Both the position numbers and the translations under genes were made by a program. The notes under the pieces were generated by a model. That model searched no databases, was not told the origin of the DNA, and was given only the letters and a program-made list of their open reading frames with translations. A DNA stretch of 64,000 nt from Tildeniella torsiva UHER 1998/13D (GTDB taxonomy: Bacteria; Cyanobacteriota; Cyanobacteriia; Phormidesmidales; Phormidesmidaceae), in NCBI GenBank assembly GCA_019358835.1, contig JAHHIH010000006.1:62001-126000 (forward strand). Reading direction: 5' to 3'. Positions within the stretch are counted from its first letter, which is position 1. The number at the start of each line of letters is the position of its first letter. This document shows, one piece after another, positions 1-64,000 of this stretch.

Positions 1-1062
1 CACGTAGGCATGCTGGTCGGTAGAGCCTTTGTTGCCATAGACAGCAATGCCCTGGTAGACCAGGTTGCCGTCTAGGTCTTTTTCCTTACCTAGCGATTCC
101 ATCACCAGTTGCTGTAGATAGCGGCTAAACAGCAGCAGGCTGTCTTTGTAAGGCAGCACCACCATATCTTTTTCGCCTTTGCCGTTGCCCGCGTAATACC
201 AGGCCAGAGCGATTAGGGCGGCGGGGTTGCGGCGCAGATCAGGCACGCGGGTGGCCGCATCCATCTCGCGTGCACCGCCAAGAATGGAGCGAATGCTGAT
301 GTTTTGCAGGGCAGCGGGCAGCAGCCCCACCGCCGATAGCTCAGAGGTGCGGCCTCCCACCCAGTCACGCATGGGGAACGTGGCTAGCCAGCCTTCGCTG
401 AGGGCCTGGTTTTCGAGCTTGCTGCCTCGCCCGGTGATGGCGACGGCCTGCTTGGGAAAGTTCAGCCCCCGCTGCTCAAAGCGGGTGCGCACTTCGACCA
501 TGCCGTTGCGGGTTTCGGCGGTGCCCCCCGACTTAGAGGTGACGATCACCAGGGTGGTAGGCAGTTTGTCTTCGAGTCGGGCCAGGATGCGATCGATGCC
601 CTCGGGGTCGGTATTGTCGATGAAGTGAATCGCCAGGGGCGGAAAGTCAGGCCCTAGGGCCTGGGCTACAAACTGCGGCCCCAAAGCCGAGCCACCAATG
701 CCAATGGAGAGGACCTCGGTGAAACGTTCCTGACCAGGGGGATAAATGCCGCCCGTGCGCACCTGGCTGGCAAACTGCTCAATGCTGGTCAACGTGTCGA
801 GAATATCTTGTTTGAGCTCGGGGGTGGGGGCTAGGTCGGCATCGCGCAGCCAATAGTGGCCAACCATGCGGTCTTCATCGGGGTTGGCGATCGCTCCAGC
901 TTCCAGCGCGGCCATATCGGCAAAAGCTTTCGCAAAGCGGGGCTGCATCTCGGCGACAAAGGCATCGTCAAACCCCATGCGGCTGACATCTAGGTAAAAG
1001 CCCAGACCTTCGTGGTAGTAGAGCCAGTCTTTATAGCGTTGCCAAAGGGCGGCTGCGTCCAT
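1..1062 (-). CDS. pgi: Glucose-6-phosphate isomerase, C-terminus cut by window edge
   Basis: Interconverts glucose 6-phosphate and fructose 6-phosphate in the cytosol, linking glycolysis, glycogen turnover and the oxidative pentose phosphate pathway. 354 residues are visible with no stop before the window edge; the family is about 530 long, so roughly the last third lies outside. Family hallmarks are present: a glycine-rich stretch GIGGSALGP at residues 121-129, NTDPEG near 150 and the sugar-phosphate-binding SKSGGTAET near 176-184. The start is the ATG at 1060-1062, preceded by a GAGTGA-type ribosome site. It stands alone; the next gene on the same strand is the cNMP-binding protein 145 bases upstream. 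Confidence 0.95.
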
Positions 1063-1207
1063 CCTGTCACTCCTCGGTCTAAACCGTATTCACTAACGTC
1101 CTGAGGTGCAGTTTAGGATAGGACGGCCACCGCCACCAAAAGGGTGGCTAAACATACAGCTCGGTCTCGACAAGGAACCATGAAGGCGATCGCCCTATCC
1201 ATCCCCC

Positions 1208-1579
1208 CTAAGCTGCTGCCTTGGCCGCCCGCAGCCGGGTCGAGAGGCTGCGAATCACCTCCAGGGCAAACAGCGGTGTCTCTTGCACCAAAAACTTAAA
1301 GTGAGCCTCATCGACCAAAGCTAGGCGGCAGTCGGTCTTCGCCACCGCCGTAGAGGCCCGCACATGGGGAATTTGCACCAGCGCCCCTTCACCAAACACG
1401 TCGCCAGCAGAGATCGTTTCAAACACGCGGCCATTGACCCACAGATCGACCTCTCCTTGAATGACGCCGTACATACAATTGCCTAGGGCACCCACCTCAA
1501 AAATCGTATCCCCAGCCTGAAAGTCTTGATGGCTCGGGGTCGTCATCAACAGCTCAACAACTTGAATCGGTTTCAGCAT
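1208..1579 (-). CDS. Single-domain cyclic-nucleotide-binding (Crp-type sensor) protein
   Basis: A 123-residue protein made almost only of one cNMP-binding beta-roll. The phosphate-binding cassette region is visible as SAGDVFGEGALVQIPHVRAS at about residues 57-76, where FGEGAL matches the FGE-[IL]-AL consensus and the following Arg would contact the phosphate. No helix-turn-helix or membrane segment follows, so it is a free sensor or anchor domain, not a Crp-like transcription factor. It may regulate a partner in trans or may no longer bind a nucleotide. The ATG at 1579 was chosen; a longer reading upstream is not supported. Confidence 0.8.
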   Translation of the reverse strand: MLKPIQVVELLMTTPSHQDFQAGDTIFEVGALGNCMYGVIQGEVDLWVNGRVFETISAGDVFGEGALVQIPHVRASTAVAKTDCRLALVDEAHFKFLVQETPLFALEVIRSLSTRLRAAKAAA

Positions 1580-1833
1580 GGGTTCGCTTCGCTCCTAGGG
1601 GTTGTTCTCAAATCAATGCCTCTGCTCTCGCTCTGGATGGGTTCTACCAGGGCGCAGCGGTTTCCCATGGCTGCCGCAATTCTATAGCCCGGTCGTCTTT
1701 GGGAGGTTAACCGCACTTTAAGTCTCTGTTTTTGCCGTCTCAGGATTCCGAACAGAATAAAGCCTTTGAAACGCTGATATTGTTTTAGTCGCATACCATA
1801 TGGTCTTAAATTAAATATAAGGATTGAGGAGAC
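1580..1833. promoter_or_regulatory. Divergent promoter region between cNMP protein and mscL
   Basis: A 254-base gap between divergent genes. It becomes AT-rich in its last 60 bases and holds a perfect 10-base palindrome ACCATATGGT at 1795-1804, about 30 bases before the mscL start. A GAGGAG ribosome site lies just before the ATG at 1834. The palindrome could be an operator, but nothing proves it. Confidence 0.35.
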
Positions 1834-2268
1834 ATGGCTAACAGACAAACTCGAGATCGGGCGGTGAATTCCGCAGGCGGCTTCGCGAGAGACTTTAAGG
1901 AGTTTCTCATGCGCGGCAATGTCATTGACCTAGCTGTCGCTGTGATCATCGGCGCAGCTTTCAATGCTGTGGTCACCTCGTTTATCGGAGATATCATCAC
2001 TCCTGTTCTGCTAAATCCGGCTTTACAGGCAGCAGGGGTAGAGGATATTGCCAATCTTTCTGCCAACGGCATCAAGTACGGCCTGTTTCTCTCCGCTGTC
2101 ATTAACTTTGTGGTGATTTCGTTTGTGATCTTCTTGATGATCCGCGCCTTTGAAAAATTAAAGCGGAAAGATGAGGCTGAGGCAGCAGCAGAGCCCACCA
2201 TCGAAGAAAAGCTCAATGACACCTTGACCCGGCTCACCAACTATCTCGAAAGCCGCCCTGAGCGATAG
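1834..2268 (+). CDS. mscL: Large-conductance mechanosensitive channel MscL
   Basis: Homopentameric inner-membrane channel that opens under high membrane tension and releases solutes on hypo-osmotic shock. The 144 residues match the family length. The conserved N-terminal amphipathic segment (FKEFLMRGNVIDLAVAVIIG) leads into TM1, about residues 29-52, with its gate glycines and alanines. TM2 is about 82-106. The periplasmic loop is short, and a charged C-terminal helix (KRKDEAEAAAE, then a coiled end) would form the cytoplasmic bundle. The ATG has a good GAGGAG ribosome site. It stands alone, with the DUF2949 gene downstream. Confidence 0.96.
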   Translation: MANRQTRDRAVNSAGGFARDFKEFLMRGNVIDLAVAVIIGAAFNAVVTSFIGDIITPVLLNPALQAAGVEDIANLSANGIKYGLFLSAVINFVVISFVIFLMIRAFEKLKRKDEAEAAAEPTIEEKLNDTLTRLTNYLESRPER

Positions 2269-2294
2269 AGCATGCCCTAAGAGCAGGATTTCTC

Positions 2295-2356
2295 AGGGCA
2301 GAGGCAGTATTCAGCCAGAGCCACTATAGTAAGGGCTAACTACCGGCCTCTGCCCT
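2295..2356. repeat. 11-base inverted repeat around the presumed promoter of the DUF2949 gene
   Basis: The arm agggcagaggc at 2295-2305 pairs perfectly with gcctctgccct at 2346-2356. The 40-base loop contains a -10-like tatagt. The right arm ends eight bases before the ATG at 2364, where no Shine-Dalgarno sequence is visible. It could be an operator, a translation-control stem or a terminator of mscL without a U-tract. Confidence 0.55.
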
Positions 2357-2363
2357 GATTTCT

Positions 2364-2567
2364 ATGCCATCCCAACGTCAAAAGCAGCTCATCGAGTTTC
2401 TTCAAACCGAACTAGCGGTGTCCTCTGAGGCGATCGCGATGGGATTGCGCAAGGCAGGGCAAACCACAAACCTATTACCTATGGCGCTGTGGCAGTATGG
2501 GCTAGTAAGCACCGAACAACTCAGCCAAATCTTTGACTGGCTTGAAGAGTTCGGCCCCGCGATCTGA
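2364..2567 (+). CDS. DUF2949 family small protein
   Basis: A 67-residue soluble protein of the DUF2949 family, recognised from the pattern LIEFLQTELAVSSEAI followed by LLPMALWQYGLVSTEQL and IFDWLEE. The family is essentially cyanobacterial and has no assigned function that I know of. It appears to be two or three short helices with no membrane segment and no cysteines. The start is the ATG at 2364, which has no clear ribosome site and lies directly behind an 11-base inverted repeat. It stands alone between mscL and the convergent ssb gene. Confidence 0.8.
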   Translation: MPSQRQKQLIEFLQTELAVSSEAIAMGLRKAGQTTNLLPMALWQYGLVSTEQLSQIFDWLEEFGPAI

Positions 2568-2647
2568 TCCCTCAATCAATAGTTGAGTATCTGTATCAGT
2601 CTGTACCCAGTGAATGGATATCTACTGTCAAGGGCATGAAGAGCGGG

Positions 2648-3007
2648 CTAAAATTCGTCATCGCTGTGGTTCATCGGCGATTCATTGTCCCGGCGGGATC
2701 CCAGCAAATCCAATTTATCTACCCGTACTACTGGCTTTGAGCGGGCTGCCCCGCTAGAGCGATCTTGCCAATGGTCGAGCTTAAGGGCACCACTTATACC
2801 AATCAAACTGCCTTTACGCACATAGTTGGCCGCTACCTCGGCGTTTTTACCCCAGAGTTCGAGGTTAAACCAGTCGGGTTTGTCGTCTCGGCTTGACCGT
2901 CGGCGCACCGCTAGGGTCAAGTTGCACACCACCGTACCCGATTCAAAATATTTCACCTCTGGGTCAGTGCCCACGCGGCCCACCAGAGTTACCACATTGA
3001 TCGTCAT
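2648..3007 (-). CDS. ssb: Single-stranded DNA-binding protein (cyanobacterial short type)
   Basis: Binds and protects single-stranded DNA in replication and repair. The OB fold begins at the chosen start: TINVVTLVGRVGTDPEVKYFESG, with the typical LVGRVG and NLTLAVRR strands. Length is 119 residues, shorter than E. coli SSB, and the C-terminal tail ends in NHSDDEF, an acidic tip close to the DDxPF partner-binding tail. The ATG at 3007 was preferred over the upstream ATG at 3058, because the extra 17 residues do not resemble the family. It is divergent from mreB. Confidence 0.9.
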   Translation of the reverse strand: MTINVVTLVGRVGTDPEVKYFESGTVVCNLTLAVRRRSSRDDKPDWFNLELWGKNAEVAANYVRKGSLIGISGALKLDHWQDRSSGAARSKPVVRVDKLDLLGSRRDNESPMNHSDDEF

Positions 3008-4370
<1,363 letters not shown>

Positions 4371-4415
4371 GGCAGCCCCAGAGTTGCCCCCAGAGTCGTC
4401 ATCTACCCAGAACTT

Positions 4416-5240
4416 ATGTTTGCCCTACGCCGCTGGTGGACTCGTCATGCCCTCAAAGCGGGAATGGTTACCCTGGCCATTTCCTCCGCTTGGCTTATGC
4501 GGGCCGATGAGGGTGCTGTTATTTACGAAACCTATCACTGGCTGACCCGGCCTCTACAGCCGGGCATGAGCCGAGAGCAGCAGTTTGAGAACAGCTATAT
4601 TCTTGAGCTTCAGCAGCGCATTGTGGAACTGGAAAACCAAAACCGGTCTCTGCAAACCCTTAACGACTACGAAGCTGCTACCCTCCTTGACGGGGTACGG
4701 GCAACAGTAATCGGGCGGGGGGCTGACCACTGGTGGCAGCATGTGATTCTCAACCGGGGCAGCCGTGACAATGTGGCAGCCGGGCACGTGGTTACTGGCC
4801 CTGGCGGCCTGATCGGTCGGGTAGTGGCCGTATCTCCTAGCACATCGCGGGTGTTGTTGATTAGCGACCCCACCAGCCGGGTGGGGGCTAAAGTCAGCCG
4901 CAGTCGCGCCATGGGGGTGGTACGGGGGCAGTCGAACAACCGGGTGGTGATGGAGTTTTTTGAAAAACTGCCCGATGTCAAAGCTGGAGATGTGATCGTT
5001 ACCTCCTCCTACAGCCGCCTTTTTCCCCAGGACATTCCCATTGGGCGCATCGAATCGATCGATTTGACCAAGAGCCCTGCTCCAGAGGCCGTGATTCAGC
5101 TGTCGTCACCGCTGTCTATTTTAGAGTGGGCCATTATTCATCCCTTTGAACCCCAGGAAACGGTGGATTTACCCGTACTGCCAGGGGCGACACCCGAGAA
5201 TGGCGTGATTCCTGAGAGTGGCGACGGGGTTCGGCCATGA
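4416..5240 (+). CDS. mreC: Rod-shape determining protein MreC
   Basis: Bitopic periplasmic scaffold that links MreB to the elongation machinery. One N-terminal membrane anchor (about residues 13-30) is followed by a coiled-coil segment (about 58-90, with LQQRIVELENQNRSLQ) and the two beta-barrel domains of MreC. Typical barrel sequences are visible, such as GPGGLIGRVVAVSPSTSRVLLISDP and AGDVIVTSSYSRLFPQDIPIG. 274 residues is usual. It starts 45 bases after mreB and overlaps mreD by four bases. Confidence 0.93.
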   Translation: MFALRRWWTRHALKAGMVTLAISSAWLMRADEGAVIYETYHWLTRPLQPGMSREQQFENSYILELQQRIVELENQNRSLQTLNDYEAATLLDGVRATVIGRGADHWWQHVILNRGSRDNVAAGHVVTGPGGLIGRVVAVSPSTSRVLLISDPTSRVGAKVSRSRAMGVVRGQSNNRVVMEFFEKLPDVKAGDVIVTSSYSRLFPQDIPIGRIESIDLTKSPAPEAVIQLSSPLSILEWAIIHPFEPQETVDLPVLPGATPENGVIPESGDGVRP

Positions 5241-5809
5241 GCATAGGGGTAAGGGCATCGTCACTGCCCTTATGGCGGCAGCCCTGGATGATCAACAGCC
5301 TGGTCACCGTGGCGTCGGTGCTGGTCTGTATGCTGCTGCTGCCCAGCCGCATACCAGGTATGGAACTGCTGGGGGTAGCCCCCCACTGGCTGCTGATTTG
5401 GGTCGTGGCCTGGAGCATTAAGCGCACCCAGTGGGAGGCCGCCCTGGCTGGGCTAGTGCTGGGCCTGCTACAAGATGCCATGACAGCCCCTACCCCAACC
5501 CACACCCTGAGCCTGATTGTGGCCGGGGTGTTGACGGCACGCCTGCAGAAGCAGCGCTATCTGCAAGAAGACATTGTGTCTGTAGCGCTGATTGTGTTTG
5601 CCATGGCGGTCATTGCAGAAACCGTGCTGGCACTACAGATTAGCTTTGACCAGCTTTTGTCGGCCAACTCGCTTTACCCGCCCCTCGGCAGAATCTGGAT
5701 GTATCACCAGCGTGTAGCGCTGAGTTCCGCTATTTTGAGCAGCCTGTGGGCACCAGCGCTGTACTACCCCCTAAATCGCTGGTGGGATCGCTACGCCGCT
5801 GAGCCATAG
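5237..5809 (+). CDS. mreD: Rod-shape determining protein MreD
   Basis: Integral membrane partner of MreC in the elongasome. The 190 residues hold about five hydrophobic helices, starting near residue 15 (INSLVTVASVLVCMLLLP), and the family pattern VGLLQDAMTAPTPTHTLSL-like loop appears as GLLQDAMTAPTPTHTLSLI. The ATGA overlap with mreC indicates translational coupling. It is slightly longer than E. coli MreD (162), as is common in cyanobacteria. Confidence 0.88.
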   Translation: MSIGVRASSLPLWRQPWMINSLVTVASVLVCMLLLPSRIPGMELLGVAPHWLLIWVVAWSIKRTQWEAALAGLVLGLLQDAMTAPTPTHTLSLIVAGVLTARLQKQRYLQEDIVSVALIVFAMAVIAETVLALQISFDQLLSANSLYPPLGRIWMYHQRVALSSAILSSLWAPALYYPLNRWWDRYAAEP

Positions 5810-5811
5810 AA

Positions 5812-5840
5812 GTGGGTGGGTGGATGGGTAGGTGGGTGAG
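5812..5840 (+). repeat. G-rich simple repeat (GGTGGGT/GGATGGGT)
   Basis: Directly after the mreD stop, a run of imperfect GGGTGGGTGGATGGGTAGGTGGGTG units. It resembles the G-rich arms at 34873-34912 and 51247-51315 and belongs with the short tandem repeats discussed in the findings. Confidence 0.6.
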
Positions 5841-5876
5841 GAATAACCCCATACTTCCTGATGTTTGAACATCCCC

Positions 5877-5912
5877 AAATTGCCCCTATAGCTTTGGCTG
5901 CAGGGGCAATTT
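5877..5912. terminator. Strong hairpin downstream of mreBCD
   Basis: aaattgcccct (5877-5887) pairs perfectly with aggggcaattt (5902-5912) over 11 bases with a 14-base loop. The position after mreD and before the convergent HAD gene fits a bidirectional terminator. The A/T ends of the arms supply short U-runs on both strands. Confidence 0.6.
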
Positions 5913-5968
5913 GGTTCAAGATTCCTAGTTAGGCAGGAACCTGCTATGAGGGAGGTTGCCCAACCTGG

Positions 5969-5988
5969 ATTCCCGCAAAAGCGGGAAT
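5969..5988. repeat. dRS3-like short palindromic repeat (ATTCCC-N8-GGGAAT)
   Basis: attcccgcaaaagcgggaat, flanked by cctgg and gacag. Arms are perfect over eight bases around aaaa. The pattern equals the short dispersed repeat known as dRS3 in Neisseria and the similar TGGATTCCCGC...GCGGGAATGAC repeats of many bacteria. Only one copy is seen here. Confidence 0.6.
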
Positions 5989-6061
5989 GACAGCCTCTAA
6001 TTGACGGGTTCGTAAGGAATCTAGGCTAACTCAGCGTGGATGGAGTTCTGGCTAGAAAGGC

Positions 6062-6796
6062 TTAAGCGCGACCCCCTAGGGTGACTCGCTGCTGGAGTTT
6101 TTGGCAGGCCGTCCACAGGTCGGGTAGCAGGTGGGTGGGGCGAAAGCCCTGGAGGTAGCTGCTGCTGCGAATGCCGCAGGTGACGGCAACTGTCTCTAAG
6201 CCTAGAGCCTGACCGGCCATGATGTCGGCTTCGGTGTCGCCAACCATCCAGCTTTGACGGAGGTCGTAGCCCTGGCGCTGCTGGGTGGCGATCGCCGCTC
6301 GCAGCCGCTCTATTTTATGATTCGCCTGGTTGCTGTAGGCGGCATCTGCCTGGGGCATGCCGTAGAGATCGCTGACGGCCCAGCGGAGATCGTGTTGGTC
6401 TAGAAAATCCATCACTTGATCGGGGGGACGAAGGGTGACGATCACCACGCGCACCCCACACTGGTGCAGCAGATCGAGGGCTTGCCTAGCCTGGGGCTGC
6501 ACCTGGTCGCGATCGAGCAGGGCGGCGTGGTTAACGATGCGACTGACCTGCGCCAAGAAGGCATCAATGGTTGCCCCTTCTAGCCCAGACCAGTGGGCAA
6601 TCTGCCGGTCGGGCACCCGGTTTTGCTTAAAAGTCCAAAACTGTGACTTTGATAGATGGCGAATGGCGACTGGATTCCCCTCGGCCTGGGCATTAGCCTG
6701 CGCCCATTCCAGCCCCTGGCGATACGTGGCGTAATAACGCTCAGACACATCGGCAATGGGGCCGTCAAAATCGCAAAAAACAGTGATCGCAGACAT
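6062..6796 (-). CDS. HAD-superfamily phosphatase (phosphoglycolate phosphatase-like)
   Basis: Hydrolase with the HAD core: motif I FCDFDGP at about residues 6-12 (nucleophile Asp and the second Asp two residues later), motif II in VVIVTLRPP, and motif III/IV as SWMVGDTEADIMAGQALG near 185-202. The large helical cap between motifs I and II makes it a C1-cap HAD-IA member, like phosphoglycolate phosphatase or similar sugar-phosphate phosphatases; the substrate cannot be read. Length is 244 residues from the ATG at 6796. The ATG at 6832 would add 12 unrelated residues. It is divergent from the glycosyltransferase cluster. Confidence 0.85.
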   Translation of the reverse strand: MSAITVFCDFDGPIADVSERYYATYRQGLEWAQANAQAEGNPVAIRHLSKSQFWTFKQNRVPDRQIAHWSGLEGATIDAFLAQVSRIVNHAALLDRDQVQPQARQALDLLHQCGVRVVIVTLRPPDQVMDFLDQHDLRWAVSDLYGMPQADAAYSNQANHKIERLRAAIATQQRQGYDLRQSWMVGDTEADIMAGQALGLETVAVTCGIRSSSYLQGFRPTHLLPDLWTACQKLQQRVTLGGRA

Positions 6797-7154
6797 AGGC
6801 TCTAGAAACTCCTCACCGCTGGCGGTGAACATGCATTAAACGCAATCCGACATAAGTTTTATTAATATTTTCTTTACAAAAATCAAAGCATGTTTACTTT
6901 AGCAACCCAAATCCAAAATGACCACTGCACTAACTCGGGACTGTAGCCTTCTCGTTCATGAGAAGGGTCTCATGGAACCTTCACCGGGGCTTTAAACAGA
7001 GGCTTCATGCTGAGAGTAGAGATGCCAGCTTTAAAAAGCCAAATATAGCCATAAATAGGAATTATATGGCTTTTTTGGAACATTGTTCGCCATTATCTGG
7101 TCACTAAGCTCAGTTTAAGGCCGATGACTAGCTTTACCATTTGAGGAGGTTGTT
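6797..7154. other. 358-base intergenic region with structured leader before the glycan cluster
   Basis: No gene is seen. It is AT-rich near the HAD start (6835-6900), then carries several hairpins on the plus strand: ccttctc/gagaagg (6947-6966), the overlapping catgag/ctcatg (6957-6974), and a hairpin followed by a T-run at 7033-7076. A very good GAGGAGGT ribosome site at 7143-7150 precedes the first glycosyltransferase. Confidence 0.45.
7033..7076 (+). terminator. Terminator-like hairpin in the leader of the glycan cluster
   Basis: aaaaagcca (7033-7041) pairs with tggcttttt (7067-7075), closing on a run of six T. It lies 80 bases before the TTG start and there is no plus-strand gene upstream, so it would end a short leader transcript: an attenuator, or the 3' end of a small RNA beginning in 6900-6950. 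No known riboswitch was recognised. Confidence 0.4.
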
Positions 7155-8507
7155 TTGCGCTCACCCCACCGTCTTCATAAGCCTATGACAACCTTGGTGT
7201 CAGCGTCGCCGACTCCCGCGATTGCCTTGGGCACGGTTGCGCCGAACGCGAAGCCTTCCCCAGCACCACCCGCTACGGCTCGGGGGTCGCGATCGCGTAT
7301 CGTCCTCTATTCCCACGACACTATGGGGCTGGGCCACAAGCGCCGGAATCTGCTGATTGCCCAGGCGCTGGGCAGTGCTGGCCTAGAGGTCGATATTTTG
7401 CTGATTAGCGGCATGGGCGACGCCAATGCCCTGCCGGTGCCGGAGGGCATTGATACGCTGACGCTCCCCGCGTTGTACAAAAACGCCGATGGGCAGTACG
7501 CGGCGCGGCGGCTCAGCCTAGAGCTTCAGGAGATTGTGCAGCTGCGATCGCAGCTCATTCTCGCCGCCGTCAAACACTTTCGGCCCGACGTGCTGATTGT
7601 CGATAATGTCCCCCGAGGGGCCGTGCGAGAACTGGACGCCACGCTGGAGTACTTGCGTCGTCGCTCGACCCGCTGCATCTTGGGCCTGCGGGACGTGCTC
7701 GACACCCCCGCCACCGTGCGCCGCGACTGGAAACGGGCTGAGAATATCACCGCCATCCGCCACTACTACGACACCGTGTGGATCTACGGCGACCCAGCTA
7801 TTTATGACCCGCGCCGCGAGTACCGCTTCCCCGCCGATATTGCGGAGAAGATGCGCCCTCTGGGCTACCTCGACTCGCGCGATCGGGCCAGGCACGTGAA
7901 TACTGCCGCCCGCGCCCAAATTCAGCAGCTGGGGCTGCCCAGCGTTGACCCAGCTGACCCCAAGCACAACGGCGAGCTAGTGCTATGTCAGGTCGGTGGT
8001 GGCCAAGACGGCGCAGCTCTGGCTGAGGCCTTTGCCCAGGCTACTTTTCCTGCGGACACCCTAGGCGTTTTGCTGACCGGCCCCTTTATGCCAGCGGAAG
8101 CTCAGCGGCGGCTACGGTTGCTAGCGCAGACTAACCCTCGCCTGCGCCTGGTCAACTACCTGGCTGAACCCACGCTGCTGCTAGAGCGCGCCAGCCGGGT
8201 GGTGGCCATGGGGGGCTACAACACTACTTGTGAAATTCTGGCCTATCAAAAACCTGCCCTGGTGGTGCCCCGCATTAGCCCCCGTCAAGAGCAGTGGATT
8301 CGGGCCGATCGCCTGAGCCGCAAAGGTCTGATCGATATGCTGCACCCCACCCAGCTCAGCCCTGAAAGTCTGACCCACTGGCTGCACCAGCCTATTGCCG
8401 TCCCCGCTGAGCGCCCTGCGATTAATCTCAACGGCCTCGGCAACCTGGTGGCTGACCTGAAGCGGCTCTTGGTCAAGACTGCCATGCCTACGCTTCAGGC
8501 CTCGTAA
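7155..8507 (+). CDS. MurG/GT28-like GT-B glycosyltransferase
   Basis: 450-residue soluble glycosyltransferase. The N-terminal Rossmann domain starts at RIVLYSHDTMGLGHKRRNLL (about 49-68), with the glycine-rich acceptor loop of GT28 enzymes. The C-terminal domain carries VGGGQDG (about 280), LTGPFMP and MGGYNTTCEIL near 353, which correspond to the GT28 nucleotide-sugar-binding loops. It is not MurG itself, because the MurG motifs differ and the neighbours are not mur genes. The TTG at 7155 sits four bases after GAGGAGGT; the ATG at 7185 is the alternative. First gene of the cluster. Confidence 0.8.
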   Translation: MRSPHRLHKPMTTLVSASPTPAIALGTVAPNAKPSPAPPATARGSRSRIVLYSHDTMGLGHKRRNLLIAQALGSAGLEVDILLISGMGDANALPVPEGIDTLTLPALYKNADGQYAARRLSLELQEIVQLRSQLILAAVKHFRPDVLIVDNVPRGAVRELDATLEYLRRRSTRCILGLRDVLDTPATVRRDWKRAENITAIRHYYDTVWIYGDPAIYDPRREYRFPADIAEKMRPLGYLDSRDRARHVNTAARAQIQQLGLPSVDPADPKHNGELVLCQVGGGQDGAALAEAFAQATFPADTLGVLLTGPFMPAEAQRRLRLLAQTNPRLRLVNYLAEPTLLLERASRVVAMGGYNTTCEILAYQKPALVVPRISPRQEQWIRADRLSRKGLIDMLHPTQLSPESLTHWLHQPIAVPAERPAINLNGLGNLVADLKRLLVKTAMPTLQAS

Positions 8508-8581
8508 TTCTGGCCTCAGGGTTCTGTTCTCAGGCCCGCTGCGATCGCCCTCAATCTCGCCTATCCTCACGCTTACGCCCC

Positions 8582-9826
8582 ATGTCTGCTATTGCCTACA
8601 TCGTCAAACGCTACCCGCGCTATTCGGAGACCTTTATCGTCAACGAAATTCTGGCCCATGAGGCAGCGGGTGCGGAAATTCACATTTTTGCCCTGAGGCC
8701 GCCGTCGGATACTCACTTTCAAGACAAAATCGCTCGGGTGCGAGCCCCAATTACCTATCTGCAAAAGCCCGATCGCGGTCGCCGCAATCCGTCGATTGAT
8801 ACGCTCAACCCCAACGCAGCCAACTACTTCTGGTCAGAGCTAAGGGAAGCCGCCAAAATATTCCCTGACCTGTGGCCTAAGCTGGGCTACGCCGCCGAGG
8901 AGCGCTCTAGTGTGGTGTACCAGGCGGCGTGGCTGGCCCAGGAGATTCGCCTGCGGGGCATTGGCCACCTGCACGCCCACTTTGGCAGCGTCGCCACCAG
9001 CGTGGCTCGGCTGGCGGCCCACTTTGCTGAGGTGCCCTACAGCTTTACCGCCCACGCTAAGGATATTTTTCACGAGTCGGTAGACCCTGACGATCTGCGC
9101 CGCAAGCTGCGAGATGCCGCGTCGGTGGTGACGGTGAGCGACTATAACGTCGCCTATCTGCGCCAGCACTTTGGGGCCGATGCGGGCCGAGTACGACGCA
9201 TCTATAACGGTATGGATTTGGCGGAACTGCACTACCAGTCTCCGGCGGTGCGATCGCCCACCATTCTCTCGGTCTGCCGTTTGGTAGAAAAGAAAGGCCT
9301 GACCCACCTGATCGATTCCTGCGCTCTGCTGCGCCAGTGGGGCGTTGAGTTTAGCTGCCAAATTGTGGGCACCGGGCCGCTGGAGGGATCCCTGCGATCG
9401 CAGATTCAAGCCCTGCACCTCGACGACTGGGTGGACATTCTCGGCCCTCGCCCTCAGCAGGAAGTCTTTAGCCTCATGCAGCAGGCGTCCGTATTCGCCG
9501 CGCCCTACGTGATCGGCAGCGACGGCAACCGCGATGGGCTGCCCACTGCGCTGCTGGAGGCCATGGCCCTGGGCACTCCCTGCGTCGCGACCGATGTCAC
9601 CGGCATTCCTGAAATTATTCGTAATGGCAACACGGGGCTGCTGGTAGGCCAGGGCGATAGCGAAGGTCTGGCGGCGGCGCTGCGGCGACTGTTGACGGAG
9701 GCCACGCTGCGGGACTCGTTGGCAGCTAAGGCGCGATCGCTAATTGAAGCCGAATTTGACATTGCCCGCAACGCCGCCGAGCTGCGATCGCACTTTCAGC
9801 CGACTCCCCAACTTCAGGAGGTGTGA
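8582..9826 (+). CDS. GT4-family glycosyltransferase (WcaL/colanic-acid type)
   Basis: Retaining GT-B enzyme that transfers a sugar from a nucleotide donor, probably at the cytoplasmic membrane face. 414 residues. Visible signs: AYIVKRYPRYSETFIVNEIL at residues 4-23, LHAHFGSVATSVARLAA near 133, the donor-domain opening ILSVCRLVEKKGL near 225, and the GT4 E-x7-E block as DGLPTALLEAMALGTPCVAT near 318-337. The N-terminal SETFI pattern is typical of exopolysaccharide transferases. It begins 74 bases after the first transferase and ends four bases before the next, so all belong to one transcript. Confidence 0.88.
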   Translation: MSAIAYIVKRYPRYSETFIVNEILAHEAAGAEIHIFALRPPSDTHFQDKIARVRAPITYLQKPDRGRRNPSIDTLNPNAANYFWSELREAAKIFPDLWPKLGYAAEERSSVVYQAAWLAQEIRLRGIGHLHAHFGSVATSVARLAAHFAEVPYSFTAHAKDIFHESVDPDDLRRKLRDAASVVTVSDYNVAYLRQHFGADAGRVRRIYNGMDLAELHYQSPAVRSPTILSVCRLVEKKGLTHLIDSCALLRQWGVEFSCQIVGTGPLEGSLRSQIQALHLDDWVDILGPRPQQEVFSLMQQASVFAAPYVIGSDGNRDGLPTALLEAMALGTPCVATDVTGIPEIIRNGNTGLLVGQGDSEGLAAALRRLLTEATLRDSLAAKARSLIEAEFDIARNAAELRSHFQPTPQLQEV

Positions 9827-9829
9827 CCT

Positions 9830-11008
9830 ATGCGGATTGCCTACATCTGCGCCGATCCCGGCATTCCGGTGTTTGGCCAAAAGGGCTGCTCCATCCATGT
9901 GCAGGAGGTGATTCGCGCTCTGCGTCGCCAGGGCGCAGCGGTGGAGCTGTTTGCAGTTCGAACGGGTGGCCTGCCCCCGGCTGACCTGGCCGAGGTTCCC
10001 CTGCACCCGCTGCCGCCCGTGCCCAAGGGTGACCTGGCCCAGCGAGAACAGGCGGCGATCGCCCTCAACCCCATTCTGCGGGCCGAGCTAGAGCGCACTG
10101 GCCCCTTTGACCTAATTTACGAACGCTATTCGCTCTGGAGCTACAGCGCCCTGGAGCTGGCCCAGGCTACTGACACCCCTGCCCTGCTGGAGGTCAACGC
10201 GCCGCTGATTAATGAGCAGATCCAGCACCGGGGGCTGGTACATCGAGACATGGCAGAACAGATTGCCCACCGTGCTTTCCACGCCGCCAGCGGGCTGATC
10301 GCCGTCTCGGCAGAAATTAAGGATTACCTGGCGGGTTGGGGCGTTGGCGATCGCGTTACCGTCATCTCCAACGGGGTTAACCACTATCGCTTTACCCAGG
10401 CGCAGTTGGGGGGGCGATCGCACAATGCGTTTACCGTCGGGTTCGTGGGCTCGCTGAAGCCCTGGCACGGTCTGGCTCACCTGGTCAACGCCTTCGATCA
10501 CCTGCACCAGCGGGTACCCCAGGCCCGCCTGCTGATCGTCGGCGATGGGCCTGAGCGGGCTTCCCTAGAGGCGGAGCTAGCTGAGCGACAGCTGACCTCA
10601 GCTACCTGCCTGACCGGGGCGGTGTCCCCCGAGCAAATTCCCGCCCTGCTAACCCAAATGGATGTGGCCGTCGCCCCCTACCCCGCCAGCACCGACTTTT
10701 ATTTCTCCCCCCTCAAGGTGGTGGAATATATGGCGGCGGGGCTGCCGGTGGTGGTCAGCGACATTGGCCAGCTGCGGCATCTGGTGGTGGATAACGTCAC
10801 CGGGCTGCTCCGTCCCCCTGGGGATGACATGGCGCTGGCGCTGGCCCTAGAAGATCTGTGGAGTTCACCCAGTCGGCGACGCACCCTGGGGCGGGCGGCG
10901 CGGCAGCACATTCTGGCCCACCACACCTGGGATGCGGTGGCTGAGAAAATTCTGGCGATCGCCCACCCCCAACCCGTAGGGTGCTTTAGCGCAGCAATGC
11001 ACCACTGA
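9830..11008 (+). CDS. GT4-family glycosyltransferase with repeat-derived C-terminus
   Basis: Second GT4 enzyme, 392 residues, starting just after the previous stop. N-terminal domain: GQKGCSIHVQEVIRAL at about 17-32, the classic acceptor-side loop. Donor domain: TVGFVGSLKPWHGL near 204 and PLKVVEYMAAGLPVVVSD near 296-313, with the E-x7-E pair partly replaced, because the first Glu position reads FYFSPLK. The last residues (VGCFSAAMHH) come from a short palindromic repeat at 10976-11005, so the original end was probably near residue 381. The acceptor sugar is unknown. Confidence 0.85.
   Translation: MRIAYICADPGIPVFGQKGCSIHVQEVIRALRRQGAAVELFAVRTGGLPPADLAEVPLHPLPPVPKGDLAQREQAAIALNPILRAELERTGPFDLIYERYSLWSYSALELAQATDTPALLEVNAPLINEQIQHRGLVHRDMAEQIAHRAFHAASGLIAVSAEIKDYLAGWGVGDRVTVISNGVNHYRFTQAQLGGRSHNAFTVGFVGSLKPWHGLAHLVNAFDHLHQRVPQARLLIVGDGPERASLEAELAERQLTSATCLTGAVSPEQIPALLTQMDVAVAPYPASTDFYFSPLKVVEYMAAGLPVVVSDIGQLRHLVVDNVTGLLRPPGDDMALALALEDLWSSPSRRRTLGRAARQHILAHHTWDAVAEKILAIAHPQPVGCFSAAMHH
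10976..11005. repeat. Short GTAGGGTGC...GCACCAC palindromic repeat inside a gene end
   Basis: gtagggtgctttagcgcagcaatgcaccac: ggtgc at the left pairs with gcacc at the right. It shares its core with the repeat pair at 24247-24456. It overlaps the last codons of the GT4 gene, and the stop TGA at 11006 follows directly, so the repeat has extended or replaced the natural C-terminus. Confidence 0.6.
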
Positions 11009-11076
11009 TCTGCTGGAAAACCAAACCTACCGCTGGGCTCCGCGATCGGTTTAAATCTCTGTTTTGCAACGGGCCT

Positions 11077-12960
11077 GTGAGCAGCATTAAACTCGGCGAT
11101 TTCATCAATTTCCCCTCACTCCCCACCCCCGCTATGGATCGCTCTTCCTCCCTCACCCAAGCTGTTCCTGGTCTTTGGCAATTTGGCCAATATTTTTGGC
11201 CGCTAATTCGGCCCCAGTGGCCGCTGCTGACGGTCTCTGGGCTGGCCCTGCTGGCCGACGTGGGGCTGCGGGTGCTTGAGCCCTGGCCGATGAAGGTAAT
11301 TTTTGACTACGTGCTGGTGCCTGCCCGGAGCGACAATGCGACACCGCTAACGGAATGGGATCCGGCTTTGCTGCTGGTACTGGCGGTGGTGGCGATCGTG
11401 GTTCTGACTGGTCTACGTGCCTTGGCGACCTATTGGAATACGGTGAGTTTGGCGATCGCCAGCAGTCGAGTCATGACCCAGGTGCGCAACCAGCTCTATC
11501 GCCATCTCCAGCGCCTCTCCCTGGGCTACCACAGCCAGGCCCGCAGTGGCGATTTGATTGTGCGGGTCAGTGGCGACGCCAGCCGCATGCAGGAGGTGCT
11601 GATTACTGCTGCCCTGCCCCTGGTGTCGAGCCTGCTGACCCTAGTGGGCATGGTGGTGGTGATGGTGTGGCTCGACTGGCGGCTGGCGCTGCTCTCAACG
11701 GTGACCTTTCCGCTGTTTTGGCTGGCCGCGACCCGGTTTAGCAAACGCATTCGCACCGCCTCGCTCCAGCAGCGCAAGCAGGAGGGGGCAGTGGCAGCTA
11801 CGGCGGCGGAGTCCCTAGCGGCGATTAAGCTAGTGCAGGCGCTGTCACTGGAGAATGCTTTCGCCGCTGTCTTTGCCGAACAAAACCAGCGCAGCCTGAA
11901 CGACGTGGTTGAAACCAAACGCCTCGCTGCCCACCTGGAGCGCACCGTCGATGTGGTGATTGCCCTGGGCACTGCCCTGGTGCTGTGGTTTGGGGCCAGG
12001 CTGGTGATTCAAGACGCCTTGTCGCCGGGAGATGTGCTGGTGTTTTTGAGCTACCTCAAGAATGCCTTTAAGCCGGTGCAAAACTTTGCCAAATACACCG
12101 GGCGACTGGCCAAGGCCGCCGCCTCGGGGGAGCGCATTTTGAATGTGATGGAAACCGAGCCGGAGGTGCGCGATCGCCCCCACGCCTTCCCCGCACCCAT
12201 CTTCGGCGGTGCCGTGCGCCTGGAGGATCTCTGGTTTGCCTACGAACCCGGACAGCCCGTGCTGAAGGGGCTTAATCTTTCCGTCCAGCCGGGGCAGCAG
12301 GTTGCCGTCGTCGGCCCCTCCGGCAGCGGCAAGTCTACCCTGATGAGCCTGCTGCTGCGCCTCTACGACCCCACCGCCGGGCGGGTGCTGATCGACGGCC
12401 ACGACCTACGCGACTACACCCTCGACAGCCTGCGACCCCAGATCAGCGTAGTGCTACAAGAGAGCCTGCTGTTTGCCGCCACCATTCGCGAAAACATCGC
12501 CTACGGTGTGGCGGGGGGCAGCCAGGGCGAAATTGAAGCCGCCGCCCGCCTGGCCAACGCCCACGACTTCATCGCCGCCCTGCCCCAAGGCTACGACACC
12601 CCCGTGGGCGAGCGGGGAGCGACCCTGTCGGGAGGGCAGCGGCAGCGAATTGCGATCGCCCGCGCCGCCCTGCGTCCCTCGCCGATTCTGATTCTGGATG
12701 AACCCACCACCGGCCTTGACAGCGCCAACGAACAGGCCGTAGTCGCCGCCCTTAGACGGCTGGCCCAGGGACGCACCACCTTTCTAATTACCCACGATCT
12801 CTCCCTTGCTACCCAAGCCGATCGGGTGATTTATCTAGAGCAGGGTCGTATGGTCGAACAGGGCAGCCACAGCGAACTCTTGGCCCAAAACGGCCCCTAC
12901 GCCACCCTGTTTCGCATGCAGGCGGCCCTGCGGGATGAGTCTTCTATGGTGTCAACTTAG
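11077..12960 (+). CDS. ABC transporter half-molecule (fused membrane and ATPase domains)
   Basis: Exporter-type ABC protein of 627 residues, likely acting as a homodimer. Six hydrophobic helices occupy about residues 45-350. The ATPase domain follows with Walker [10 protein letters not shown] (about 412-420), signature LSGGQRQR, Walker [13 protein letters not shown] and the switch histidine in LITHDLS. The family includes MsbA-like lipid flippases and glycan exporters. Set behind three glycosyltransferases, it probably moves their lipid-linked or oligosaccharide product across the membrane. The GTG at 11077 is used; the ATG at 11134 is a good alternative. The gap to the next gene is 15 bases. 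Confidence 0.92.
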
Positions 12961-12975
12961 GGCATTGTTCAACCC

Positions 12976-13980
12976 ATGCTTGATCCCAAAATCCCATTTT
13001 TAGAAGAAGCCCTAGACCCAGCGCTAGCTCAAACTCAGCTTCAGAGCGCTATCCCTGGCTTGACCCAGATTACAACAGCGAACTTGGTGCGCCACAAGCC
13101 GGGCCGTCGCGCCCTAGTGGAATATCGCATCGAAACCGTCGCTGGCCCCCTCACTCTGCTGGGCAAGATTCGTGCCAAGGGCACTGACGTTGCCAGCTAC
13201 CAGATTCAGCAAGCCCTGTGGCACAACGGCTGGTCTGCCGACAGCGCCGACAGATTCTCTATTCCCGAACCCCTGGTGCTGGTGCCCGACTGGCACATGA
13301 CCCTCCAGCGCAAGGTGCCCGGCATTCCCGCCACCCAACTGCTGCCAACCGAGCAGGGAATCCCGCTGGGCCAGCGCATTGCCGCCCTGGCCTACAAACT
13401 CCACCGCACCTCCGTACCCACCGCTAAAACCCACTCCCTCCCCGACGAGCTAGCCATCCTTCGCGATCGCCTACCCCAAGTCACCGAGCAACATCCCCAC
13501 TGGACTACCCGCATTGAGAATGTTCTAAATGCCTGCGATCGCCTCGCCACCCAATTCCCCCCTCCACCCCCTCCCACCGGCATCCACCGCGACTTCTACG
13601 CCGACCAAATCCTCATCGACGCTAGCAACCCAGGAGAAGAGCGCCTCTGGCTAGTCGATCTCGACCTCTACTGCCTGGGATCGCCAGCGGTGGATATTGG
13701 CAACTTCATCGCCCACATCACCGAGCAAAGCCTGCGAGAGCTGGGGAACGCGGCGGCATTGCGCGATCGCGAAGTCGCCCTCCGAGAAACCTACCTCAGC
13801 CAAAAGTTTGACCCTCCCTGGGGCGCAACGGCGACCACCGCCCGAGAAATCGATCTCTACACCGTGCTGACCCTGGTGCGGCATATTCACATCAGCACCC
13901 GCATTCCTAGCCGCCGCCCCTACACCGAGGCGCTGCTGAGCCTGAGCGAAACTCGCTTGGCCAACATGCTAGAACAATAG
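12976..13980 (+). CDS. Aminoglycoside-phosphotransferase-like (APH) small-molecule kinase
   Basis: 334 residues with the APH/choline-kinase fold. The catalytic loop reads IHRDFYADQIL near residues 198-208: catalytic Asp present, but the usual metal-binding Asn seven residues after the His is Gln. The metal Asp of the DFG-equivalent is in LVDLDLYCLGSPAVDIGNF near 219-237. Such kinases phosphorylate sugars, choline-like groups or antibiotics. As the last gene of a glycosyltransferase/ABC cluster, it more likely acts on a sugar or precursor than in drug resistance. The substrate cannot be read from the sequence. Confidence 0.75.
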   Translation: MLDPKIPFLEEALDPALAQTQLQSAIPGLTQITTANLVRHKPGRRALVEYRIETVAGPLTLLGKIRAKGTDVASYQIQQALWHNGWSADSADRFSIPEPLVLVPDWHMTLQRKVPGIPATQLLPTEQGIPLGQRIAALAYKLHRTSVPTAKTHSLPDELAILRDRLPQVTEQHPHWTTRIENVLNACDRLATQFPPPPPPTGIHRDFYADQILIDASNPGEERLWLVDLDLYCLGSPAVDIGNFIAHITEQSLRELGNAAALRDREVALRETYLSQKFDPPWGATATTAREIDLYTVLTLVRHIHISTRIPSRRPYTEALLSLSETRLANMLEQ

Positions 13981-14220
13981 GGATATGAAGCCCCACCTTG
14001 GGCATTCCAACCCATGGCCCGCCTTGGGGAGCAGGAACCTTTGCCGCGCTGAATCCTTCACCAGTTAGATAGTGGCCTACTATCCTCAGCTAGCCTCGGA
14101 TGTAGCCATCCATTGATTAGGGGGGCTTGAGTTCGTAATGTCGAGCGACAACCAACCTTGAAACCTTCCGTCTTGCCAAAACTTCCCCCCACGCCCCACG
14201 CCTCTAGCGGCTGGCGGCGG

Positions 14221-15630
14221 ATGTTGGGAGAAGCCCGAACCCGCATTTTGCTGTGGTACCTGCTGCTGATGGCGATTTCGAGCGTGGCCTCGGTGCTGGC
14301 GGTGCGGCAGATTTTGATAGCGCGGGTAGAAGAGCGGGTTGAGCAGTCGCTTTACCAGGAGGTTGGGGAGTTTCGGCAGTTGCGCAACGGCAGAAACCCA
14401 GAAACCGGGCAGCCCTTTGGCGATGACATAGAGGCGATTTTTGACGTGTTTCTGTCGCGCAACGTGCCAGAAGACAATGAGTACCTGCTGGCCATTGTCG
14501 ATGGCAGGTTTTATAAGGCCAGTTCGCTGGCGCTGCCGGTGGCCCTGCGCCCCGATAGCCCCCTGATGCAGCAGTGGGAATCCCTAGCTCTGCCGGAGCA
14601 AGACAGCGAAACCACCATCTCGGGCACGATACATTACCTGGCCGAGCCCATTGCGGCGGCGGGGCAGGTGAGGGGCGTGTTTGTGGTCGTGCATCTGATC
14701 AGCCGCGATCGCGCCGAGGTAACCGAGTCGGTGCTGATTATTACCCAGGTGTCGCTGGTGGTGCTGGCGATCGCCTCGGCGTTGGCCTGGTTGGCGGCGG
14801 GTAAGGTGCTGGCCCCCCTGCGGCTGCTCAGCCAAACGGCCCGCTCCATCACCGAGTCAAACCTGACCGAGCGCATTCCCCTCGACGGGTCGGCGGGCGA
14901 CATCGCCGAACTCACCCGCACCTTCAACGACATGCTCGATCGCATTGAGGCCACCTTCAACAGTCAGCGGCAGCTGCTCAACGACGTGGGCCACGAGCTA
15001 CGCACCCCAATCACCATCATTCGCGGCCACCTTGAGCTGATGGGCACCACCCCCCAAGAGCAGCAAGAAACCCTCGACATTGTGATTGACGAACTCGATC
15101 GCATGAGCCGCTTCATCGATGAACTGATGCTCTTGGCCAAGGCCGAGCGGCCCGACTTTTTGTTTCCCGAACCGATTGATCTGACGGCGTTTACTGAAGA
15201 GCTGTACGCCAAAATTACCGCCCTGGGCGATCGCCGCTGGCAGTTAGAGGCCGTGGGCGATGGGCAGATCGTGGGCGATCGCCAGCGCCTCACCGAGGCA
15301 ATCGTGAATCTGGCACAAAACGCCACCCAGCACACCCGCGTCGGTGACACCATTGCCCTGGGCTCAAGCCGACACCGCCACCAGGTACACCTTTGGGTGC
15401 GCGACAGCGGCGAAGGCATCGACCTGGCCGATCAAACCCGAATTTTTCAGCGCTTTGTGCGCGGCAAGAGTCGCTACACCCGCTCCGATGGCTCTGGTCT
15501 AGGGCTTGCGATTGTGCAGGCGATCGTGCAGGCCCACGGCGGCACCATTCAGCTCGCCAGTCAGCCCGAGCAGGGCGCTACCTTTACTCTGGTTTTGCCC
15601 CTCAAACCGATTCCGGAGAGCCATCTATGA
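14221..15630 (+). CDS. Membrane sensor histidine kinase
   Basis: Signal-sensing kinase of a two-component pair. TM1 lies at about residues 8-30, a sensory region of about 140 residues faces the periplasm, and TM2 is around 170-195. These are followed by HAMP, the HisKA box NDVGHELRTPITIIRGH with the phospho-accepting His, and the ATPase with NLAQNATQHT (N box), DSGEGIDLAD (G1) and GSGLGLAIV (G2). The ATG at 14221 gives 469 residues. A TTG at 14158 would add 21 residues but has no ribosome site. It overlaps the response regulator by an ATGA junction. No signal is known. Confidence 0.92.
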   Translation: MLGEARTRILLWYLLLMAISSVASVLAVRQILIARVEERVEQSLYQEVGEFRQLRNGRNPETGQPFGDDIEAIFDVFLSRNVPEDNEYLLAIVDGRFYKASSLALPVALRPDSPLMQQWESLALPEQDSETTISGTIHYLAEPIAAAGQVRGVFVVVHLISRDRAEVTESVLIITQVSLVVLAIASALAWLAAGKVLAPLRLLSQTARSITESNLTERIPLDGSAGDIAELTRTFNDMLDRIEATFNSQRQLLNDVGHELRTPITIIRGHLELMGTTPQEQQETLDIVIDELDRMSRFIDELMLLAKAERPDFLFPEPIDLTAFTEELYAKITALGDRRWQLEAVGDGQIVGDRQRLTEAIVNLAQNATQHTRVGDTIALGSSRHRHQVHLWVRDSGEGIDLADQTRIFQRFVRGKSRYTRSDGSGLGLAIVQAIVQAHGGTIQLASQPEQGATFTLVLPLKPIPESHL

Positions 15631-16325
15631 GCCGCATTCTCATCGTTGAAGACGAGCCCCGCATCGTATCTTTTTTAGAAAAAGGGCTCCAGGCCAACGG
15701 CTTTATCACCACCCACGGCGCCGACGGCGAAACCGGCATTGCCCTGGCCCTCGACGGCGAATTTGACCTAATAATTCTCGATCTGGGTCTGCCCGATCGC
15801 GACGGTATGACGGTGCTAGAGGCGCTGCGCGGCCAGGGCTTTGCCAAACCAATTATTTTGCTCACCGCCCGCGACGACCTCTACGACAAAGTCACCGGGC
15901 TAGAGGCCGGGGCCGACGACTACGTCACCAAACCCTTCCGCTTTGAAGAACTGCTGGCCCGCATTCGCGCTCGGCTGCGATCGGCCCAAGCCCCCACCGA
16001 ATCTGCCAAAACCACCCTCACCGTCGGCCCTGTAGTCCTCGATTTAATGACTCGCCAGGTACAGGTGAGTGGGCAACCCATAGAGCTGTCGGCGCGCGAA
16101 TTTATTCTCACCGAAACCTTTATGCGCCACGCCGGGCAGGTACTCAGCCGCGAGCAGCTGCTCGATCTAGCCTGGGGCTACGACTACGACCCCGGCTCTA
16201 ACATTGTCGATGTGTATGTGGGCTATCTGCGCAAAAAGCTGGGCAGCAGCTCTATCGAAACCGTGCGAGGCATGGGCTACCGCATGGTGCTGCCGGATAC
16301 GGCGGCGATCGCGGCGGCCAGCTAG
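15627..16325 (+). CDS. OmpR/PhoB-type response regulator
   Basis: Transcription factor paired with the preceding kinase. The 232 residues begin with a receiver domain (RILIVEDEPRIVSFLEKGL; phospho-acceptor Asp in LIILDLGLPDRDGM at about 51; conserved Thr and Lys in LLTARD and VTKPF). A winged helix of the OmpR type follows (LSAREFILTETFMRH, then NIVDVYVGYLRKKLG and ETVRGMGYRM). The ATG at 15627 overlaps the kinase stop. An upstream in-frame extension is only the kinase gene read in another frame. Confidence 0.94.
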   Translation: MSRILIVEDEPRIVSFLEKGLQANGFITTHGADGETGIALALDGEFDLIILDLGLPDRDGMTVLEALRGQGFAKPIILLTARDDLYDKVTGLEAGADDYVTKPFRFEELLARIRARLRSAQAPTESAKTTLTVGPVVLDLMTRQVQVSGQPIELSAREFILTETFMRHAGQVLSREQLLDLAWGYDYDPGSNIVDVYVGYLRKKLGSSSIETVRGMGYRMVLPDTAAIAAAS

Positions 16326-16386
16326 GGCGTTAGCGTACAAAAGAACGAAGATACGAAGAGTGAAGAACGACGGTGGGCACTGCCGA

Positions 16387-16866
16387 CTAGGTTGGGGCTT
16401 CTCGCTCCAGCAGCAGCGTTACTAGGCCATCGTTGTGGATTTCGACCTGCATCATTGCGCCAAACTTGCCGGTTTCGACTCGCACCCCGCTTTCTCGCAG
16501 CAGAATCACAAAGTCGTTGTACAGCGTTTCAGCCTGGGCTGGCGGTGCTGCCCCATCAAAGGAAGGCCGCCGTCCCTTGCGGCAGTCGCCGTAGAGGGTG
16601 AACTGACTCACCACCAAAATTTCGCCCTGAATCTCTTGAACGGAGAGATCCCAGCGATGGCCCTCCTGGGCCGGTCTTTGACCATCGCTACCCGGTGACG
16701 GAAACAGCCGTAAAGCCAAGCATTTCTGCGCCATCCAGTTCAATTCGGCGGCGGTGTCGGTGGGGGCAATGCCCACCAGCAGGTTCAGCCCCCGCCCGAT
16801 TTCGCCGACAATTTCACCATCTACGGTAACGCTGGAAGCCGTCACCCGCTGCACTACGACTCGCAT
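16387..16866 (-). CDS. dtd: D-aminoacyl-tRNA deacylase
   Basis: Removes D-amino acids (and glycine mischarged on tRNA-Ala) from tRNA, a proofreading step of translation. 159 residues from [21 protein letters not shown]. The family motifs are present: the SQFTLYGD block ([21 protein letters not shown], about residues 78-98) and the [18 protein letters not shown] ending, whose NDGPVT is the known cross-subunit NxPVT site with Pro replaced by Leu (NDGLVT). The start overlaps the preceding HIT-like gene by 13 bases. Confidence 0.92.
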
Positions 16867-17360
16867 TCGACCGAAGCCTGTGGGGCAAATTTTTGCTGCC
16901 ACACGGTGCGAATGCGATCGGCGGCCTCAGCCATCTCTGCCTCGCTGGGGGGCTTGCCCAGGGTGCGAAACACCTGTAGCTCCAGCCCCTTAAGCCCCAG
17001 TTCTTCGGGGTGGTGACCGTCAGGATAGCGGGGTTGCAGCACAAAGTGAACGTGGTAAGGCGGCTGGTCAACCCAGAGGCTAACGTAGACCCGCTCGGCG
17101 GCCATGGCTAGCGCGATCGCCTCTGACATCTGCTGCAAAAACGGCCCCATCGAGGCCGACTCAGCCACCGACAGCTCCCACAGGTTTTCGCGGTGGGTGC
17201 GGGTTTTGACCACCACCGACCCCAGTCCGTAGGGGCCAACGCAGTGGTCAGCCACCCACCAGGGGTTCTCAGCAATGATGCCACCGGGCACCGACTGTGC
17301 GCCCGCCAAGATCTGGCAGGCGAGGCAGTCGATATGCAGTTGCGCTCCTTTGTCGGTCAT
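16854..17360 (-). CDS. HIT-like (histidine-triad superfamily) protein
   Basis: 168 residues. The segment [16 protein letters not shown] at about residues 119-134 resembles the HxHxH-type nucleotide-binding triad, although only two His (HVH) are kept, and the early CLACQIL gives a CxxC that could hold a metal, as in GalT/HIT relatives. Enzyme activity on a nucleotide is therefore possible but uncertain. The ATG at 17360 has an AGGAGG ribosome site. It lies between the Rieske protein and dtd on the same strand and probably shares their transcript. Confidence 0.6.
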
Positions 17361-17446
17361 AGCCTAAGCCTCCTGCTGACGGGGAACGAGGCAACGGAAA
17401 AAGAGGGGCAGGGTTTAAATTGTGGCTGAACCCTCACCCAAACGAC

Positions 17447-17875
17447 CTAAACCTTAACCAGTACCTGATCGCCTTCAACTTTGGCCTCAAAGGTCTCCAG
17501 AGGCTCCCGCGCTGGGCCAGAGTCAACGGTGCCGTCTGGGTTGAAGTTGCTGGCGTGACAAGGGCAAGCAAACAGGTTTTGATCGCCATTCCAGGCTACA
17601 GTACAGCCTGCGTGGGTGCAGACCGCACTCACAGCAATCAATGAATCTGGAGCGTTGGGGTCGCGGATGACCGCCACGTTTTTACCCTGCAACTTCTCAT
17701 TGGCTAGACTGCCCTGGGCATCGAGGTCAGCGACCGTACCCAGGGGAACAAACCCGCCATCGGCTCCCGCCCCGGCTTCAGAGGGTGAGTCAGACTGGCA
17801 GGCTGCGATCGCCACCGGCAGCGAGCTAGCCAGCAGCCCCAGCGCCAGCAGATTGTTAAACTCTCGACGCTTCAT
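17447..17875 (-). CDS. Rieske [2Fe-2S] protein with Tat-type lipoprotein signal
   Basis: Small Rieske iron-sulfur protein of 142 residues. The cluster ligands are clear: CTHAGC near residues 86-91 and CPCHASNF near 103-110, with the usual spacing of about 15. The N-terminus MKRREFNNLLALGLLASSLPVAIAAC has an RR motif followed by a hydrophobic stretch and a lipobox-like IAAC, so export by Tat and lipid anchoring are likely. It is not PetC, because the transmembrane anchor and the length differ. It sits 15 bases after the CobW gene. The redox partner is unknown. Confidence 0.85.
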   Translation of the reverse strand: MKRREFNNLLALGLLASSLPVAIAACQSDSPSEAGAGADGGFVPLGTVADLDAQGSLANEKLQGKNVAVIRDPNAPDSLIAVSAVCTHAGCTVAWNGDQNLFACPCHASNFNPDGTVDSGPAREPLETFEAKVEGDQVLVKV

Positions 17876-17890
17876 AGGCTGTATTTTCCT

Positions 17891-19051
17891 CTATTTACCA
17901 AACCCCTGACCCCGCTTCGGCGAAGGAATCCCTAGGCAGGCGTTGAGCTGTTCGCGCAGGGTGTCGTGGTCGAGCCCCTGGCCAATCAGCACCAGCTGAT
18001 TCTTGGGTTCGCCCTTCCACTGGTCGTCGTCTAGGGAAAAGCGCTTGCCGCTGAGGTGAAAGATGTGGCGCTTGGGGCTTTCGTCAAACCAGAGAATGCC
18101 TTTGGCTCGAAACACCGACTCAGGCAGCAGGTTGTCGAGAAAGTGCTGAAACTTGCGAATGGCAAAGGGGCGATCGCTGGCAAACGACAGCGACGTGAAC
18201 CCATCGATGGCCAAGTGGTCAGAGTGGTGATGAGCATGATCGTGGGCATGGCCGTGATCGTCGTGGTCGTGCTCACAGTGGCCGTGGTCATGATCGCAAT
18301 TGGCATGATCGTGGGCCTCGTGGTCGTGGTGATCATGCCCGTGATGGTCGTGGTCATGCTCGGCCTCAGTGCTTTCGCCGCCAAAGTATTTGTCTGACTC
18401 AAACAGCCCCACGCTGAGAATCAGCGGCAGAGGCACCTGTGACTTAGTGGTGCGCAGAATTCTGGCCCCCTCTTTGACATCGCGAATCTTGACCTCCAGC
18501 AGATCGAGATCGGCATCATCGACCAAGTCGGCTTTGTTGAGCAAGATAATGTCGCCGTAGGCAATTTGATTGTGGGCCGCCTGGCTGTTGAAGAGATCCA
18601 GGCTGTAGTTTTCGGCATCCACCACGGTGACGATCGAGTCGAGCCGGGTCAGGTCGCGCAGCTCGGTGCCCAAGAAAGTGAGGGCAATGGGCAGGGGGTC
18701 GGCTAGCCCCGTGGTTTCTACTACTAAGTAATCAATTTTGTCCTGGCGCTCCAGCACTTTATACACCGCTTCCATCAGGTCGTTGTTGATGGTGCAGCAG
18801 ATGCAGCCGTTGCTGAGTTCGACCATCGTGTCATCGCTGTTCTCGGTGGCGATCAGCAGGTCGTTGTCGATGCCGATTTCGCCAAACTCGTTCACCAGCA
18901 CGGCGGTTTTGAGCCCTTCCTGGTTGGCCAAAATGTGGTTGAGCAGTGTGGTTTTGCCGCTGCCCAAAAAGCCGGTGATGATGGTGACGGGCAGACCGTG
19001 TTTGATGTCATCCATGGCCTGGGGCTGGATGGGGGGCGCAGCGGTAGACAT
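17891..19051 (-). CDS. CobW/COG0523 GTPase metallochaperone with His-rich loop
   Basis: GTP-dependent metal chaperone, 386 residues. Walker A is GFLGSGKTT at 27-35, the metal-binding CICC motif is at residues 83-86, and the guanine-specificity motif is NKAD. A long His/Asp-rich insert (about 232-285, mostly HDH and HDHD units) should bind several Zn, Co or Ni ions. The C-terminal CobW domain ends with LVLIGQGLD. Members with this layout deliver or store zinc (ZNG1/YeiR type) or cobalt; which metal cannot be read here. First gene of a minus-strand set that runs through Rieske, HIT-like and dtd. Confidence 0.9.
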   Translation of the reverse strand: MSTAAPPIQPQAMDDIKHGLPVTIITGFLGSGKTTLLNHILANQEGLKTAVLVNEFGEIGIDNDLLIATENSDDTMVELSNGCICCTINNDLMEAVYKVLERQDKIDYLVVETTGLADPLPIALTFLGTELRDLTRLDSIVTVVDAENYSLDLFNSQAAHNQIAYGDIILLNKADLVDDADLDLLEVKIRDVKEGARILRTTKSQVPLPLILSVGLFESDKYFGGESTEAEHDHDHHGHDHHDHEAHDHANCDHDHGHCEHDHDDHGHAHDHAHHHSDHLAIDGFTSLSFASDRPFAIRKFQHFLDNLLPESVFRAKGILWFDESPKRHIFHLSGKRFSLDDDQWKGEPKNQLVLIGQGLDHDTLREQLNACLGIPSPKRGQGFGK

Positions 19052-19216
19052 GGGTGCTCTCTGAACGCTAGGACATTTTCCATACTAGCGATGAATCTGA
19101 AGTCATGGCGCTCAGGGTTGGGATTGTTTAGAGAAGGAAGTATGGCCCCAGCCAATCTTTGACCATCGCGCCGCCCAAACCAGTACAATTGCATTGATCA
19201 TTTTCCGCCATAGCCC

Positions 19217-19798
19217 ATGCCCCCCACCCCCGATGCCCTACCCCGCTGCGGCTGGGTTCATGCCGACCCTATCGAGATTGCCTACCACGACACCGAGTGG
19301 GGGGTACCGTTGCACTGCGATCGCAAGCACTTCGAGTTCATTATTCTCGATGGCTTCCAGGCTGGACTGAGCTGGATCACCATTCTGCGCAAGCGCGAAA
19401 ACTTCCGCGCCGCCTTTGATGGCTTTGACCCTCAGGTCGTCGCTGGCTACGACGAGACCAAGCACCAAGAGCTTTTGCAAAACGCGGGCATTGTGCGCAA
19501 CCGGCTCAAAATTGCCGCCGCCACCCTCAACGCCCAGGCGTTCCTCAAGGTGCAAGAAACCTTCGGCAGCTTCGATCGCTACATCTGGCAATTTGTCGAT
19601 GGCGAAACCGTGCAGAACGCTTGGTCAACCTTAGCTGATGCCCCGACTCGCACCGCCGCCTCCGATGCCATGAGCAAAGATCTCAAGCAGCGTGGCTTTA
19701 AGTTTGTCGGCACCACCATTTGCTATGCCTACATGCAGGCGGCGGGCATGGTCAACGACCACACCGTAGACTGTTTTCGCCATCGAGAATTGGCATGA
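19217..19798 (+). CDS. tag: DNA-3-methyladenine glycosylase I
   Basis: Base-excision repair enzyme that removes 3-methyladenine. The 193 residues show the Tag pattern: CGWVHADPIEIAYHDTEWGVP at about 10-30 (the zinc Cys and Glu/Trp base pocket), FEFIILDGFQAGLSWITILRKRE, and the zinc-binding end CYAYMQAAGMVNDHTVDCFRH, with the His and Cys ligands. The ATG is at 19217. It is divergent from the CobW gene. Confidence 0.94.
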   Translation: MPPTPDALPRCGWVHADPIEIAYHDTEWGVPLHCDRKHFEFIILDGFQAGLSWITILRKRENFRAAFDGFDPQVVAGYDETKHQELLQNAGIVRNRLKIAAATLNAQAFLKVQETFGSFDRYIWQFVDGETVQNAWSTLADAPTRTAASDAMSKDLKQRGFKFVGTTICYAYMQAAGMVNDHTVDCFRHRELA

Positions 19799-19970
19799 TA
19801 ATGAAATGCAGCGCCAGCGACAAACCTTGCATCTTCACAAGGGGCGTTCATCCGTCCGCTGCCATGAGGTGTTAGCTGGCTTCTGCCTTTGAATGCCTCT
19901 TCAAAACTATGCTTTATTCGGCTTACTTGCTTACTACCGTTCATACTTCAGTTCTTTAGGCAATATCAGA

Positions 19971-20558
19971 ATGTCCAATGAAGTGGAGAAGTGGCCTGAA
20001 TCTATAGAGAGATGGTCAGAGACAGAAGACTTGTGCCAGTTCCTCAGTCGCTTTCACGATTGGCATGATGACTTTGGATATAGTCGTTCATCTTTACGAG
20101 CAGAACGACTCATGAGTCGTCTAATGGCATCTGTTGATATTCATATTGTCTCGGAACTTGAATCAGAAATAGATCAAAGGATATTGCAGCCCTTCAGCAA
20201 AAAAACTACCAATAAGAATCGGATGGAAATTTTCCAGAATTTACAACCTGATGCAGGTATTGAAGATGGTAAAGCGGGTGATTTGCCAACCGAACATCCA
20301 GCAGAAATTTGGAAAGCGCTTTGGATAATCAGGCTAGCGTTTACGCACTCTGACGGTTACGTTGATCGATTGGAAGAGAGAAATAAACCATTAGCGCAAA
20401 GCGCGCAACGAGTGTTTAAGGTCAGTATCTCGGACGATAGCTTTATAAGAATCCCCCAAGGGCATCCAATGTCGGCTCATATGGCTCGTTTACGTTTAAC
20501 ACGTGCGCTAGGAACATTAGATCCTTGGTTTGATGATCGAGTAAGCCGGATTATATAA
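19971..20558 (+). CDS. Hypothetical soluble protein, low-GC orphan
   Basis: 195 residues, not recognised. It is acidic and helical, rich in Glu, Arg and Trp in the first third (SIERWSETEDLCQFLSRFHDWHDDF), with no membrane segment, signal or cysteine motif. Base composition is about 43-47 % GC in the stretches counted, against roughly 60 % around it. Its codons use many A/T third positions, and no HIP1 octamer occurs within it. This suggests recent acquisition. The ATG at 19971 was chosen; an ORF extension to 19893 is possible. No mobile-element gene is next to it. Confidence 0.6.
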   Translation: MSNEVEKWPESIERWSETEDLCQFLSRFHDWHDDFGYSRSSLRAERLMSRLMASVDIHIVSELESEIDQRILQPFSKKTTNKNRMEIFQNLQPDAGIEDGKAGDLPTEHPAEIWKALWIIRLAFTHSDGYVDRLEERNKPLAQSAQRVFKVSISDDSFIRIPQGHPMSAHMARLRLTRALGTLDPWFDDRVSRII

Positions 20559-20632
20559 AGACAGTTCTTTGAAAGGCCATCGATAAGCACCAACATCTTT
20601 ATTAGGAGACATAGGACTTTGTGTAAGTGGCT

Positions 20633-21523
20633 TCAGTCCAACAAACGAGTTACCGCCGCGTTGTATTCCTGGTAAGCCTTGACGCCGGTTAGGGTCTCTA
20701 GCCGTTCGCCGTTCTTAAAAAACATTACCGCAGGGATTCCCTTTAGCTCAAATCGCTTGGTGATCTGCCGATTGGCATCAAAGTCGATCTTTCTCACCAT
20801 GACCGAATCGCCATAAGTTTCAGCCAGTTTATCGATCGCAGGCGTCACCTGCTTGCAAGAGCCACACCAAGACGCCATGCAATCGACTACCAGCAACGGT
20901 TCGCTGGCCAACAGCGCATCGAGTTCTGCCTCATCGCGAATTAGTTTAGCGGCACCCGTGTCTTCTTGGCCGAGCTGAGCCAAAGCACTGGTCACCTCCG
21001 CAAACGACAGGCTGGCATTAATAGTGGCAAGCTGCGATCGCTGCTGATAGTTCTCAAGCAACGGCTCTAACGACCGCTGAAAGCCCTCTAAACGCTCTCG
21101 AATAGCGGAAATTGGCGGCTTTTCGCTACTTTCGTTTAAGAGGCGAATGATTAAAAACTCAGGCGGCGCTTTGAGGTAGGCCACCGTCGCTGGCGGTTGC
21201 CCCACCGCTGCCCACCACTCATCGAACGCCTGGGCTTGAGCCAGCGATCGCGGAAACCCATCCAAAACCCAGCCTTTGAGCATAGTATCGGGCTGCTCAA
21301 ACCGCTTGCGGATCAACTTCATGGCCAACCCATCGGGAATCAGCTCGCCCGCATCCACGTAGGGACGTGCTTCAACGCCGATCGCCGTCTCGGCGGCGAT
21401 CGCCCCTCGAACCAGCTCGCCCATAGAAACGTGAGGTACCTGCCAGCGCTCGGCTAATGCGATCGCCTGCGCGTCAACCCCCACCCCAGGAGGCCCTAAA
21501 AGGATAAATTGCTTAGGTTTCAT
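20633..21523 (-). CDS. Adenylate-kinase-like / thioredoxin fusion protein
   Basis: 296 residues in two parts. Residues 1 to about 185 follow adenylate kinase: LLGPPGVGVDAQ at the P-loop, a VPHVSMGELVRGAI NMP-binding segment, DAGELIPDG and GWVLDGFPRSLAQA. The Walker lysine is Val (canonical GxGKGT reads GVGVDA) and the LID insert is missing, so ATP-dependent phosphotransfer is unlikely. Residues about 195-296 are a thioredoxin: WCGSCK active site and the cis-proline in KGIPAVMFFKNG. CGSC differs from the usual CGPC. Possibly a redox protein tethered to a nucleotide-binding domain. Confidence 0.8.
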   Translation of the reverse strand: MKPKQFILLGPPGVGVDAQAIALAERWQVPHVSMGELVRGAIAAETAIGVEARPYVDAGELIPDGLAMKLIRKRFEQPDTMLKGWVLDGFPRSLAQAQAFDEWWAAVGQPPATVAYLKAPPEFLIIRLLNESSEKPPISAIRERLEGFQRSLEPLLENYQQRSQLATINASLSFAEVTSALAQLGQEDTGAAKLIRDEAELDALLASEPLLVVDCMASWCGSCKQVTPAIDKLAETYGDSVMVRKIDFDANRQITKRFELKGIPAVMFFKNGERLETLTGVKAYQEYNAAVTRLLD

Positions 21524-21776
21524 AGAATGGCAATATCCTAATCCCGCTGTTTAACTCTAGATTCATCATCCAGGGGAAAGAACCAAAGCCTGAGTTTTTT
21601 AACCTCATTTAACGACAGTTGCATGGCCAACAGGCAAAGAACAGTCGCTTCACCTGGGATAAAATTTGCCATAAACAGCTTTTATTGGCGCTGCCTGGTT
21701 CTATACCGCAACTACCTCACGATTGCGGCCAACTTGCTATCGACGCTTCAGCGGGTGTCTCGACAGCGATGGGGTT

Positions 21777-22070
21777 CTAGTCGTCATCACGCTTCTTTTT
21801 GCCTTTCTCGTCAGCCTCATCCCCTTGTTCATCTTCATCGACAACTGAAACTGAAGGTGCAGCAGAGTCTGCCTGAGACGAACCGGGCAGTGGCGAGAGC
21901 TGGGCTGGAGACACTGGAACCGTCGCAGGTGAGACAGGGGGGGCTTGCAGAGAACGCTGCACTACGATGGGAATCGCAGTTGTGCCAGCCAAAGCAACAC
22001 CACTGACCAGCCCTTTGATCAGCAGTGATTTAAAGCCGTTCTTCTCAGGGGCAGAGCTAGAGTCACTCAT
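21777..22070 (-). CDS. Small anchored protein with charged tail, unknown
   Basis: 97 residues from the ATG at 22070, not recognised. A hydrophobic helix lies at about 15-33 (LLIKGLVSGVALAGTTAIPIVV). It is followed by a Pro/Ser-rich linker and a strongly acidic then basic end (EDEQGDEADEKGKKKRDDD). It is probably a membrane-anchored protein with a flexible exposed tail. It is transcribed away from the AK-thioredoxin gene's start region and lies alone. The 253 bases between them hold no other gene. Confidence 0.5.
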   Translation of the reverse strand: MSDSSSAPEKNGFKSLLIKGLVSGVALAGTTAIPIVVQRSLQAPPVSPATVPVSPAQLSPLPGSSQADSAAPSVSVVDEDEQGDEADEKGKKKRDDD

Positions 22071-22311
22071 AAATTTAGGAATTGTTCTCTTAGAAATCTT
22101 TTTAGGACAATGCATCCTGCGGTAGATGCTCCGCACCGTTTGCTTAGCTGACTTTCTAGAGTCAACGTTAGTTCCGTCCGATCAGCTCTATGAAGACGCG
22201 ATCGCATCAAAACATCACCAACGTAAATTTTTGAAGAATATGCAGAAAAACCGTAGCCTACGGCCAAGGAGGTAACTCTCACAATTGCTGCGAAGCGGAT
22301 CAACCGTAGCT

Positions 22312-22629
22312 CTATTCGGAGGCCTGACCGTCTCGGCGGCCTAGTTCGTACACGCCGCAGCCCATTGCAGCCAGCACCCCCAGGCTAACCGCCCAGCTGC
22401 CACCCAGCGATAGCGTAAGACCGTAATGAGCTAAACCACCCACCGCCAAAAACGGCAAGACACTCAGCAGCGATGCCGCCGGAGAGTCTTCGCCCAGCCA
22501 GCCTTCAAATGCCAAAATCACTCGATCGGCCATGGGAGAAAAGCCCCAGTACAGCGCGATCGCCCACAGCGCAGTACCAGCAATGGTGGCGGTATCGAAA
22601 TCAACGGGCAAAGACGACAAAGCAATCAC
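22312..22629 (-). CDS. Hypothetical small membrane protein
   Basis: 105 residues with three hydrophobic segments (about 14-30, 51-72 and 76-95). No known family was recognised. It lies 48 bases after ycf66 on the same strand, so it may share its transcript. The two acidic residues between the first segments and the glycine-rich last helix are its only notable points. Confidence 0.55.
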   Translation of the reverse strand: MIALSSLPVDFDTATIAGTALWAIALYWGFSPMADRVILAFEGWLGEDSPAASLLSVLPFLAVGGLAHYGLTLSLGGSWAVSLGVLAAMGCGVYELGRRDGQASE

Positions 22630-22677
22630 CGAGACGAGGCCAGAGCATGAGCGAAGGGTTAGAGGAGTTAACCCCGC

Positions 22678-23451
22678 CTATAGCTGGTCGCGATCGGGGC
22701 GATAATCGGGTCGAGGCGGCTGCGGGCCGGGGTCAATGCGGTAGCGATCGTTGTACTCGCTGCGGCTCTTGGGGGGGCGGCGACGGCGGACGCGATCGTC
22801 GCCGGGGCGAGGGTTGTTGTCGTAGTAGGGCTGGCCATCGGGGCCATCTAGAGGGCGATCGCCCATCGGTCGATCCATTGGCCGACCGTCCACTGGTCGA
22901 TCCATCGAGCGATCTCCAGGTCGATCCATCGGAATATCTTCGCGGCGCATCGGGCGACCATCACCGTAAACGTCGGGGGTATAGGGAGGCCGCCCGGTCG
23001 GTTCACCGCGCCCTTCAAGCATAGGTCGAGGGCGATTGTAGGGGTCGGCAGGGCCGTAGTCGCGGCGGTCTAGCTCGGCTCGGAGGTTAGCACGGTTGTC
23101 AGGTGCGTAGGCTGGGGGGCGGCTGCCTCGGGGCGGGCGATAGCCGCCACCGCCGCCAAAATCGCCGCCATCGCCCGGAAAGCCCGTTCTAACCAGCGGC
23201 GTTCTGGAGTTGATGTTCTGAATCATCAGCGACACCAGCATGCCCACCATCAGCATTTGCTGAAAGGAGGGAATGATATCCATCGTCAGGTTGCCCAGCA
23301 AAAACACGCCTGAGATCAGGAAAAGAATGGCGTAGACCTTGTCAGAGTCGCGCTCATAGCCGGGCTTGAGCCGGTCTAAGAAGAACAGCGCCACGCCGCA
23401 GATCACCATAAAGATGCCCAGCAGCAGGGGGACGGGGGTACCAAAATTCAC
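22678..23451 (-). CDS. ycf66: Ycf66 family membrane protein with long disordered tail
   Basis: 257 residues. The first about 90 hold four membrane helices in the Ycf66 pattern (VPLLLGIFMVICGVALFFLD, YAILFLISGVFLLGN, then a third and fourth). Ycf66 is conserved in cyanobacteria and some algal plastids with unknown function. The C-terminal about 165 residues are rich in Arg, Asp, Pro and Gly, with repeated DRP/RPMDRP units, and look disordered. It follows psbX on the same strand, separated by a strong terminator. Confidence 0.8.
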   Translation of the reverse strand: MNFGTPVPLLLGIFMVICGVALFFLDRLKPGYERDSDKVYAILFLISGVFLLGNLTMDIIPSFQQMLMVGMLVSLMIQNINSRTPLVRTGFPGDGGDFGGGGGYRPPRGSRPPAYAPDNRANLRAELDRRDYGPADPYNRPRPMLEGRGEPTGRPPYTPDVYGDGRPMRREDIPMDRPGDRSMDRPVDGRPMDRPMGDRPLDGPDGQPYYDNNPRPGDDRVRRRRPPKSRSEYNDRYRIDPGPQPPRPDYRPDRDQL

Positions 23452-23514
23452 GGCAAATTCCTCTTAGGCGATCGCCTCTGCCAACCGAACACGTTAATTC
23501 TAGCCGACTTAACG

Positions 23515-23545
23515 AAAAAATCGGGAACACCCAAAGGGTTCCCGA
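23515..23545 (-). terminator. Rho-independent terminator of psbX
   Basis: On the minus strand, TCGGGAAC (23545-23538) pairs with GTTCCCGA (23528-23521), a perfect 8-base stem with a 9-base loop. It is followed at once by a run of six T (23520-23515). It lies 59 bases after the psbX stop and before ycf66, so the two genes are probably separate transcripts. Confidence 0.85.
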
Positions 23546-23603
23546 CCGCAAGACTACCAGGTTGTGCCCCCCGACCTAGGCCAGCGGGCACAGCCCTTTG
23601 AAG

Positions 23604-23723
23604 CTACTGGCGCTGAATTTTGTCGCGCTGGCTAACAAACACGAGAAAAATCGTGGCGGGGACGACGATAATCACGGCACCAGCCAGCAGGCTCAGCAAG
23701 AAGTTGGCTAAAGACGATGTCAT
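23604..23723 (-). CDS. psbX: Photosystem II protein X
   Basis: A 39-residue single-span thylakoid protein of photosystem II, associated with the cytochrome b559 and quinone side. The reading is [20 protein letters not shown], then a hydrophobic helix to [12 protein letters not shown]. The ending [10 protein letters not shown] closely matches known PsbX (IFISQKDKIQR). It was found by reading the gap before ycf66. The ATG at 23723 has an AGGA ribosome site, and the terminator at 23515-23545 follows. Confidence 0.93.
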
Positions 23724-23763
23724 ATCTTTTGATCCTGATTAACGATTGAAACCGAATTGTTAC

Positions 23764-23783
23764 TGATCATTATTGATCATTAT
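23764..23783. repeat. Tandem 10-base repeat upstream of psbX
   Basis: tgatcattat occurs twice in a row at 23764-23773 and 23774-23783, about 40-60 bases upstream of the psbX start. Position and AT-richness fit a promoter or regulator site. No HLR1 direct repeat of the classic form is visible. Confidence 0.45.
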
Positions 23784-23934
23784 TGCCCAACCACGCTCGC
23801 CTCCACTAAAGCTCTGCCTAGTGCGATGCTTTTTCTAACGGCGTCAGCCTCAGCCACCAGCAGGGCGTAGAGAATCAGCCGAGGAAGGCTTTAGAATGAC
23901 ATCTACGGCAACAGCGTATTTTGGAGAGAATCCC

Positions 23935-24219
23935 ATGGCCGCCACACAGATGCTGAATATAGGCGTGGGCCTGCTACTGGGCCTCATGACCCTGCTGTTT
24001 ATTTTTCGCATTGTGCTCACCTGGTATCCCCAGGCCGACCTATCTAAGCTGCCCTTTTCGCTAATTGCTTGGCCCACGGAGCCCTTGCTGGTGCCCATGC
24101 GCAAGCTAGTCCCCCCCATCGGCGGCGTCGATATTGCCCCGGTCATTTGGGTGGGTATCGTCACTCTATTGCGAGAAATCCTCGTCGGCCAGCAGGGTTT
24201 GTTAAGAATGCTCGGTTAG
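23935..24219 (+). CDS. YggT/Ycf19 family membrane protein
   Basis: 94 residues from the ATG at 23935, which has GGAGAG just upstream; an ATG at 23896 would add 13. Two membrane helices are present (about 8-28 and 65-84), joined by WYPQADLSKLPF and the family block WPTEPLLVPMRKLVPPIGGVDIAPVIW. YggT/Ycf19 proteins (CCB3 and relatives) take part in thylakoid cytochrome or division-related assembly in phototrophs; the exact role here is not known. It is divergent from psbX. Confidence 0.82.
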   Translation: MAATQMLNIGVGLLLGLMTLLFIFRIVLTWYPQADLSKLPFSLIAWPTEPLLVPMRKLVPPIGGVDIAPVIWVGIVTLLREILVGQQGLLRMLG

Positions 24220-24246
24220 GCCACCTTAGATCCTCACCAGCTAACC

Positions 24247-24456
24247 GTAGGGTGGGTTAGGCCGCGCCAAGCTCTGGCTATTTCCCTTGGCCTTTAGGCT
24301 GGCCGTAACCCACCACAATTTCGGCACACAGAACTCTAACCCACCATGAAATAGGGCAGTTTTGTAGAGGCTATCTACATTTGATTAGCGGTGCGTTACG
24401 GCGGAACTCAAGTTGGGCAGCATCGCCCAGGGTCGTGGTCGCCTAACACACCCTAC
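24247..24456. repeat. Pair of inverted-repeat units (MITE-like), TIR GTAGGGTGNGTTAGGC
   Basis: The left end gtagggtgggttaggccg (24247-24264) and the right end cgcctaacacaccctac (24440-24456) form near-identical inverted termini over 210 bases. Internally ggccgtaacccacc (24301-24314) and ggtgcgttacggcg (24390-24403) create two half-units, each able to fold back with its nearer end. No ORF lies inside. Repeats of this type are scattered in cyanobacterial genomes. It fills the gap between the YggT gene and accC. Confidence 0.7.
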
Positions 24457-24473
24457 AGGTGTCCCAGCTTGGG

Positions 24474-25823
24474 CTACTTAATCGCCATCATCTCGGCGAC
24501 AAAGTTGGTATAGACATCGCCGCTGAGGAAGTTGGCATTCTCTAGCACCTTTTGGTGAAAACCAATAGTTGTGGGCAGGCCGGTGATGGCGCACTCCCTC
24601 AGGGCGCGGCGCATGCGGCGAATGGCGGTAGGGCGGTCTGGTCCCCAGACAATCAGCTTGCCCACCAGCGAATCGTAGTAGGGCGGAATTTCGTAGTCGG
24701 TGTAGACGTGGGAATCCATGCGTACGCCCATGCCGCCAGGGGCCAGGTAGCCGCTGATGCGACCGGGGTTGGGGCGAAAGTTGTGGTCGGGGTCTTCGGC
24801 GTTGATGCGGCACTCGATCGCATGGCCGCGAATCTGAATCTCTGACTGGGTAAAGGGCAGCTTCTCGCCCTGGGCAATGGTGAGCTGGGCAGCAATCAGG
24901 TCAATACCAGTAATCATCTCGGTGACGGGGTGCTCCACCTGAATGCGGGTATTCATCTCCATAAAGTAGAAGTTGCCCTGGCTATCGACCAGAAACTCGA
25001 CGGTGCCCGCGCCTACATAGTTGATCGACTGGGCCGCCAGCACCGCCGCCGCCCCCATTTTTTCGCGCTGATCTGTCGTAAGACGAGGGCTGGGGGCTTC
25101 TTCGAGCAGCTTTTGGTGCCGCCGCTGAATTGAGCAGTCGCGCTCGCCCAGGTGCACCACGTTGCCATAGCTGTCTGCCAAAATCTGAAACTCGATGTGG
25201 CGGGGGCGATCGATAAACTTTTCCATGTATACGCCGGAGTTACCAAAGGCGGCCTGGGCCTCCCCCTGGGCCGCCATAAAAGCCTTGACCAGCTCAGACT
25301 CGTTGTTGACCAGGCGCATGCCGCGCCCGCCGCCCCCAGCGGTGGCCTTAATCATTACCGGGTAGCCAATTTCGCTGGCGGTGGCATAGGCTTCGGCTTC
25401 GTCGGTGAGCAGGCCGCCGCTGCCGGGCACCGTGGGCACTCCCACCTTTTGCATGGTGTCTTTTGCCGTCGATTTGTCGCCCATCCGGCGAATCGAGTCG
25501 GGTGAGGGGCCGACAAAGACAATCTGGTGGTCAGCGCAGATTTCGGCAAAGCGGGCGTTTTCGGCCAGAAAGCCGTAGCCAGGGTGAATGGCGCTGGCGT
25601 TGCGGGTGAGGGCGGCAGCAATAATGTTGGGAATATTGAGGTAGCTTTTTTGGCTGGGGGCTTCACCAATGCAGACCGCTTCGTCGGCCAGCTGCACGTG
25701 GAGGGCGTGGCGATCGACGGTGGAGTGAACCGCAACGGTGGCTATGCCCATTTCTTCGCAGGTACGGAGGATGCGCAGCGCAATTTCTCCCCGATTAGCA
25801 ATCAAAATTTTAGAAAAGCGCAT
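24474..25823 (-). CDS. accC: Acetyl-CoA carboxylase, biotin carboxylase subunit
   Basis: ATP-dependent carboxylation of the biotin on BCCP, first step of fatty acid synthesis. The 449 residues start at [20 protein letters not shown]; an upstream ATG would add 23 unrelated ones. The ATP-grasp glycine loop is visible in [11 protein letters not shown], along with the [21 protein letters not shown] block and [13 protein letters not shown] with the catalytic Glu, Arg and Glu-His residues. No accB is nearby. It is close in sequence pattern to pyruvate carboxylase N-termini but of AccC length. Confidence 0.95.
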
Positions 25824-26084
25824 GTACGTAGGGCAAATAGCAACAGACCATTGAAGTTTGGGGCGCAGCTCAGCTAGACAACCCCAGCCCACTGCCGCAA
25901 CCGACCATCATCAGCATCATACGACGATGACGGTCGCTGATTCTATCACGGGGCTAGGGCAACAAAAATTGCTGGTGATGGGTTCTGACAAGGGGGTCAT
26001 TATGGTTTACTCTTATATATCTGAGCTGGTGCTTGGGCGACGGTTTTCCCTCAGTTGCGCCCGGTTGGCACCGTTCACACACCA

Positions 26085-26166
26085 GCGGATGTGGTGGAAT
26101 CGGTAGACACGCACGCTTGAGGGGCGTGTGGCTTACGCTGTGCGAGTTCGAGTCTCGCCATCCGCA
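26085..26166 (+). tRNA. trnL: tRNA-Leu(GAG)
   Basis: 82-base tRNA. Acceptor stem gcggatg/catccgc, anticodon stem cacgc/gcgtg around loop ttgaggg, giving anticodon GAG (reads CUC). A long class II variable arm fits leucine, and the T stem is gcgag/ctcgc with loop ttcgagt. The discriminator is A, as expected for leucine. No CCA is encoded. It lies alone between accC and the DUF554 gene. Confidence 0.95.
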
Positions 26167-26255
26167 TTAAAATCCTATGGATTGATCTAGCATGCCGGGT
26201 TGTACAAATACAGCCCGGCATTGTTATAGGAGCCGATTCATGCAAAGGCAGGTTG

Positions 26256-26993
26256 CTAAAGGCGCTGGGCCAGGGCGATCGCCACGGGGCACAGCAGCAG
26301 CGCTGGCAAAAACGAGGCCACCCGCACCTGGGCGATTTCGAGCAGGTTGAGGCCAATGCCCAAAATCATTAGTCCGCCAGTGCCGGTAATCAGCAAAACT
26401 TGAGGACTCGTGGTCGGGTCTGTGAGAATGGCCCCCGACAGACTGGCCAGCAGCGACAGCGCCCCCTGCACAATCAGGACACTCAGGGCTGAAAAACCGA
26501 CGCCAATGCCGTAGGTGCCGGTCAGGGCGATCGCCGCCAACCCATCCATCGTGGACTTGAGCGTGAGCAGGGCATTGTCGCCCGACAGGCCGTTGTTGAG
26601 GCTGCCCACAATGGCCATAGGGCCAATGCAAAACAGCAGGCTGGCCGCCACAAACCCCTCGGTAAAGCGGCCCCCGCCGCGCACCCTGGCCTTGAGCCAA
26701 TCGCCCAACACCGAGAGGCGCTTTTCGATCTGCCACCATTCGCCCAGCAGCCCTCCGGCCACCATCACCAGCAGCGCCAGAATGATGCCGTCAATGGGGC
26801 CAGCGTCGATGTCAGACAGGCCGCTGGCCATCGATACGCCAATCACCAGGGTCATCAGCCCCACGGCCTGGGTGATAATCTGCTGCATTGACTTGGGTAG
26901 ACGACTGCGCAGCATCAGCCCCAGGGTGGTGCCCAGTAGAATGGTGGCGACGTTGATCCAGGTGCCGCTGGTTTTGGCCCATAGGCTGAGCAT
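26256..26993 (-). CDS. DUF554 family membrane protein
   Basis: 245 residues with seven or so hydrophobic helices, including SGTWINVATILLGTTLGLML at the start and GFVAASLLFCIGPMAIVGSLNNGLSGD in the middle, the family's best-kept segment. DUF554 proteins (YdfK-like) are possible transporters or channels of unknown substrate. The ATG at 26993 has GGAGGA seven bases upstream, so it is preferred over 27032. It is divergent from the DUF362 gene. Confidence 0.85.
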   Translation of the reverse strand: MLSLWAKTSGTWINVATILLGTTLGLMLRSRLPKSMQQIITQAVGLMTLVIGVSMASGLSDIDAGPIDGIILALLVMVAGGLLGEWWQIEKRLSVLGDWLKARVRGGGRFTEGFVAASLLFCIGPMAIVGSLNNGLSGDNALLTLKSTMDGLAAIALTGTYGIGVGFSALSVLIVQGALSLLASLSGAILTDPTTSPQVLLITGTGGLMILGIGLNLLEIAQVRVASFLPALLLCPVAIALAQRL

Positions 26994-27082
26994 TGAGAGT
27001 CCTCCCGAAAAGGTTGGGCAGATGCGGGGCAATTGGGTTCCGCGTTATTCTCCAATCAGACCATTTATTGCGGGAGAGTGCC

Positions 27083-28048
27083 ATGGTGGTGCCAGTCAGT
27101 TTGATTCGCGCCCAGTCTTACCATAGGGCTGAACTGGAGCGATCGCTCACCCAGCTCCTCGCGCCACTGGGCGGCATGGGGGCCTTTGTGAAGCGGGGCG
27201 ATCGCGTCCTCCTCAAGCCCAACCTGCTGACTGGCGCTCGCCCCACGAAAGAATGCACGACCCGGCCCGAGCTGATCTACGCCGTAGCCCAGCAGGTAAT
27301 GGCCGCTGGCGGTCAGCCCTTTTTGGGCGACAGCCCCGCCTTTGGCAGCGCCCGGGGGGTGGCCAAGGCCAACGGCTTGCTGCCCCTGGCCCAGGAACTC
27401 GGCCTGCCAATTGTGGAGCTGCACGGCGATCGCTACCCCACCGACAACCCTGAGTTTGACCACCTGCGCCTCTCTAAAGAAGTCATGGAGGCCGACGTGG
27501 TGATCAACCTGCCTAAAGTTAAGTCCCACGTACAGCTCACCCTCACGTTGGGGGTCAAAAACCTGTTTGGCTGCGTACCCGGCAAGATGAAGGCCTGGTG
27601 GCACATGGAGGCAGGCAAAGACGTGCAGCGCTTTGGCACCATGCTGGTAGAAACGGCGCGGCTGATCGCCCCTGAGCTGACCATTGTGGATGGCATCGTT
27701 GGCCACGAGGGCAACGGCCCCAGCGGTGGGGAACCCAAAGATTTGGGCGTGCTAGGGGCGTCAACTAATGTCTTCGCCCTCGATCGCGCCATGGTTGCCG
27801 TGCTTGGGGTCGATCCCCTAGCGATCCCTACGGTGGCCCAATCAATGCGGCTGGGAGTCTGCCCCGATTGGGAGGAAATCGCCTTCCCGCTGCTTACCCC
27901 CGCTGACCTGGCAGTGGCCGACTGGCAGCTGCCCGCCGAACTCGTGCCCATCGACTTTGGCATGCCCCGAGTGGTGAAGTCTACCTTTAAGCACCTCTAC
28001 ATTCGCTTTATTAAAGAGCCGGTGGCCGCCTACGCCGGACGCCTCTAA
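27083..28048 (+). CDS. DUF362 domain protein
   Basis: 321 residues. The DUF362 pattern is clear: LLKPNLLTGARPTKECTTRPELI near residues 37-59, FLGDSPAFGSARGVAKANGL, DVVINLPKVKSHVQLTLTLGVKNLFGCVPGKMK (about 140-172) and LTIVDGIVGHEGNGPSGGEP. Many relatives carry 4Fe-4S ferredoxin domains, but here no CxxCxxC is present. The biochemical role is unknown. The ATG at 27083 has GGGAGA upstream. Confidence 0.85.
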   Translation: MVVPVSLIRAQSYHRAELERSLTQLLAPLGGMGAFVKRGDRVLLKPNLLTGARPTKECTTRPELIYAVAQQVMAAGGQPFLGDSPAFGSARGVAKANGLLPLAQELGLPIVELHGDRYPTDNPEFDHLRLSKEVMEADVVINLPKVKSHVQLTLTLGVKNLFGCVPGKMKAWWHMEAGKDVQRFGTMLVETARLIAPELTIVDGIVGHEGNGPSGGEPKDLGVLGASTNVFALDRAMVAVLGVDPLAIPTVAQSMRLGVCPDWEEIAFPLLTPADLAVADWQLPAELVPIDFGMPRVVKSTFKHLYIRFIKEPVAAYAGRL

Positions 28049-28122
28049 GCCGTCCAGCTCCAATGTAAAAGCGGGAGGGCACAACTTCGGCACCCTCCCT
28101 CCCTAGGCAGTCAGATTGGCCG

Positions 28123-29460
28123 TTACTCAGCCGGGTCAATGCGGCCCAAACGGCTAGCACCATCGGTAGGACGCGACTGGCTGGCGAGAATGGTTTGCTC
28201 TAGAACCTCGGCGGCGCGGAGGTATTGAGTGTCGGCATCGGTGCCGAGCAGAGCCGGGTTGCTAAACAGCTCGCGGCGCTGGCGATCGCTCAAGCTCACC
28301 TCCACATCGGGGGTAATGCCCCGGCTGCTGATGTCGGTGCCATCGGGCGTGTAGTAGTGGGCCACGGTCACAGTCAGACCAGAGCCATCGGTGAGGCCGT
28401 GGAGCGACTGTACCAGGGCTTTGCCGTAGGTGGTATTGCCCACGACCGTGGCGCGATCGTTGTCGCGCAGGGCTCCGGTTAAGATTTCGCTGGAGCTGGC
28501 CGAGCGGCTATCGACTAGAACCGTCAGCGGTAGATCTGTCAGGGCGGTACGATTGGCCGAGATCGCTTCGTCGTTGCCGCCGCGATCGAGGGTGCGCACA
28601 ATTTGGCCGTGCTGGAGCCACATGCGGCTGATGTCAACGCTGGCCATCAACAGACCGCCGGGGTTGCCGCGCAGGTCGAGCACAAACCCTTCGACCCCAG
28701 ATTCGGTGAGACTGCGAATGGCGTTGGCCATCTGGGGGGCGGCGTTGGCGTTGAACTCAATCAACCGAATGTAGCCAATGGGGCGACCGCCAACGGTTTT
28801 TTGGGAGTATTCAACGGTGGGCAAGTCCATGCGGGCGCGGGTGAGAATCACCGTGCGGGGGGCACCGCCATCGCGAGAAACCGTGAGGGTTACCTGGGAG
28901 CCCTCGTTGCCCCGCAGCTGTTGCAGCACGCCCTCGGGGGTGAGTCGCTCGGTGCTCTGGCCATCGACCAGCAAAATGCGATCGCCCACCACAATCCCCG
29001 ACATCTCAGCCGGGGAGCCAGAGGCAACCCCTGTTACCAGCATCACCCCAGTCTGATTGTTGCGCTCTAGCCGCACCCCAATACCCGACACCTCCCCCGA
29101 GGTCTGGTCGGTGAGGTCAGCATATTCTGCCGGTGAGAGAAACCGCGTATAGGGGTCATCGAGTCGCTGTAGCGCGGCCCGCAGAGCCCCGTAGGCAGCA
29201 TCTTGGGAAGAGTATTCTCGCCCCAGCAGGTCTTGGCGCAGAGCCTGCCAATCGACCTGGTTAAAGCTGTCGTCTACGTACTCGCGATGGATGATTTGCC
29301 AGGCTTCGTCGATGACGACCTTAGGACTGTCTTCAAACTCGGTCAGCGGGGTGGCGGCCAGGGTTACCTCAGCAGCCATAGCAGCTAGCGCAAAGGGAAC
29401 AAAGGCTAAAATCGAGGGTTGCGCCAGAGACAGTAGCCAGGGAAAAGGGGAAATTGACAT
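28123..29460 (-). CDS. ctp: Carboxyl-terminal processing protease (S41)
   Basis: Secreted or thylakoid-lumen serine protease of 445 residues. A signal/anchor lies in the first 35 residues. A PDZ domain (SGEVSGIGVRLE to VGDRILLVDGQST, about 115-175) binds substrate C-termini. The catalytic part includes GYIRLIEFNANA and LDLRGNPGGLL, with Ser in DSRSASSSE at about 322 and Lys in TTYGKALVQ at about 347. In cyanobacteria, CtpA matures the D1 protein of photosystem II; CtpB and CtpC are paralogs. Which one this is cannot be decided by eye. Confidence 0.93.
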   Translation of the reverse strand: MSISPFPWLLSLAQPSILAFVPFALAAMAAEVTLAATPLTEFEDSPKVVIDEAWQIIHREYVDDSFNQVDWQALRQDLLGREYSSQDAAYGALRAALQRLDDPYTRFLSPAEYADLTDQTSGEVSGIGVRLERNNQTGVMLVTGVASGSPAEMSGIVVGDRILLVDGQSTERLTPEGVLQQLRGNEGSQVTLTVSRDGGAPRTVILTRARMDLPTVEYSQKTVGGRPIGYIRLIEFNANAAPQMANAIRSLTESGVEGFVLDLRGNPGGLLMASVDISRMWLQHGQIVRTLDRGGNDEAISANRTALTDLPLTVLVDSRSASSSEILTGALRDNDRATVVGNTTYGKALVQSLHGLTDGSGLTVTVAHYYTPDGTDISSRGITPDVEVSLSDRQRRELFSNPALLGTDADTQYLRAAEVLEQTILASQSRPTDGASRLGRIDPAE

Positions 29461-29678
29461 CGTGTTAATACCAGCCTGGGCACGGGAGGAAGACGAGTCG
29501 GGGCCACACGCATCCGGCCAATCTTGAGCTTATTGTGACCGATGATTTATCTCTTTGGCCAGATGCAGAGACGACTTTCGGAGATTTTAGGCTTTTCTTT
29601 AGTTCAGGTGGGTAAATGGGGCCGCTTTTCAAATTGGCCCTCCGGAAACCTGAAGCTGACACAATTCCACTAATCTTC

Positions 29679-29706
29679 GACCTACCCGCTCCAGGGCGAG
29701 TAGGTC
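29679..29706. terminator. Hairpin after hemC
   Basis: gacctac (29679-29685) pairs with gtaggtc (29700-29706), extended by further inner pairs (cgctc/gggcg). It lies just after the hemC stop on the minus strand. No U-tract follows, so it may be a weak terminator or an RNA-stabilising stem. Confidence 0.4.
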
Positions 29707-29744
29707 AACCGCGACAGTGGCCCTCGGGGCCATTGCCGTTCGCC

Positions 29745-30722
29745 CTAGGAGCGGTTGGTGGCGTTGATCTCATCCAGAATGGTCTGGGCACCCTCGGCCC
29801 GCAGGTGCTGAGCTAGCTGTTCGCCCAGGGCTTCTGCCTCAGCCGCTGGCCCCTGCACGACGTTTTTAATCACCCGCTGGCCGTCGAGGCTAGCCACCAG
29901 ACCGGTGAGGGTAAGGGTATCGCCCTCCAGCTCGGTGTTGACACCGATGGGCACCTGGCAGCCCCCCTCCAGCTCGCGCAAAAAGGCGCGTTCGGCCAGG
30001 CAGCGAGCGGTGGTGGGGCCATGGGAGAGCACGCTCAGCAGCTTGAGGATTTCCTCGTCGCCGGTGCGACACTCAATGCCCAGAGCCCCCTGCCCCACGG
30101 CGTGGAGAGAGATCTCGGCGGGGAGAATTTCGTGGATGCGATCGCCCATATCCATGCGCTGTAGACCGGCCACCGCCAGAATGATGCCGTCGTAGCCGCC
30201 CTCGTCGAGCTTGCGCAGGCGGGTGTTGAGGTTGCCGCGAATATCTTTAAAGGTGAGGTGGGGGTAGTGGTGGCGCAGCTGGGCCAGCCGCCGCAGGGAG
30301 GAGGTGCCAATCACTGCGCCCTCGGGCAGGGTAGCCAGGGTCTTGTCCTTATTCTTTTCGTGCACCACCAGCGCGTCAGCGGGGTCTTCGCGGTGGGTAA
30401 CGCAGCCCAGCATCAGCCCCTCGGGCAGGCGGGTGGGCAGGTCTTTGAGGGAATGCACCGCAAAGTCGCTGTCGCCCCGCAGCATGGTATCTTCCAGCTC
30501 TTGGGTGAACAGGCCCTTGTCGCCAATTTTGGAGAGCGACACGTCGAGCACCTTATCGCCCTGAGTCTCCATAGTGACGATGTCAAAATCCAGCTCGGGG
30601 AAATGTCGCTGCAACTCATCCCGCACCCAGTGGGTTTGAATCAGCGCCAGCTGGCTCTTGCGAGACACGATGCGAACGGTGCGCCGGGAAGTCGAAACGG
30701 TGGGGGATGCGGTGGATTGCAT
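29745..30722 (-). CDS. hemC: Porphobilinogen deaminase (hydroxymethylbilane synthase)
   Basis: Joins four porphobilinogens into hydroxymethylbilane on the path to heme and chlorophyll. 325 residues from the ATG at 30722; a TTG at 30734 is possible. Family signs: [17 protein letters not shown], the [12 protein letters not shown] block, [35 protein letters not shown], and the dipyrromethane-cofactor Cys in [12 protein letters not shown] near 245. No other heme gene is adjacent. Confidence 0.95.
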
Positions 30723-31027
30723 AGTCTGAAACAAGCTTGCAAAGGGTCAGTAATGGCGCTACGACAACCGCCATTCACATCAGGACAGTCCTGGGGGGGA
30801 TTAGCCTAGGCGGTTGTGAGCTAAACAGCGACCCCGATCACGCAGACCGAGGAGACCTGTCTTGCGCAGGTTAAGCAGCGCTATGAGTAGGGCGGTTTAA
30901 CCGCCACCGAATCTTCAGATTACAGGATGGCGGCTCCCTCTATGGTGAGCCTCCCAGAGATGTTACGGGGTTGTCACATTAGGCGGTTGACGGCGTTTAT
31001 GATGGGTGAGCAGCTTGGGAAAAACCG
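30723..31027. other. 305-base divergent intergenic region hemC / TPR protein
   Basis: No gene is seen. It contains cggttgtgagctaaac and gggcggtttaaccgcc (a hairpin, ggcggtt/aaccgcc, at about 30892-30906). No promoter could be fixed with confidence. Confidence 0.35.
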
Positions 31028-32299
31028 TTGCCCCGTCAGTTTTTTGCACCTCATCTTCTGCCGACTGGTTATCTGCCGACCCAGAGAAGGCTCCGTCGTT
31101 TAGCGGGCGCTTTCTCCTTGGCGATCGCCCTCACCCTTAGCTCCACCCCGCTGGCGCTGGCCCAGGCGCTGCGCCCAGAAATTCGATTTCCCTTTTTGGC
31201 CGACCCGCTGCAAGACAACCCCCTCGACCCGCTGCTGCCGCCGAGGCCGACGGTGCCTCGCCCCCTCAGCCCGCTAGAGCTCTATGCCCTAGAGCAAGAA
31301 CTCGACCAGCTAGCCCTGGAGGCCACTGCCCTTGACGAAGCGGGGGAGCTAGAAGCAGCCCGCCTGCTCTGGCGGCGGGAGATTCGCCTGCGCCGCCTGC
31401 TGGGCATTGAGGCAGAACTGGCCGCCATTGGCCGAGTGGGGCAGGTGCTGCGCGATCGCAACGCCACCCCCGACCTTCAGCTCTATGCGGTGCGCCTCGA
31501 CGAAATTCGCACTGACCTAGCGCTGCCGGAGGACAGCGATCGCCTAGAGGGCATGGCCACCACCTACGAGGTGCTGGGGGCTGTCGATGCCGCCGCCGAA
31601 ATTCGTCGCGACCTGGCCGATGCCGCCCTGCTCGGGGGCAATGGCGCTGAGCACCGCCGCCAGCTCAATGCCCTGGCGACGCTGCGAGCCGACTGGTTTT
31701 ACTTTCCTGAGGCAGCCCAGGTCTACGGTGAGCTGGTGGCACTGGCCCAGGCTGATGGCAGCCGCGAGGACGAAATTCGCTACCTGGGGCTCCAGGCCGA
31801 AAATCTGGAGCAGGCCCAGGAGTTTGTGGGGGCGATCGCCCTACAGCAGCGCCTGCTCACCCTTTACCAAGGCGACGAAACCCTCTGGCCGCAAATTGCG
31901 CCCCTTCAGCACCGGGTGGCCAACAACTACCGCACCCTGGGCGATCTCGACACCGCCTCCCGCCAGTACCAGATTGCCTATACCAATGCGATCGAGCAGC
32001 AGCAGCTCGAGGTCGCCGCGATCGCCATCCACGACCTGGCCGAAATTTACAAAACCCTAGGCCGCTGGGCCGACGTTGGCTACCTCTATGAACAGCTGCT
32101 GGTGGTAGAACAGCAGGCCCACAGCGCCTACGGCTTGATGGCCGCCTACGACCAGCTGGGCCAGGTGCATGAGCAGCTAGGGGCTACCCCCTCGGCCCTG
32201 GCCGCCTACCGCGAGGGGTTGGTGCTGGCGCGGGTGCTCGGTACCCAGCAGGCCTACTTTGAAGAACAGATTGCGCGTCTCACTGAGGAAACATCCTGA
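31028..32299 (+). CDS. Secreted tetratricopeptide-repeat protein
   Basis: 423 residues. A signal peptide is visible (about residues 22-45: LRRLAGAFSLAIALTLSSTP then LALA|QA). A Pro-rich linker is followed by helix pairs with TPR character from about residue 90 on, such as YEVLGAVDAAAEIRRDLADAA and QLGQVHEQLGATPSALAAYREGL. Such proteins act as periplasmic scaffolds. The TTG start at 31028 is not well supported by a ribosome site. Its TGA overlaps the ATG of the next gene (TGATG), so both are coupled. Confidence 0.75.
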   Translation: MPRQFFAPHLLPTGYLPTQRRLRRLAGAFSLAIALTLSSTPLALAQALRPEIRFPFLADPLQDNPLDPLLPPRPTVPRPLSPLELYALEQELDQLALEATALDEAGELEAARLLWRREIRLRRLLGIEAELAAIGRVGQVLRDRNATPDLQLYAVRLDEIRTDLALPEDSDRLEGMATTYEVLGAVDAAAEIRRDLADAALLGGNGAEHRRQLNALATLRADWFYFPEAAQVYGELVALAQADGSREDEIRYLGLQAENLEQAQEFVGAIALQQRLLTLYQGDETLWPQIAPLQHRVANNYRTLGDLDTASRQYQIAYTNAIEQQQLEVAAIAIHDLAEIYKTLGRWADVGYLYEQLLVVEQQAHSAYGLMAAYDQLGQVHEQLGATPSALAAYREGLVLARVLGTQQAYFEEQIARLTEETS

Positions 32300-32607
32300 T
32301 GGTGATTGAATGGCTGACCTTTGCGGTGGACCCCGACCATCGTGAAACCTTTATTCGCCTCGACAACGACATCTGGACGGCGGTTCTGAGCCAGTACCCT
32401 GGCTTTATCTCCAAGGAGGTGTGGATTTCGCCCGACCTGCTCGATCAGGTGGTCTATGTCGTGCGCTGGCAAACGCGCGAGCAGTGGAAAGCAATTCCCC
32501 AAGCGGATCTAGATGCCGTCGAGCGGCGGTTTGACGAGGCCGTAGACTTCTCTTACCGCATGATCGACGCCCGCGAGTACCAGGTGCGGCGGTATCCGTC
32601 ACCCTAG
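32299..32607 (+). CDS. TIGR03792 family protein
   Basis: 102-residue protein recognised by MVIEWLTFAVDPDHRETFIRLD, the PGFISKEVW segment and WQTREQWKAIPQADLD. The fold is probably a small ferredoxin-like (antibiotic-biosynthesis-monooxygenase-like) dimer. The family occurs mainly in cyanobacteria and has no known function. The start overlaps the TPR gene's stop, so they are translated together. Confidence 0.85.
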   Translation: MVIEWLTFAVDPDHRETFIRLDNDIWTAVLSQYPGFISKEVWISPDLLDQVVYVVRWQTREQWKAIPQADLDAVERRFDEAVDFSYRMIDAREYQVRRYPSP

Positions 32608-32857
32608 GGCCAAGCAGTCCGGTGGTTTACTCAAGCTGGGCGGGGCAAGTTTAGGGGAATTGTTTCTCTGGGAGATACTCGTCCCGTGTCGCTTCCCGTT
32701 TCTGGGATGCCGAAGGCTATACGCTTCGCGAATCGCTCGGTCAGGCTTCCCATGGCTCACCTGCCAATGGCTGCCGCCCGGCTCAGCAAGCCGCCCGATC
32801 CGCTTGCTATGCTGGCAAACGTAGAAACTGGCAACGGAAGCAAATTTATTTAATCTC

Positions 32858-33517
32858 ATGCTGGACAGTATTCAGGCCCTTTCGCAGTGCGTTCGCCAGG
32901 ATCTGCTGCCCGAATTAAAGCTCGAAAGCGTTGCCCCCCACGATCCGGTTGTGGTGCACCGAGTGCCCTCCCCCTGGCGGTGTCTGGGGGCAGGCAACTA
33001 CGCCGCCGTTTTTCTGCACCCCGACTATCCTGACCAGGTGGTGAAGGTCTACGCGCCTGGCCGACCGGGTATTGAAGCCGAAGTCGAGGTCTACCGACGG
33101 CTGGACGATCATCCGGCGTTTTCGCGGTGCTACTTTAGCGAAGCCCCGTTTTTGCTGCTCAAACGCCTATCGGGGGTGACTTTGTACGACTGTCTACACA
33201 AGGGCATCGCCATTCCGCCCCAGGTGATTCACGATATTGATGCCGCCCTCGACTACGTGCGCAGTCGAGGCCTGTTTCCCCACGATGTCCACGGGCGCAA
33301 CGTGATGCAGCACGAGGGGCGGGGCCTGGTGGTGGATGTCTCTGACTTTTTAAATGCCAAGCCTGACCGAGCCTGGCAGGATGTCAAGCGGGCCTACTGG
33401 TGGATTTATCGCCCCTTGTTTCTGCCCCTGGGCCTGCGGGTGCCCTACGTTTTGCTGGACTGGGTGCGGGCTGGGTATCGGCTGTTTCGCCAGCTTGGGG
33501 GTCTGGGGCTGCGCTAG
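32858..33517 (+). CDS. Small RIO/Ser-Thr kinase-like protein
   Basis: 219 residues with a shortened protein-kinase fold. A nucleotide-side Lys lies in VVKVYAPG (about residue 66), and the catalytic loop FPHDVHGRNVM near 145 has Asp and Asn in place. The metal Asp is in VVDVSDF near 162. Motifs resemble lipopolysaccharide-core or RIO-type kinases (YrzF-like). The C-terminal part has basic and aromatic residues (WWIYRPLFLPLGL, WVRAGYRLFRQL) that may sit on the membrane. Substrate unknown. The zinc-ribbon gene lies 32 bases downstream. Confidence 0.7.
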   Translation: MLDSIQALSQCVRQDLLPELKLESVAPHDPVVVHRVPSPWRCLGAGNYAAVFLHPDYPDQVVKVYAPGRPGIEAEVEVYRRLDDHPAFSRCYFSEAPFLLLKRLSGVTLYDCLHKGIAIPPQVIHDIDAALDYVRSRGLFPHDVHGRNVMQHEGRGLVVDVSDFLNAKPDRAWQDVKRAYWWIYRPLFLPLGLRVPYVLLDWVRAGYRLFRQLGGLGLR

Positions 33518-33549
33518 CATACGGCCATAGTTGTTGACGGCATGACGCC

Positions 33550-33915
33550 GTGCCCGCTGTTATGCTCTCGTGCCCCCGCTGTCAGGCCACTATCGAATCG
33601 ACGACCATTCAGTGCCCCCGTTGTCAGCTCCTGCTCAAAGCCCACGGGCATCCGGGGATGCCGCTGCACCGCACCGAGGGCGATGAGGCCCTGTGCGCCA
33701 CCTGCGTCTATGACGCCGACGACACCTGCAACTTTCCCCAGCGGCCCGACGCCAAGACCTGCACCCTCTATCGCTCCACCGCCGTTAAGGAGGAGCTAGC
33801 TCTGCCCCAGCCCTCGATCGCTCGGCAGGTGAGCGTTTGGCTGGGCAACCATCGCGGTTGGGTAGGTTTGATCGGGCTGCTACTGCTGAGCCTGGTGCTG
33901 GTGCTGCTGCGCTAG
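33550..33915 (+). CDS. Zinc-ribbon membrane-anchored protein
   Basis: 121 residues. Two CxxC pairs at the front (CPRCQATIESTTIQCPRC) form a zinc ribbon. A second Cys-rich part (CATCVYDADDTCNFPQRPD then TC) could hold another metal. One C-terminal membrane helix is at about 100-120. It is probably a cytoplasmic zinc-finger protein anchored by its tail. The GTG at 33550 is used; the ATG at 33562 is equally possible. Co-directional with the kinase-like gene. Confidence 0.65.
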   Translation: MPAVMLSCPRCQATIESTTIQCPRCQLLLKAHGHPGMPLHRTEGDEALCATCVYDADDTCNFPQRPDAKTCTLYRSTAVKEELALPQPSIARQVSVWLGNHRGWVGLIGLLLLSLVLVLLR

Positions 33916-33920
33916 GCCAG

Positions 33921-34868
33921 CTACACCGGCTCTAGGGCAAAAAAGTCGGAGAAGATGTTTGCTCCCACTTCGTTCAGCCGATTTTGCAGGTCGTCGAGAA
34001 ATTCGTGCAGCCCCCGCTCGGTAATTTCTTCAATGGTGAGGTAATCGAGCTCTGAGCGCAGGCGACCGAGGGCGCGATCGCTGCCCGTACGCCAGGTGCC
34101 CGTTGGGGTGCCCGAGATGCAGTGGAGCGATCGCTCCGCTTCAATCAAACAAAACTGAATCGAGCGCGGAAACTCCCGATTCAAAATCAAAAACTCCGTC
34201 ACCCCCTGGGGGGTAATGCGGTACTGGCGCTTGCGGTACATTTCGTAGGCGCTAGCCGATTTCAGCAGGGCAATCCACTGCAAGTCATCCAGCGGCGAGC
34301 CCACATCGGTCACCGAGGGCAGCAAAATGTAGTACTTCACATCCAGAATGCGGGCGGTCTTGTCGGCCCGCTCTAGCAGTCGCCCCAGCTGACCAAAGTG
34401 CCAGCCCTCGGTGTGGGCCATAGTGGCCTCCATCACCCCAGCAAACAGGTGGCTGGCCATTTTCACTTCGGGGAAGAAGTTGTGTAGCTCCGACAGCAAC
34501 CCTACATCCGCCGCCTCGTTCACCATCAGGTAAAACGAGTTCACCTGCTCCCACATTTCTGACGAAATCACCTCCCGCACCGATCGCGCATTCTCCCGCG
34601 CCGACCGCAGGCAGGAAATAATCGAGTTGGGGTAGTCGCGATCGAAGGTGAGAAACTTCAGAATATTCTCCGCCGAGGCCTCTCCGTAGCGAGCTTTGAA
34701 CATCGCCTGGTCGCCCGTAGTTCTCACCAGCGGTTCCCACTGCTGCTCCATGCCGGGGGGAGCATCCAGCAGCAGGTTGAGGTTCACATCCACAAAGCGG
34801 GCGACGTTTTCGGCCCGCTCGACGTAGCGGTTTAGCCAGTAGATAGAATCGGCGACGCGGCTGAGCAT
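33921..34868 (-). CDS. Alpha-E domain protein (DUF403)
   Basis: 315 residues, all-helical, recognised by the start MLSRVADSIYWLNRYVERAENVARFVDVN and IISCLRSARENARSVREVISSEMWEQVN. The alpha-E domain is almost always encoded next to a circularly permuted ATP-grasp protein, and together they are thought to build or ligate peptides. It follows the ATP-grasp gene on the same strand, separated by a 130-base gap of simple repeats. No transglutaminase or protease partner is next to them here. Confidence 0.87.
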   Translation of the reverse strand: MLSRVADSIYWLNRYVERAENVARFVDVNLNLLLDAPPGMEQQWEPLVRTTGDQAMFKARYGEASAENILKFLTFDRDYPNSIISCLRSARENARSVREVISSEMWEQVNSFYLMVNEAADVGLLSELHNFFPEVKMASHLFAGVMEATMAHTEGWHFGQLGRLLERADKTARILDVKYYILLPSVTDVGSPLDDLQWIALLKSASAYEMYRKRQYRITPQGVTEFLILNREFPRSIQFCLIEAERSLHCISGTPTGTWRTGSDRALGRLRSELDYLTIEEITERGLHEFLDDLQNRLNEVGANIFSDFFALEPV

Positions 34869-35018
34869 GGCGGTGGGGGAGTGATGGGGTAGGGAGTGAT
34901 GGGGTTAAGGGAGATGGGGAAGATAGGGGGGAATGGGGCGGGGGGTTAATGGGATAGATAGCAGAAATAACGCTCAAGTTACTCACTCCCTCACTCCCTT
35001 ACTCCTTCACTCCTCCAC
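34869..35018. repeat. G-rich/C-rich tandem repeat arms between alpha-E and ATP-grasp genes
   Basis: The left arm 34873-34912 has gggagtgatgggg-type units twice. The right arm 34980-35018 has ctcactccctcactcccttactccttcactcctcc. They are complementary, so the whole can fold as a long irregular hairpin. The ATP-grasp gene's last codons (GGVKE and stop at 34999) lie in the right arm. Confidence 0.6.
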
Positions 35019-36480
35019 CCTGGATCGGCAATTGAGCGTTGGGGTCAATGGATCTCACCACCCAGGTGTCTTTGCTGCCGCCGCCCTGGGAAGAGTTCAC
35101 CACCAGTGAGCCGCGCTTGAGGGCGACGCGGGTGAGTCCGCCGGGGTTAACGTAAATATCTTGGCCATAGAGAATGTAGGGCCTGAGATCCACATGGCAG
35201 CCCTCGAAGCGATCGCCGATCAGCGTGGGCACCCGTGACAGGCAGAGGGTGGGTTGAGCGATGTAGCCTCGAGGGTTGGCGCGAATGCGATCGCTAAAGT
35301 CAGCCCGCTGCTCCTCGCTGGCGTGGGGGCCAACCAGCATGCCGTAGCCGCCCGAGGCATCGGTAGCCTTAACCACTAGCTGGTCGAGGTTATCGAGCAC
35401 GTGGGCCTGCTGGGTCGCGTCTTCGCACAGGTAGGTGGGCACGTTGGGAATGATCTGGTCTTCGTCAAGGTAGTAGCGAATCATCTGGGGCACGTAGGCG
35501 TAGACCAGCTTGTCGTCGGCCACCCCAGTCCCCAGGGCGTTGGCCAGCGCCACTCGCCCCGCTCGATACACCTCCATCAGCCCCGGAACCCCGAGCAGCG
35601 AGTCGGGCCGAAAGGCCTTGGGGTCAATAAAGTCGTCGTCGATGCGGCGATACATCACATCTACCCGCTCTAGGCCCTTGGTGGTGCGCATTTTGAGGTA
35701 GCCGTCTGACACCACCAGGTCACGGCCTTCCACCAGTTCAGCCCCCATCTGCTGGGCCAAAAACGAGTGCTCAAAGTAGGCCGAGTTGTACATGCCGGGG
35801 GTGAGCACCGCCACGCGGGGATTGATTAGCGTCTCGGGCACCAAATTCAGCAGGGTTTCGAGCAGCTGGCTGGCGTAGTCATCCACTGCCGCAATATCCA
35901 TGGCCGCAAACAGGTGGGGAAAGGTGTTTTTCATCACCCGCCGATTTTCGAGCACGTAGGAGACCCCGGAGGGGCAGCGCATGTTGTCCTCGAGCACGTA
36001 CCAGGTGCCGTCTTTGTCGCGCACTAGGTCGGTACCGGTGATGTGGCACCAGATATTGTTGGGCGGGTTAAGCCCCATACAGGGCTTCAGAAATCCGGGA
36101 GCGCTCTCGACGACATGGCGCGGCACTACGCCGTCGTTGAGAATTTTCTGCTCGTTGTAAACGTCGTGGATGAAGCAGTTAATGGCGTAGATGCGCTGCT
36201 TGAGGCCCTTTTCGATCCATTCCCACTCGTGGCCAGGCACAATGCGCGGAATCACGTCGAAGGGAAAAATGCGCTCGGTGCCCTGGTTATCGCTATAGAC
36301 GTTGAAGGTGACCCCCAGCTTGAACAGGGCATTTTGCGCCGCCTGCTGCCGCTGCTGTAGATCAACCAGCGATAGGGCATTCACCCGCTTCACCAGCAGA
36401 TCGGCCTCGGGGCGGGGCTGGCCCTGGGTTAAAAACAGCTCATCAAAAAAGTCGCCGGGATCGTAGGCGTCAAATAGCAC
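34999..36480 (-). CDS. Circularly permuted ATP-grasp protein (DUF404/407 type)
   Basis: 493 residues. It starts [28 protein letters not shown] and keeps the family's [25 protein letters not shown] block. The ATP-grasp part includes [20 protein letters not shown] near 163, [18 protein letters not shown], and the nucleotide-side [11 protein letters not shown] near 382. Circularly permuted ATP-grasp enzymes join a carboxylate to an amine using ATP; the substrate here is unknown. It is upstream of the alpha-E gene on the same strand. Confidence 0.88.
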
Positions 36481-36906
36481 CAGGGGTCTCCTAAAAATCC
36501 AGGGTTAGATGTTATCTCTTCAAGGTGCCTTAGGTAGCCAGTTAGCCCAGCGATAGGCATGGCAACCCGCTTTTTCAGGGCGGAGAGAAGCACGGTAGCT
36601 CTAACCAATACTGGGGTAGGGGCGCGACAAGCTGTAGCGCTCAATACCGTTTTACGGAAACCCCCTAGCCGAACCACTCGGTTCAAGCGGCAACGTCGAG
36701 CGAGTTCAACGCTCTCTGGAAAACTAATCGCCAGCCAACCCGTACAGATAGGATTGACTGGCGATCGCCCACCCGCCCAGAACCTTCCAGCCCTGTAGCC
36801 CAGCTCAGTACGCGCAAGGGAGGGAGTTGTCTGCCCTCGGGGTGAGTTGGGCGAGCAGAGACATCCAAATTGGGTTGGGGTTTAGATGAGCTAAGCCTCA
36901 GAACAC
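36481..36906. other. 426-base intergenic region
   Basis: No convincing gene is seen; ORFs of 61-85 codons overlap each other in several frames with no family sign. The clearest structure is an inverted repeat, atcgccagccaa (36727-36738) against ttgactggcgat (36754-36765), one mismatch over 12 bases. It contains the promoter for the ATP-grasp gene at its left side. Confidence 0.4.
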
Positions 36907-38094
36907 CTAGGCCGTGGCAACCTCAAAGGCAGGCCCCAGTCCGGCAACAATTTCTGATGAGGAAAGCTTGCCGTCGTGGTCGAGGTCAAGGGCATCGAAG
37001 GCGGCGTCGGTGCCGAGCCATTCTTCCCGCGTAATAAAGCCGTCGCCGTCTAGGTCATAGGCTTTAAACAGATCAAACTGGTCATCCCGAGCGTTGGATG
37101 TCGTGCCATCGCTCTGGGTGAGTTCGGTGAGCCGGGTAGCCAGCAAGTTCTCTAGGGTTTCGAGGGCCTTGCTAAACCCTTTGATGCCTTCGTCGAGCTT
37201 TTCTGTCGCCATGCGATCGCTCTCATGCATCGACCTAAACGTGGCTTCATCGATAGAGAGTTTCTCAATCTCCATCGACTCGGCCTTAGCAGGGTCGAGC
37301 TTGCGGGGCAGGTCGGCCTGGGTTTCGTCGAGCTTGGCCAGCAGCTGGGGCGAGATGGTTAGCAGGTCACAGCCCGCCAGTTCGGTGATTTCGCCCACAT
37401 TGCGAAAGCTGGCCCCCATCACCTCGGTTTTGTAGCCAAACTTCTTGTAGTAGTTGTAGATGTCGGTGACCGACAGCACGCCAGGGTCTTCGGCGGCAGG
37501 GTACTCCTCTCGACCAGTATCTTTTTTATACCAGTCGAGAATGCGGCCCACAAAGGGAGAGATCAGGGTAATGCCGGCCTCGGCGCAGGCGATCGCCTGG
37601 TGAATGCCAAACAGCAGGGTGAGGTTGCAGTGAATGCCCTCTTTTTCGAGAATCTCAGCGGCTTTAATGCCCTCCCAGGTGGAAGCGATCTTGATCAGCA
37701 CCCGCTCTGGGGTAATGCCTAGCTTGTCATACTGGGCGATGATATCGCGGGCCATAGACACCGTAGCTTCGGTGTCATAGGAGAGGCGAGCGTCCACCTC
37801 TGTGGAAACTCGGCCAGGTATGATACCCAAAATTTTGTGACCAAAGGCCACCGCTAAGTTTTTAAAGGCCAGATTAGCCACCTCTTTATCCGACGCGCCC
37901 GCTCCGGCATCGGCCTTGGCCTTGAGCAGGGTGTCATCGACAATAGCCTGGTACTGGGGCATCTGCGCCGCCGCCGTAATTAGTGAGGGGTTGGTGGTGG
38001 CGTCGCGGGGGGTAAATTTTTCAATGGCTTGAATGTCTCCGGTGTCGGCGACAACAACGGTCATTTGCCGAAGCTGCTCTAAGAGGCTGGCCAT
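36907..38094 (-). CDS. tal: Transaldolase with C-terminal EF-hand pair
   Basis: Non-oxidative pentose phosphate enzyme that moves a dihydroxyacetone unit between sugars. The 395 residues start at [20 protein letters not shown]. Core motifs: DATTNPSLI near 33, the Schiff-base Lys in [13 protein letters not shown] near 132, and [17 protein letters not shown]. After about residue 320, a linker leads to two calcium-binding loops [12 protein letters not shown] (347-358) and [12 protein letters not shown] (370-381). Both have the acidic residues at positions 1, 3, 5 and 12. Calcium control is an inference. The upstream ATG at 38163 was rejected. Confidence 0.95.
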
Positions 38095-38419
38095 GGTTTT
38101 CTCCTGAGAATCGAGGAAGCAAGGGGACTTCTGGTGTTGCCCACATTGTAAACAGGGGATCACAGGCGGTCATTAACCCTTAATTAAAGCTACCGGGCAG
38201 TTACAAAACATTGCGTCCCCCCTGAACAATCCCCCATTCCTAACGGTTTCTTAAGGGTTCTAGCCAGAAAAGCCGTGGCCCAGGGCACGGCATCGATCCA
38301 GCGGTGTGGCCCTGGCGAGCCACAATTCGCTGGCCACAGAGCCGAACTTGGTTGCCGCAGATCGCTCAAAGCTTGGCATGATGGGAGGGATTTCATCGGC
38401 GATCGCCCTTCGGTACCCA
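38095..38419. other. 325-base divergent intergenic region tal / ictB
   Basis: No gene is seen. It is AT-rich near 38170-38250 and likely holds both promoters. An in-frame ATG-less extension of the ictB ORF back to 38306 has no family resemblance. The region contains one GCGATCGC-type HIP1 near 38399. Confidence 0.35.
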
Positions 38420-39820
38420 ATGCTGACTGACTTTTGGCAACAGCTAACCCTCTCTGGTTTTGCCCTTGAGCAATGGCGCGACGCCAGCCTCATCCATCGG
38501 CTGATGGCTCCGCTGCGGCGGTGGCGGCAGGGTAGCTGGCTACTGCCCTGGGGCGACTGGATTGGGCTGGCCATTGTGGTGCTGCTGTTTGCCCTGGCCC
38601 CCTATGTCTCAACTACGCTGATTGGGGTATTGCTGCTGGCGGCGTCGGCCCTGTGGGCATTGCTCACCCTCACCGACGAGGCCGGAGCGGGTCTGTCGCC
38701 CGTGCATTTAACCGTGGCGGTCTTGTGGGGGGTAATGGTGCTGGCCACAGCCTTTTCCCCCGTGCGTGGGGCAGCGGTCAGCGGGCTAATCAAGCTAACG
38801 CTGAATATTTTGCTGTTTTTACTGATTGCGCGAGTGGCGCGACGGCCCAGGGCTAGGGGCCTGCTGGTTTTGGCCTACATTTTGACTACCCTGCCGGTGT
38901 CGATATATGGCCTGCGCCAGTATTTCTTTGGGGCAACGGCCCTGGCCACCTGGGTAGACAGCAACTCAGCGGTGGCCGATGTGACCAGGGTTTACAGTTT
39001 TTTGGGCAACCCCAACCTGCTGGCGGGCTACCTGATTCCGGGGGTGATGCTAAGCGCCGCGGCGGTGTTTGCCTGGCCCCGCTGGGTGCCCAAAGGGCTA
39101 GCCATTTTAGCCACCCTGGTCAACACCCTATGCCTGATTTTGACCTTGAGCCGGGGCGGCTGGATTGGTTTTTTAATCGCTGGCTTTGTGCTGATGACGC
39201 TGCTGGTGCAGTACTGGAGCATCTGGTTTTCGCCCTTTTGGAAGCGCTGGGCGCTGCCGCTACTGCTGGGTGGGGCGGCGGCGGTCGTCATAGCTGGGGT
39301 AATCTCGGTCGATTCGCTGCGGGCGCGGGTGCTGAGCATCTTTGTGGGCCGGGCCGACAGCAGCAACAACTTTCGCATGAACGTATGGGCCGCTGTGATC
39401 GATATGATTCGCGCCCGCCCCATCCTCGGCATTGGCCCTGGCAATGACGCGTTTAACGCCGTCTATCCCCTCTTTCAGCGGCCTCGCTACACGGCTCTGA
39501 GCGCCTACTCGGTGTTTTTGGAGGTGATGGTAGAGGCGGGCATCGTGGGGCTGCTGGCATTTCTCTGGCTGCTGCTGCTGATCTTTCACCAGGGCTGGAC
39601 GCAGCTCCAGCGGATGCGGGCTACTCAGGCTCAGCAGGGCTACTGGCTGATGGGGGCGATCGCCTCGATCACCGGCATCCTCGGCCAGGGCATTGCCGAT
39701 ACGGTGATGTATCGGCCCCAAATCAGCACGCTGTGGTGGATGGCGATCGCCCTAGTGGCTAGCTACTATCCAGCACAGCAGATCGGAAGCGGGCGATCGT
39801 TTAAGGTGCGCCAAGACTAG
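38420..39820 (+). CDS. ictB: IctB-family membrane protein (O-antigen-ligase-like)
   Basis: 466 residues from MLTDFWQQLTLSGFALEQW; the ORF can be read 38 codons further up, with candidate ATGs at 38378 and 38381. About ten to twelve membrane helices. The Wzy/WaaL-type periplasmic loop holds GNPNLLAGYLIPG, LTLSRGGWIG near 260 and ARPILGIGPGNDAFN near 334. IctB was first reported as affecting inorganic carbon accumulation, but its fold is that of O-antigen ligases and polymerases, so a glycan role is also possible. It stands alone, divergent from tal. Confidence 0.85.
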   Translation: MLTDFWQQLTLSGFALEQWRDASLIHRLMAPLRRWRQGSWLLPWGDWIGLAIVVLLFALAPYVSTTLIGVLLLAASALWALLTLTDEAGAGLSPVHLTVAVLWGVMVLATAFSPVRGAAVSGLIKLTLNILLFLLIARVARRPRARGLLVLAYILTTLPVSIYGLRQYFFGATALATWVDSNSAVADVTRVYSFLGNPNLLAGYLIPGVMLSAAAVFAWPRWVPKGLAILATLVNTLCLILTLSRGGWIGFLIAGFVLMTLLVQYWSIWFSPFWKRWALPLLLGGAAAVVIAGVISVDSLRARVLSIFVGRADSSNNFRMNVWAAVIDMIRARPILGIGPGNDAFNAVYPLFQRPRYTALSAYSVFLEVMVEAGIVGLLAFLWLLLLIFHQGWTQLQRMRATQAQQGYWLMGAIASITGILGQGIADTVMYRPQISTLWWMAIALVASYYPAQQIGSGRSFKVRQD

Positions 39821-39977
39821 CTGGATGCGATCGCGGCTGCTAAAACTGCTAACCGATGCATTTAAGCGCGATCGATCGCATCCCCACCCGTTAATTGAAG
39901 CCGCTAACTGGCTCAGATCCGTAAATTCAGAGATCTATAACCAAAGGTAGATTTGTCGCTTGAGCAGCCGAAGTATT

Positions 39978-40301
39978 TTAGTAGCTGTCCATGCCTTCAG
40001 TGCCATCCCACGTGGGGTGAGGCAAAAGTTTGACTTTGCCTTTCTGGGGCAGCTCTTGACCAGCGGCTATAGTTCCCCCGTTGAGTGCCAGGTGAGCCTT
40101 TAGACGCCGCTTAGCCTCGGCCATTGAGCTTACCCGCAAATTGAGGATATAGAGATAGGGAGAGGGGCTCTCGTCTAAATCGGTAGGGCTTTCCCAGATG
40201 CGCAAGCGAATACCGTCGGCGTCGGGAACAATTTTATAGAACAGCAGATGATCGACGGCTGGGGCATAGCGGCTGAAGTTAGTGGAAAGCGGAGTTTGCA
40301 T
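39978..40301 (-). CDS. Hypothetical protein, unknown
   Basis: 107 residues, soluble, no family recognised. A beta-rich middle (HLLFYKIVPDADGIRLRIWE) and PYLYILNLRVSSMAEAKRRLKAHLAL suggest a small alpha/beta fold. No signal peptide or cysteine. The start is ATG at 40301. It is flanked by non-coding DNA on both sides (157 bases and 334 bases). Confidence 0.5.
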   Translation of the reverse strand: MQTPLSTNFSRYAPAVDHLLFYKIVPDADGIRLRIWESPTDLDESPSPYLYILNLRVSSMAEAKRRLKAHLALNGGTIAAGQELPQKGKVKLLPHPTWDGTEGMDSY

Positions 40302-40635
40302 GTCCCAAAGACCAAAATCAAACGACCAGAAGAACGATTAACTGGCAGCAGCACCTATATCTTCTTTGAGAGTACCCACAGCTAGGGTCACAATCTAAGG
40401 GGTCTTTATGAATTCCTTACAATTAATTCGTAGAATTCCTGGAACAATCAGCATCCGGATAAATTTACGAACCGTAAGAAACCGGCCTTGAGCTTGGCCT
40501 AGGTGATGATGCATTTACCCTAACGCTTCTAGGGCAAAGCGTTGGGGATCATTGATTTAAGTATCGAATAAGTTGCGATCGCCTGCTGCCCTTTTGGCCT
40601 CGATCTGCGTAAAAATGCCTAAAATTTTATATTCC
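40302..40635. other. 334-base intergenic region with a hairpin
   Basis: No gene is seen. AT-rich from about 40400 to 40470 (promoter of the minus-strand protein at 40301 or general spacer). The stem aacgctt/aagcgtt at about 40523-40544 may end transcription of the minus-strand START-like gene that stops at 40636. Confidence 0.35.
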
Positions 40636-41214
40636 CTAAAGATTAGACGAAGCGGCTCGCCGCTCCATCTCGCCGCGCAGAGCCTTAACGGTGTCGATTA
40701 GGCCAGATTCAAACAGGTTATAGAACATTGACTTAAAGGGGCCGACATCGGCTTCGGCCCGCACCTGCTGCGACAGCAGCCGCACCGGTTCAGTGCCTGG
40801 AGCTAGGGTGGCGGTGTCAATGCGCCAGTGGCCGTACATGTATTCTAGGTTGCCTTCTAGCAGCCGAAAGCTAATCTGCTGACCGTCGAGCTCCAGGTTT
40901 TCGGTCAGCACCTTCGATTCCATGGTGGAAAGCAGAATGCGGCGGCGGTCGATCTGCTCGACCACGGTGCGATCGCCATCGATCTCAACCACGCGGCTTT
41001 TTACCACCGTCGGCAAGAATCGGTAAAAGTTTTCGTAGTCGGTCAGCACCTCCCAGGCCAGGGCGTGGGGCACTGAGGTTGCCGCCATCAGGCCGTACTG
41101 CCCCTGGCCGCCTTTTACCAACACGTCGCGTTTGGCCAGGGTCGCCCAGTCAGCCGGGGTCAGTTTGCCTAGATAGGCCTCAGCTGGCTGAACTTGACGG
41201 GATAAACTCGACAT
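40636..41214 (-). CDS. SRPBCC/START-like (cyclase-dehydrase) protein
   Basis: 192 residues. The core follows the polyketide-cyclase/START pattern: VPHALAWEVLTDYENFYRFLPTVVKSRVVE near residues 46-75, then RTVVEQIDRRRILLSTMESKVLTENLE and YGHWRIDTATLAPGTEPVRLL. Such folds bind a hydrophobic ligand in a cavity. The ATG at 41214 was chosen over 41238, because the family start resembles MSSLSRQ and the first eight residues are dissimilar. Ligand unknown. It is divergent from the HugZ-like gene. Confidence 0.75.
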   Translation of the reverse strand: MSSLSRQVQPAEAYLGKLTPADWATLAKRDVLVKGGQGQYGLMAATSVPHALAWEVLTDYENFYRFLPTVVKSRVVEIDGDRTVVEQIDRRRILLSTMESKVLTENLELDGQQISFRLLEGNLEYMYGHWRIDTATLAPGTEPVRLLSQQVRAEADVGPFKSMFYNLFESGLIDTVKALRGEMERRAASSNL

Positions 41215-41311
41215 AATAACCAGAGTGCCAAAACTCAATTACTGTAGCGCCAAGCCGCAGCGGCGGCACAACCAGAGCCTGTTGTTTCTATAAGCTTACT
41301 GCCATTCGCCA

Positions 41312-41824
41312 ATGACTAGTTTTACAGCGGTTTTAGCGGCTTACCAAGACCTGCCCACCCGAGTGCACAGCCTGATGCTGAGCACCGTCAACGGCACTGG
41401 CCAGCCTCAGGCCAGCTATGCGCCCTACGTCATGGACGGTGACTACCAGATCTACATTTTCACCAGCGGGCTGTCGGCCCACACGGCTAACCTGCAAACC
41501 ACCGGCTTGGCCAGCATTCTGCTGATCGAAGACGAGGCGGCAGCCCCCCAGGTGTTTGCCCGCCAGCGCATTACCTACGATTGCCGGGCCAGTCTGCTGC
41601 CTCGGGGTACCGACCATTGGGAGGCGATAGCCGATCGCTTTGAGCAGCGCTTTGGGGAGATTATTCCGATGCTGCGATCGCTCGACGACTTTCAAATTTT
41701 TTGCCTCAGTCCCCAGGCTGGGCGGTTTGTGATGGGGTTTGGGGCGGCCTACGCCGTTGACCCTGAGAATTTGAGCCAGCTGGTCGGCCCGCCCCAAACC
41801 GGCCCCGACGAGGCCTCAGCTTAG
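41312..41824 (+). CDS. HugZ-like / pyridoxamine 5'-phosphate oxidase-fold protein
   Basis: 170 residues with the split-barrel flavin/heme-binding fold. It reads SLMLSTVNGTGQPQASYAPYVMDGDYQIYIFTSGLSAHTANLQ near residues 20-63, the usual FMN-binding strand and loop. The C-terminal GRFVMGFGAAYAV fits the HugZ heme-binding part. Relatives degrade or bind heme or act as oxidases. Cofactor and substrate cannot be told. It stands alone in the plus direction, divergent from the START-like gene. Confidence 0.75.
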   Translation: MTSFTAVLAAYQDLPTRVHSLMLSTVNGTGQPQASYAPYVMDGDYQIYIFTSGLSAHTANLQTTGLASILLIEDEAAAPQVFARQRITYDCRASLLPRGTDHWEAIADRFEQRFGEIIPMLRSLDDFQIFCLSPQAGRFVMGFGAAYAVDPENLSQLVGPPQTGPDEASA

Positions 41825-41940
41825 TAGGCTTCTGGAAAATAGTTTTCTCAGCGGTGGGCAATGCCTACCCTAACGACAGCTACAGTCGCTGGATTGAAGC
41901 TGGTATTTTCCTTTCCTAGACATTTTTTGAGTTATTGCGC

Positions 41941-42819
41941 CTAGCCGTTCACCAAAATGCCGATGCCGGCCAGGGCCACCATTGCCCCTACTACGGCTCG
42001 GAGGCTGACGCGATCGCCCAGGGCCGCCGCCAGGGGCAGCACAAACAGCGGGCTGGTGGAGGTCAGCGCCTGGGCCACGCCCGTAGCGGCATACTTGAGG
42101 GCAATCTGCTGGAGGTAGATGGCCAGGTAGGTACCCAGACCCGCCGCCAGAGCCACACCGGCCAGCAATCGGGGCGATCGCAGGGGTCTCAGCTGCCCCA
42201 CCACCGGCCCCTGCCAGCGCAAAATCCCCACAATGATAACGAAGCCGCCCCCCAGCCTCAGCAGTGAACTCCACATAGGATCCACCTCGGTATCGGCCAG
42301 CACCGCCCGCGACATGACGGCCCCGGTAGCCTGGCCCAGAGCCGCCAGCACTCCGTACAGCACGCCCCGATAGTCGGATCGGCCAGGGGCGGCCCCCGGC
42401 ACCCGCTCAGCGATCACCCACACCACCCCGGCCAGGGTGAGCCCCATGCCGAGCCAGGCTCGTCCGCTGAGGGTTTCCTGCAAAAAAATCAGGGCCAGCA
42501 GGGCCGCTAGGGGTGGGGCCAGGGTTTCGAGCAGCAGCGCCCGTCGGGGGCCGAGGTGGTTAATGGCGGCAAAGTAGGCCGTATCGCCCAAACCAATACC
42601 GATCACGCCGCTGAGGGCCAGCATACTCACCGCCTGACGATCTAGGCCCGCCGCACTCTGGCCCACCAGCACTAGGGTCAGGGCCAGCAGCACCAGGGCG
42701 ATCGCCCCCTTAGCCAGGTTCAGCACCAGGGGCGACAGCGCCTTGCCCAGCCGCCCAAACACCACCGTGGCCACCGCCCACAAAAAGGCGGCCGTTAAAG
42801 CCGCGAGTTCACCTCCCAT
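41941..42819 (-). CDS. EamA-family (DMT) transporter
   Basis: 292 residues with ten membrane helices as two EamA repeats (about 1-140 and 150-292). Typical sequences: LTAAFLWAVATVVFGRLGKALSPLVLN at the start, and RALLLETLAPPLAALLALIFLQETLSG closing repeat one. The family exports amino acids or drug-like metabolites in many bacteria. Substrate unknown. ATG at 42819. It is divergent from the lipoprotein gene. Confidence 0.88.
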   Translation of the reverse strand: MGGELAALTAAFLWAVATVVFGRLGKALSPLVLNLAKGAIALVLLALTLVLVGQSAAGLDRQAVSMLALSGVIGIGLGDTAYFAAINHLGPRRALLLETLAPPLAALLALIFLQETLSGRAWLGMGLTLAGVVWVIAERVPGAAPGRSDYRGVLYGVLAALGQATGAVMSRAVLADTEVDPMWSSLLRLGGGFVIIVGILRWQGPVVGQLRPLRSPRLLAGVALAAGLGTYLAIYLQQIALKYAATGVAQALTSTSPLFVLPLAAALGDRVSLRAVVGAMVALAGIGILVNG

Positions 42820-42981
42820 AGCTGCGTTAGACCTGTGCTAGAACGTTCCAACCTTACGTATGCCACCATAGCGGAATGCAACAGAATCTTTACACTTCTG
42901 CCCTAGGAATGTGCTGATCGGGGATGCGATCGCCGTAGAGAGAACCAAGACAGTCTGACCAATCCTAGGAAATTTTGCGTT

Positions 42982-44625
42982 ATGCGTGTCTGGGCTCTAG
43001 CATCGTGCAGCGGTCTACTGGCTTTGGCGGCCTGTAGCGCCGACCAATCCAGCTCTCCTAACCCGAACGCGGCCCCCATGGATGGGGAAGATACCGCCGA
43101 CATCCAGTCTCAGCCGGGGCTAACCGCCACCGCGTCTAGCCCCATGGCTCGCCCCGAGGTGCGCCCCCGACCGGTCATTCAGGGCGGCTATCGCCTTAGC
43201 TCAGCTGCGGGGAAACTAGCCGCTACTCCCACCAGCGGCAAAGCCTTACCCCAGGCCGCAGAGCTGCGTCAACGACTAGAGCACCTGCGGAGTCAGCAGG
43301 ATTCCCGGCTTTCGCGATCCACTCCGCGGGTGACCACGCCCCAGCCTGCAACCCTGCCCCGCCCCACCCTCTCTCAAGCCCGCCCCGCTAGCCCAGTGGC
43401 TGAGCCCGAGATTGCTGCCCTCAACCCCGTCCAGGACAGCAATTTTAGTGCCCAGGGGGTCACCCCGCTGCCAACGCCATTTCGACCAACCCCAATTGAT
43501 CCCGAGGCCAACGTTCCCACCGCCAGCACCGCCGCCGAGTTGGGCGAGGTAGGTACGGGCAACGCTGGCCGTACCTACCCCATTGCGCCACTCCGGCACC
43601 AGGGCTATAGCGCCCGATCCCAGCGGCCCGCCCCGGTGCTGACCGTAGCCCGTGCCGCAGTCGAGTCCCCTTCAACCGCCAGGCTCCACGGCAGTACCTT
43701 GACCGCCCAGCAGCCAGAATCGTTGGCCCCAGGGGAGACAAGTGCTTCTCAGGTGGCCATTGTCGAGGGAAACACATCCCCTCAGCCCAATAGTTTGGAG
43801 GCCAGCGCCGTCTCAACCGATCCCCCAGCCCCAACCATCGCGGCAAGGGCAGAGTCGTCGGCACCAGCACCAGGGGCCGCTGCTAGCCACCAATCCAATG
43901 GCCCGGTAGCTTTAACGCCCATCGTCCAACCCACTGTGGGTCTAGAGCCCAACGGCGAGGGCCACCAGAGCCAAGCCATATCGGCCGCTGTGGCAAGTGC
44001 CCCCGTCAACCAAGCACCGGTATTGTGGGAATCGGCCCGTGCAGAGGCGGCAACTGCCCCTCCCGATAGCCTGCCCCTCAATCTGCCATCTCCCCGACCT
44101 AGTCTCGTTAGCCCTCAGCTCCCTGAATCGGCGGCGGCTCCTGATGGCTCCACCCCTAGGATCAATCTTTCTGAGGCAAGCGCGATTCCTGAACGGAGCG
44201 CTGCGCGAATCGCGGCCCCTGCCTCCCAACCCGTGCTCCCCGACCCCGAGAGCCAACCGCCCGAAGCCGCTGCTCTAGGGGAAGCCCCCGCGACCCCAGA
44301 GGTACACCACCAGAGCCAGGTCAGTCCCGAAGCGGTTCGTCTAATTCCGACAGCGAGTAATCCCGCCAAGGGGTTGCCCATTGCCTACTGCCTATCGCCC
44401 AGCGGCCAGCCAGCGCCAACCACCCTCGAAGCCCAAGGATCATCAACATCGCTGCCGCAGTTTAGCCCCTCTAATCAGGCTGATCCCAGTCTTGATTTGG
44501 CCTCTACCTTGAGCAAAGAAACCCCTATTGCTTCCTGCGTGGATAGGCCCGCTTCCACCGCAGAACTGACGGCCACCCCGCTAACACCATCCCTAGATGC
44601 CCTAGACGCTCAATCCCAGCCCTAG
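42982..44625 (+). CDS. Large Pro/Ser/Ala-rich disordered lipoprotein
   Basis: 547 residues. The signal peptide ends in a lipobox LAAC with Cys at 18 (MRVWALASCSGLLALAAC), and Ser follows, so outer-membrane sorting is likely. The remaining 529 residues are rich in Pro, Ser, Ala, Thr and Gln, with no cysteine-rich or enzymatic motif apart from CLSPSG and SCVD near the end. No known domain was recognised. It looks like an extended, disordered surface or envelope spacer. No neighbour explains it. Confidence 0.6.
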   Translation: MRVWALASCSGLLALAACSADQSSSPNPNAAPMDGEDTADIQSQPGLTATASSPMARPEVRPRPVIQGGYRLSSAAGKLAATPTSGKALPQAAELRQRLEHLRSQQDSRLSRSTPRVTTPQPATLPRPTLSQARPASPVAEPEIAALNPVQDSNFSAQGVTPLPTPFRPTPIDPEANVPTASTAAELGEVGTGNAGRTYPIAPLRHQGYSARSQRPAPVLTVARAAVESPSTARLHGSTLTAQQPESLAPGETSASQVAIVEGNTSPQPNSLEASAVSTDPPAPTIAARAESSAPAPGAAASHQSNGPVALTPIVQPTVGLEPNGEGHQSQAISAAVASAPVNQAPVLWESARAEAATAPPDSLPLNLPSPRPSLVSPQLPESAAAPDGSTPRINLSEASAIPERSAARIAAPASQPVLPDPESQPPEAAALGEAPATPEVHHQSQVSPEAVRLIPTASNPAKGLPIAYCLSPSGQPAPTTLEAQGSSTSLPQFSPSNQADPSLDLASTLSKETPIASCVDRPASTAELTATPLTPSLDALDAQSQP

Positions 44626-44860
44626 CCTAGGGATACCTCAACCGCGAGAGCCATCGTTGCATACCCTCGACAGCCCGGTGATCCCAACCTTAGGTTCATA
44701 ACTGTCGCCAGTCTGGTTAAGGCATTTCCCCATGAACGTTCAAACGTTTACCAGGATTTCTTGGTGTCCTAACCGACGTAACTAGGGCCACACCTAGCAA
44801 CAGCCGCCCAGCCAGGCTATGGTGAATCGGGTTGCGCTACACCGGGGATCGCCACACACC

Positions 44861-45703
44861 ATGAAACTCCACTGCACCACTCAGGGTACGGGCTTCCCGA
44901 TATTGTGTTTGCACGGACATCCGGGGTCGGCCAAAACCATGGGGGTATTTACAGAACGGCTGAGCGATCGCTACCAAACCCTGGCCCCCGACCTGCGGGG
45001 CTACGGTGCCAGCCAAACGCGATCGCCCTTCGACCTCGACGACAGCCTCACTGACCTAGTAGAACTGCTCGACGCCCAGGGAATCGAGCGCTGCCTGGTG
45101 CTGGGCTGGTCGTTGGGTGGTATTTTGGCGATGGAACTGGCCCTGCGCTATCCCCAACGGGTCGCGGGGCTGGTGCTTGTCGCCACCGCCGCTCGCCCTG
45201 TAGGTGCCCACCCGCCCACCACATGGCTGGAGCTAGTTAACACTGGCCTGGGATCAATCTTGAATGTGATCGCCCCCGGTAACGGGCTGGTACGTCACGG
45301 GCTGGGGCCGCGATCGCTCTATCGCTACCTGCTGCGGCAGCATACCCCCCACGCCTACCAGCGCTTAGCCAAAGAAGGATTTTGGGCATATCTGGGCACT
45401 TCGCCCCTGGCCAACCGTGCCCTCAACCGCGCCCTGGCCCGCCGCTACAATCGCCTGGGCGATCTGGGAGCGATCGCCGTTCCCTGCCTAGTGCTCTGCG
45501 GTGCAGACGACTGCCACATCACCGCCCAAGCCAGCCTCGAAACCGCTGCTCACCTGCCCAGAGCAGAGAGCCACTGCTACCCCAACACGGCCCACCTGCT
45601 GCCCTGGGAAATTCCCCATCAGCTGCTGGCCGATATCGATATCTGGCTAGGACAGCACAACGCAGAGCTAACGCTTGGCAACGCCGACCACAGGCCAGCC
45701 TAG
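44861..45703 (+). CDS. Alpha/beta-hydrolase
   Basis: 280 residues from the ATG at 44861; an upstream ATG at 44819 would add 14 residues. The oxyanion HG motif is LCLHGHPGS, the nucleophile elbow GWSLGG has Ser near residue 95, and the late Asp and His lie in CGADDCHIT and NTAHLLP. Family includes esterases, haloperoxidases and chlorophyll- or lipid-cleaving enzymes; substrate cannot be inferred. It follows the lipoprotein gene with 235 bases between. Confidence 0.85.
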   Translation: MKLHCTTQGTGFPILCLHGHPGSAKTMGVFTERLSDRYQTLAPDLRGYGASQTRSPFDLDDSLTDLVELLDAQGIERCLVLGWSLGGILAMELALRYPQRVAGLVLVATAARPVGAHPPTTWLELVNTGLGSILNVIAPGNGLVRHGLGPRSLYRYLLRQHTPHAYQRLAKEGFWAYLGTSPLANRALNRALARRYNRLGDLGAIAVPCLVLCGADDCHITAQASLETAAHLPRAESHCYPNTAHLLPWEIPHQLLADIDIWLGQHNAELTLGNADHRPA

Positions 45704-45824
45704 GCCCGCTAAACTTAGCCTTCTGGAGGGAGTAGAGCGCTCAGAGCACCAAGGAGTGGTGCTCACCCATCCATGAGACACATAATTTTTCACTGGGCGA
45801 ACCCCTGGGCGATCGCCGAGATTT

Positions 45825-46118
45825 CTAAGGTTGACCGCTAAAAGCCGGAGTCGAAAATCCCCCCACGGGGGTATCCCACTCGTCGGTGATGGTGAGCTGC
45901 TCAGGGCTGGGGCACAGAGAAACCACCATTTGAATATTTTGCGCCCCTTCCTGTTCTAGATCTTCCACGTAGCCGCCCTTAGCACTGTGGGCCTCAGACT
46001 CGCTGTCAAAGGGGCCAAAATAATAGGTGCAGGCGGGCTGACTGGTCTTAATCTCTACCCACCAGGCTTTGCTTTGCCCTAAAACGTTAGCTAAAAAGCG
46101 ACCTAAAAGATTATTCAT
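45825..46118 (-). CDS. DUF1816 family protein
   Basis: 97 residues of the cyanobacterial DUF1816 family: AWWVEIKTSQPACTYYFGPFDSESEAHSAKGGYVEDLEQEGAQNI is its best-kept part (about 18-62). Relatives are linked to phycobilisome or photosystem conditions in cyanobacteria, but no biochemical role is established. The ATG at 46118 lies after a weak AGGATC site. It is followed on the minus strand by nothing close. Small, soluble, one buried Cys pair. Confidence 0.85.
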   Translation of the reverse strand: MNNLLGRFLANVLGQSKAWWVEIKTSQPACTYYFGPFDSESEAHSAKGGYVEDLEQEGAQNIQMVVSLCPSPEQLTITDEWDTPVGGFSTPAFSGQP

Positions 46119-46163
46119 AGATCCTGCCTATCTGCCTAGTTTTAAATGTTTTTCAAGGGATAG

Positions 46164-47696
46164 CTACGGCTCTAGGCCATTCTTAGGCAACGCCGCACCA
46201 ATTTTGGTTATACTGCTTTGCTTTTGATTTTGCAAAGAGGAAATTTGTTCCTGCGCTACCCATTGATGACGATAGATCTCATAGAGAGCCATGCCTGTAG
46301 CCACTGATGCATTTAGGCTAGGAACCGTCCCCCGCAGCGGAATTGATACGAGAGTGTCGCAACTTTGCTGCACGGTCAGGCTGAGGCCGCTGCCCTCGGC
46401 TCCCACTACGATTACTGTCGGGCGATCGAAGGTGGTGCGGTGCACCGGTTGACTGGCTTCTGAGGACAAGCCATAGATCCAAAATCCCTTTTCTTTCAGG
46501 GTGTCGAGGGCGCGCTTGAGGTTGACAACCCGGGCCACGGGCAAACTTTCTAAAGCTCCTGTTGCGACTTTAGCCACAGTTGCCGTCACCCCTACCGCTC
46601 GCCGCTGCGGGATCACGATCCCCTGGGCGCCTAGGGCTTCGGCGGTGCGAATAATCGCCCCCAGATTGTGGGGATCGGTAATGCTGTCAGCCGCGATGAT
46701 CACGGGCACCTTAGCTGCTCCTAAGGCGGTCTCAATCATCTCATCGAGATCGTGGTAGACGTGGGCGGCAGCCTGGGCGGCAATTCCCTGGTGGTTTGCC
46801 CCGGAAGTGATCTGGTTGAGCCGTATAGTGTCTACTTCGTCAATCACCGCGCCGTTGGCCTTGGCCTCATCGATCAGCGTTAGAAAACGGGGATCGTAGC
46901 GTATGCGATCGTTGACCCATACCCGGTTCAGGGGACGTTGGGCTTGCAGCGCCGCTTCTACAGCATGGCGACCGTAGATCAGATCGGTTTCATCCTGCAC
47001 ATCGTCGCCATCCCCCGACCCTTGGCGGCTGACCCCAAACGAGCGGGGCGGAGCAGAGTCAGCACGCTCGCCGCCTGCATAGCGAGACTTACCTTCGCCA
47101 TAGCGGGGTTTGCCACCTTCATAACGGGGCTTATCGCCGCCATAGCGCGGTTTGTCGTCTTTGAATTTGTCGTCTTTGAAACGGGGTTTACTGCCCTCGT
47201 AGCGGGGTTTATCATCCCCATAGCGCGGTTTGTCACCTGCCTGACGGGGCTTATCGCCGCCATAGCGCGGTTTGTCGTCTTTGAAACGGGGTTTGCTGCC
47301 CTCGTAGCGGGGTTTTTCATCGCCGTAGCGCGGCTTTTCGCCCCCCTGACGCGGTTTCCCGCCGTCGTAGCGCGGTTTATCGTCACCGTGCCGAGGTTTA
47401 CCACTGTCGTAGCGCGGCTTACTGCCCTCGTAGCGGGGTTTTTCACCTGCCTGGCGAGGCTTGTCGTCGCCGTAGCGCGGCTTACCGCCCTCGTAGCGAG
47501 GTTTGCCCTCACCGTAGCGAGGTTTATCGTCTTTGTAGCGGGGCTTGCCACTGTCATAGCGAGGTTTATCGCTGTCGTAGCGAGGCTTGCCCTCGCCACC
47601 CTGACGGGGTTTGCTGCCTTGGTAACCGTCAGAATTGTGGCGAGGCTCCGGCCCAGAGGAACGGTTGGGGTTGCGGAAAGGCTTTTGGGACGACAT
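46164..47696 (-). CDS. rlmB: RlmB-type rRNA 2'-O-methyltransferase with N-terminal KPRY repeat arm
   Basis: Likely methylates guanosine 2251 of 23S rRNA. The 510 residues start at MSSQKPFRNPNRSSG; the upstream ATG at 47837 adds 47 unrelated residues. The SpoU core begins near residue 240: LIYGRHAVEAALQAQRPLNR, PHNLGAIIRTAEALGAQGIVIP (motif 1), VVGAEGSGLSL (motif 2), and SIPLRGTVPSLNASVATGM (motif 3, knot). Residues 29-209 are about 25 seven-residue repeats, mostly KPRY plus three acidic or glycine residues, rich in Arg, Tyr and Gly. Such arms bind RNA or condense. The core looks intact. Confidence 0.88.
   Translation of the reverse strand: MSSQKPFRNPNRSSGPEPRHNSDGYQGSKPRQGGEGKPRYDSDKPRYDSGKPRYKDDKPRYGEGKPRYEGGKPRYGDDKPRQAGEKPRYEGSKPRYDSGKPRHGDDKPRYDGGKPRQGGEKPRYGDEKPRYEGSKPRFKDDKPRYGGDKPRQAGDKPRYGDDKPRYEGSKPRFKDDKFKDDKPRYGGDKPRYEGGKPRYGEGKSRYAGGERADSAPPRSFGVSRQGSGDGDDVQDETDLIYGRHAVEAALQAQRPLNRVWVNDRIRYDPRFLTLIDEAKANGAVIDEVDTIRLNQITSGANHQGIAAQAAAHVYHDLDEMIETALGAAKVPVIIAADSITDPHNLGAIIRTAEALGAQGIVIPQRRAVGVTATVAKVATGALESLPVARVVNLKRALDTLKEKGFWIYGLSSEASQPVHRTTFDRPTVIVVGAEGSGLSLTVQQSCDTLVSIPLRGTVPSLNASVATGMALYEIYRHQWVAQEQISSLQNQKQSSITKIGAALPKNGLEP
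47070..47612 (-). repeat. 21-base tandem repeat coding (KPRYxxx)n
   Basis: 25 in-frame repeats inside rlmB. Units include KPRYDSD, KPRYGDD, KPRYEGS, KPRFKDD and KPRQAGE; the 7-residue period gives 21 bases. One short unit KFKDD breaks the period, so the array has grown or shrunk by slippage. Neighbouring units such as EGS-KPRFKDD-KPRYGGD-KPRQAGD recur, which shows duplication of blocks. Confidence 0.85.
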
Positions 47697-48068
47697 AGCC
47701 ACACCTGATACGGGGAAAACCAAAAAATTAAGCAGAAAACCTAGGCTAGCACGGCTTACCCCTACCCTATCATCCCTAATTTTTGTAGGCCGACTGCCTA
47801 GACGCCGATCGGCTAGGGCCAGCGCCAGTAGCAACAACGACCCCGACCCAGCAGATCGCGGCTATGTCGCCAATGGGCGCATCTCTAACAGGCCCAGAGA
47901 GCAACGCATGTCTGGCTAAATTAAGGGTCAATCGGCGCACCGCAGCCCTGGGCCAAAGGCTTTTGAGGCAGATCTAAAAAGAAGCTTAAACTTTCAGCAT
48001 ATGGTTCCAAAGTAACCAACGCCCCAGGAATAATCCTTCACAATGGAAAATGACATCCCCATACCGGA
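47697..48068. other. 372-base divergent intergenic region rlmB / HxlR gene
   Basis: No gene is seen. A palindrome-like ggttccaaagtaacc near 48004 (GGTT and AACC ends) lies about 60 bases before the HxlR start and could be its operator. The rest is spacer. Confidence 0.35.
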
Positions 48069-48071
48069 GTG

Positions 48072-48461
48072 ATGCCAATGCCTCACACATCCAACGGTAC
48101 GAAGCTCGATTGTCCGGTTCATTTGGTGTTGTCATACATTGGCGGCAAGTGGGCCATTCTCATCTTGCAAGAGCTGTTTCAGGGCAGCCGTCGCACCAAC
48201 GAGTTTTTGTCGGCTCTGCCCGGCATTAGCACTAAAACCCTCACCGCCCGTCTGCGGGAGCTAGAAAGCTACGGCTTAGTCAAGCGGACTGTGTTTCCTG
48301 AGGTGCCACCACGGGTGGAGTATTCGCTGACCCCGAAGGGGCAGGAGGTACAACCCATTATGGTGGCCCTCAACCAGGTAGGGGAGCAGTGGCTAGTGCA
48401 CAGCCCTAGCGATTCGCGCAGCGATCGCCCCGCCACCCTCTACGGTTCCAGAAGCCGCTAG
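48072..48461 (+). CDS. HxlR-family transcription regulator
   Basis: 129 residues with the winged-helix of HxlR: LVLSYIGGKWAILILQELFQGSRRTNEFLSALPGISTKTLTARLRELESYGLVKR near 20-74, then the wing EVPPRVEYSLTPKGQEVQPIM. HxlR proteins sense thiol or electrophile stress through a conserved Cys near the start; here CPVHL carries it. The start may be GTG at 48069, ATG at 48072 or ATG at 48078. The target gene is unknown; no adjacent gene is obviously regulated. Confidence 0.87.
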   Translation: MPMPHTSNGTKLDCPVHLVLSYIGGKWAILILQELFQGSRRTNEFLSALPGISTKTLTARLRELESYGLVKRTVFPEVPPRVEYSLTPKGQEVQPIMVALNQVGEQWLVHSPSDSRSDRPATLYGSRSR

Positions 48462-48694
48462 TCGTTGCTCCAGGTTTCGTGGGGGATCAGATCGCCGATG
48501 CGATCGCGCAGACCGTAGTCGTTATTTTCTAGCTCAGCCTCAATGTACGGCCATTCTCGGGCCGCGATGTAGCCGCACAACGCACAAATGGGCTGGCAGC
48601 GATCTAGCGTGCCGCAGTCTACCAGCTGCTTGGCCTCATCGCGAATCTCATCTAATGTGTAGTGTCGAGCAAGTGTCGGATTAGCGGTTGTCAT
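48458..48694 (-). CDS. Hypothetical protein with Cys-rich middle
   Basis: 78 residues from the ATG at 48694. It has four cysteines, CGTL near 28, then CQPICALCGYIAARE, a spacing that could hold a metal. The rest is helical (YIEAELENNDYGLRDRIGDLIP). No family recognised, but it has the look of a conserved small cyanobacterial protein. Its end overlaps the HxlR gene's end by four bases in the opposite direction. Confidence 0.55.
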   Translation of the reverse strand: MTTANPTLARHYTLDEIRDEAKQLVDCGTLDRCQPICALCGYIAAREWPYIEAELENNDYGLRDRIGDLIPHETWSND

Positions 48695-48855
48695 AGTTAT
48701 GGAATAGCCCTCCAAAAGCTGGATGGCAATGAGGATATGTACTTACCACCCCAACTACATAGTGCAACCCTCACCCAAGGGATCAAAGCAGTTGATGCGT
48801 ATCCTTACGTTTGTTCACATGACGCAACAATGTAGTCTGCTATACCATTTTTAGG

Positions 48856-48896
48856 CATTCCAGAGTATCCACGATCTGAATAAATACTCTGGAATG
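48856..48896. terminator. 13-base perfect hairpin between two minus-strand genes
   Basis: cattccagagtat (48856-48868) pairs perfectly with atactctggaatg (48884-48896), loop of 15 bases. It lies just after the CAP-domain gene end, where it could end that transcript. On the plus strand it is followed by tgcgcttttt. Equally it could be an operator for the Cys-rich gene upstream. Confidence 0.6.
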
Positions 48897-48931
48897 TGCG
48901 CTTTTTGCCCAAGCGCTCTGCCTGGTTGAAT

Positions 48932-49456
48932 CTAGCGCGGTCTGGCAAACACCTGTGCCCAGTAAGGGCGATTCGCCCCCGTGGCGTAGCCCACCCCCAG
49001 TTCGGTGAAGGCGGGATTGAGAATATTCTGGCGGTGACCTGGACTATTCATCCAGGCGGCCATCACAGCGGCGGCAGTGGGTTGCCCCATGGCGACGTTT
49101 TCACCGATGGTTGACCAGTTGTACTGGGTGGCGTCAATGCGCGATCGCATCGTTGACCCGTCAGAGCCAGTGTGGCTCATGCGGCGGCTGGTGGCCATAT
49201 CTTGAGCATGACGCTGGGCGGCGGCGGTGAGTTTGTCGTTGAGCACTAGGGGCGGCGCGTTGACCCGCTGGCGTTCGACGTTGACTAGGCGCAGAATCTC
49301 CTGGGCGATCGCCACATCTGCCTGGGCTGCCGTTGCCGCCGGGCGTTGGGCGATCGCCGCTGGCACCATTACCACTGGCAGCAGTCCTGACCCTACGACC
49401 ACCATTAGAGCAAGGCTCGCCGATCTGGTGCCTAAAACCTGTTTCCATCGCTGCAT
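48932..49456 (-). CDS. Secreted CAP-domain (SCP/PR-1) protein
   Basis: 174 residues from the ATG at 49456. A signal peptide of about 34 residues (LALMVVVGSGLLPVVMVPAAIA|Q) leads to the CAP fold. Motifs: LRLVNVERQRVNAPPLVLNDKL, AAQRHAQDMATSRRMSHTGSDGST with the His near 102, YNWSTIGENVAMG and MNSPGHRQNILNPAFTELGVGYA. The HxxE-type site residues are in place. Function in bacteria is mostly unknown (spore coat or adhesin-like). lipA is upstream, in the same direction. Confidence 0.88.
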   Translation of the reverse strand: MQRWKQVLGTRSASLALMVVVGSGLLPVVMVPAAIAQRPAATAAQADVAIAQEILRLVNVERQRVNAPPLVLNDKLTAAAQRHAQDMATSRRMSHTGSDGSTMRSRIDATQYNWSTIGENVAMGQPTAAAVMAAWMNSPGHRQNILNPAFTELGVGYATGANRPYWAQVFARPR

Positions 49457-49616
49457 AGGTATCTCCTGAGGTGAATAATTAACGGCGATAGACGACCCTG
49501 CATGCCCTTGACGGCAGCGCCGAATGCGCGGTTCCATCCGATTCCACCTCAGATGCCCAGGTTTAACGCTACAGGCCAGCTAGTCCCATTCAGGATCTCA
49601 GCAGCGATCCCAAACC

Positions 49617-50495
49617 CTAACGAGGGTTCTGGGCCATGAGGCGCTGTACGTCTTCGGCGTGATATGAGCTGCGCGTCAGCGGCGACGACACCACCTGCAA
49701 AAACCCCTTCACCTCGCCTACCTGTCGCCAGGCGTCAAACTGAGCCGGGGTGACAAACTCCGCCACGGGCAAGTGCTTTGGCCCTGGTGACAGATACTGG
49801 CCCAGGGTCAAAATATCGCAGTCTACGCTCCGCAGGTCATCCATCACCTGCTGAATCTCAGCGTCGGTTTCACCCAGGCCCGCCATCAGGCCCGACTTGG
49901 TGTAAACCCAGGGGGCCAGCTCGCGGCTGCGGCGCAGCAGTTCGAGCGATCGCCCGTAGTCACCCTGGGGCCGCACCCGCCGGTAAAGCCGGGGCACCGT
50001 CTCAGTGTTGTGGTTGAGCACATGGGGCCGTGACGCCAAGATCGTCTCCAGCGCCTGCCAATTGCCGCACAGGTCAGGAATCAGCACCTCAATGGTGGTG
50101 GCTGGGGTCGTCTGCCGAATCGCTTCAATGCAGGCCACAAACTGGCTTGCCCCGCCATCGGCCAGATCGTCGCGGTTGACCGAGGTAATCACCACGTGTT
50201 TGAGCTTCATGCGCCGCACCGACTCCGCTAGGCGCAAAGGCTCCGTGGGGTCAAGCGCCTGGGGCTTTTTCTCAAAGTCGATGTCGCAGTAAGGGCAGGC
50301 CCGAGTGCAGGCCGGCCCCATAATCAAAAACGTGGCCGTACCGGCCTTGAAGCACTCACCAATGTTGGGGCACGAGGCCTCCTCGCAGACGGTGTTGAGG
50401 CCGAGGTCTTGCAAAATTGCCTTGACCTCGCCCACTCGCTCCCACTGGGGTGCCTTGACCCGTAGCCACTCTGGTTTTACCGCCACCGTCTTCAA
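49617..50495 (-). CDS. lipA: Lipoyl synthase
   Basis: Radical-SAM enzyme that inserts two sulfurs into octanoyl groups to make lipoate. 292 residues. The auxiliary cluster ligands are C-E-E-A-S-C and C of [16 protein letters not shown] (37-52), and the radical-SAM CxxxCxxC motif is [13 protein letters not shown] (63-75). Downstream motifs GMVLGLGE-like reads [13 protein letters not shown], then [15 protein letters not shown]. Cyanobacteria may carry two lipA genes; only this one is visible. Divergent from the L,D-transpeptidase. Confidence 0.95.
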
Positions 50496-50616
50496 CCCCG
50501 ACCTTGTGCTTGCGCTTTCATCATATCAACCCCGACATCACTTGTCTGGACTGCGTTCTGCCACCGAGGGATGGCAGTATGCTGGAGAAGAGTACCGGGA
50601 GACTACACCGAACCCG

Positions 50617-51192
50617 ATGGATGCGCCCTCTCCCCTAAAACGCTGCCTTGTGGTGCTGTGCTACGCCGCAGCTGGCCTGCTGGCCGCAGGTGCTTGGCAG
50701 GACCAGGTCAGCTCCCGCTGGCGGTTCGAAGAACCCTTTGCCAGAACCCGCCTAGCGCGGCTCTCCACCGTCATGACCCAGGCCCCAGACACCCTGATGA
50801 CCGCTAACACCCGCGTGGTGATTAGCCTCAGTCGGCGTCGGCTTACCCTCTACCAAAACGACGAGGTGCGGGAGGAGTTTACGGTGGCGATTGGCCAAGA
50901 CGATTGGGAAACCCCGTCAGGCGAATTTGCCATCCGCGACATGCGCACTGACCCAGTGTGGCAGCATCCCATCACTAAAGAAGCCGTCGGGCCTGGCCCC
51001 AGCAATCCCTTGGGCTCGCGGTGGATCGGCTTTTTGGTGGAGGGCCAGTACCACATCGGCATCCACGGCACCAACCAGGAAACCCTGATCGGCGAGGCGG
51101 TTTCCCACGGCTGCGTGCGCATGCTCGAAGCCGACATCCACAAGCTATACAGCCACGTTAAAGTGGGCACTCCGATCAGGGTGATGCCCTAG
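50617..51192 (+). CDS. L,D-transpeptidase (YkuD)
   Basis: 191 residues. The N-terminal anchor/signal is near 10-28 (LVVLCYAAAGLLAAGAWQD). The YkuD domain starts at RVVISLSRRRLTLYQNDE and ends with the catalytic IGIHGTNQE and SHGCVRM motifs (His about 150, Cys about 168). It cross-links or modifies peptidoglycan by L,D-bonds. The ATG at 50617 was chosen, because the longer in-frame reading back to 50305 overlaps the lipA gene in the opposite direction. Confidence 0.9.
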   Translation: MDAPSPLKRCLVVLCYAAAGLLAAGAWQDQVSSRWRFEEPFARTRLARLSTVMTQAPDTLMTANTRVVISLSRRRLTLYQNDEVREEFTVAIGQDDWETPSGEFAIRDMRTDPVWQHPITKEAVGPGPSNPLGSRWIGFLVEGQYHIGIHGTNQETLIGEAVSHGCVRMLEADIHKLYSHVKVGTPIRVMP

Positions 51193-51246
51193 GCCAAGAC
51201 CAGTTCGAGGTTTCGGGGTGGGCAGGGGGCAAAATCTAAAGCATTC

Positions 51247-51399
51247 GGTTGAAAGTTAGCAGGTTAGAAAGTTGGTTGAAAGTTTGGAAAGTTAGCAAGT
51301 TAAAAGGTTGGTAAAGTCTGGATATGCAAACCTTTCAACCTCCCAAACTTTCAACCTTCAAACCTTTGAAACCTTCAAACCTTCAAACCCTTCAACCAA
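51247..51399. repeat. Short AAGTTTG/CAAACTTT tandem-repeat arms forming an inverted repeat
   Basis: Left arm 51247-51315 has ggttgaaagtt, gttagaaagttggttgaaagtttggaaag-type units. Right arm 51327-51399 has cctttcaacc, ccaaactttcaacc, ccttcaaacc repeated. The 14-base block ggttgaaagtttgg (51274-51287) is the exact complement of ccaaactttcaacc (51343-51356). It fills the gap between the convergent L,D-transpeptidase and Gfo/Idh genes. Confidence 0.7.
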
Positions 51400-51429
51400 C
51401 GCAACAAGAAATTCCCATCCCGCTTTGCC

Positions 51430-52503
51430 TTACACAACCGTCAGCTCTTTGCCTAGGGCCGTGGGGTCGAAGTGATGCCAGGGTTTGCCGTCTAGGGCCA
51501 TCTGCTCAATCAGGCTGGCCAAGCGCAGGGCTTTGAGGGCCTGTTCGCCACCGACCGAGGGTTTTTCGCCGCCGCGCACGCAGTTCACAAAGTGCTCTAG
51601 CTCGGCGTGGAGAGGTTCAATGTTGCTGGTGTAGACCTTTTCAATTAGGCCATCCTGGCGGTAAAGCACCTGGCCATAGTCAGTGGAGCAGTCAGCGGTG
51701 GTCTGCCGATGAATCAAAATCTCATTGTTGAGAAAATCGGCGTCGGTGAGGGAGTTTTTGCAGTGAGCCGTAATGCTGCGAATCTTGCGGTGGGTGACCT
51801 TGCTGGAGGTCAGCGTAGCCACAATGCCGTTGCTAAAGCCCAGGGTGGCGGTGACGTAGTCGAGGTAACCCGAATTAGAGGCGCGGCTGCCGCTGGCGGT
51901 CAGGGTAGACACCGTAGACCCCGCCAGCTCTAGCAGCAGGTCGATGTCGTGGATCATGAGGTCGAGCACCACCGACACATCGTTAGCCCGCTGGGAGTAA
52001 GGGCTCATGCGGCGGGCTTCTAGGGCCAGCAATTCTTCGGTTTTGAGCACTTTGTGGAGCTCTTGGAAGGCGGGGTTAAACCGCTCGATATGGCCGACCT
52101 GCAAAATGCAGTTGGCCTCGGCAGCCGCATTCACTAGCGACTCGGCCTCGGCGATGCTAGCCGCGATGGGCTTTTCGATTAAGATATGTACCCCAGCCTG
52201 CAAACAGGCCATGCCCACGGTGTGATGGAGTCGGGTAGGCACCGCCACGCACACGGCATCGACGTGCTTTAGCAACTCTTGGTAATCTTCAAAAAATCGC
52301 ACTCGGTACTTGCCCGCCGTGTCGAGGCCGCGCTCTACATTGACATCAGACACGCCCACCAGCTCAACGTCTTTAAAGCGGCTCAGCACACGGGTGTGGT
52401 GCTGGCCCATATTGCCCACACCAATAACGCCAACACGGATAGGATCGGGCAGATTTCGCGATAGGTGCATGTCTAAGGCAGATGACAACATGGGATTTTG
52501 CAC
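51430..52503 (-). CDS. Gfo/Idh/MocA-family oxidoreductase
   Basis: NAD(P)-dependent sugar or inositol-type dehydrogenase of about 357 residues. The Rossmann GVIGVGNMGQHH lies near 25, and the EKP motif (LIEKPIAASIAEAE) near 105 with the catalytic Lys. The catalytic Asp/His region reads DLMIHDIDLLLELAG. The start is GTG at 52503, with AGGAAGGA five bases before it; ATGs at 52491 and 52470 lack a site. Substrate unknown; sugar-nucleotide dehydrogenases for glycan building are common relatives. Confidence 0.85.
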   Translation of the reverse strand: MQNPMLSSALDMHLSRNLPDPIRVGVIGVGNMGQHHTRVLSRFKDVELVGVSDVNVERGLDTAGKYRVRFFEDYQELLKHVDAVCVAVPTRLHHTVGMACLQAGVHILIEKPIAASIAEAESLVNAAAEANCILQVGHIERFNPAFQELHKVLKTEELLALEARRMSPYSQRANDVSVVLDLMIHDIDLLLELAGSTVSTLTASGSRASNSGYLDYVTATLGFSNGIVATLTSSKVTHRKIRSITAHCKNSLTDADFLNNEILIHRQTTADCSTDYGQVLYRQDGLIEKVYTSNIEPLHAELEHFVNCVRGGEKPSVGGEQALKALRLASLIEQMALDGKPWHHFDPTALGKELTVV

Positions 52504-52855
52504 GCCTGTCCTTCCTCTAGGAGACAAAGATACGCCGACAGTTGATACGTTGCGAACGTCAGAGCGGGTGGAGAACTGAGACGGCCAGGTAAAATTACTC
52601 AGATACTATCACAGTGCTTAACACTGTAAAGAATAACGACATTCTTTAACCGAGAACCACCGATTTATAGCGCGATCGTGGCCTAGCAGACTGTTTCTTG
52701 ATTTCTTTGCTGTCCCACTTCACCATACCGAGACTGAACTGGGGCGCTGAGCAAGCTGTGGCAGTTCTTGAGCTGTCTAGGCGCGGCTAGCCCAAGGGGA
52801 AACCATCGGAGTCGCTGGCCGTTGCTGTGGGCGTATGGCCTCCCGGCCCAGAGTG
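52504..52855. other. 352-base region with twin hairpins
   Basis: No gene is seen. Two small perfect stems stand back to back: acagtg/cactgt (52611-52627) and aaagaat/attcttt (52628-52647), in the upstream region of the Gfo/Idh gene. They may be an operator or a leader structure. The right half near 52750-52855 lies at the end of the CNNM gene and shows nothing specific. Confidence 0.45.
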
Positions 52856-54241
52856 CTAGTGCTGTGGGGGCAAATCGAGCGATCGCACTAAAATATCACC
52901 GAGACGGGGGCCGTCGGTCGATAGCACCACCCATTCGCGCTCGGCAAACATCAGGCGATCGCCCGCGTTGGGTATTTTTTGCATCTGATAAATCAAAAAC
53001 CCTCCCAGGGTCTGGTAGTCGTCAGAATAGGGCAGGGTCAGGTTGAGCAAGGTGTTGACCTCTTCCAGGTCGGTGTGGGCCTTAATGCGATACGACTGAT
53101 CTTCGAGCAGTTGCACGAGCTGCTCGGTGTCACTGTCGGGCTCGTGAATTTCACCAATGATTTCAGTGGTCAGATCGCGCAGGGTGAGCAGGCCAGCGGT
53201 GCCGCCAAATTCATCGACCACCACGACCAGCTCCTGGCCGGTGCGCTGCATAGTGGCCAGCAGCTCGTGTAGGGGGGTGTACTCGGGCACAAAGCGGGCG
53301 GGCTTCACCCAGGGAAGAATAGGAGTATCCGCATTGATCTGCTGGCGGGCTAGGGGCTGCAAAAACTGCTTTAGCTCAACCATGCCCTGAATATCGTCTA
53401 AGGAGTCACCCATCACCGGATAGCGGGAGTGCTCAGTGTCGGCCACCACCTCGATCAGCTCCCCAAAGGTGGCCGCTAGGGGAATGGCGTTGATCTGGGT
53501 ACGCGGCACCATGATCTCGCCAGCGGTCACGTCGCGAAACTCAAACACGTTGTTGAGAATTTCGCGCTCTTCGGCCTCTAGGCCAGGGGTTTCAGCCGTG
53601 GTGCGAATGATCAGCTGGAGCTCTTCGGGGGTAAGGCGGCTGTAGCTCACCTGGTCGCTGTACTGAATACTGACCAGCCGCAGCAGCAGCCGGGTCGATT
53701 GGTTCAAGATCCAAATGAAGGGGTTAAACAGCCGCGCGATGGTGAGGCTAGGCGGGCCTAAAAACCGGGCCACCTGCTCGGGATAGAGCATCGCCACCGA
53801 CTTGGGGCACAGCTCCCCCAGCACAATTTGCAGATAGGCCACCAGAAAAAAGGCCACCGGAACCGCCAGCGCGTGGGCCAGGGCTTCGCTCTGAGAGGCG
53901 CTTAGGGGGGTTTGGGTGATCCAAAAGGCCAGGGTGACGGCCATGGTGCTTTCGCCCACCCACCCCAGGGCCAGGCTCGATAGGGTAATGCCGAGCTGGG
54001 TGGTCGAAAGCAGGCGATCGAGGCTGCGCTGGAGCTGCTGAACGGTCTTAGCCTGCACATCTCCCTGGGAGACCAGCTGGCTGATGCGCGATCGCCGCAC
54101 CGACACCATGGAAAACTCCGCCGCCACAAAAAAGGCGTTGATGCCAATCAGCAGCAGCACCGCCAGCAGTCGAGAGGCGATCGCCCCAGCAGGCAGCTGT
54201 TCAGGAATAACGACGGTCAATAGATTAGGTAAAACGCCCAT
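52856..54241 (-). CDS. CNNM/CorC (DUF21-CBS) membrane protein
   Basis: 461 residues. The DUF21 membrane part (about 20-200) holds four helices: LLAVLLLIGINAFFVAAEFSMV, ITLSSLALGWVG, ALAVPVAFFLVAYLQIVLGEL. Then two CBS domains (VPRTQINAIPLAATFGELIEVV and PEYTPLHELLATM) and a CorC_HlyC C-terminal domain (VLSTDGPRLGDILVRS). These proteins are thought to move or sense magnesium (or cobalt); older annotations call them hemolysins. The partner gene of 82 codons lies 17 bases upstream on the same strand. Confidence 0.9.
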   Translation of the reverse strand: MGVLPNLLTVVIPEQLPAGAIASRLLAVLLLIGINAFFVAAEFSMVSVRRSRISQLVSQGDVQAKTVQQLQRSLDRLLSTTQLGITLSSLALGWVGESTMAVTLAFWITQTPLSASQSEALAHALAVPVAFFLVAYLQIVLGELCPKSVAMLYPEQVARFLGPPSLTIARLFNPFIWILNQSTRLLLRLVSIQYSDQVSYSRLTPEELQLIIRTTAETPGLEAEEREILNNVFEFRDVTAGEIMVPRTQINAIPLAATFGELIEVVADTEHSRYPVMGDSLDDIQGMVELKQFLQPLARQQINADTPILPWVKPARFVPEYTPLHELLATMQRTGQELVVVVDEFGGTAGLLTLRDLTTEIIGEIHEPDSDTEQLVQLLEDQSYRIKAHTDLEEVNTLLNLTLPYSDDYQTLGGFLIYQMQKIPNAGDRLMFAEREWVVLSTDGPRLGDILVRSLDLPPQH

Positions 54242-54258
54242 GCTCCAGTGCTCAAAAG

Positions 54259-54507
54259 CTACTGGCCACCGCTAACGCGAGCCTTCACCTGCTCTAAAAC
54301 CTCGGCCTCGTTGACTAACATCACGTTCCCGTGGCCCGTGGCCCCCGCCTCACGAGCCACAGGGGAGCCGCTCGTGGGGCGGGTTTCGGGCTGGCGCACC
54401 CCGGTTAGCGCCTGTCGCCCCAGGGTAAACCCCCAGGATGCACTCACCACCCCAGACCCAATCATTAGCGAGAGCAAGATCAACGTAAACGCTACGGCAG
54501 GGTTCAT
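54259..54507 (-). CDS. Small single-span membrane protein
   Basis: 82 residues. One membrane helix lies at about 4-24 (AVAFTLILLSLMIGSGVVSAS). The rest is a Gly/Thr-rich soluble tail with a short acidic end (EAEVLEQVKARV). No family recognised. It is likely co-transcribed with the CNNM gene 17 bases downstream. Confidence 0.55.
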   Translation of the reverse strand: MNPAVAFTLILLSLMIGSGVVSASWGFTLGRQALTGVRQPETRPTSGSPVAREAGATGHGNVMLVNEAEVLEQVKARVSGGQ

Positions 54508-54679
54508 GGTAAGGGCAGGGTAAAACCTGAAAACAAAAATATCTTACAAGGCTGGGCCTAAATTAAGGCTCAGGTGTAACCCAAATTATAAGGTTTGAGC
54601 CTCAAACAAAATTTAAGATCTGGTTTTAGGCTCAAGCCCTACAATGGAACATGTTTTACCACTAGGTAATCTTCAAATC

Positions 54680-54752
54680 CCAGGGTTGGCCGAGCGGATT
54701 AGGCAGCGAACTCATAATTCGCGTTAGGCAGGTTCAACTCCTGCACCCTGGA
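54680..54752 (+). tRNA. trnI: tRNA-Ile(CAU), lysidine-modified type
   Basis: 73-base tRNA. Acceptor stem ccagggt/accctgg, D-arm gcc-gagcggatta-ggc, anticodon stem gcgaa/ttcgc with loop ctcataa, anticodon CAT. T stem gcagg/cctgc with loop ttcaact. The pattern AACTCATAATT matches the isoleucine tRNA with k2C34 (AUA-reading), as in plastid trnI-CAU, and not initiator or elongator tRNA-Met. This relies on TilS for its identity. No CCA is encoded. Confidence 0.8.
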
Positions 54753-54825
54753 TTGGCCCTCGTTATCAAAGCACCACTCTCGGGCGATCGCGGGGTGAAC
54801 CTGCTCTAGAAAACTAGATGAGGTG

Positions 54826-55227
54826 CTAGAGCCCCTCAAAGATAAACTCAGAACCCACGTAGGGCGTACTGGTGCTCGGCATGGTGAGCAACGTGGTGGT
54901 GTAGGGAGTCGCCAGATCCGGCACTCGAATAGTGGGATCCGAGGTATTTTGCAGCAGCATAATGTCTCTTACCGCCGCTGCGGTGGCATCAGCATCCCAA
55001 TCGAGGGCGCGATCTGGAAAGTCAAGGCCTAAAATCCGCTTGGCCTGACGGGTCAGACCTCGATTTCTAAAGTGATCGCCGGAGTAGGTTGTAGTCAGAT
55101 CGTTCATCGCCTCAGGAATGGTTTGAGGGGTCTCTTGACTCTGCCCTGCCGGAGCTACAACGACAGCGGCAGCTAGCAGCGCCAGCGTCAGCCCAGAAAT
55201 ATGATTTAATTGAATGCCCATGGCCAA
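54826..55227 (-). CDS. Secreted hypothetical protein
   Basis: 133 residues. A signal peptide is visible to about residue 30 (LTLALLAAAVVVAPAGQSQ). The remaining part is acidic and helical, with RNRGLTRQAKRILGLDFPDRALDWDADATAAAVRDIMLLQ as the best candidate core, then a Thr/Pro-rich end. No family recognised. The start may be the second ATG at 55221. Confidence 0.5.
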   Translation of the reverse strand: MAMGIQLNHISGLTLALLAAAVVVAPAGQSQETPQTIPEAMNDLTTTYSGDHFRNRGLTRQAKRILGLDFPDRALDWDADATAAAVRDIMLLQNTSDPTIRVPDLATPYTTTLLTMPSTSTPYVGSEFIFEGL

Positions 55228-55405
55228 GCCTCCTCAACTCATTGGATTGGTGCGATTCTGGTGGTGCTCTAAACCCCAAGCCTCGCACTGTCTAGAGCCC
55301 AAGGCCCTCTGATCACGCGAAACCTAGCCGCACCGATCACCCAGTGCATGTCCTTTATAGCGCGATCGCAAAAAACTGGAGCATTTTTAAAGGAATTACC
55401 CACCC

Positions 55406-56023
55406 ATGGACCCGCTTTTAATATCTGCACCCTCCGCTGCCCTATTCAGCGTCAGTACCGATGAGCTGCGATTGCCCCTGCTCGACCTGTTTTGTCGGGG
55501 AGCCTACCAGGAGGGCGACTTTGTGCTGACCTCAGGGCAGCGCAGCACCTACTACATCAACGGCAAGCTAGTTACCCTGCATCCCCAAGGGGCACTAATG
55601 GTAGCTCGCCTGCTGCTGGATCGCTTGCCGCCAGATACTGTAGCGGTGGCCGGGCTCACCCTAGGGGCAGATCCCCTGGTGACGGCAGTGAGCCTGGCGG
55701 GCGTCTATGACGAACGCACCCTCTTCCCGCTGATCATTCGCAAAGAGGCCAAGGGCCACGGCACCCGCGCCTACATCGAGGGGCTTGAGCTACCCCCTGG
55801 CACACCTATCACCGTGCTTGAAGATGTCGTCACCACTGGCCAATCAGCCCTCAAAGCCGTCGATCGCCTTCAGCAGGCAGGGTACCAGGTCAACCAGATT
55901 CTCGCCCTAGTCGATCGCCAGCAGGGCGGTGCCGAACTTTATCAGAGCCACAATCTACCCTTCCAGACGCTCTTTACCATCCAAGATATTCAGGCCCACT
56001 GGGCCACTCTAAACCCGGCCTAA
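55406..56023 (+). CDS. pyrE: Orotate phosphoribosyltransferase
   Basis: Fifth step of UMP synthesis: orotate plus PRPP to OMP. 205 residues. The PRPP motif is TVLEDVVTTGQSALKA near 140-155. Other parts: TSGQRSTYYINGKLVTLHPQG and AGLTLGADPLVTAVSLAG, and the catalytic Lys/His loop IRKEAKGHGTR. An AAGGAA ribosome site lies before the ATG. Its stop overlaps the next gene (TAATG). Confidence 0.94.
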   Translation: MDPLLISAPSAALFSVSTDELRLPLLDLFCRGAYQEGDFVLTSGQRSTYYINGKLVTLHPQGALMVARLLLDRLPPDTVAVAGLTLGADPLVTAVSLAGVYDERTLFPLIIRKEAKGHGTRAYIEGLELPPGTPITVLEDVVTTGQSALKAVDRLQQAGYQVNQILALVDRQQGGAELYQSHNLPFQTLFTIQDIQAHWATLNPA

Positions 56024-56529
56024 TGCCAGCACCCCGCCCCGACATTGGCTTCATACCCACCCCCGCCGATGCCATAGCCGCCATGCTCAAGCTGGCCGAT
56101 CTTAGCCCCAGGGATGTGGTCTACGACCTGGGCTGTGGCGATGGACGGCTGCTCATTCAGGCGGCTGTAGACTACGGCGTTCAGGGGGTTGGGGTCGATG
56201 TGGATACAGCATTGCTGCAGCAGGCTCAGGCCAGGGCTGAGCAAGAGGAAATGGGCGATCGCCTCACCTTTCAGCAAGAAAACTTGTTTGAAACCGATTT
56301 GCGCCACGCCACGGTGGTTTTTATCTATCTGCTGCCTCACCTCAATCTGCGCCTGCGGCCTCGACTCCAGGCCCAGCTACAACCTGGCAGTCGCATTGTT
56401 ACCCACATGTTCGACATGGGCGACTGGTCACCCGATCGCACGCTGCACCTAGAATCCTCCGAAGAAGATTCAGTGCTTTATCTGTGGTGTATTGCCCATG
56501 CAAAAGCCCCCGATGACTCAGGGGCTTAA
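56023..56529 (+). CDS. Class I SAM-dependent methyltransferase
   Basis: 168 residues with the Rossmann fold: GFIPTPADAIAAMLKLADLSPRDVVYDLGCGDGRLLIQAA near 6-45 (motif I DLGCGDG), then GVGVDVDTALLQQAQ, and FETDLRHATVVFIYLLPHLN. The substrate is unknown. It overlaps pyrE by one base, so they share a transcript. Its last codons lie in a terminator hairpin (56504-56527). Confidence 0.85.
   Translation: MPAPRPDIGFIPTPADAIAAMLKLADLSPRDVVYDLGCGDGRLLIQAAVDYGVQGVGVDVDTALLQQAQARAEQEEMGDRLTFQQENLFETDLRHATVVFIYLLPHLNLRLRPRLQAQLQPGSRIVTHMFDMGDWSPDRTLHLESSEEDSVLYLWCIAHAKAPDDSGA
56504..56527. terminator. Bidirectional terminator between convergent methyltransferase genes
   Basis: aagcccc (56504-56510) pairs with ggggctt (56521-56527) over a 10-base loop. 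On the minus strand it is followed by TTTT, and it lies 31 bases after the stop of the larger methyltransferase. It also covers the last codons of the plus-strand gene. Confidence 0.75.
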
Positions 56530-56557
56530 AACACGATTGGAGCAACCGAGCTGGTTT

Positions 56558-57616
56558 TTAGGCCATTTCAGGCTTGCGACAAGTCCAATATTTGCTCATA
56601 AAATGCACTTCGTTGCTGACCGATTCGAACCCAGCATCGGTCAGCCGCAGGTTAAGGTCGTCGGTGGTGTAGTGACGGTAGTAGGGCTCATGGAACATGG
56701 CCGGAAAGTTTTCCATGGCCGTTTCAAACTCAGGGGAGTCAAGCCGCTGAATCGAGTCGCACAACACTACGGTGCCGCCGGGTTTGACCACCCTATACAT
56801 CTCGTTGATCACGTTCTGTCGGGCCTCTGCCGGTAGCTCGTGGAACAAAAAGACGCTCACCACGCCATCAAAGTAGCTATCTACGAACGGCAGGCTTTCG
56901 CCATTGGCCTGCATGAGCTGGGGCAATACCCCTGGCTTAGCCGACAGATTTTCATTGGCTTTGCGCAGGTAGGAAGGCGACAGGTCAACGCCGTAGAGCG
57001 ACGTCTTAGGTAGGGCATCACGAATCATGCCGAGGGTGCGCCCCGTGCCACAGGCGACATCCAAAACCTTAGCTCCATCCCCAACGCCAGCCGCCGCTAG
57101 GCCCTGCTTTAGAGGAGCTAGAATCCGCCGCCGCATGGGGTCAGCGGTGCCGTTGAAGAGAATCTCTACCTGGAGGTCGTACAGATTGGCCGACATATCG
57201 CTCAGGTAGCCATCGGTCTGGTGGTGAAAGTTTTGCAGGTAATACTTGGGATAGCCAGCGGTGTCGATATCGTCAGAAAATTGATGATGATCACGCTTGT
57301 TCAGCCGCTCCCAAATCTGGGGTAGGTCGAGGCAAACCAGAGGATAAAACCGAAAGAAGTCATCCCAGGGATTATCAAACAGCAGCTCTTTTGGATAAAC
57401 CCCAGCTTCTGCATCCTGCCAGTCGCGCTCTAACAGGGCACCCATGCGCTGCTGTAGCAGCTGGAGAGACTTGAGATCTAAGGGCGTAGTTTGAAGATCT
57501 TTAGGCGGGTTGACCGTCTGCATAACCTGGGTGCTAACGGTCTTGTGGGCCAGCCCAAAGTAGGTCTTGCCCTGTTGAAAGGCCTGGTAGGCCAGTTTTG
57601 TGATGGTGTCAGGCAT
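56558..57616 (-). CDS. SAM-dependent methyltransferase with N-terminal extension
   Basis: 352 residues from the ATG at 57616. Residues 1 to about 170 form an N-terminal helical part (LAYQAFQQGKTYFGLAHKTVSTQ and more); the methyltransferase fold follows: GAKVLDVACGTGRTLGMI near 185-202, YGVDLSPSYLRKANENL, and GGTVVLCDSIQRLDS. Relatives include UbiE- and MPBQ-like enzymes. The exact substrate is not shown. It is convergent with the pyrE-linked methyltransferase. Confidence 0.82.
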   Translation of the reverse strand: MPDTITKLAYQAFQQGKTYFGLAHKTVSTQVMQTVNPPKDLQTTPLDLKSLQLLQQRMGALLERDWQDAEAGVYPKELLFDNPWDDFFRFYPLVCLDLPQIWERLNKRDHHQFSDDIDTAGYPKYYLQNFHHQTDGYLSDMSANLYDLQVEILFNGTADPMRRRILAPLKQGLAAAGVGDGAKVLDVACGTGRTLGMIRDALPKTSLYGVDLSPSYLRKANENLSAKPGVLPQLMQANGESLPFVDSYFDGVVSVFLFHELPAEARQNVINEMYRVVKPGGTVVLCDSIQRLDSPEFETAMENFPAMFHEPYYRHYTTDDLNLRLTDAGFESVSNEVHFMSKYWTCRKPEMA

Positions 57617-57757
57617 ACAACCAGCAAGTAAATAATTATTGGTTGGCATAAAATGCCAACGTAAACAATCGTAACGAATTTTTCAGAAAGGTGTGGTCTT
57701 CCGGGCGACGGAAAGCCACCCTCCCGCTTGGGGGAGCTAGATCTCTCTGACCTCCAG

Positions 57758-59077
57758 CTATCTCCATGCCCGGACGCTCTGAAGCTGCTGGGAAAAGCCG
57801 TCGGCATCGCTAAGCAACGCTGCTTGGGAGAGGCTGGTTTGATCGCCTGAGGTCAACCACTTAATTTGCACGGTGCCCTGGGCGGCCTCGTCGTCGCCCA
57901 CAATGAGGCAAGCGGCGGCCCCGCTGCGATCGGCCCGCTTAAACTGCTTGCCAAAGGCCGCACCGCTGAGGTCTAGTTCTACCGCTATGCCTCGATGGCG
58001 CAGTTTTTGGGCTAGCTGTAGGGCATTGGCTTCGGCCTGCTCACCGCGAGAGACCAAGTAGATATCTGGAGCCGTGGCCTTGCCCTGCTCTAGGGCTTCG
58101 AGCAGCAGGGTGAGACGCTCTAGGCCAATGGCCCAACCCACCGCCGGGGTAGCTGGGCCGCCCAGTTCTTCTACCAGACCGTCGTAGCGGCCACCGCCGC
58201 ACACTGTGGCCTGAGCCCCCAAATCGCTCGATTGAATTTCAAAGGCGGTGTGGGTGTAGTAGTCGAGCCCTCGCACCAAGCGTGGGTTGAGTTCGTAGAC
58301 AATTCCCAGGGCGTTGAGCTGAGTCAGTACCTGATCAAAGTGGCGCTTAGAGTCTGGGCCTAGGTAGTCCAAAATGCTGGGGGCCGCTTGGGTAATGGCC
58401 TGGGTTTTTTCGTCTTTGCTGTCGAGGATGCGCAAGGGATTACGGGTGAGGCGATCGCGCGAATCCTCATCCAAATCCGCCGCGTAGGGGGTGAGGTAGG
58501 CGACTAGGGCCTCGCGGTAGCGGCTGCGATCGCCCCTGTCGCCCACCGAGTTTAAGTAAAAGGTCAGATTCTTGAGGCCCAAAGCTTGCAAGATATCTGT
58601 GGCCAGGGCAATCACTTCCACATCGGCGCGGGGGTCGGCACTGCCCAACACCTCAACGCCCACCTGGTGAAACTGGCGCTGGCGGCCTTTTTGGGGGCGC
58701 TCATAGCGAAACATGGGACCGGTGTACCAGAGGCGCTGCACACCACCCTGGGCGTAGAGACTGTGCTGCACGTAGGCCCGCACCACTCCAGCGGTGCCTT
58801 CGGGGCGCAGGGTACAGCCTCGATCGCCCTTGTCTTTAAAGCTGTACATCTCTTTGCCCACCACATCGGTGGCTTCGCCAATCCCCCGCTCAAACAGCGA
58901 GGTGGCCTCAAAGGTGGGGGTGCGAATTTCGCGGTAGGCGGCCCGGCCCAAAATCTCCCTTGCCGTCGCCTCTACCCGCTGCCAGGTGTGAATATCGGCC
59001 ACCTTGAGGTCTTGGCCGACAAACTGCGTCTTGGGCAAAATGTCTTCAGTTCCGGGCAGCGATTGAATCGACTCCAT
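57758..59077 (-). CDS. hisS: Histidyl-tRNA synthetase
   Basis: Class II aminoacyl-tRNA synthetase charging tRNA-His. 439 residues from [18 protein letters not shown]. Motif 2 is [16 protein letters not shown] and [23 protein letters not shown]. The histidine-specific [15 protein letters not shown] lies near 250, and motif 3 is GGRYDGL and GWAIGLERL. The C-terminal anticodon-binding domain ([10 protein letters not shown] to [17 protein letters not shown]) is complete. It lies 69 bases after pedR on the same strand. Confidence 0.95.
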
Positions 59078-59146
59078 AGCGGGGCAGGCACTCTCAATGG
59101 GCAATACGGAACACCCATCATAGCCTGAGGTTGGCCGGTGGCGGGC

Positions 59147-59434
59147 CTAGGCCTCCTGACTCTCGGCCTTGACTTCAGGCAGTAGGCAGCAGTTGACCTC
59201 GTCGATGCAGACCTTGCCCGACTGAAGCGCCCAGCGAAACAGAGCCACCCGGTTGCCCGTGGCGGTCTTGGTCAAAATATTGCTGATGTGGTTATCGACG
59301 GTGCGCTTGCTGATCTCCAGTTTCTCTGAAATTTCTTGGTTGGTTAGCCCCGATGCCACTAGCTCAACGATCTGTAGTTCTCGGTCAGAGAGACTCCCTT
59401 GACCAGGCACTGGAGCCATTTCATCGCTTGCCAT
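59147..59434 (-). CDS. pedR: LuxR-type regulator, PedR-like
   Basis: 95 residues, almost only a LuxR helix-turn-helix: LSDRELQIVELVASGLTNQEISEKLEISKRTVDNHISNILTKT, then GNRVALFRWALQSGKVCIDEVNCCLLP. The last part with its three cysteines matches PedR of Synechocystis (a redox-linked regulator tied to photosynthetic electron transport). No receiver domain is present. The Cys in KVCIDEVNCCLLP may sense thioredoxin state. It is divergent from a secreted protein gene and lies upstream of hisS. Confidence 0.75.
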   Translation of the reverse strand: MASDEMAPVPGQGSLSDRELQIVELVASGLTNQEISEKLEISKRTVDNHISNILTKTATGNRVALFRWALQSGKVCIDEVNCCLLPEVKAESQEA

Positions 59435-59540
59435 GGCAGTCTGTTTCCTTCGTCATTATGTATTTATGCTTAGGCTTAGTACCACTATAGGCGATTTGGT
59501 TTCGGCTAGGCTGGTGAAACACGTTCTGAGCCTTGGGTCT

Positions 59541-60053
59541 ATGGGTTTTAGGTGGATGGCGATTGCGGTCAAGTCAATTTATGTTCGCCGCTGGAGGTCT
59601 TGGGGCAAAGTCTGGGGCGATTCTCCTCTGGGGAGGCAGAGCTCACGCCTCGTGTATCGGGTGGTGCATTTAGGCATGGTCATCCTGCTGCTGCTGGGTA
59701 TGTCTACCCCCGCCCTCGCCGTCTCCCCATCACCAGCGGAGGGCGAACCAGCGCCAGTGGTCTCCCCCGCCCAGCCCGACGCTAACGATATTCCCTCAGA
59801 AACGGTCAGCCGCTTTGTCAAAGCCTACATCGCCGTCGTCAAGCTAATCGAGTCCCGCGAACTCGGTCTACAGCGGGCCGAAACCGACACCGAATCGCGC
59901 CAGATGCAGCAGGAAATTCAGGCGGCGGCCCTCGACTTGATCCAAGCCAACGGACTCACCCTCTCCGCCTACTGGGAACTGCTAGGGCTGGCGAACAGCG
60001 ATCCGGAATTTCGCGATCGCGTCCTCGCCCAAATTGACGAAGCAGCCCCCTAG
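59541..60053 (+). CDS. Secreted protein with DUF4168-like domain
   Basis: 170 residues from an ATG at 59541; earlier starts (59433, 59466) would overlap the pedR start. Signal or anchor near 39-58 (VHLGMVILLLLGMSTPALA). The mature part is helical and resembles DUF4168: SETVSRFVKAYIAVVKLIESRELGLQ and NSDPEFRDRVLAQIDEA. Function unknown. It is divergent from pedR, so both may share a control region. Confidence 0.6.
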   Translation: MGFRWMAIAVKSIYVRRWRSWGKVWGDSPLGRQSSRLVYRVVHLGMVILLLLGMSTPALAVSPSPAEGEPAPVVSPAQPDANDIPSETVSRFVKAYIAVVKLIESRELGLQRAETDTESRQMQQEIQAAALDLIQANGLTLSAYWELLGLANSDPEFRDRVLAQIDEAAP

Positions 60054-60127
60054 ACAACATCTCCCGTAACACACCACAACTCAAATTACCGCGATGCTAA
60101 AGCGGTTAGAGCAAACCATGGGGTACC

Positions 60128-62047
60128 CTAGGGTTGCACAAATTCCGAAGGCCGCTTGAAGCTTTCGGCTGGCGTATTGGCCAGAGCCTGCTGCATAAAG
60201 TCTCGCCACACTGGCGCAGCGTAGGTACCGCCCGTCGTGCCAGAGCGCATCGGCGAGTAGTCATCGTTGCCAATCCACACGGCGGTCGAAAGTTGGGGTA
60301 CGTAACCCACAAACCACACGTCCCGCTGGGAGTCGGTGGTGCCGGTTTTACCCGCTGCTGGTCGCCCAATCTGAGCTGCTTTACCGGTTCCCCGAGCAAT
60401 GACTCCTTGCAAAACATCGGTCAGCGACGCCGCCGCCCAGGGGTCAAGCACCAGCTGTGGCTGGGGAGTGTTGTCGAGCAGCACATTGCCGCTGCTGTCG
60501 CTCACCTGCACGATAAAGGTCGGCTCAGAGTGCCAGCCGTTACTGGCAAAGGTGGCATAGGCCCCAGCCATCTCCATAGGAGTCAGATCTACGGCGCCCA
60601 GGGGCAGCGAGGTGACCGGCTGCATCGGGCTGTCAATACCGAGGGTGCGGCACAGCTCGATAATTTGGTTGACTCCTACCGCCTGGCCCAGCTTCACCGC
60701 TGGCACATTGCGCGAGGTTTCCAGCGCCGTGCGAATAGGGATATTCCCCATAAAGGTGCTGTCATAGTTTTTGGGGCTGTAGTAGCGATAGCCGTCGGGG
60801 TAGCTGACCGGCGTGTCGGCAATGCTGCTAGACGGGGTATAGCGCCCCGTCGCAAAGGCCACGTAGTACACAAATGGCTTAAACGCCGACCCTGGCTGCC
60901 GATAGGCCTGAATTGCCCGGTTGAACTGGCTGGTTTGATAGTCAACCCCGCCCACCATGGCCTTAACAAAGTGGGTACGGGGGTCTATAGACACCAGCGC
61001 CATTTGGTCGGCGATATGGCGAATGCGAGCATTGTGCTTCTGCACTGTGGCCTCAGCCATTTGCTGCATGGCTAAATCTACAGTGGTCTGTACTCGCATA
61101 CCGCCCTTCAGCACCGCTTCACTGCCAAAACGCTGCTTTAGCTCCTGCACAGCTGCTTCGGTAACGTAGGGAGAAATACTGCTGCGGAACGACTTGACTT
61201 CACCAATGAGCAGCGGCGCATCGCGGGCAGCCACTTCTTCTTCAGGAGTAATCCACCCCAGCTGGCGCATGCGATTGAGCACAACGGCCTGGCGCTCCTT
61301 GGTGGCCTGGTAGTTGGAGAAGGGGCTGTAGCTTTCTGGAGCCTGAATCAGCCCAGCCATCATCGCGGCTTCAGACAAGTTGAGGTCTCTGGCAGACTTA
61401 TTGAAGTAGCTTTGGGCAGCGGTTTCGACGCCATAGTTGTTGTGACCCCAGTAGACCTGGTTGAGGTACATCTCCAGAATTTCGTCTTTGCTGAAGATTT
61501 GCTCTAGGCGCAGGGCCAGTACGGCCTCGGCCACTTTGCGGCTAACGGCCCGCTCGGGAGTCAGAAAAAGGTTTTTGACCAACTGCATGGTGATGGTCGA
61601 ACCGCCTTCTACCGTCCCCCCGGCTTGTACGTTGGCTAGTAAGGCCCGCCCCACACTGCTGGGGTTGATGCCGTTGTGGGAGTAAAAATAGCTGTCTTCT
61701 ACCGCTAGTACAGCCCGCTTAAGATGGGGCGACATCTCGCCGAGGTCGATGACTTCGCGGTTCGCTTCATCGTGGAGGCTGTACAGCAGGGTGCCGTTGA
61801 TGTCGTAAATGTAGCTGGTCTCGCTGGGCACATAGTTGCGCAGTACCCGCACATCCGGCAGGTTGCGAAAGCTAATGGCCAGCCCCACGAGACCACCCGC
61901 CAGCACAGAGCTGGCGATCATGGTAGTGCCGAGTAGGGCTGCTGCCGCTACCTGCCCTACGTCTTGCACGTATTTCAGCGCGTTGGGTGCTCGGCGCAGG
62001 GGCTGAGGCTGAGATCGGCTCTTGTGGCGAATGGTGTTGGTTGACAC
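60128..62047 (-). CDS. Class A penicillin-binding protein (PBP1A-type)
   Basis: Bifunctional peptidoglycan synthase of 639 residues. A single membrane anchor at about 30-58 is followed by the glycosyltransferase GT51 (AVEDSYFYSHNGINPSSVGRAL, GGSTITMQLVKNLFLTPERA, KDEILEMYLNQVYWGHNNYGVE). The transpeptidase carries SxxK as GSAFKP, SxN as TSRNVPA and KTG as AGKTGTTD. All catalytic residues are present. The GTG at 62047 is the start. It likely works with MreBCD in side-wall growth. Confidence 0.93.
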   Translation of the reverse strand: MSTNTIRHKSRSQPQPLRRAPNALKYVQDVGQVAAAALLGTTMIASSVLAGGLVGLAISFRNLPDVRVLRNYVPSETSYIYDINGTLLYSLHDEANREVIDLGEMSPHLKRAVLAVEDSYFYSHNGINPSSVGRALLANVQAGGTVEGGSTITMQLVKNLFLTPERAVSRKVAEAVLALRLEQIFSKDEILEMYLNQVYWGHNNYGVETAAQSYFNKSARDLNLSEAAMMAGLIQAPESYSPFSNYQATKERQAVVLNRMRQLGWITPEEEVAARDAPLLIGEVKSFRSSISPYVTEAAVQELKQRFGSEAVLKGGMRVQTTVDLAMQQMAEATVQKHNARIRHIADQMALVSIDPRTHFVKAMVGGVDYQTSQFNRAIQAYRQPGSAFKPFVYYVAFATGRYTPSSSIADTPVSYPDGYRYYSPKNYDSTFMGNIPIRTALETSRNVPAVKLGQAVGVNQIIELCRTLGIDSPMQPVTSLPLGAVDLTPMEMAGAYATFASNGWHSEPTFIVQVSDSSGNVLLDNTPQPQLVLDPWAAASLTDVLQGVIARGTGKAAQIGRPAAGKTGTTDSQRDVWFVGYVPQLSTAVWIGNDDYSPMRSGTTGGTYAAPVWRDFMQQALANTPAESFKRPSEFVQP

Positions 62048-62351
62048 GTTGGCTCTTAAAGGCTGCTTATAAAACGACGGGGCGGGGTAGCGATGAAGCG
62101 CTGCGGGGTGGGTGTAGATGCTCGTCGGTAGATGACGGTTAGGCCATTATAATGACCCTCTAGATAAGTGAGCGCCAGCGAGGCTCTAAAGACCACTTGA
62201 GGGCGATCGCAGGCACGCCTATCCTAGCCTTGCAGATGGTTATAAGGAGAAGCTAAGGGCCACTTTTGTCACAAGCTATAGCGAGTGGCTTTGGTGTGCT
62301 AGACCTAGTTTTCCTGGCCCCTGGGCCATCTCGACCCGCCGTCCCTACCCC
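62048..62351. other. 304-base divergent intergenic region PBP / tyrS
   Basis: No gene is seen. It contains a perfect -10 box TATAAT at 62148-62153 in the tyrS direction, but no good -35 at the usual distance, and a HIP1 near 62203. The tyrS leader would be about 190 bases, long enough for control, but no T-box is visible. Confidence 0.4.
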
Positions 62352-63602
62352 ATGAACTCCGTTTTCACCATGACCCAGGCTAACCCCAGCTCCTCCCCGG
62401 TTGAATTTGAGAGCATTTATCGGGGTATCAGCGAGGTCTTTCCCCACCAGCCTGACTCTGGCGACCCAGAGCAGAACCTAACGCAGCGGTTGCTGAAGTG
62501 CGATCGCCCCCTGCGAATCAAGCTGGGCATTGACCCCACGGGGGCCGAAATTCACCTGGGTCACAGCATTCCGGTGCGCAAGCTGCGCGCTTTTCAAGAT
62601 GCTGGCCACACCGCCGTGCTGATCATTGGCGACTTCACCGCCCGCATTGGTGACCCCACCGGCAAGTCGGAAGTGCGCCGCCAGCTCACAGAAGCGGATG
62701 TGAAGGCCAACGCCGAGACCTACCTGGAGCAGGTGCGCCCCATTCTCGATTTCGACACCCCCGGTCGGCTGGAGGTGCGCTACAACTCCGAGTGGCTGTC
62801 ATCCCTGGATCTGGGCAAAATTCTCGAGCTACTCAGCACCATGACCGTGGGGCAGATGCTGGCCAAAGAAGGTTTCTCCGAGCGCTACGGCAAAGGCGAT
62901 CCGGTGTTTCTGCATGAGTTTCTCTATCCGCTGATGCAGGGTTACGACTCGGTAGCAGTGCAGGCCGATGTGGAGCTGGGCGGCACCGACCAAAAGTTCA
63001 ACATTGCCGTCGGGCGCGATTTGCAGCGCCACTTTGGCCTGCTGCCCCAGTTTGGCCTGCTCGTACCGCTGCTCTTGGGCACCGGCGGCGTCCAAAAAAT
63101 GTCGAAATCCCTGGGCAACTATGTGGGGCTCCAGGAAGATCCCCTGAGCATGTACTCCAAGCTCGAAAAGGTGCCCGATGCCCTGATTCGCGATTACTTT
63201 GAGCTGCTGACGCCCTTTGCGCTCGATACTCTGCCAGAGAATCCGCGCGATCGCCAAAAGCTGCTAGCCCTAGAGGTCACCCGCCAGTTCCACGGCGAAG
63301 CGGCAGCCCAGCAAGCGCAGCAGGCTGCCATCAGCCTGGTTCAAGGCACGGGCGAACCAGCCACCGGGGTGCCCGAATTTTCCCTAGCCCAAATCAATTT
63401 CCCGGCCAAGCTGTTCTATCTGGTGGGGGCTACCCCACTGTGCGCCAGCAGCAGCGAGGCCCGCCGCCAAATTCAAGGGGGTGCGGTGAAGCTCGATGGC
63501 GAGAAAGTGACCGACCCCAACCAGGAGTTCGTCAGTCCCGATGACCTGATCGGTAAAGTGGTGCAGGTGGGCAAGAAAAAATTTGCCCGCCTCACACCCT
63601 AG
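62352..63602 (+). CDS. tyrS: Tyrosyl-tRNA synthetase (TyrZ type)
   Basis: Class I synthetase that charges tRNA-Tyr. 416 residues. The HIGH motif is HLGH (near residue 72-75), and KMSKS is complete in [14 protein letters not shown] near 255. An S4 RNA-binding domain ends the protein ([35 protein letters not shown]). HLGH and [22 protein letters not shown] fit the TyrZ subgroup. The ATG at 62352 or 62370 may be the start. Confidence 0.94.
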
Positions 63603-63611
63603 GCAGCCATA

Positions 63612-63645
63612 GCGGGTTCGAACTCCCGGTTCAGGGCGAACCCGC
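63612..63645. terminator. 9-base hairpin after tyrS
   Basis: gcgggttcg (63612-63620) pairs perfectly with cgaacccgc (63637-63645) across a 16-base loop, ten bases after the tyrS stop. There is no U-run, so termination may be weak or factor-dependent. Confidence 0.5.
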
Positions 63646-63689
63646 CACCATGGAACCGTGCCGCTGAACGATCTAACTGGCGCAACGAC

Positions 63690-64000
63690 CTATCGGGCGG
63701 GCTGCATTAGCAAGTGGCGCAGCTTGTCGCGCTCAGTGGTAGAGAGGGTCGCGGCAAACACTTCTAAATCCTGAGGCCCCATCGTGCTCAGAACTTGGTG
63801 CAGCGCCTCTGCTCCCGACACGGCTCCCGTAGCCGCCGTCGTTGTCCGGAGGGAATGGCTAGAGTGTACTGGCGCTCCAGGCAAACTACAGCTACCGCCA
63901 TCGCAGTTGAGCTGAAGGTTGTGCCAAGTCATGGTGGGCACAATCCAGCCGCGCCGCCCGTGCAGCTCATGGAGCAGCACTTCGGTTTCCCAAAACGTTC
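63690..64000 (-). CDS. Partial gene of unknown function, N-terminus outside window
   Basis: The minus-strand frame stays open to the window edge, reading TFWETEVLLHELHGRRGWIVP and onward, with a stop at 63690. The visible 103 residues end in LSTTERDKLRHLLMQPAR, with SGAEALHQVLSTMGPQDLEVFAATL before it. A GTG at 63980 would make it a 96-residue protein, but the open frame points to a larger one. A CDGGSC pair of cysteines is noted. No family recognised. Confidence 0.5.
   Translation of the reverse strand, partial: TFWETEVLLHELHGRRGWIVPTMTWHNLQLNCDGGSCSLPGAPVHSSHSLRTTTAATGAVSGAEALHQVLSTMGPQDLEVFAATLSTTERDKLRHLLMQPAR

Follow-up and report, generated by a model that had tools for sequence, protein, structure and literature searches.

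Architecture and predicted structure of the fusion

The window, by which we mean the whole stretch of 64,000 nucleotides analysed here from Tildeniella torsiva UHER 1998/13D, carries a gene that joins an adenylate kinase (AK)-like part to a thioredoxin (Trx). The features of this AK-Trx fusion are as follows.

20633..21523, minus strand: AK-Trx fusion gene, an open reading frame of 296 amino acids plus stop
20972..21523, minus strand: putative pseudo-adenylate-kinase domain, about residues 1-184 (Pfam ADK, AlphaFold/Foldseek and residue comparison)
21464..21496, minus strand: degenerate P-loop GPPGVGVDAQA, residues 10-20, with Val16 at the position of E. coli Lys13
20636..20935, minus strand: thioredoxin domain, about residues 197-296 (Pfam Thioredoxin and constraint)
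20855..20866, minus strand: CGSC redox motif, residues 220-223 (sequence)

The Pfam ADK profile matched residues 8-163 of the window protein with 115.5 bits (cut-off 26.8), and the Thioredoxin profile matched residues 201-286 with 76.3 bits (cut-off 23.5), the AK part being N-terminal and the Trx part following it. The reading frame and these matches bear out the preliminary description, which had placed an AK and a CGSC thioredoxin in one frame. We rejected an identity as NTRC, since Pfam shows no reductase domain in the protein. The top NCBIfam match of the AK part was NF002700 (162.3 bits, residues 5-183), under the 262-bit cut-off of that family, and the thioredoxin equivalog TIGR01068 scored 79.2 bits, under its cut-off of 96.8. 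The AlphaFold model was confident as judged by pLDDT (mean 89.6), and its pTM of 0.63 leaves the mutual placement of the two predicted domains unsure. In Foldseek searches, the top solved-structure matches of the model were adenylate kinases (4w5h, E value 9.8e-17), and the short-form AK of M. tuberculosis, 2cdn, was matched with a target TM-score of 0.82.

Catalytic residues, AMP side and constraint of the AK half

We took the roles of K13, R123, R156, D158, D159 and the AMP-side sites to be those given in the literature on E. coli AK. The alignment contained 38 distinct fusions, 42 unfused cyanobacterial AKs and E. coli AK, whose reference sequence matched PDB 1ake along its full length. Note that the 38 fusions include near relatives, so that counts among them are not independent, and that the 42 unfused AKs were chosen as best matches rather than sampled at random. 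Left out of the counts were L057 and its copy L083, which have an in-frame stop, as well as L115 and L095, which have no start and have lost the P-loop.

The Walker Lys (E. coli K13) was found in 0/38 fusions versus 42/42 unfused AKs, and the window protein has Val16 in its place. The earlier reading of the P-loop as GPPGVGVDAQ with Lys changed to Val was therefore confirmed, and the loss is common to all 38 fusions compared. Because these sequences come from many assemblies, sequencing error was rejected as its cause. The short-LID residues were similarly depleted in the fusions (R123 in 2/38, R156 in 0/38, D158 in 4/38 and D159 in 0/38); the window protein has E131, S133, K135 and P136 at these four positions. 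Taken with K13, none of the five catalytic residues was present in 32 of the 38 fusions and a single one in the other 6, whereas all five were present in 42/42 unfused AKs. T15 was kept in 2/38 fusions. Retention in the fusions was tested over the 61 positions whose conservation among unfused AKs reaches 95% or more; on the ATP side it averaged 0.34 (11 sites), below random sets of conserved positions (permutation p 0.006).

The preliminary description had also pointed to the missing LID insert. The insert is indeed absent, but 42/42 unfused AKs likewise have gaps at E. coli LID positions 132-134, indicating that its absence in the fusion is ordinary; we rejected it as a mark of inactivity. 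The unusual feature is the loss of the short-LID residues and not the missing insert. The cyanobacterial short-LID AK of NF002700 shares with the fusion the fold, by model, and the lack of the insert. The fusion differs from it in scoring below the family cut-off, in having lost the Walker Lys and the short-LID catalytic residues, and in the attached Trx. The genome of the window has a Lys-bearing, intact AK on another contig, so that the cell's AK activity would not depend on the fusion. The residue comparison supports the view that the AK half is a catalytically dead kinase; the preliminary description had proposed this, and both the missing residues and the intact AK elsewhere in the genome agree with it.

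Could the fusions instead be kinases of altered mechanism, in which a Lys shifted by one residue towards the C-terminus (GVKAQ) does the work? Such a Lys occurs in 13/38 fusions, too few for us to accept it as a substitute, and the position varies from fusion to fusion (K, R, E, A, N, D or S), being Asp in the window protein. Together with the retention of T15 in 2/38 and of R156 and D159 in 0/38 fusions, this makes a working altered kinase very improbable.

The constraint on the two halves was compared by Nei-Gojobori dN/dS among 10 genomes of the window's genus (45 pairs). Pooled values use all 45 pairs; medians drop pairs with dS outside 0.05-1.2, leaving 45 pairs for the fusion AK, 27 for the P-loop, 45 for residues 61-110, 42 for the fusion Trx, 24 for the canonical AK and 35 for the standalone Trx. 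The pooled dN/dS was 0.116 (95%, 0.087-0.149) for the AK part and 0.062 (95%, 0.034-0.099) for the Trx part. Within the fusion, the medians were 0.110 for the AK part, 0.224 for the P-loop, 0.065 for residues 61-110 and 0.062 for the Trx part, and among the unfused comparators they were 0.025 for the housekeeping AK and 0.016 for the standalone Trx. The AK half of the fusion is thus about four times looser than the housekeeping AK (median 0.110 vs 0.025), and the pooled values indicate that within the genus it is held at the protein level, more loosely than the enzyme.

This looser constraint is what would be expected if the AK half were a passenger that needs only to fold, in a gene kept for its thioredoxin while the AK part slowly erodes. 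In addition to the AK part evolving faster than both the Trx part and the housekeeping AK, the fusion clade sits on a long stem of 0.83 changes per site, and single copies outside the genus are damaged: L114 and L116 have deletions within the AK part, L115 has lost its start together with the P-loop, and L057 is interrupted by an in-frame stop. However, the within-genus dN/dS of 0.116, with an upper bound of 0.149, is far from 1, the fusion has the same length of 296 codons in all 10 sequences of the genus, and at 26 AK positions retention is 90% or higher in the fusions as well as in the unfused AKs. We therefore regard a mere passenger as unlikely. A scaffold role of the AK half is compatible with the continued constraint.

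On the AMP side, the preliminary description had stated that DGFPR and the NMP-binding part are kept. DGFPR is present in the window protein, but the AMP side is kept only in part: T31 is Met in 32/38 fusions, and R36, G85, R88 and Q92 are found in 25, 36, 34 and 37 of the 38, respectively. Retention over the AMP side was 0.69 (7 sites) versus 0.68 for other conserved residues (43 sites; p 0.31), indicating that this side is not preferentially kept. These figures bear on the proposal that the dead kinase is a nucleotide sensor, in which AMP or ADP would occupy the remaining NMP site and a change of shape would gate the thioredoxin. All four of R36, G85, R88 and Q92 are kept in 24/38 fusions, including 12/12 of the window's near clade, and residues 61-110 are the tightest AK stretch tested (dN/dS 0.065). 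Furthermore, unfused relatives adjoin genes for CBS-CP12, a protein known from PMC9406205 and PMC9514657, whose Microcystis form binds AMP according to excerpts of PMC9406205. Set against this are the equal retention of AMP-side and other conserved residues, the change of the base-contacting T31 to Met in 32/38 fusions and the lack of at least one of R36, G85, R88 and Q92 in 14/38. On this sequence comparison AMP sensing by the AK half is possible but not favoured, and we consider a sensor that gates the thioredoxin a doubtful explanation.

Thioredoxin half, unfused relatives and distribution

Judged by its motifs, the Trx half is an intact CxxC thioredoxin: CxxC was found in 38/38 fusions and the cis-Pro motif in 37/38. 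The active site reads WCGSC in 30 fusions, including that of the window, WCGPC, the canonical form, in 6, and WCSSC and WCGAC in one each. Since WCGPC is the site found in unfused relatives within the Trx set, the sites without Pro are probably derived in the fusions. In S. aureus thioredoxin, Pro to Ser/Thr changes made the protein more oxidising (excerpts of PMC6262485), suggesting by analogy that the fused Trx may have less reducing power than an ordinary one. Cyanobacterial TrxC resembles the fusion in having a non-canonical CxxC without Pro; its site is WCGLC, as given in the same excerpts of PMC6262485, as against WCGSC in 30/38 fusions and in the window protein, and we rejected an identity with TrxC on this difference. 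The window protein has Cys at residues 215, 220 and 223 only, all in the Trx part, and the AK part is free of Cys in 27/38 fusions. Without Cys, the AK half offers the attached Trx no disulfide as a target.

AK2 genes found alongside those for Trx and CBS-CP12 are relatives of the AK half. In four genomes of family f1 (G442, G391, G390 and G396), the order is AK2, a [2Fe-2S] ferredoxin of 98-100 amino acids, a Trx of 107 amino acids and CBS-CP12, and all four genomes also have the AK-Trx fusion. G133 (family f6) has the same cluster genes in a different order. Pfam assigned Fer2, Thioredoxin, and CBS with CP12 to the cluster genes scanned. AK2, Trx and CBS/CBS-CP12 follow one another with no ferredoxin match in G022 and G149 (family f7) and on the Nodularia spumigena plasmid pUHCC0039a; G022 and G149 were chosen for nearby AK and Trx matches, so that no frequency can be taken from them. 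AK2 keeps the Walker Lys in these eight cases and also in G531, where it adjoins a plain CP12 gene.

Among the best 30 Trx loci (1.5-kb flanks), a CBS-CP12 match was found in 10, a ferredoxin in 7 (one weak) and AK2 in 2. Seven further Trx loci comprised 3 with CBS-CP12 (2 of them with AK2) and 4 with Trx alone, and in three Nostocales records CBS-CP12 comes after Trx. It is plausible that the unfused cluster has an adenylate-redox role. CBS proteins are said to activate Trx in the literature on Arabidopsis CBSX. We dropped this idea, as PMC7921703 reports results that do not support it for FBPase, SBPase and NADP-MDH.

Several loci were noted besides, of which those with the AK2 cluster seem to merit separate study. 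Intact AK2, Trx and CBS-CP12, with a [2Fe-2S] ferredoxin in some but not all, lie at L117:1065-4139, L118:2476-4879, L119:388-2814, L120:681-3456, L121, L185:5998-8765, L216 and L217; the Nodularia spumigena copy of the cluster sits on a mobilizable plasmid. Trx adjoins CBS-CP12, in some cases with a ferredoxin and with no AK match in the DNA examined, at L099:4953-6235, L100:191-1485, L192, L201, L209 and L210. Several clusters (L117-L118, the upstream side of L099, and L185:3181-4950) are flanked by a protein with four CBS domains and a short protein with a recombinase domain, also in Nostocales, the Pfam assignment being for L118 only. At L184:2813-3803 (G531), a second-type AK is followed by plain CP12, which recalls the AK-CP12 link of Chlamydomonas ADK3.

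Of the 63 genomes from the window's cyanobacterial family, 37 gave matches to both AK and Trx. In a draw across the phylum, 2 of 386 genomes had both domains, both belonging to that family, and the fusion was found in 0/383 sampled phylum genomes outside it, with at most six candidates scored per genome and long reading frames with an AK match (e.g., 413 amino acids in G177) left out. Among named records, the fusion is present at 24 of 39 loci; the 39 loci belong to Leptolyngbya, Nodosilinea, Adonisia, Halomicronema, Phormidesmis, Phormidium tenue and unclassified filamentous cyanobacteria.

In the AK tree, for which housekeeping AKs served as outgroup, the fusions formed one clade (100/100) on the long stem (0.83). 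The fused AK joined the unfused f1 cluster AK2 (89/76 and 94/91, not starred) and then the f6 AK2 (96/95), apart from 19/20 rows labelled canonical. Note that L011, one of the 37 unfused AKs labelled canonical in the alignment, grouped with AK2. In the Trx tree, the fused Trx also formed one clade (100/99), which lies in a group (95/82) shared with the Trx of the four f1 clusters and with three standalone ones. The standalone Trx were nearest (96/76) and the cluster Trx came next; the Trx tree alone would not prove an origin from the cluster.

The fusion's own neighbourhood is different. No ferredoxin or CBS-CP12 match was found in the examined flanks of 30 fusion loci (L072-L095, L111-L116). 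In the window's own genome, CBS and CP12 matches lie on other contigs, and none was to a full-length CBS-CP12. The role of the cluster therefore carries over to the fusion as a hypothesis, and a link of the fusion to adenylate state and redox is suggested by the gene context of its unfused relatives alone. No gene flanking the window fusion recurs at more than 7 of the 30 other fusion loci, and for this reason we rejected deriving an operon function from these neighbours. Beside the fusion gene lies a 221-amino-acid reading frame with no Pfam match (19893-20558, plus strand). Elsewhere in the window, a small Rieske [2Fe-2S] protein by Pfam (17447-17875, minus strand), whose N-terminus resembles by eye an export or lipoprotein signal, is encoded next to a His-rich CobW-type GTPase (17891-19051).

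A scaffold reading of the fusion and its precedents

The best explanation, which we hold tentatively and put a little short of probable, is a family-specific protein in which a dead pseudo-AK serves as a recognition or scaffold domain for an intact CxxC Trx, and which arose from an AK2-Trx cluster. Its starting point would have been a duplicated AK2 and Trx pair of the AK2-(ferredoxin)-Trx-CBS-CP12 cluster. The two copies would then have been joined with loss of the intervening ferredoxin, which is present in some clusters, and phosphoryl transfer would have been lost after the fusion. The AK remnant would be a folded domain by which the WCGSC thioredoxin is brought to a particular partner, the candidates being carbon-fixation proteins that answer to adenylate or redox state; binding of AMP or ADP as a modulating input is possible. 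Against this explanation stand the looser constraint on the AK half, the broken copies, the position of the fusion outside the cluster, the standalone Trx as nearest relatives and the pTM of 0.63.

A more ambitious form, which we think decidedly unlikely, is a one-chain module in which the dead AK acts as a receptor of adenylate state that gates the Trx, derived from and replacing the cluster of AK2, ferredoxin, Trx and AMP-binding CBS-CP12 that would tune carbon fixation to energy charge and redox. The unfused AK2 cluster is among the closest known comparisons. The AK half of the fusion groups with its AK2 and the Trx half with the f1 cluster Trx; the cluster differs in consisting of separate genes, with Lys intact in all eight AK2, and the fusion locus is without such neighbours.

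Chlamydomonas ADK3 is an active AK. Like the fusion, it joins an AK to a Calvin-cycle redox-regulatory element, which is a disordered CP12-like tail in place of Trx (excerpts of PMC9406205). Human NME8/TXNDC3 and NME9 likewise join Trx to a nucleotide-kinase fold, which excerpts of PMC13256974 describe as generally considered inactive; they differ in having an NDPK fold, an N-terminal Trx, for which the same excerpts report no reducing activity, and a place in animal cilia. A fusion of a kinase fold with Trx thus has precedent in NME8/NME9, and one of AK with a CP12-like tail in ADK3. No publication on an AK-Trx fusion turned up among the titles and abstracts found in the open-access literature. 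In the paper found when looking for AK as a thioredoxin target in Synechocystis, 'adenylate kinase' occurs in a reference title only.

If the pseudo-AK steers the thioredoxin, the fusion would physically and directly tie adenylate metabolism to thiol redox in a phototroph. In addition, the unfused AK2/ferredoxin/Trx/CBS-CP12 cluster makes the long-debated way in which energy charge and redox act together in the control of CO2 fixation testable in named strains.
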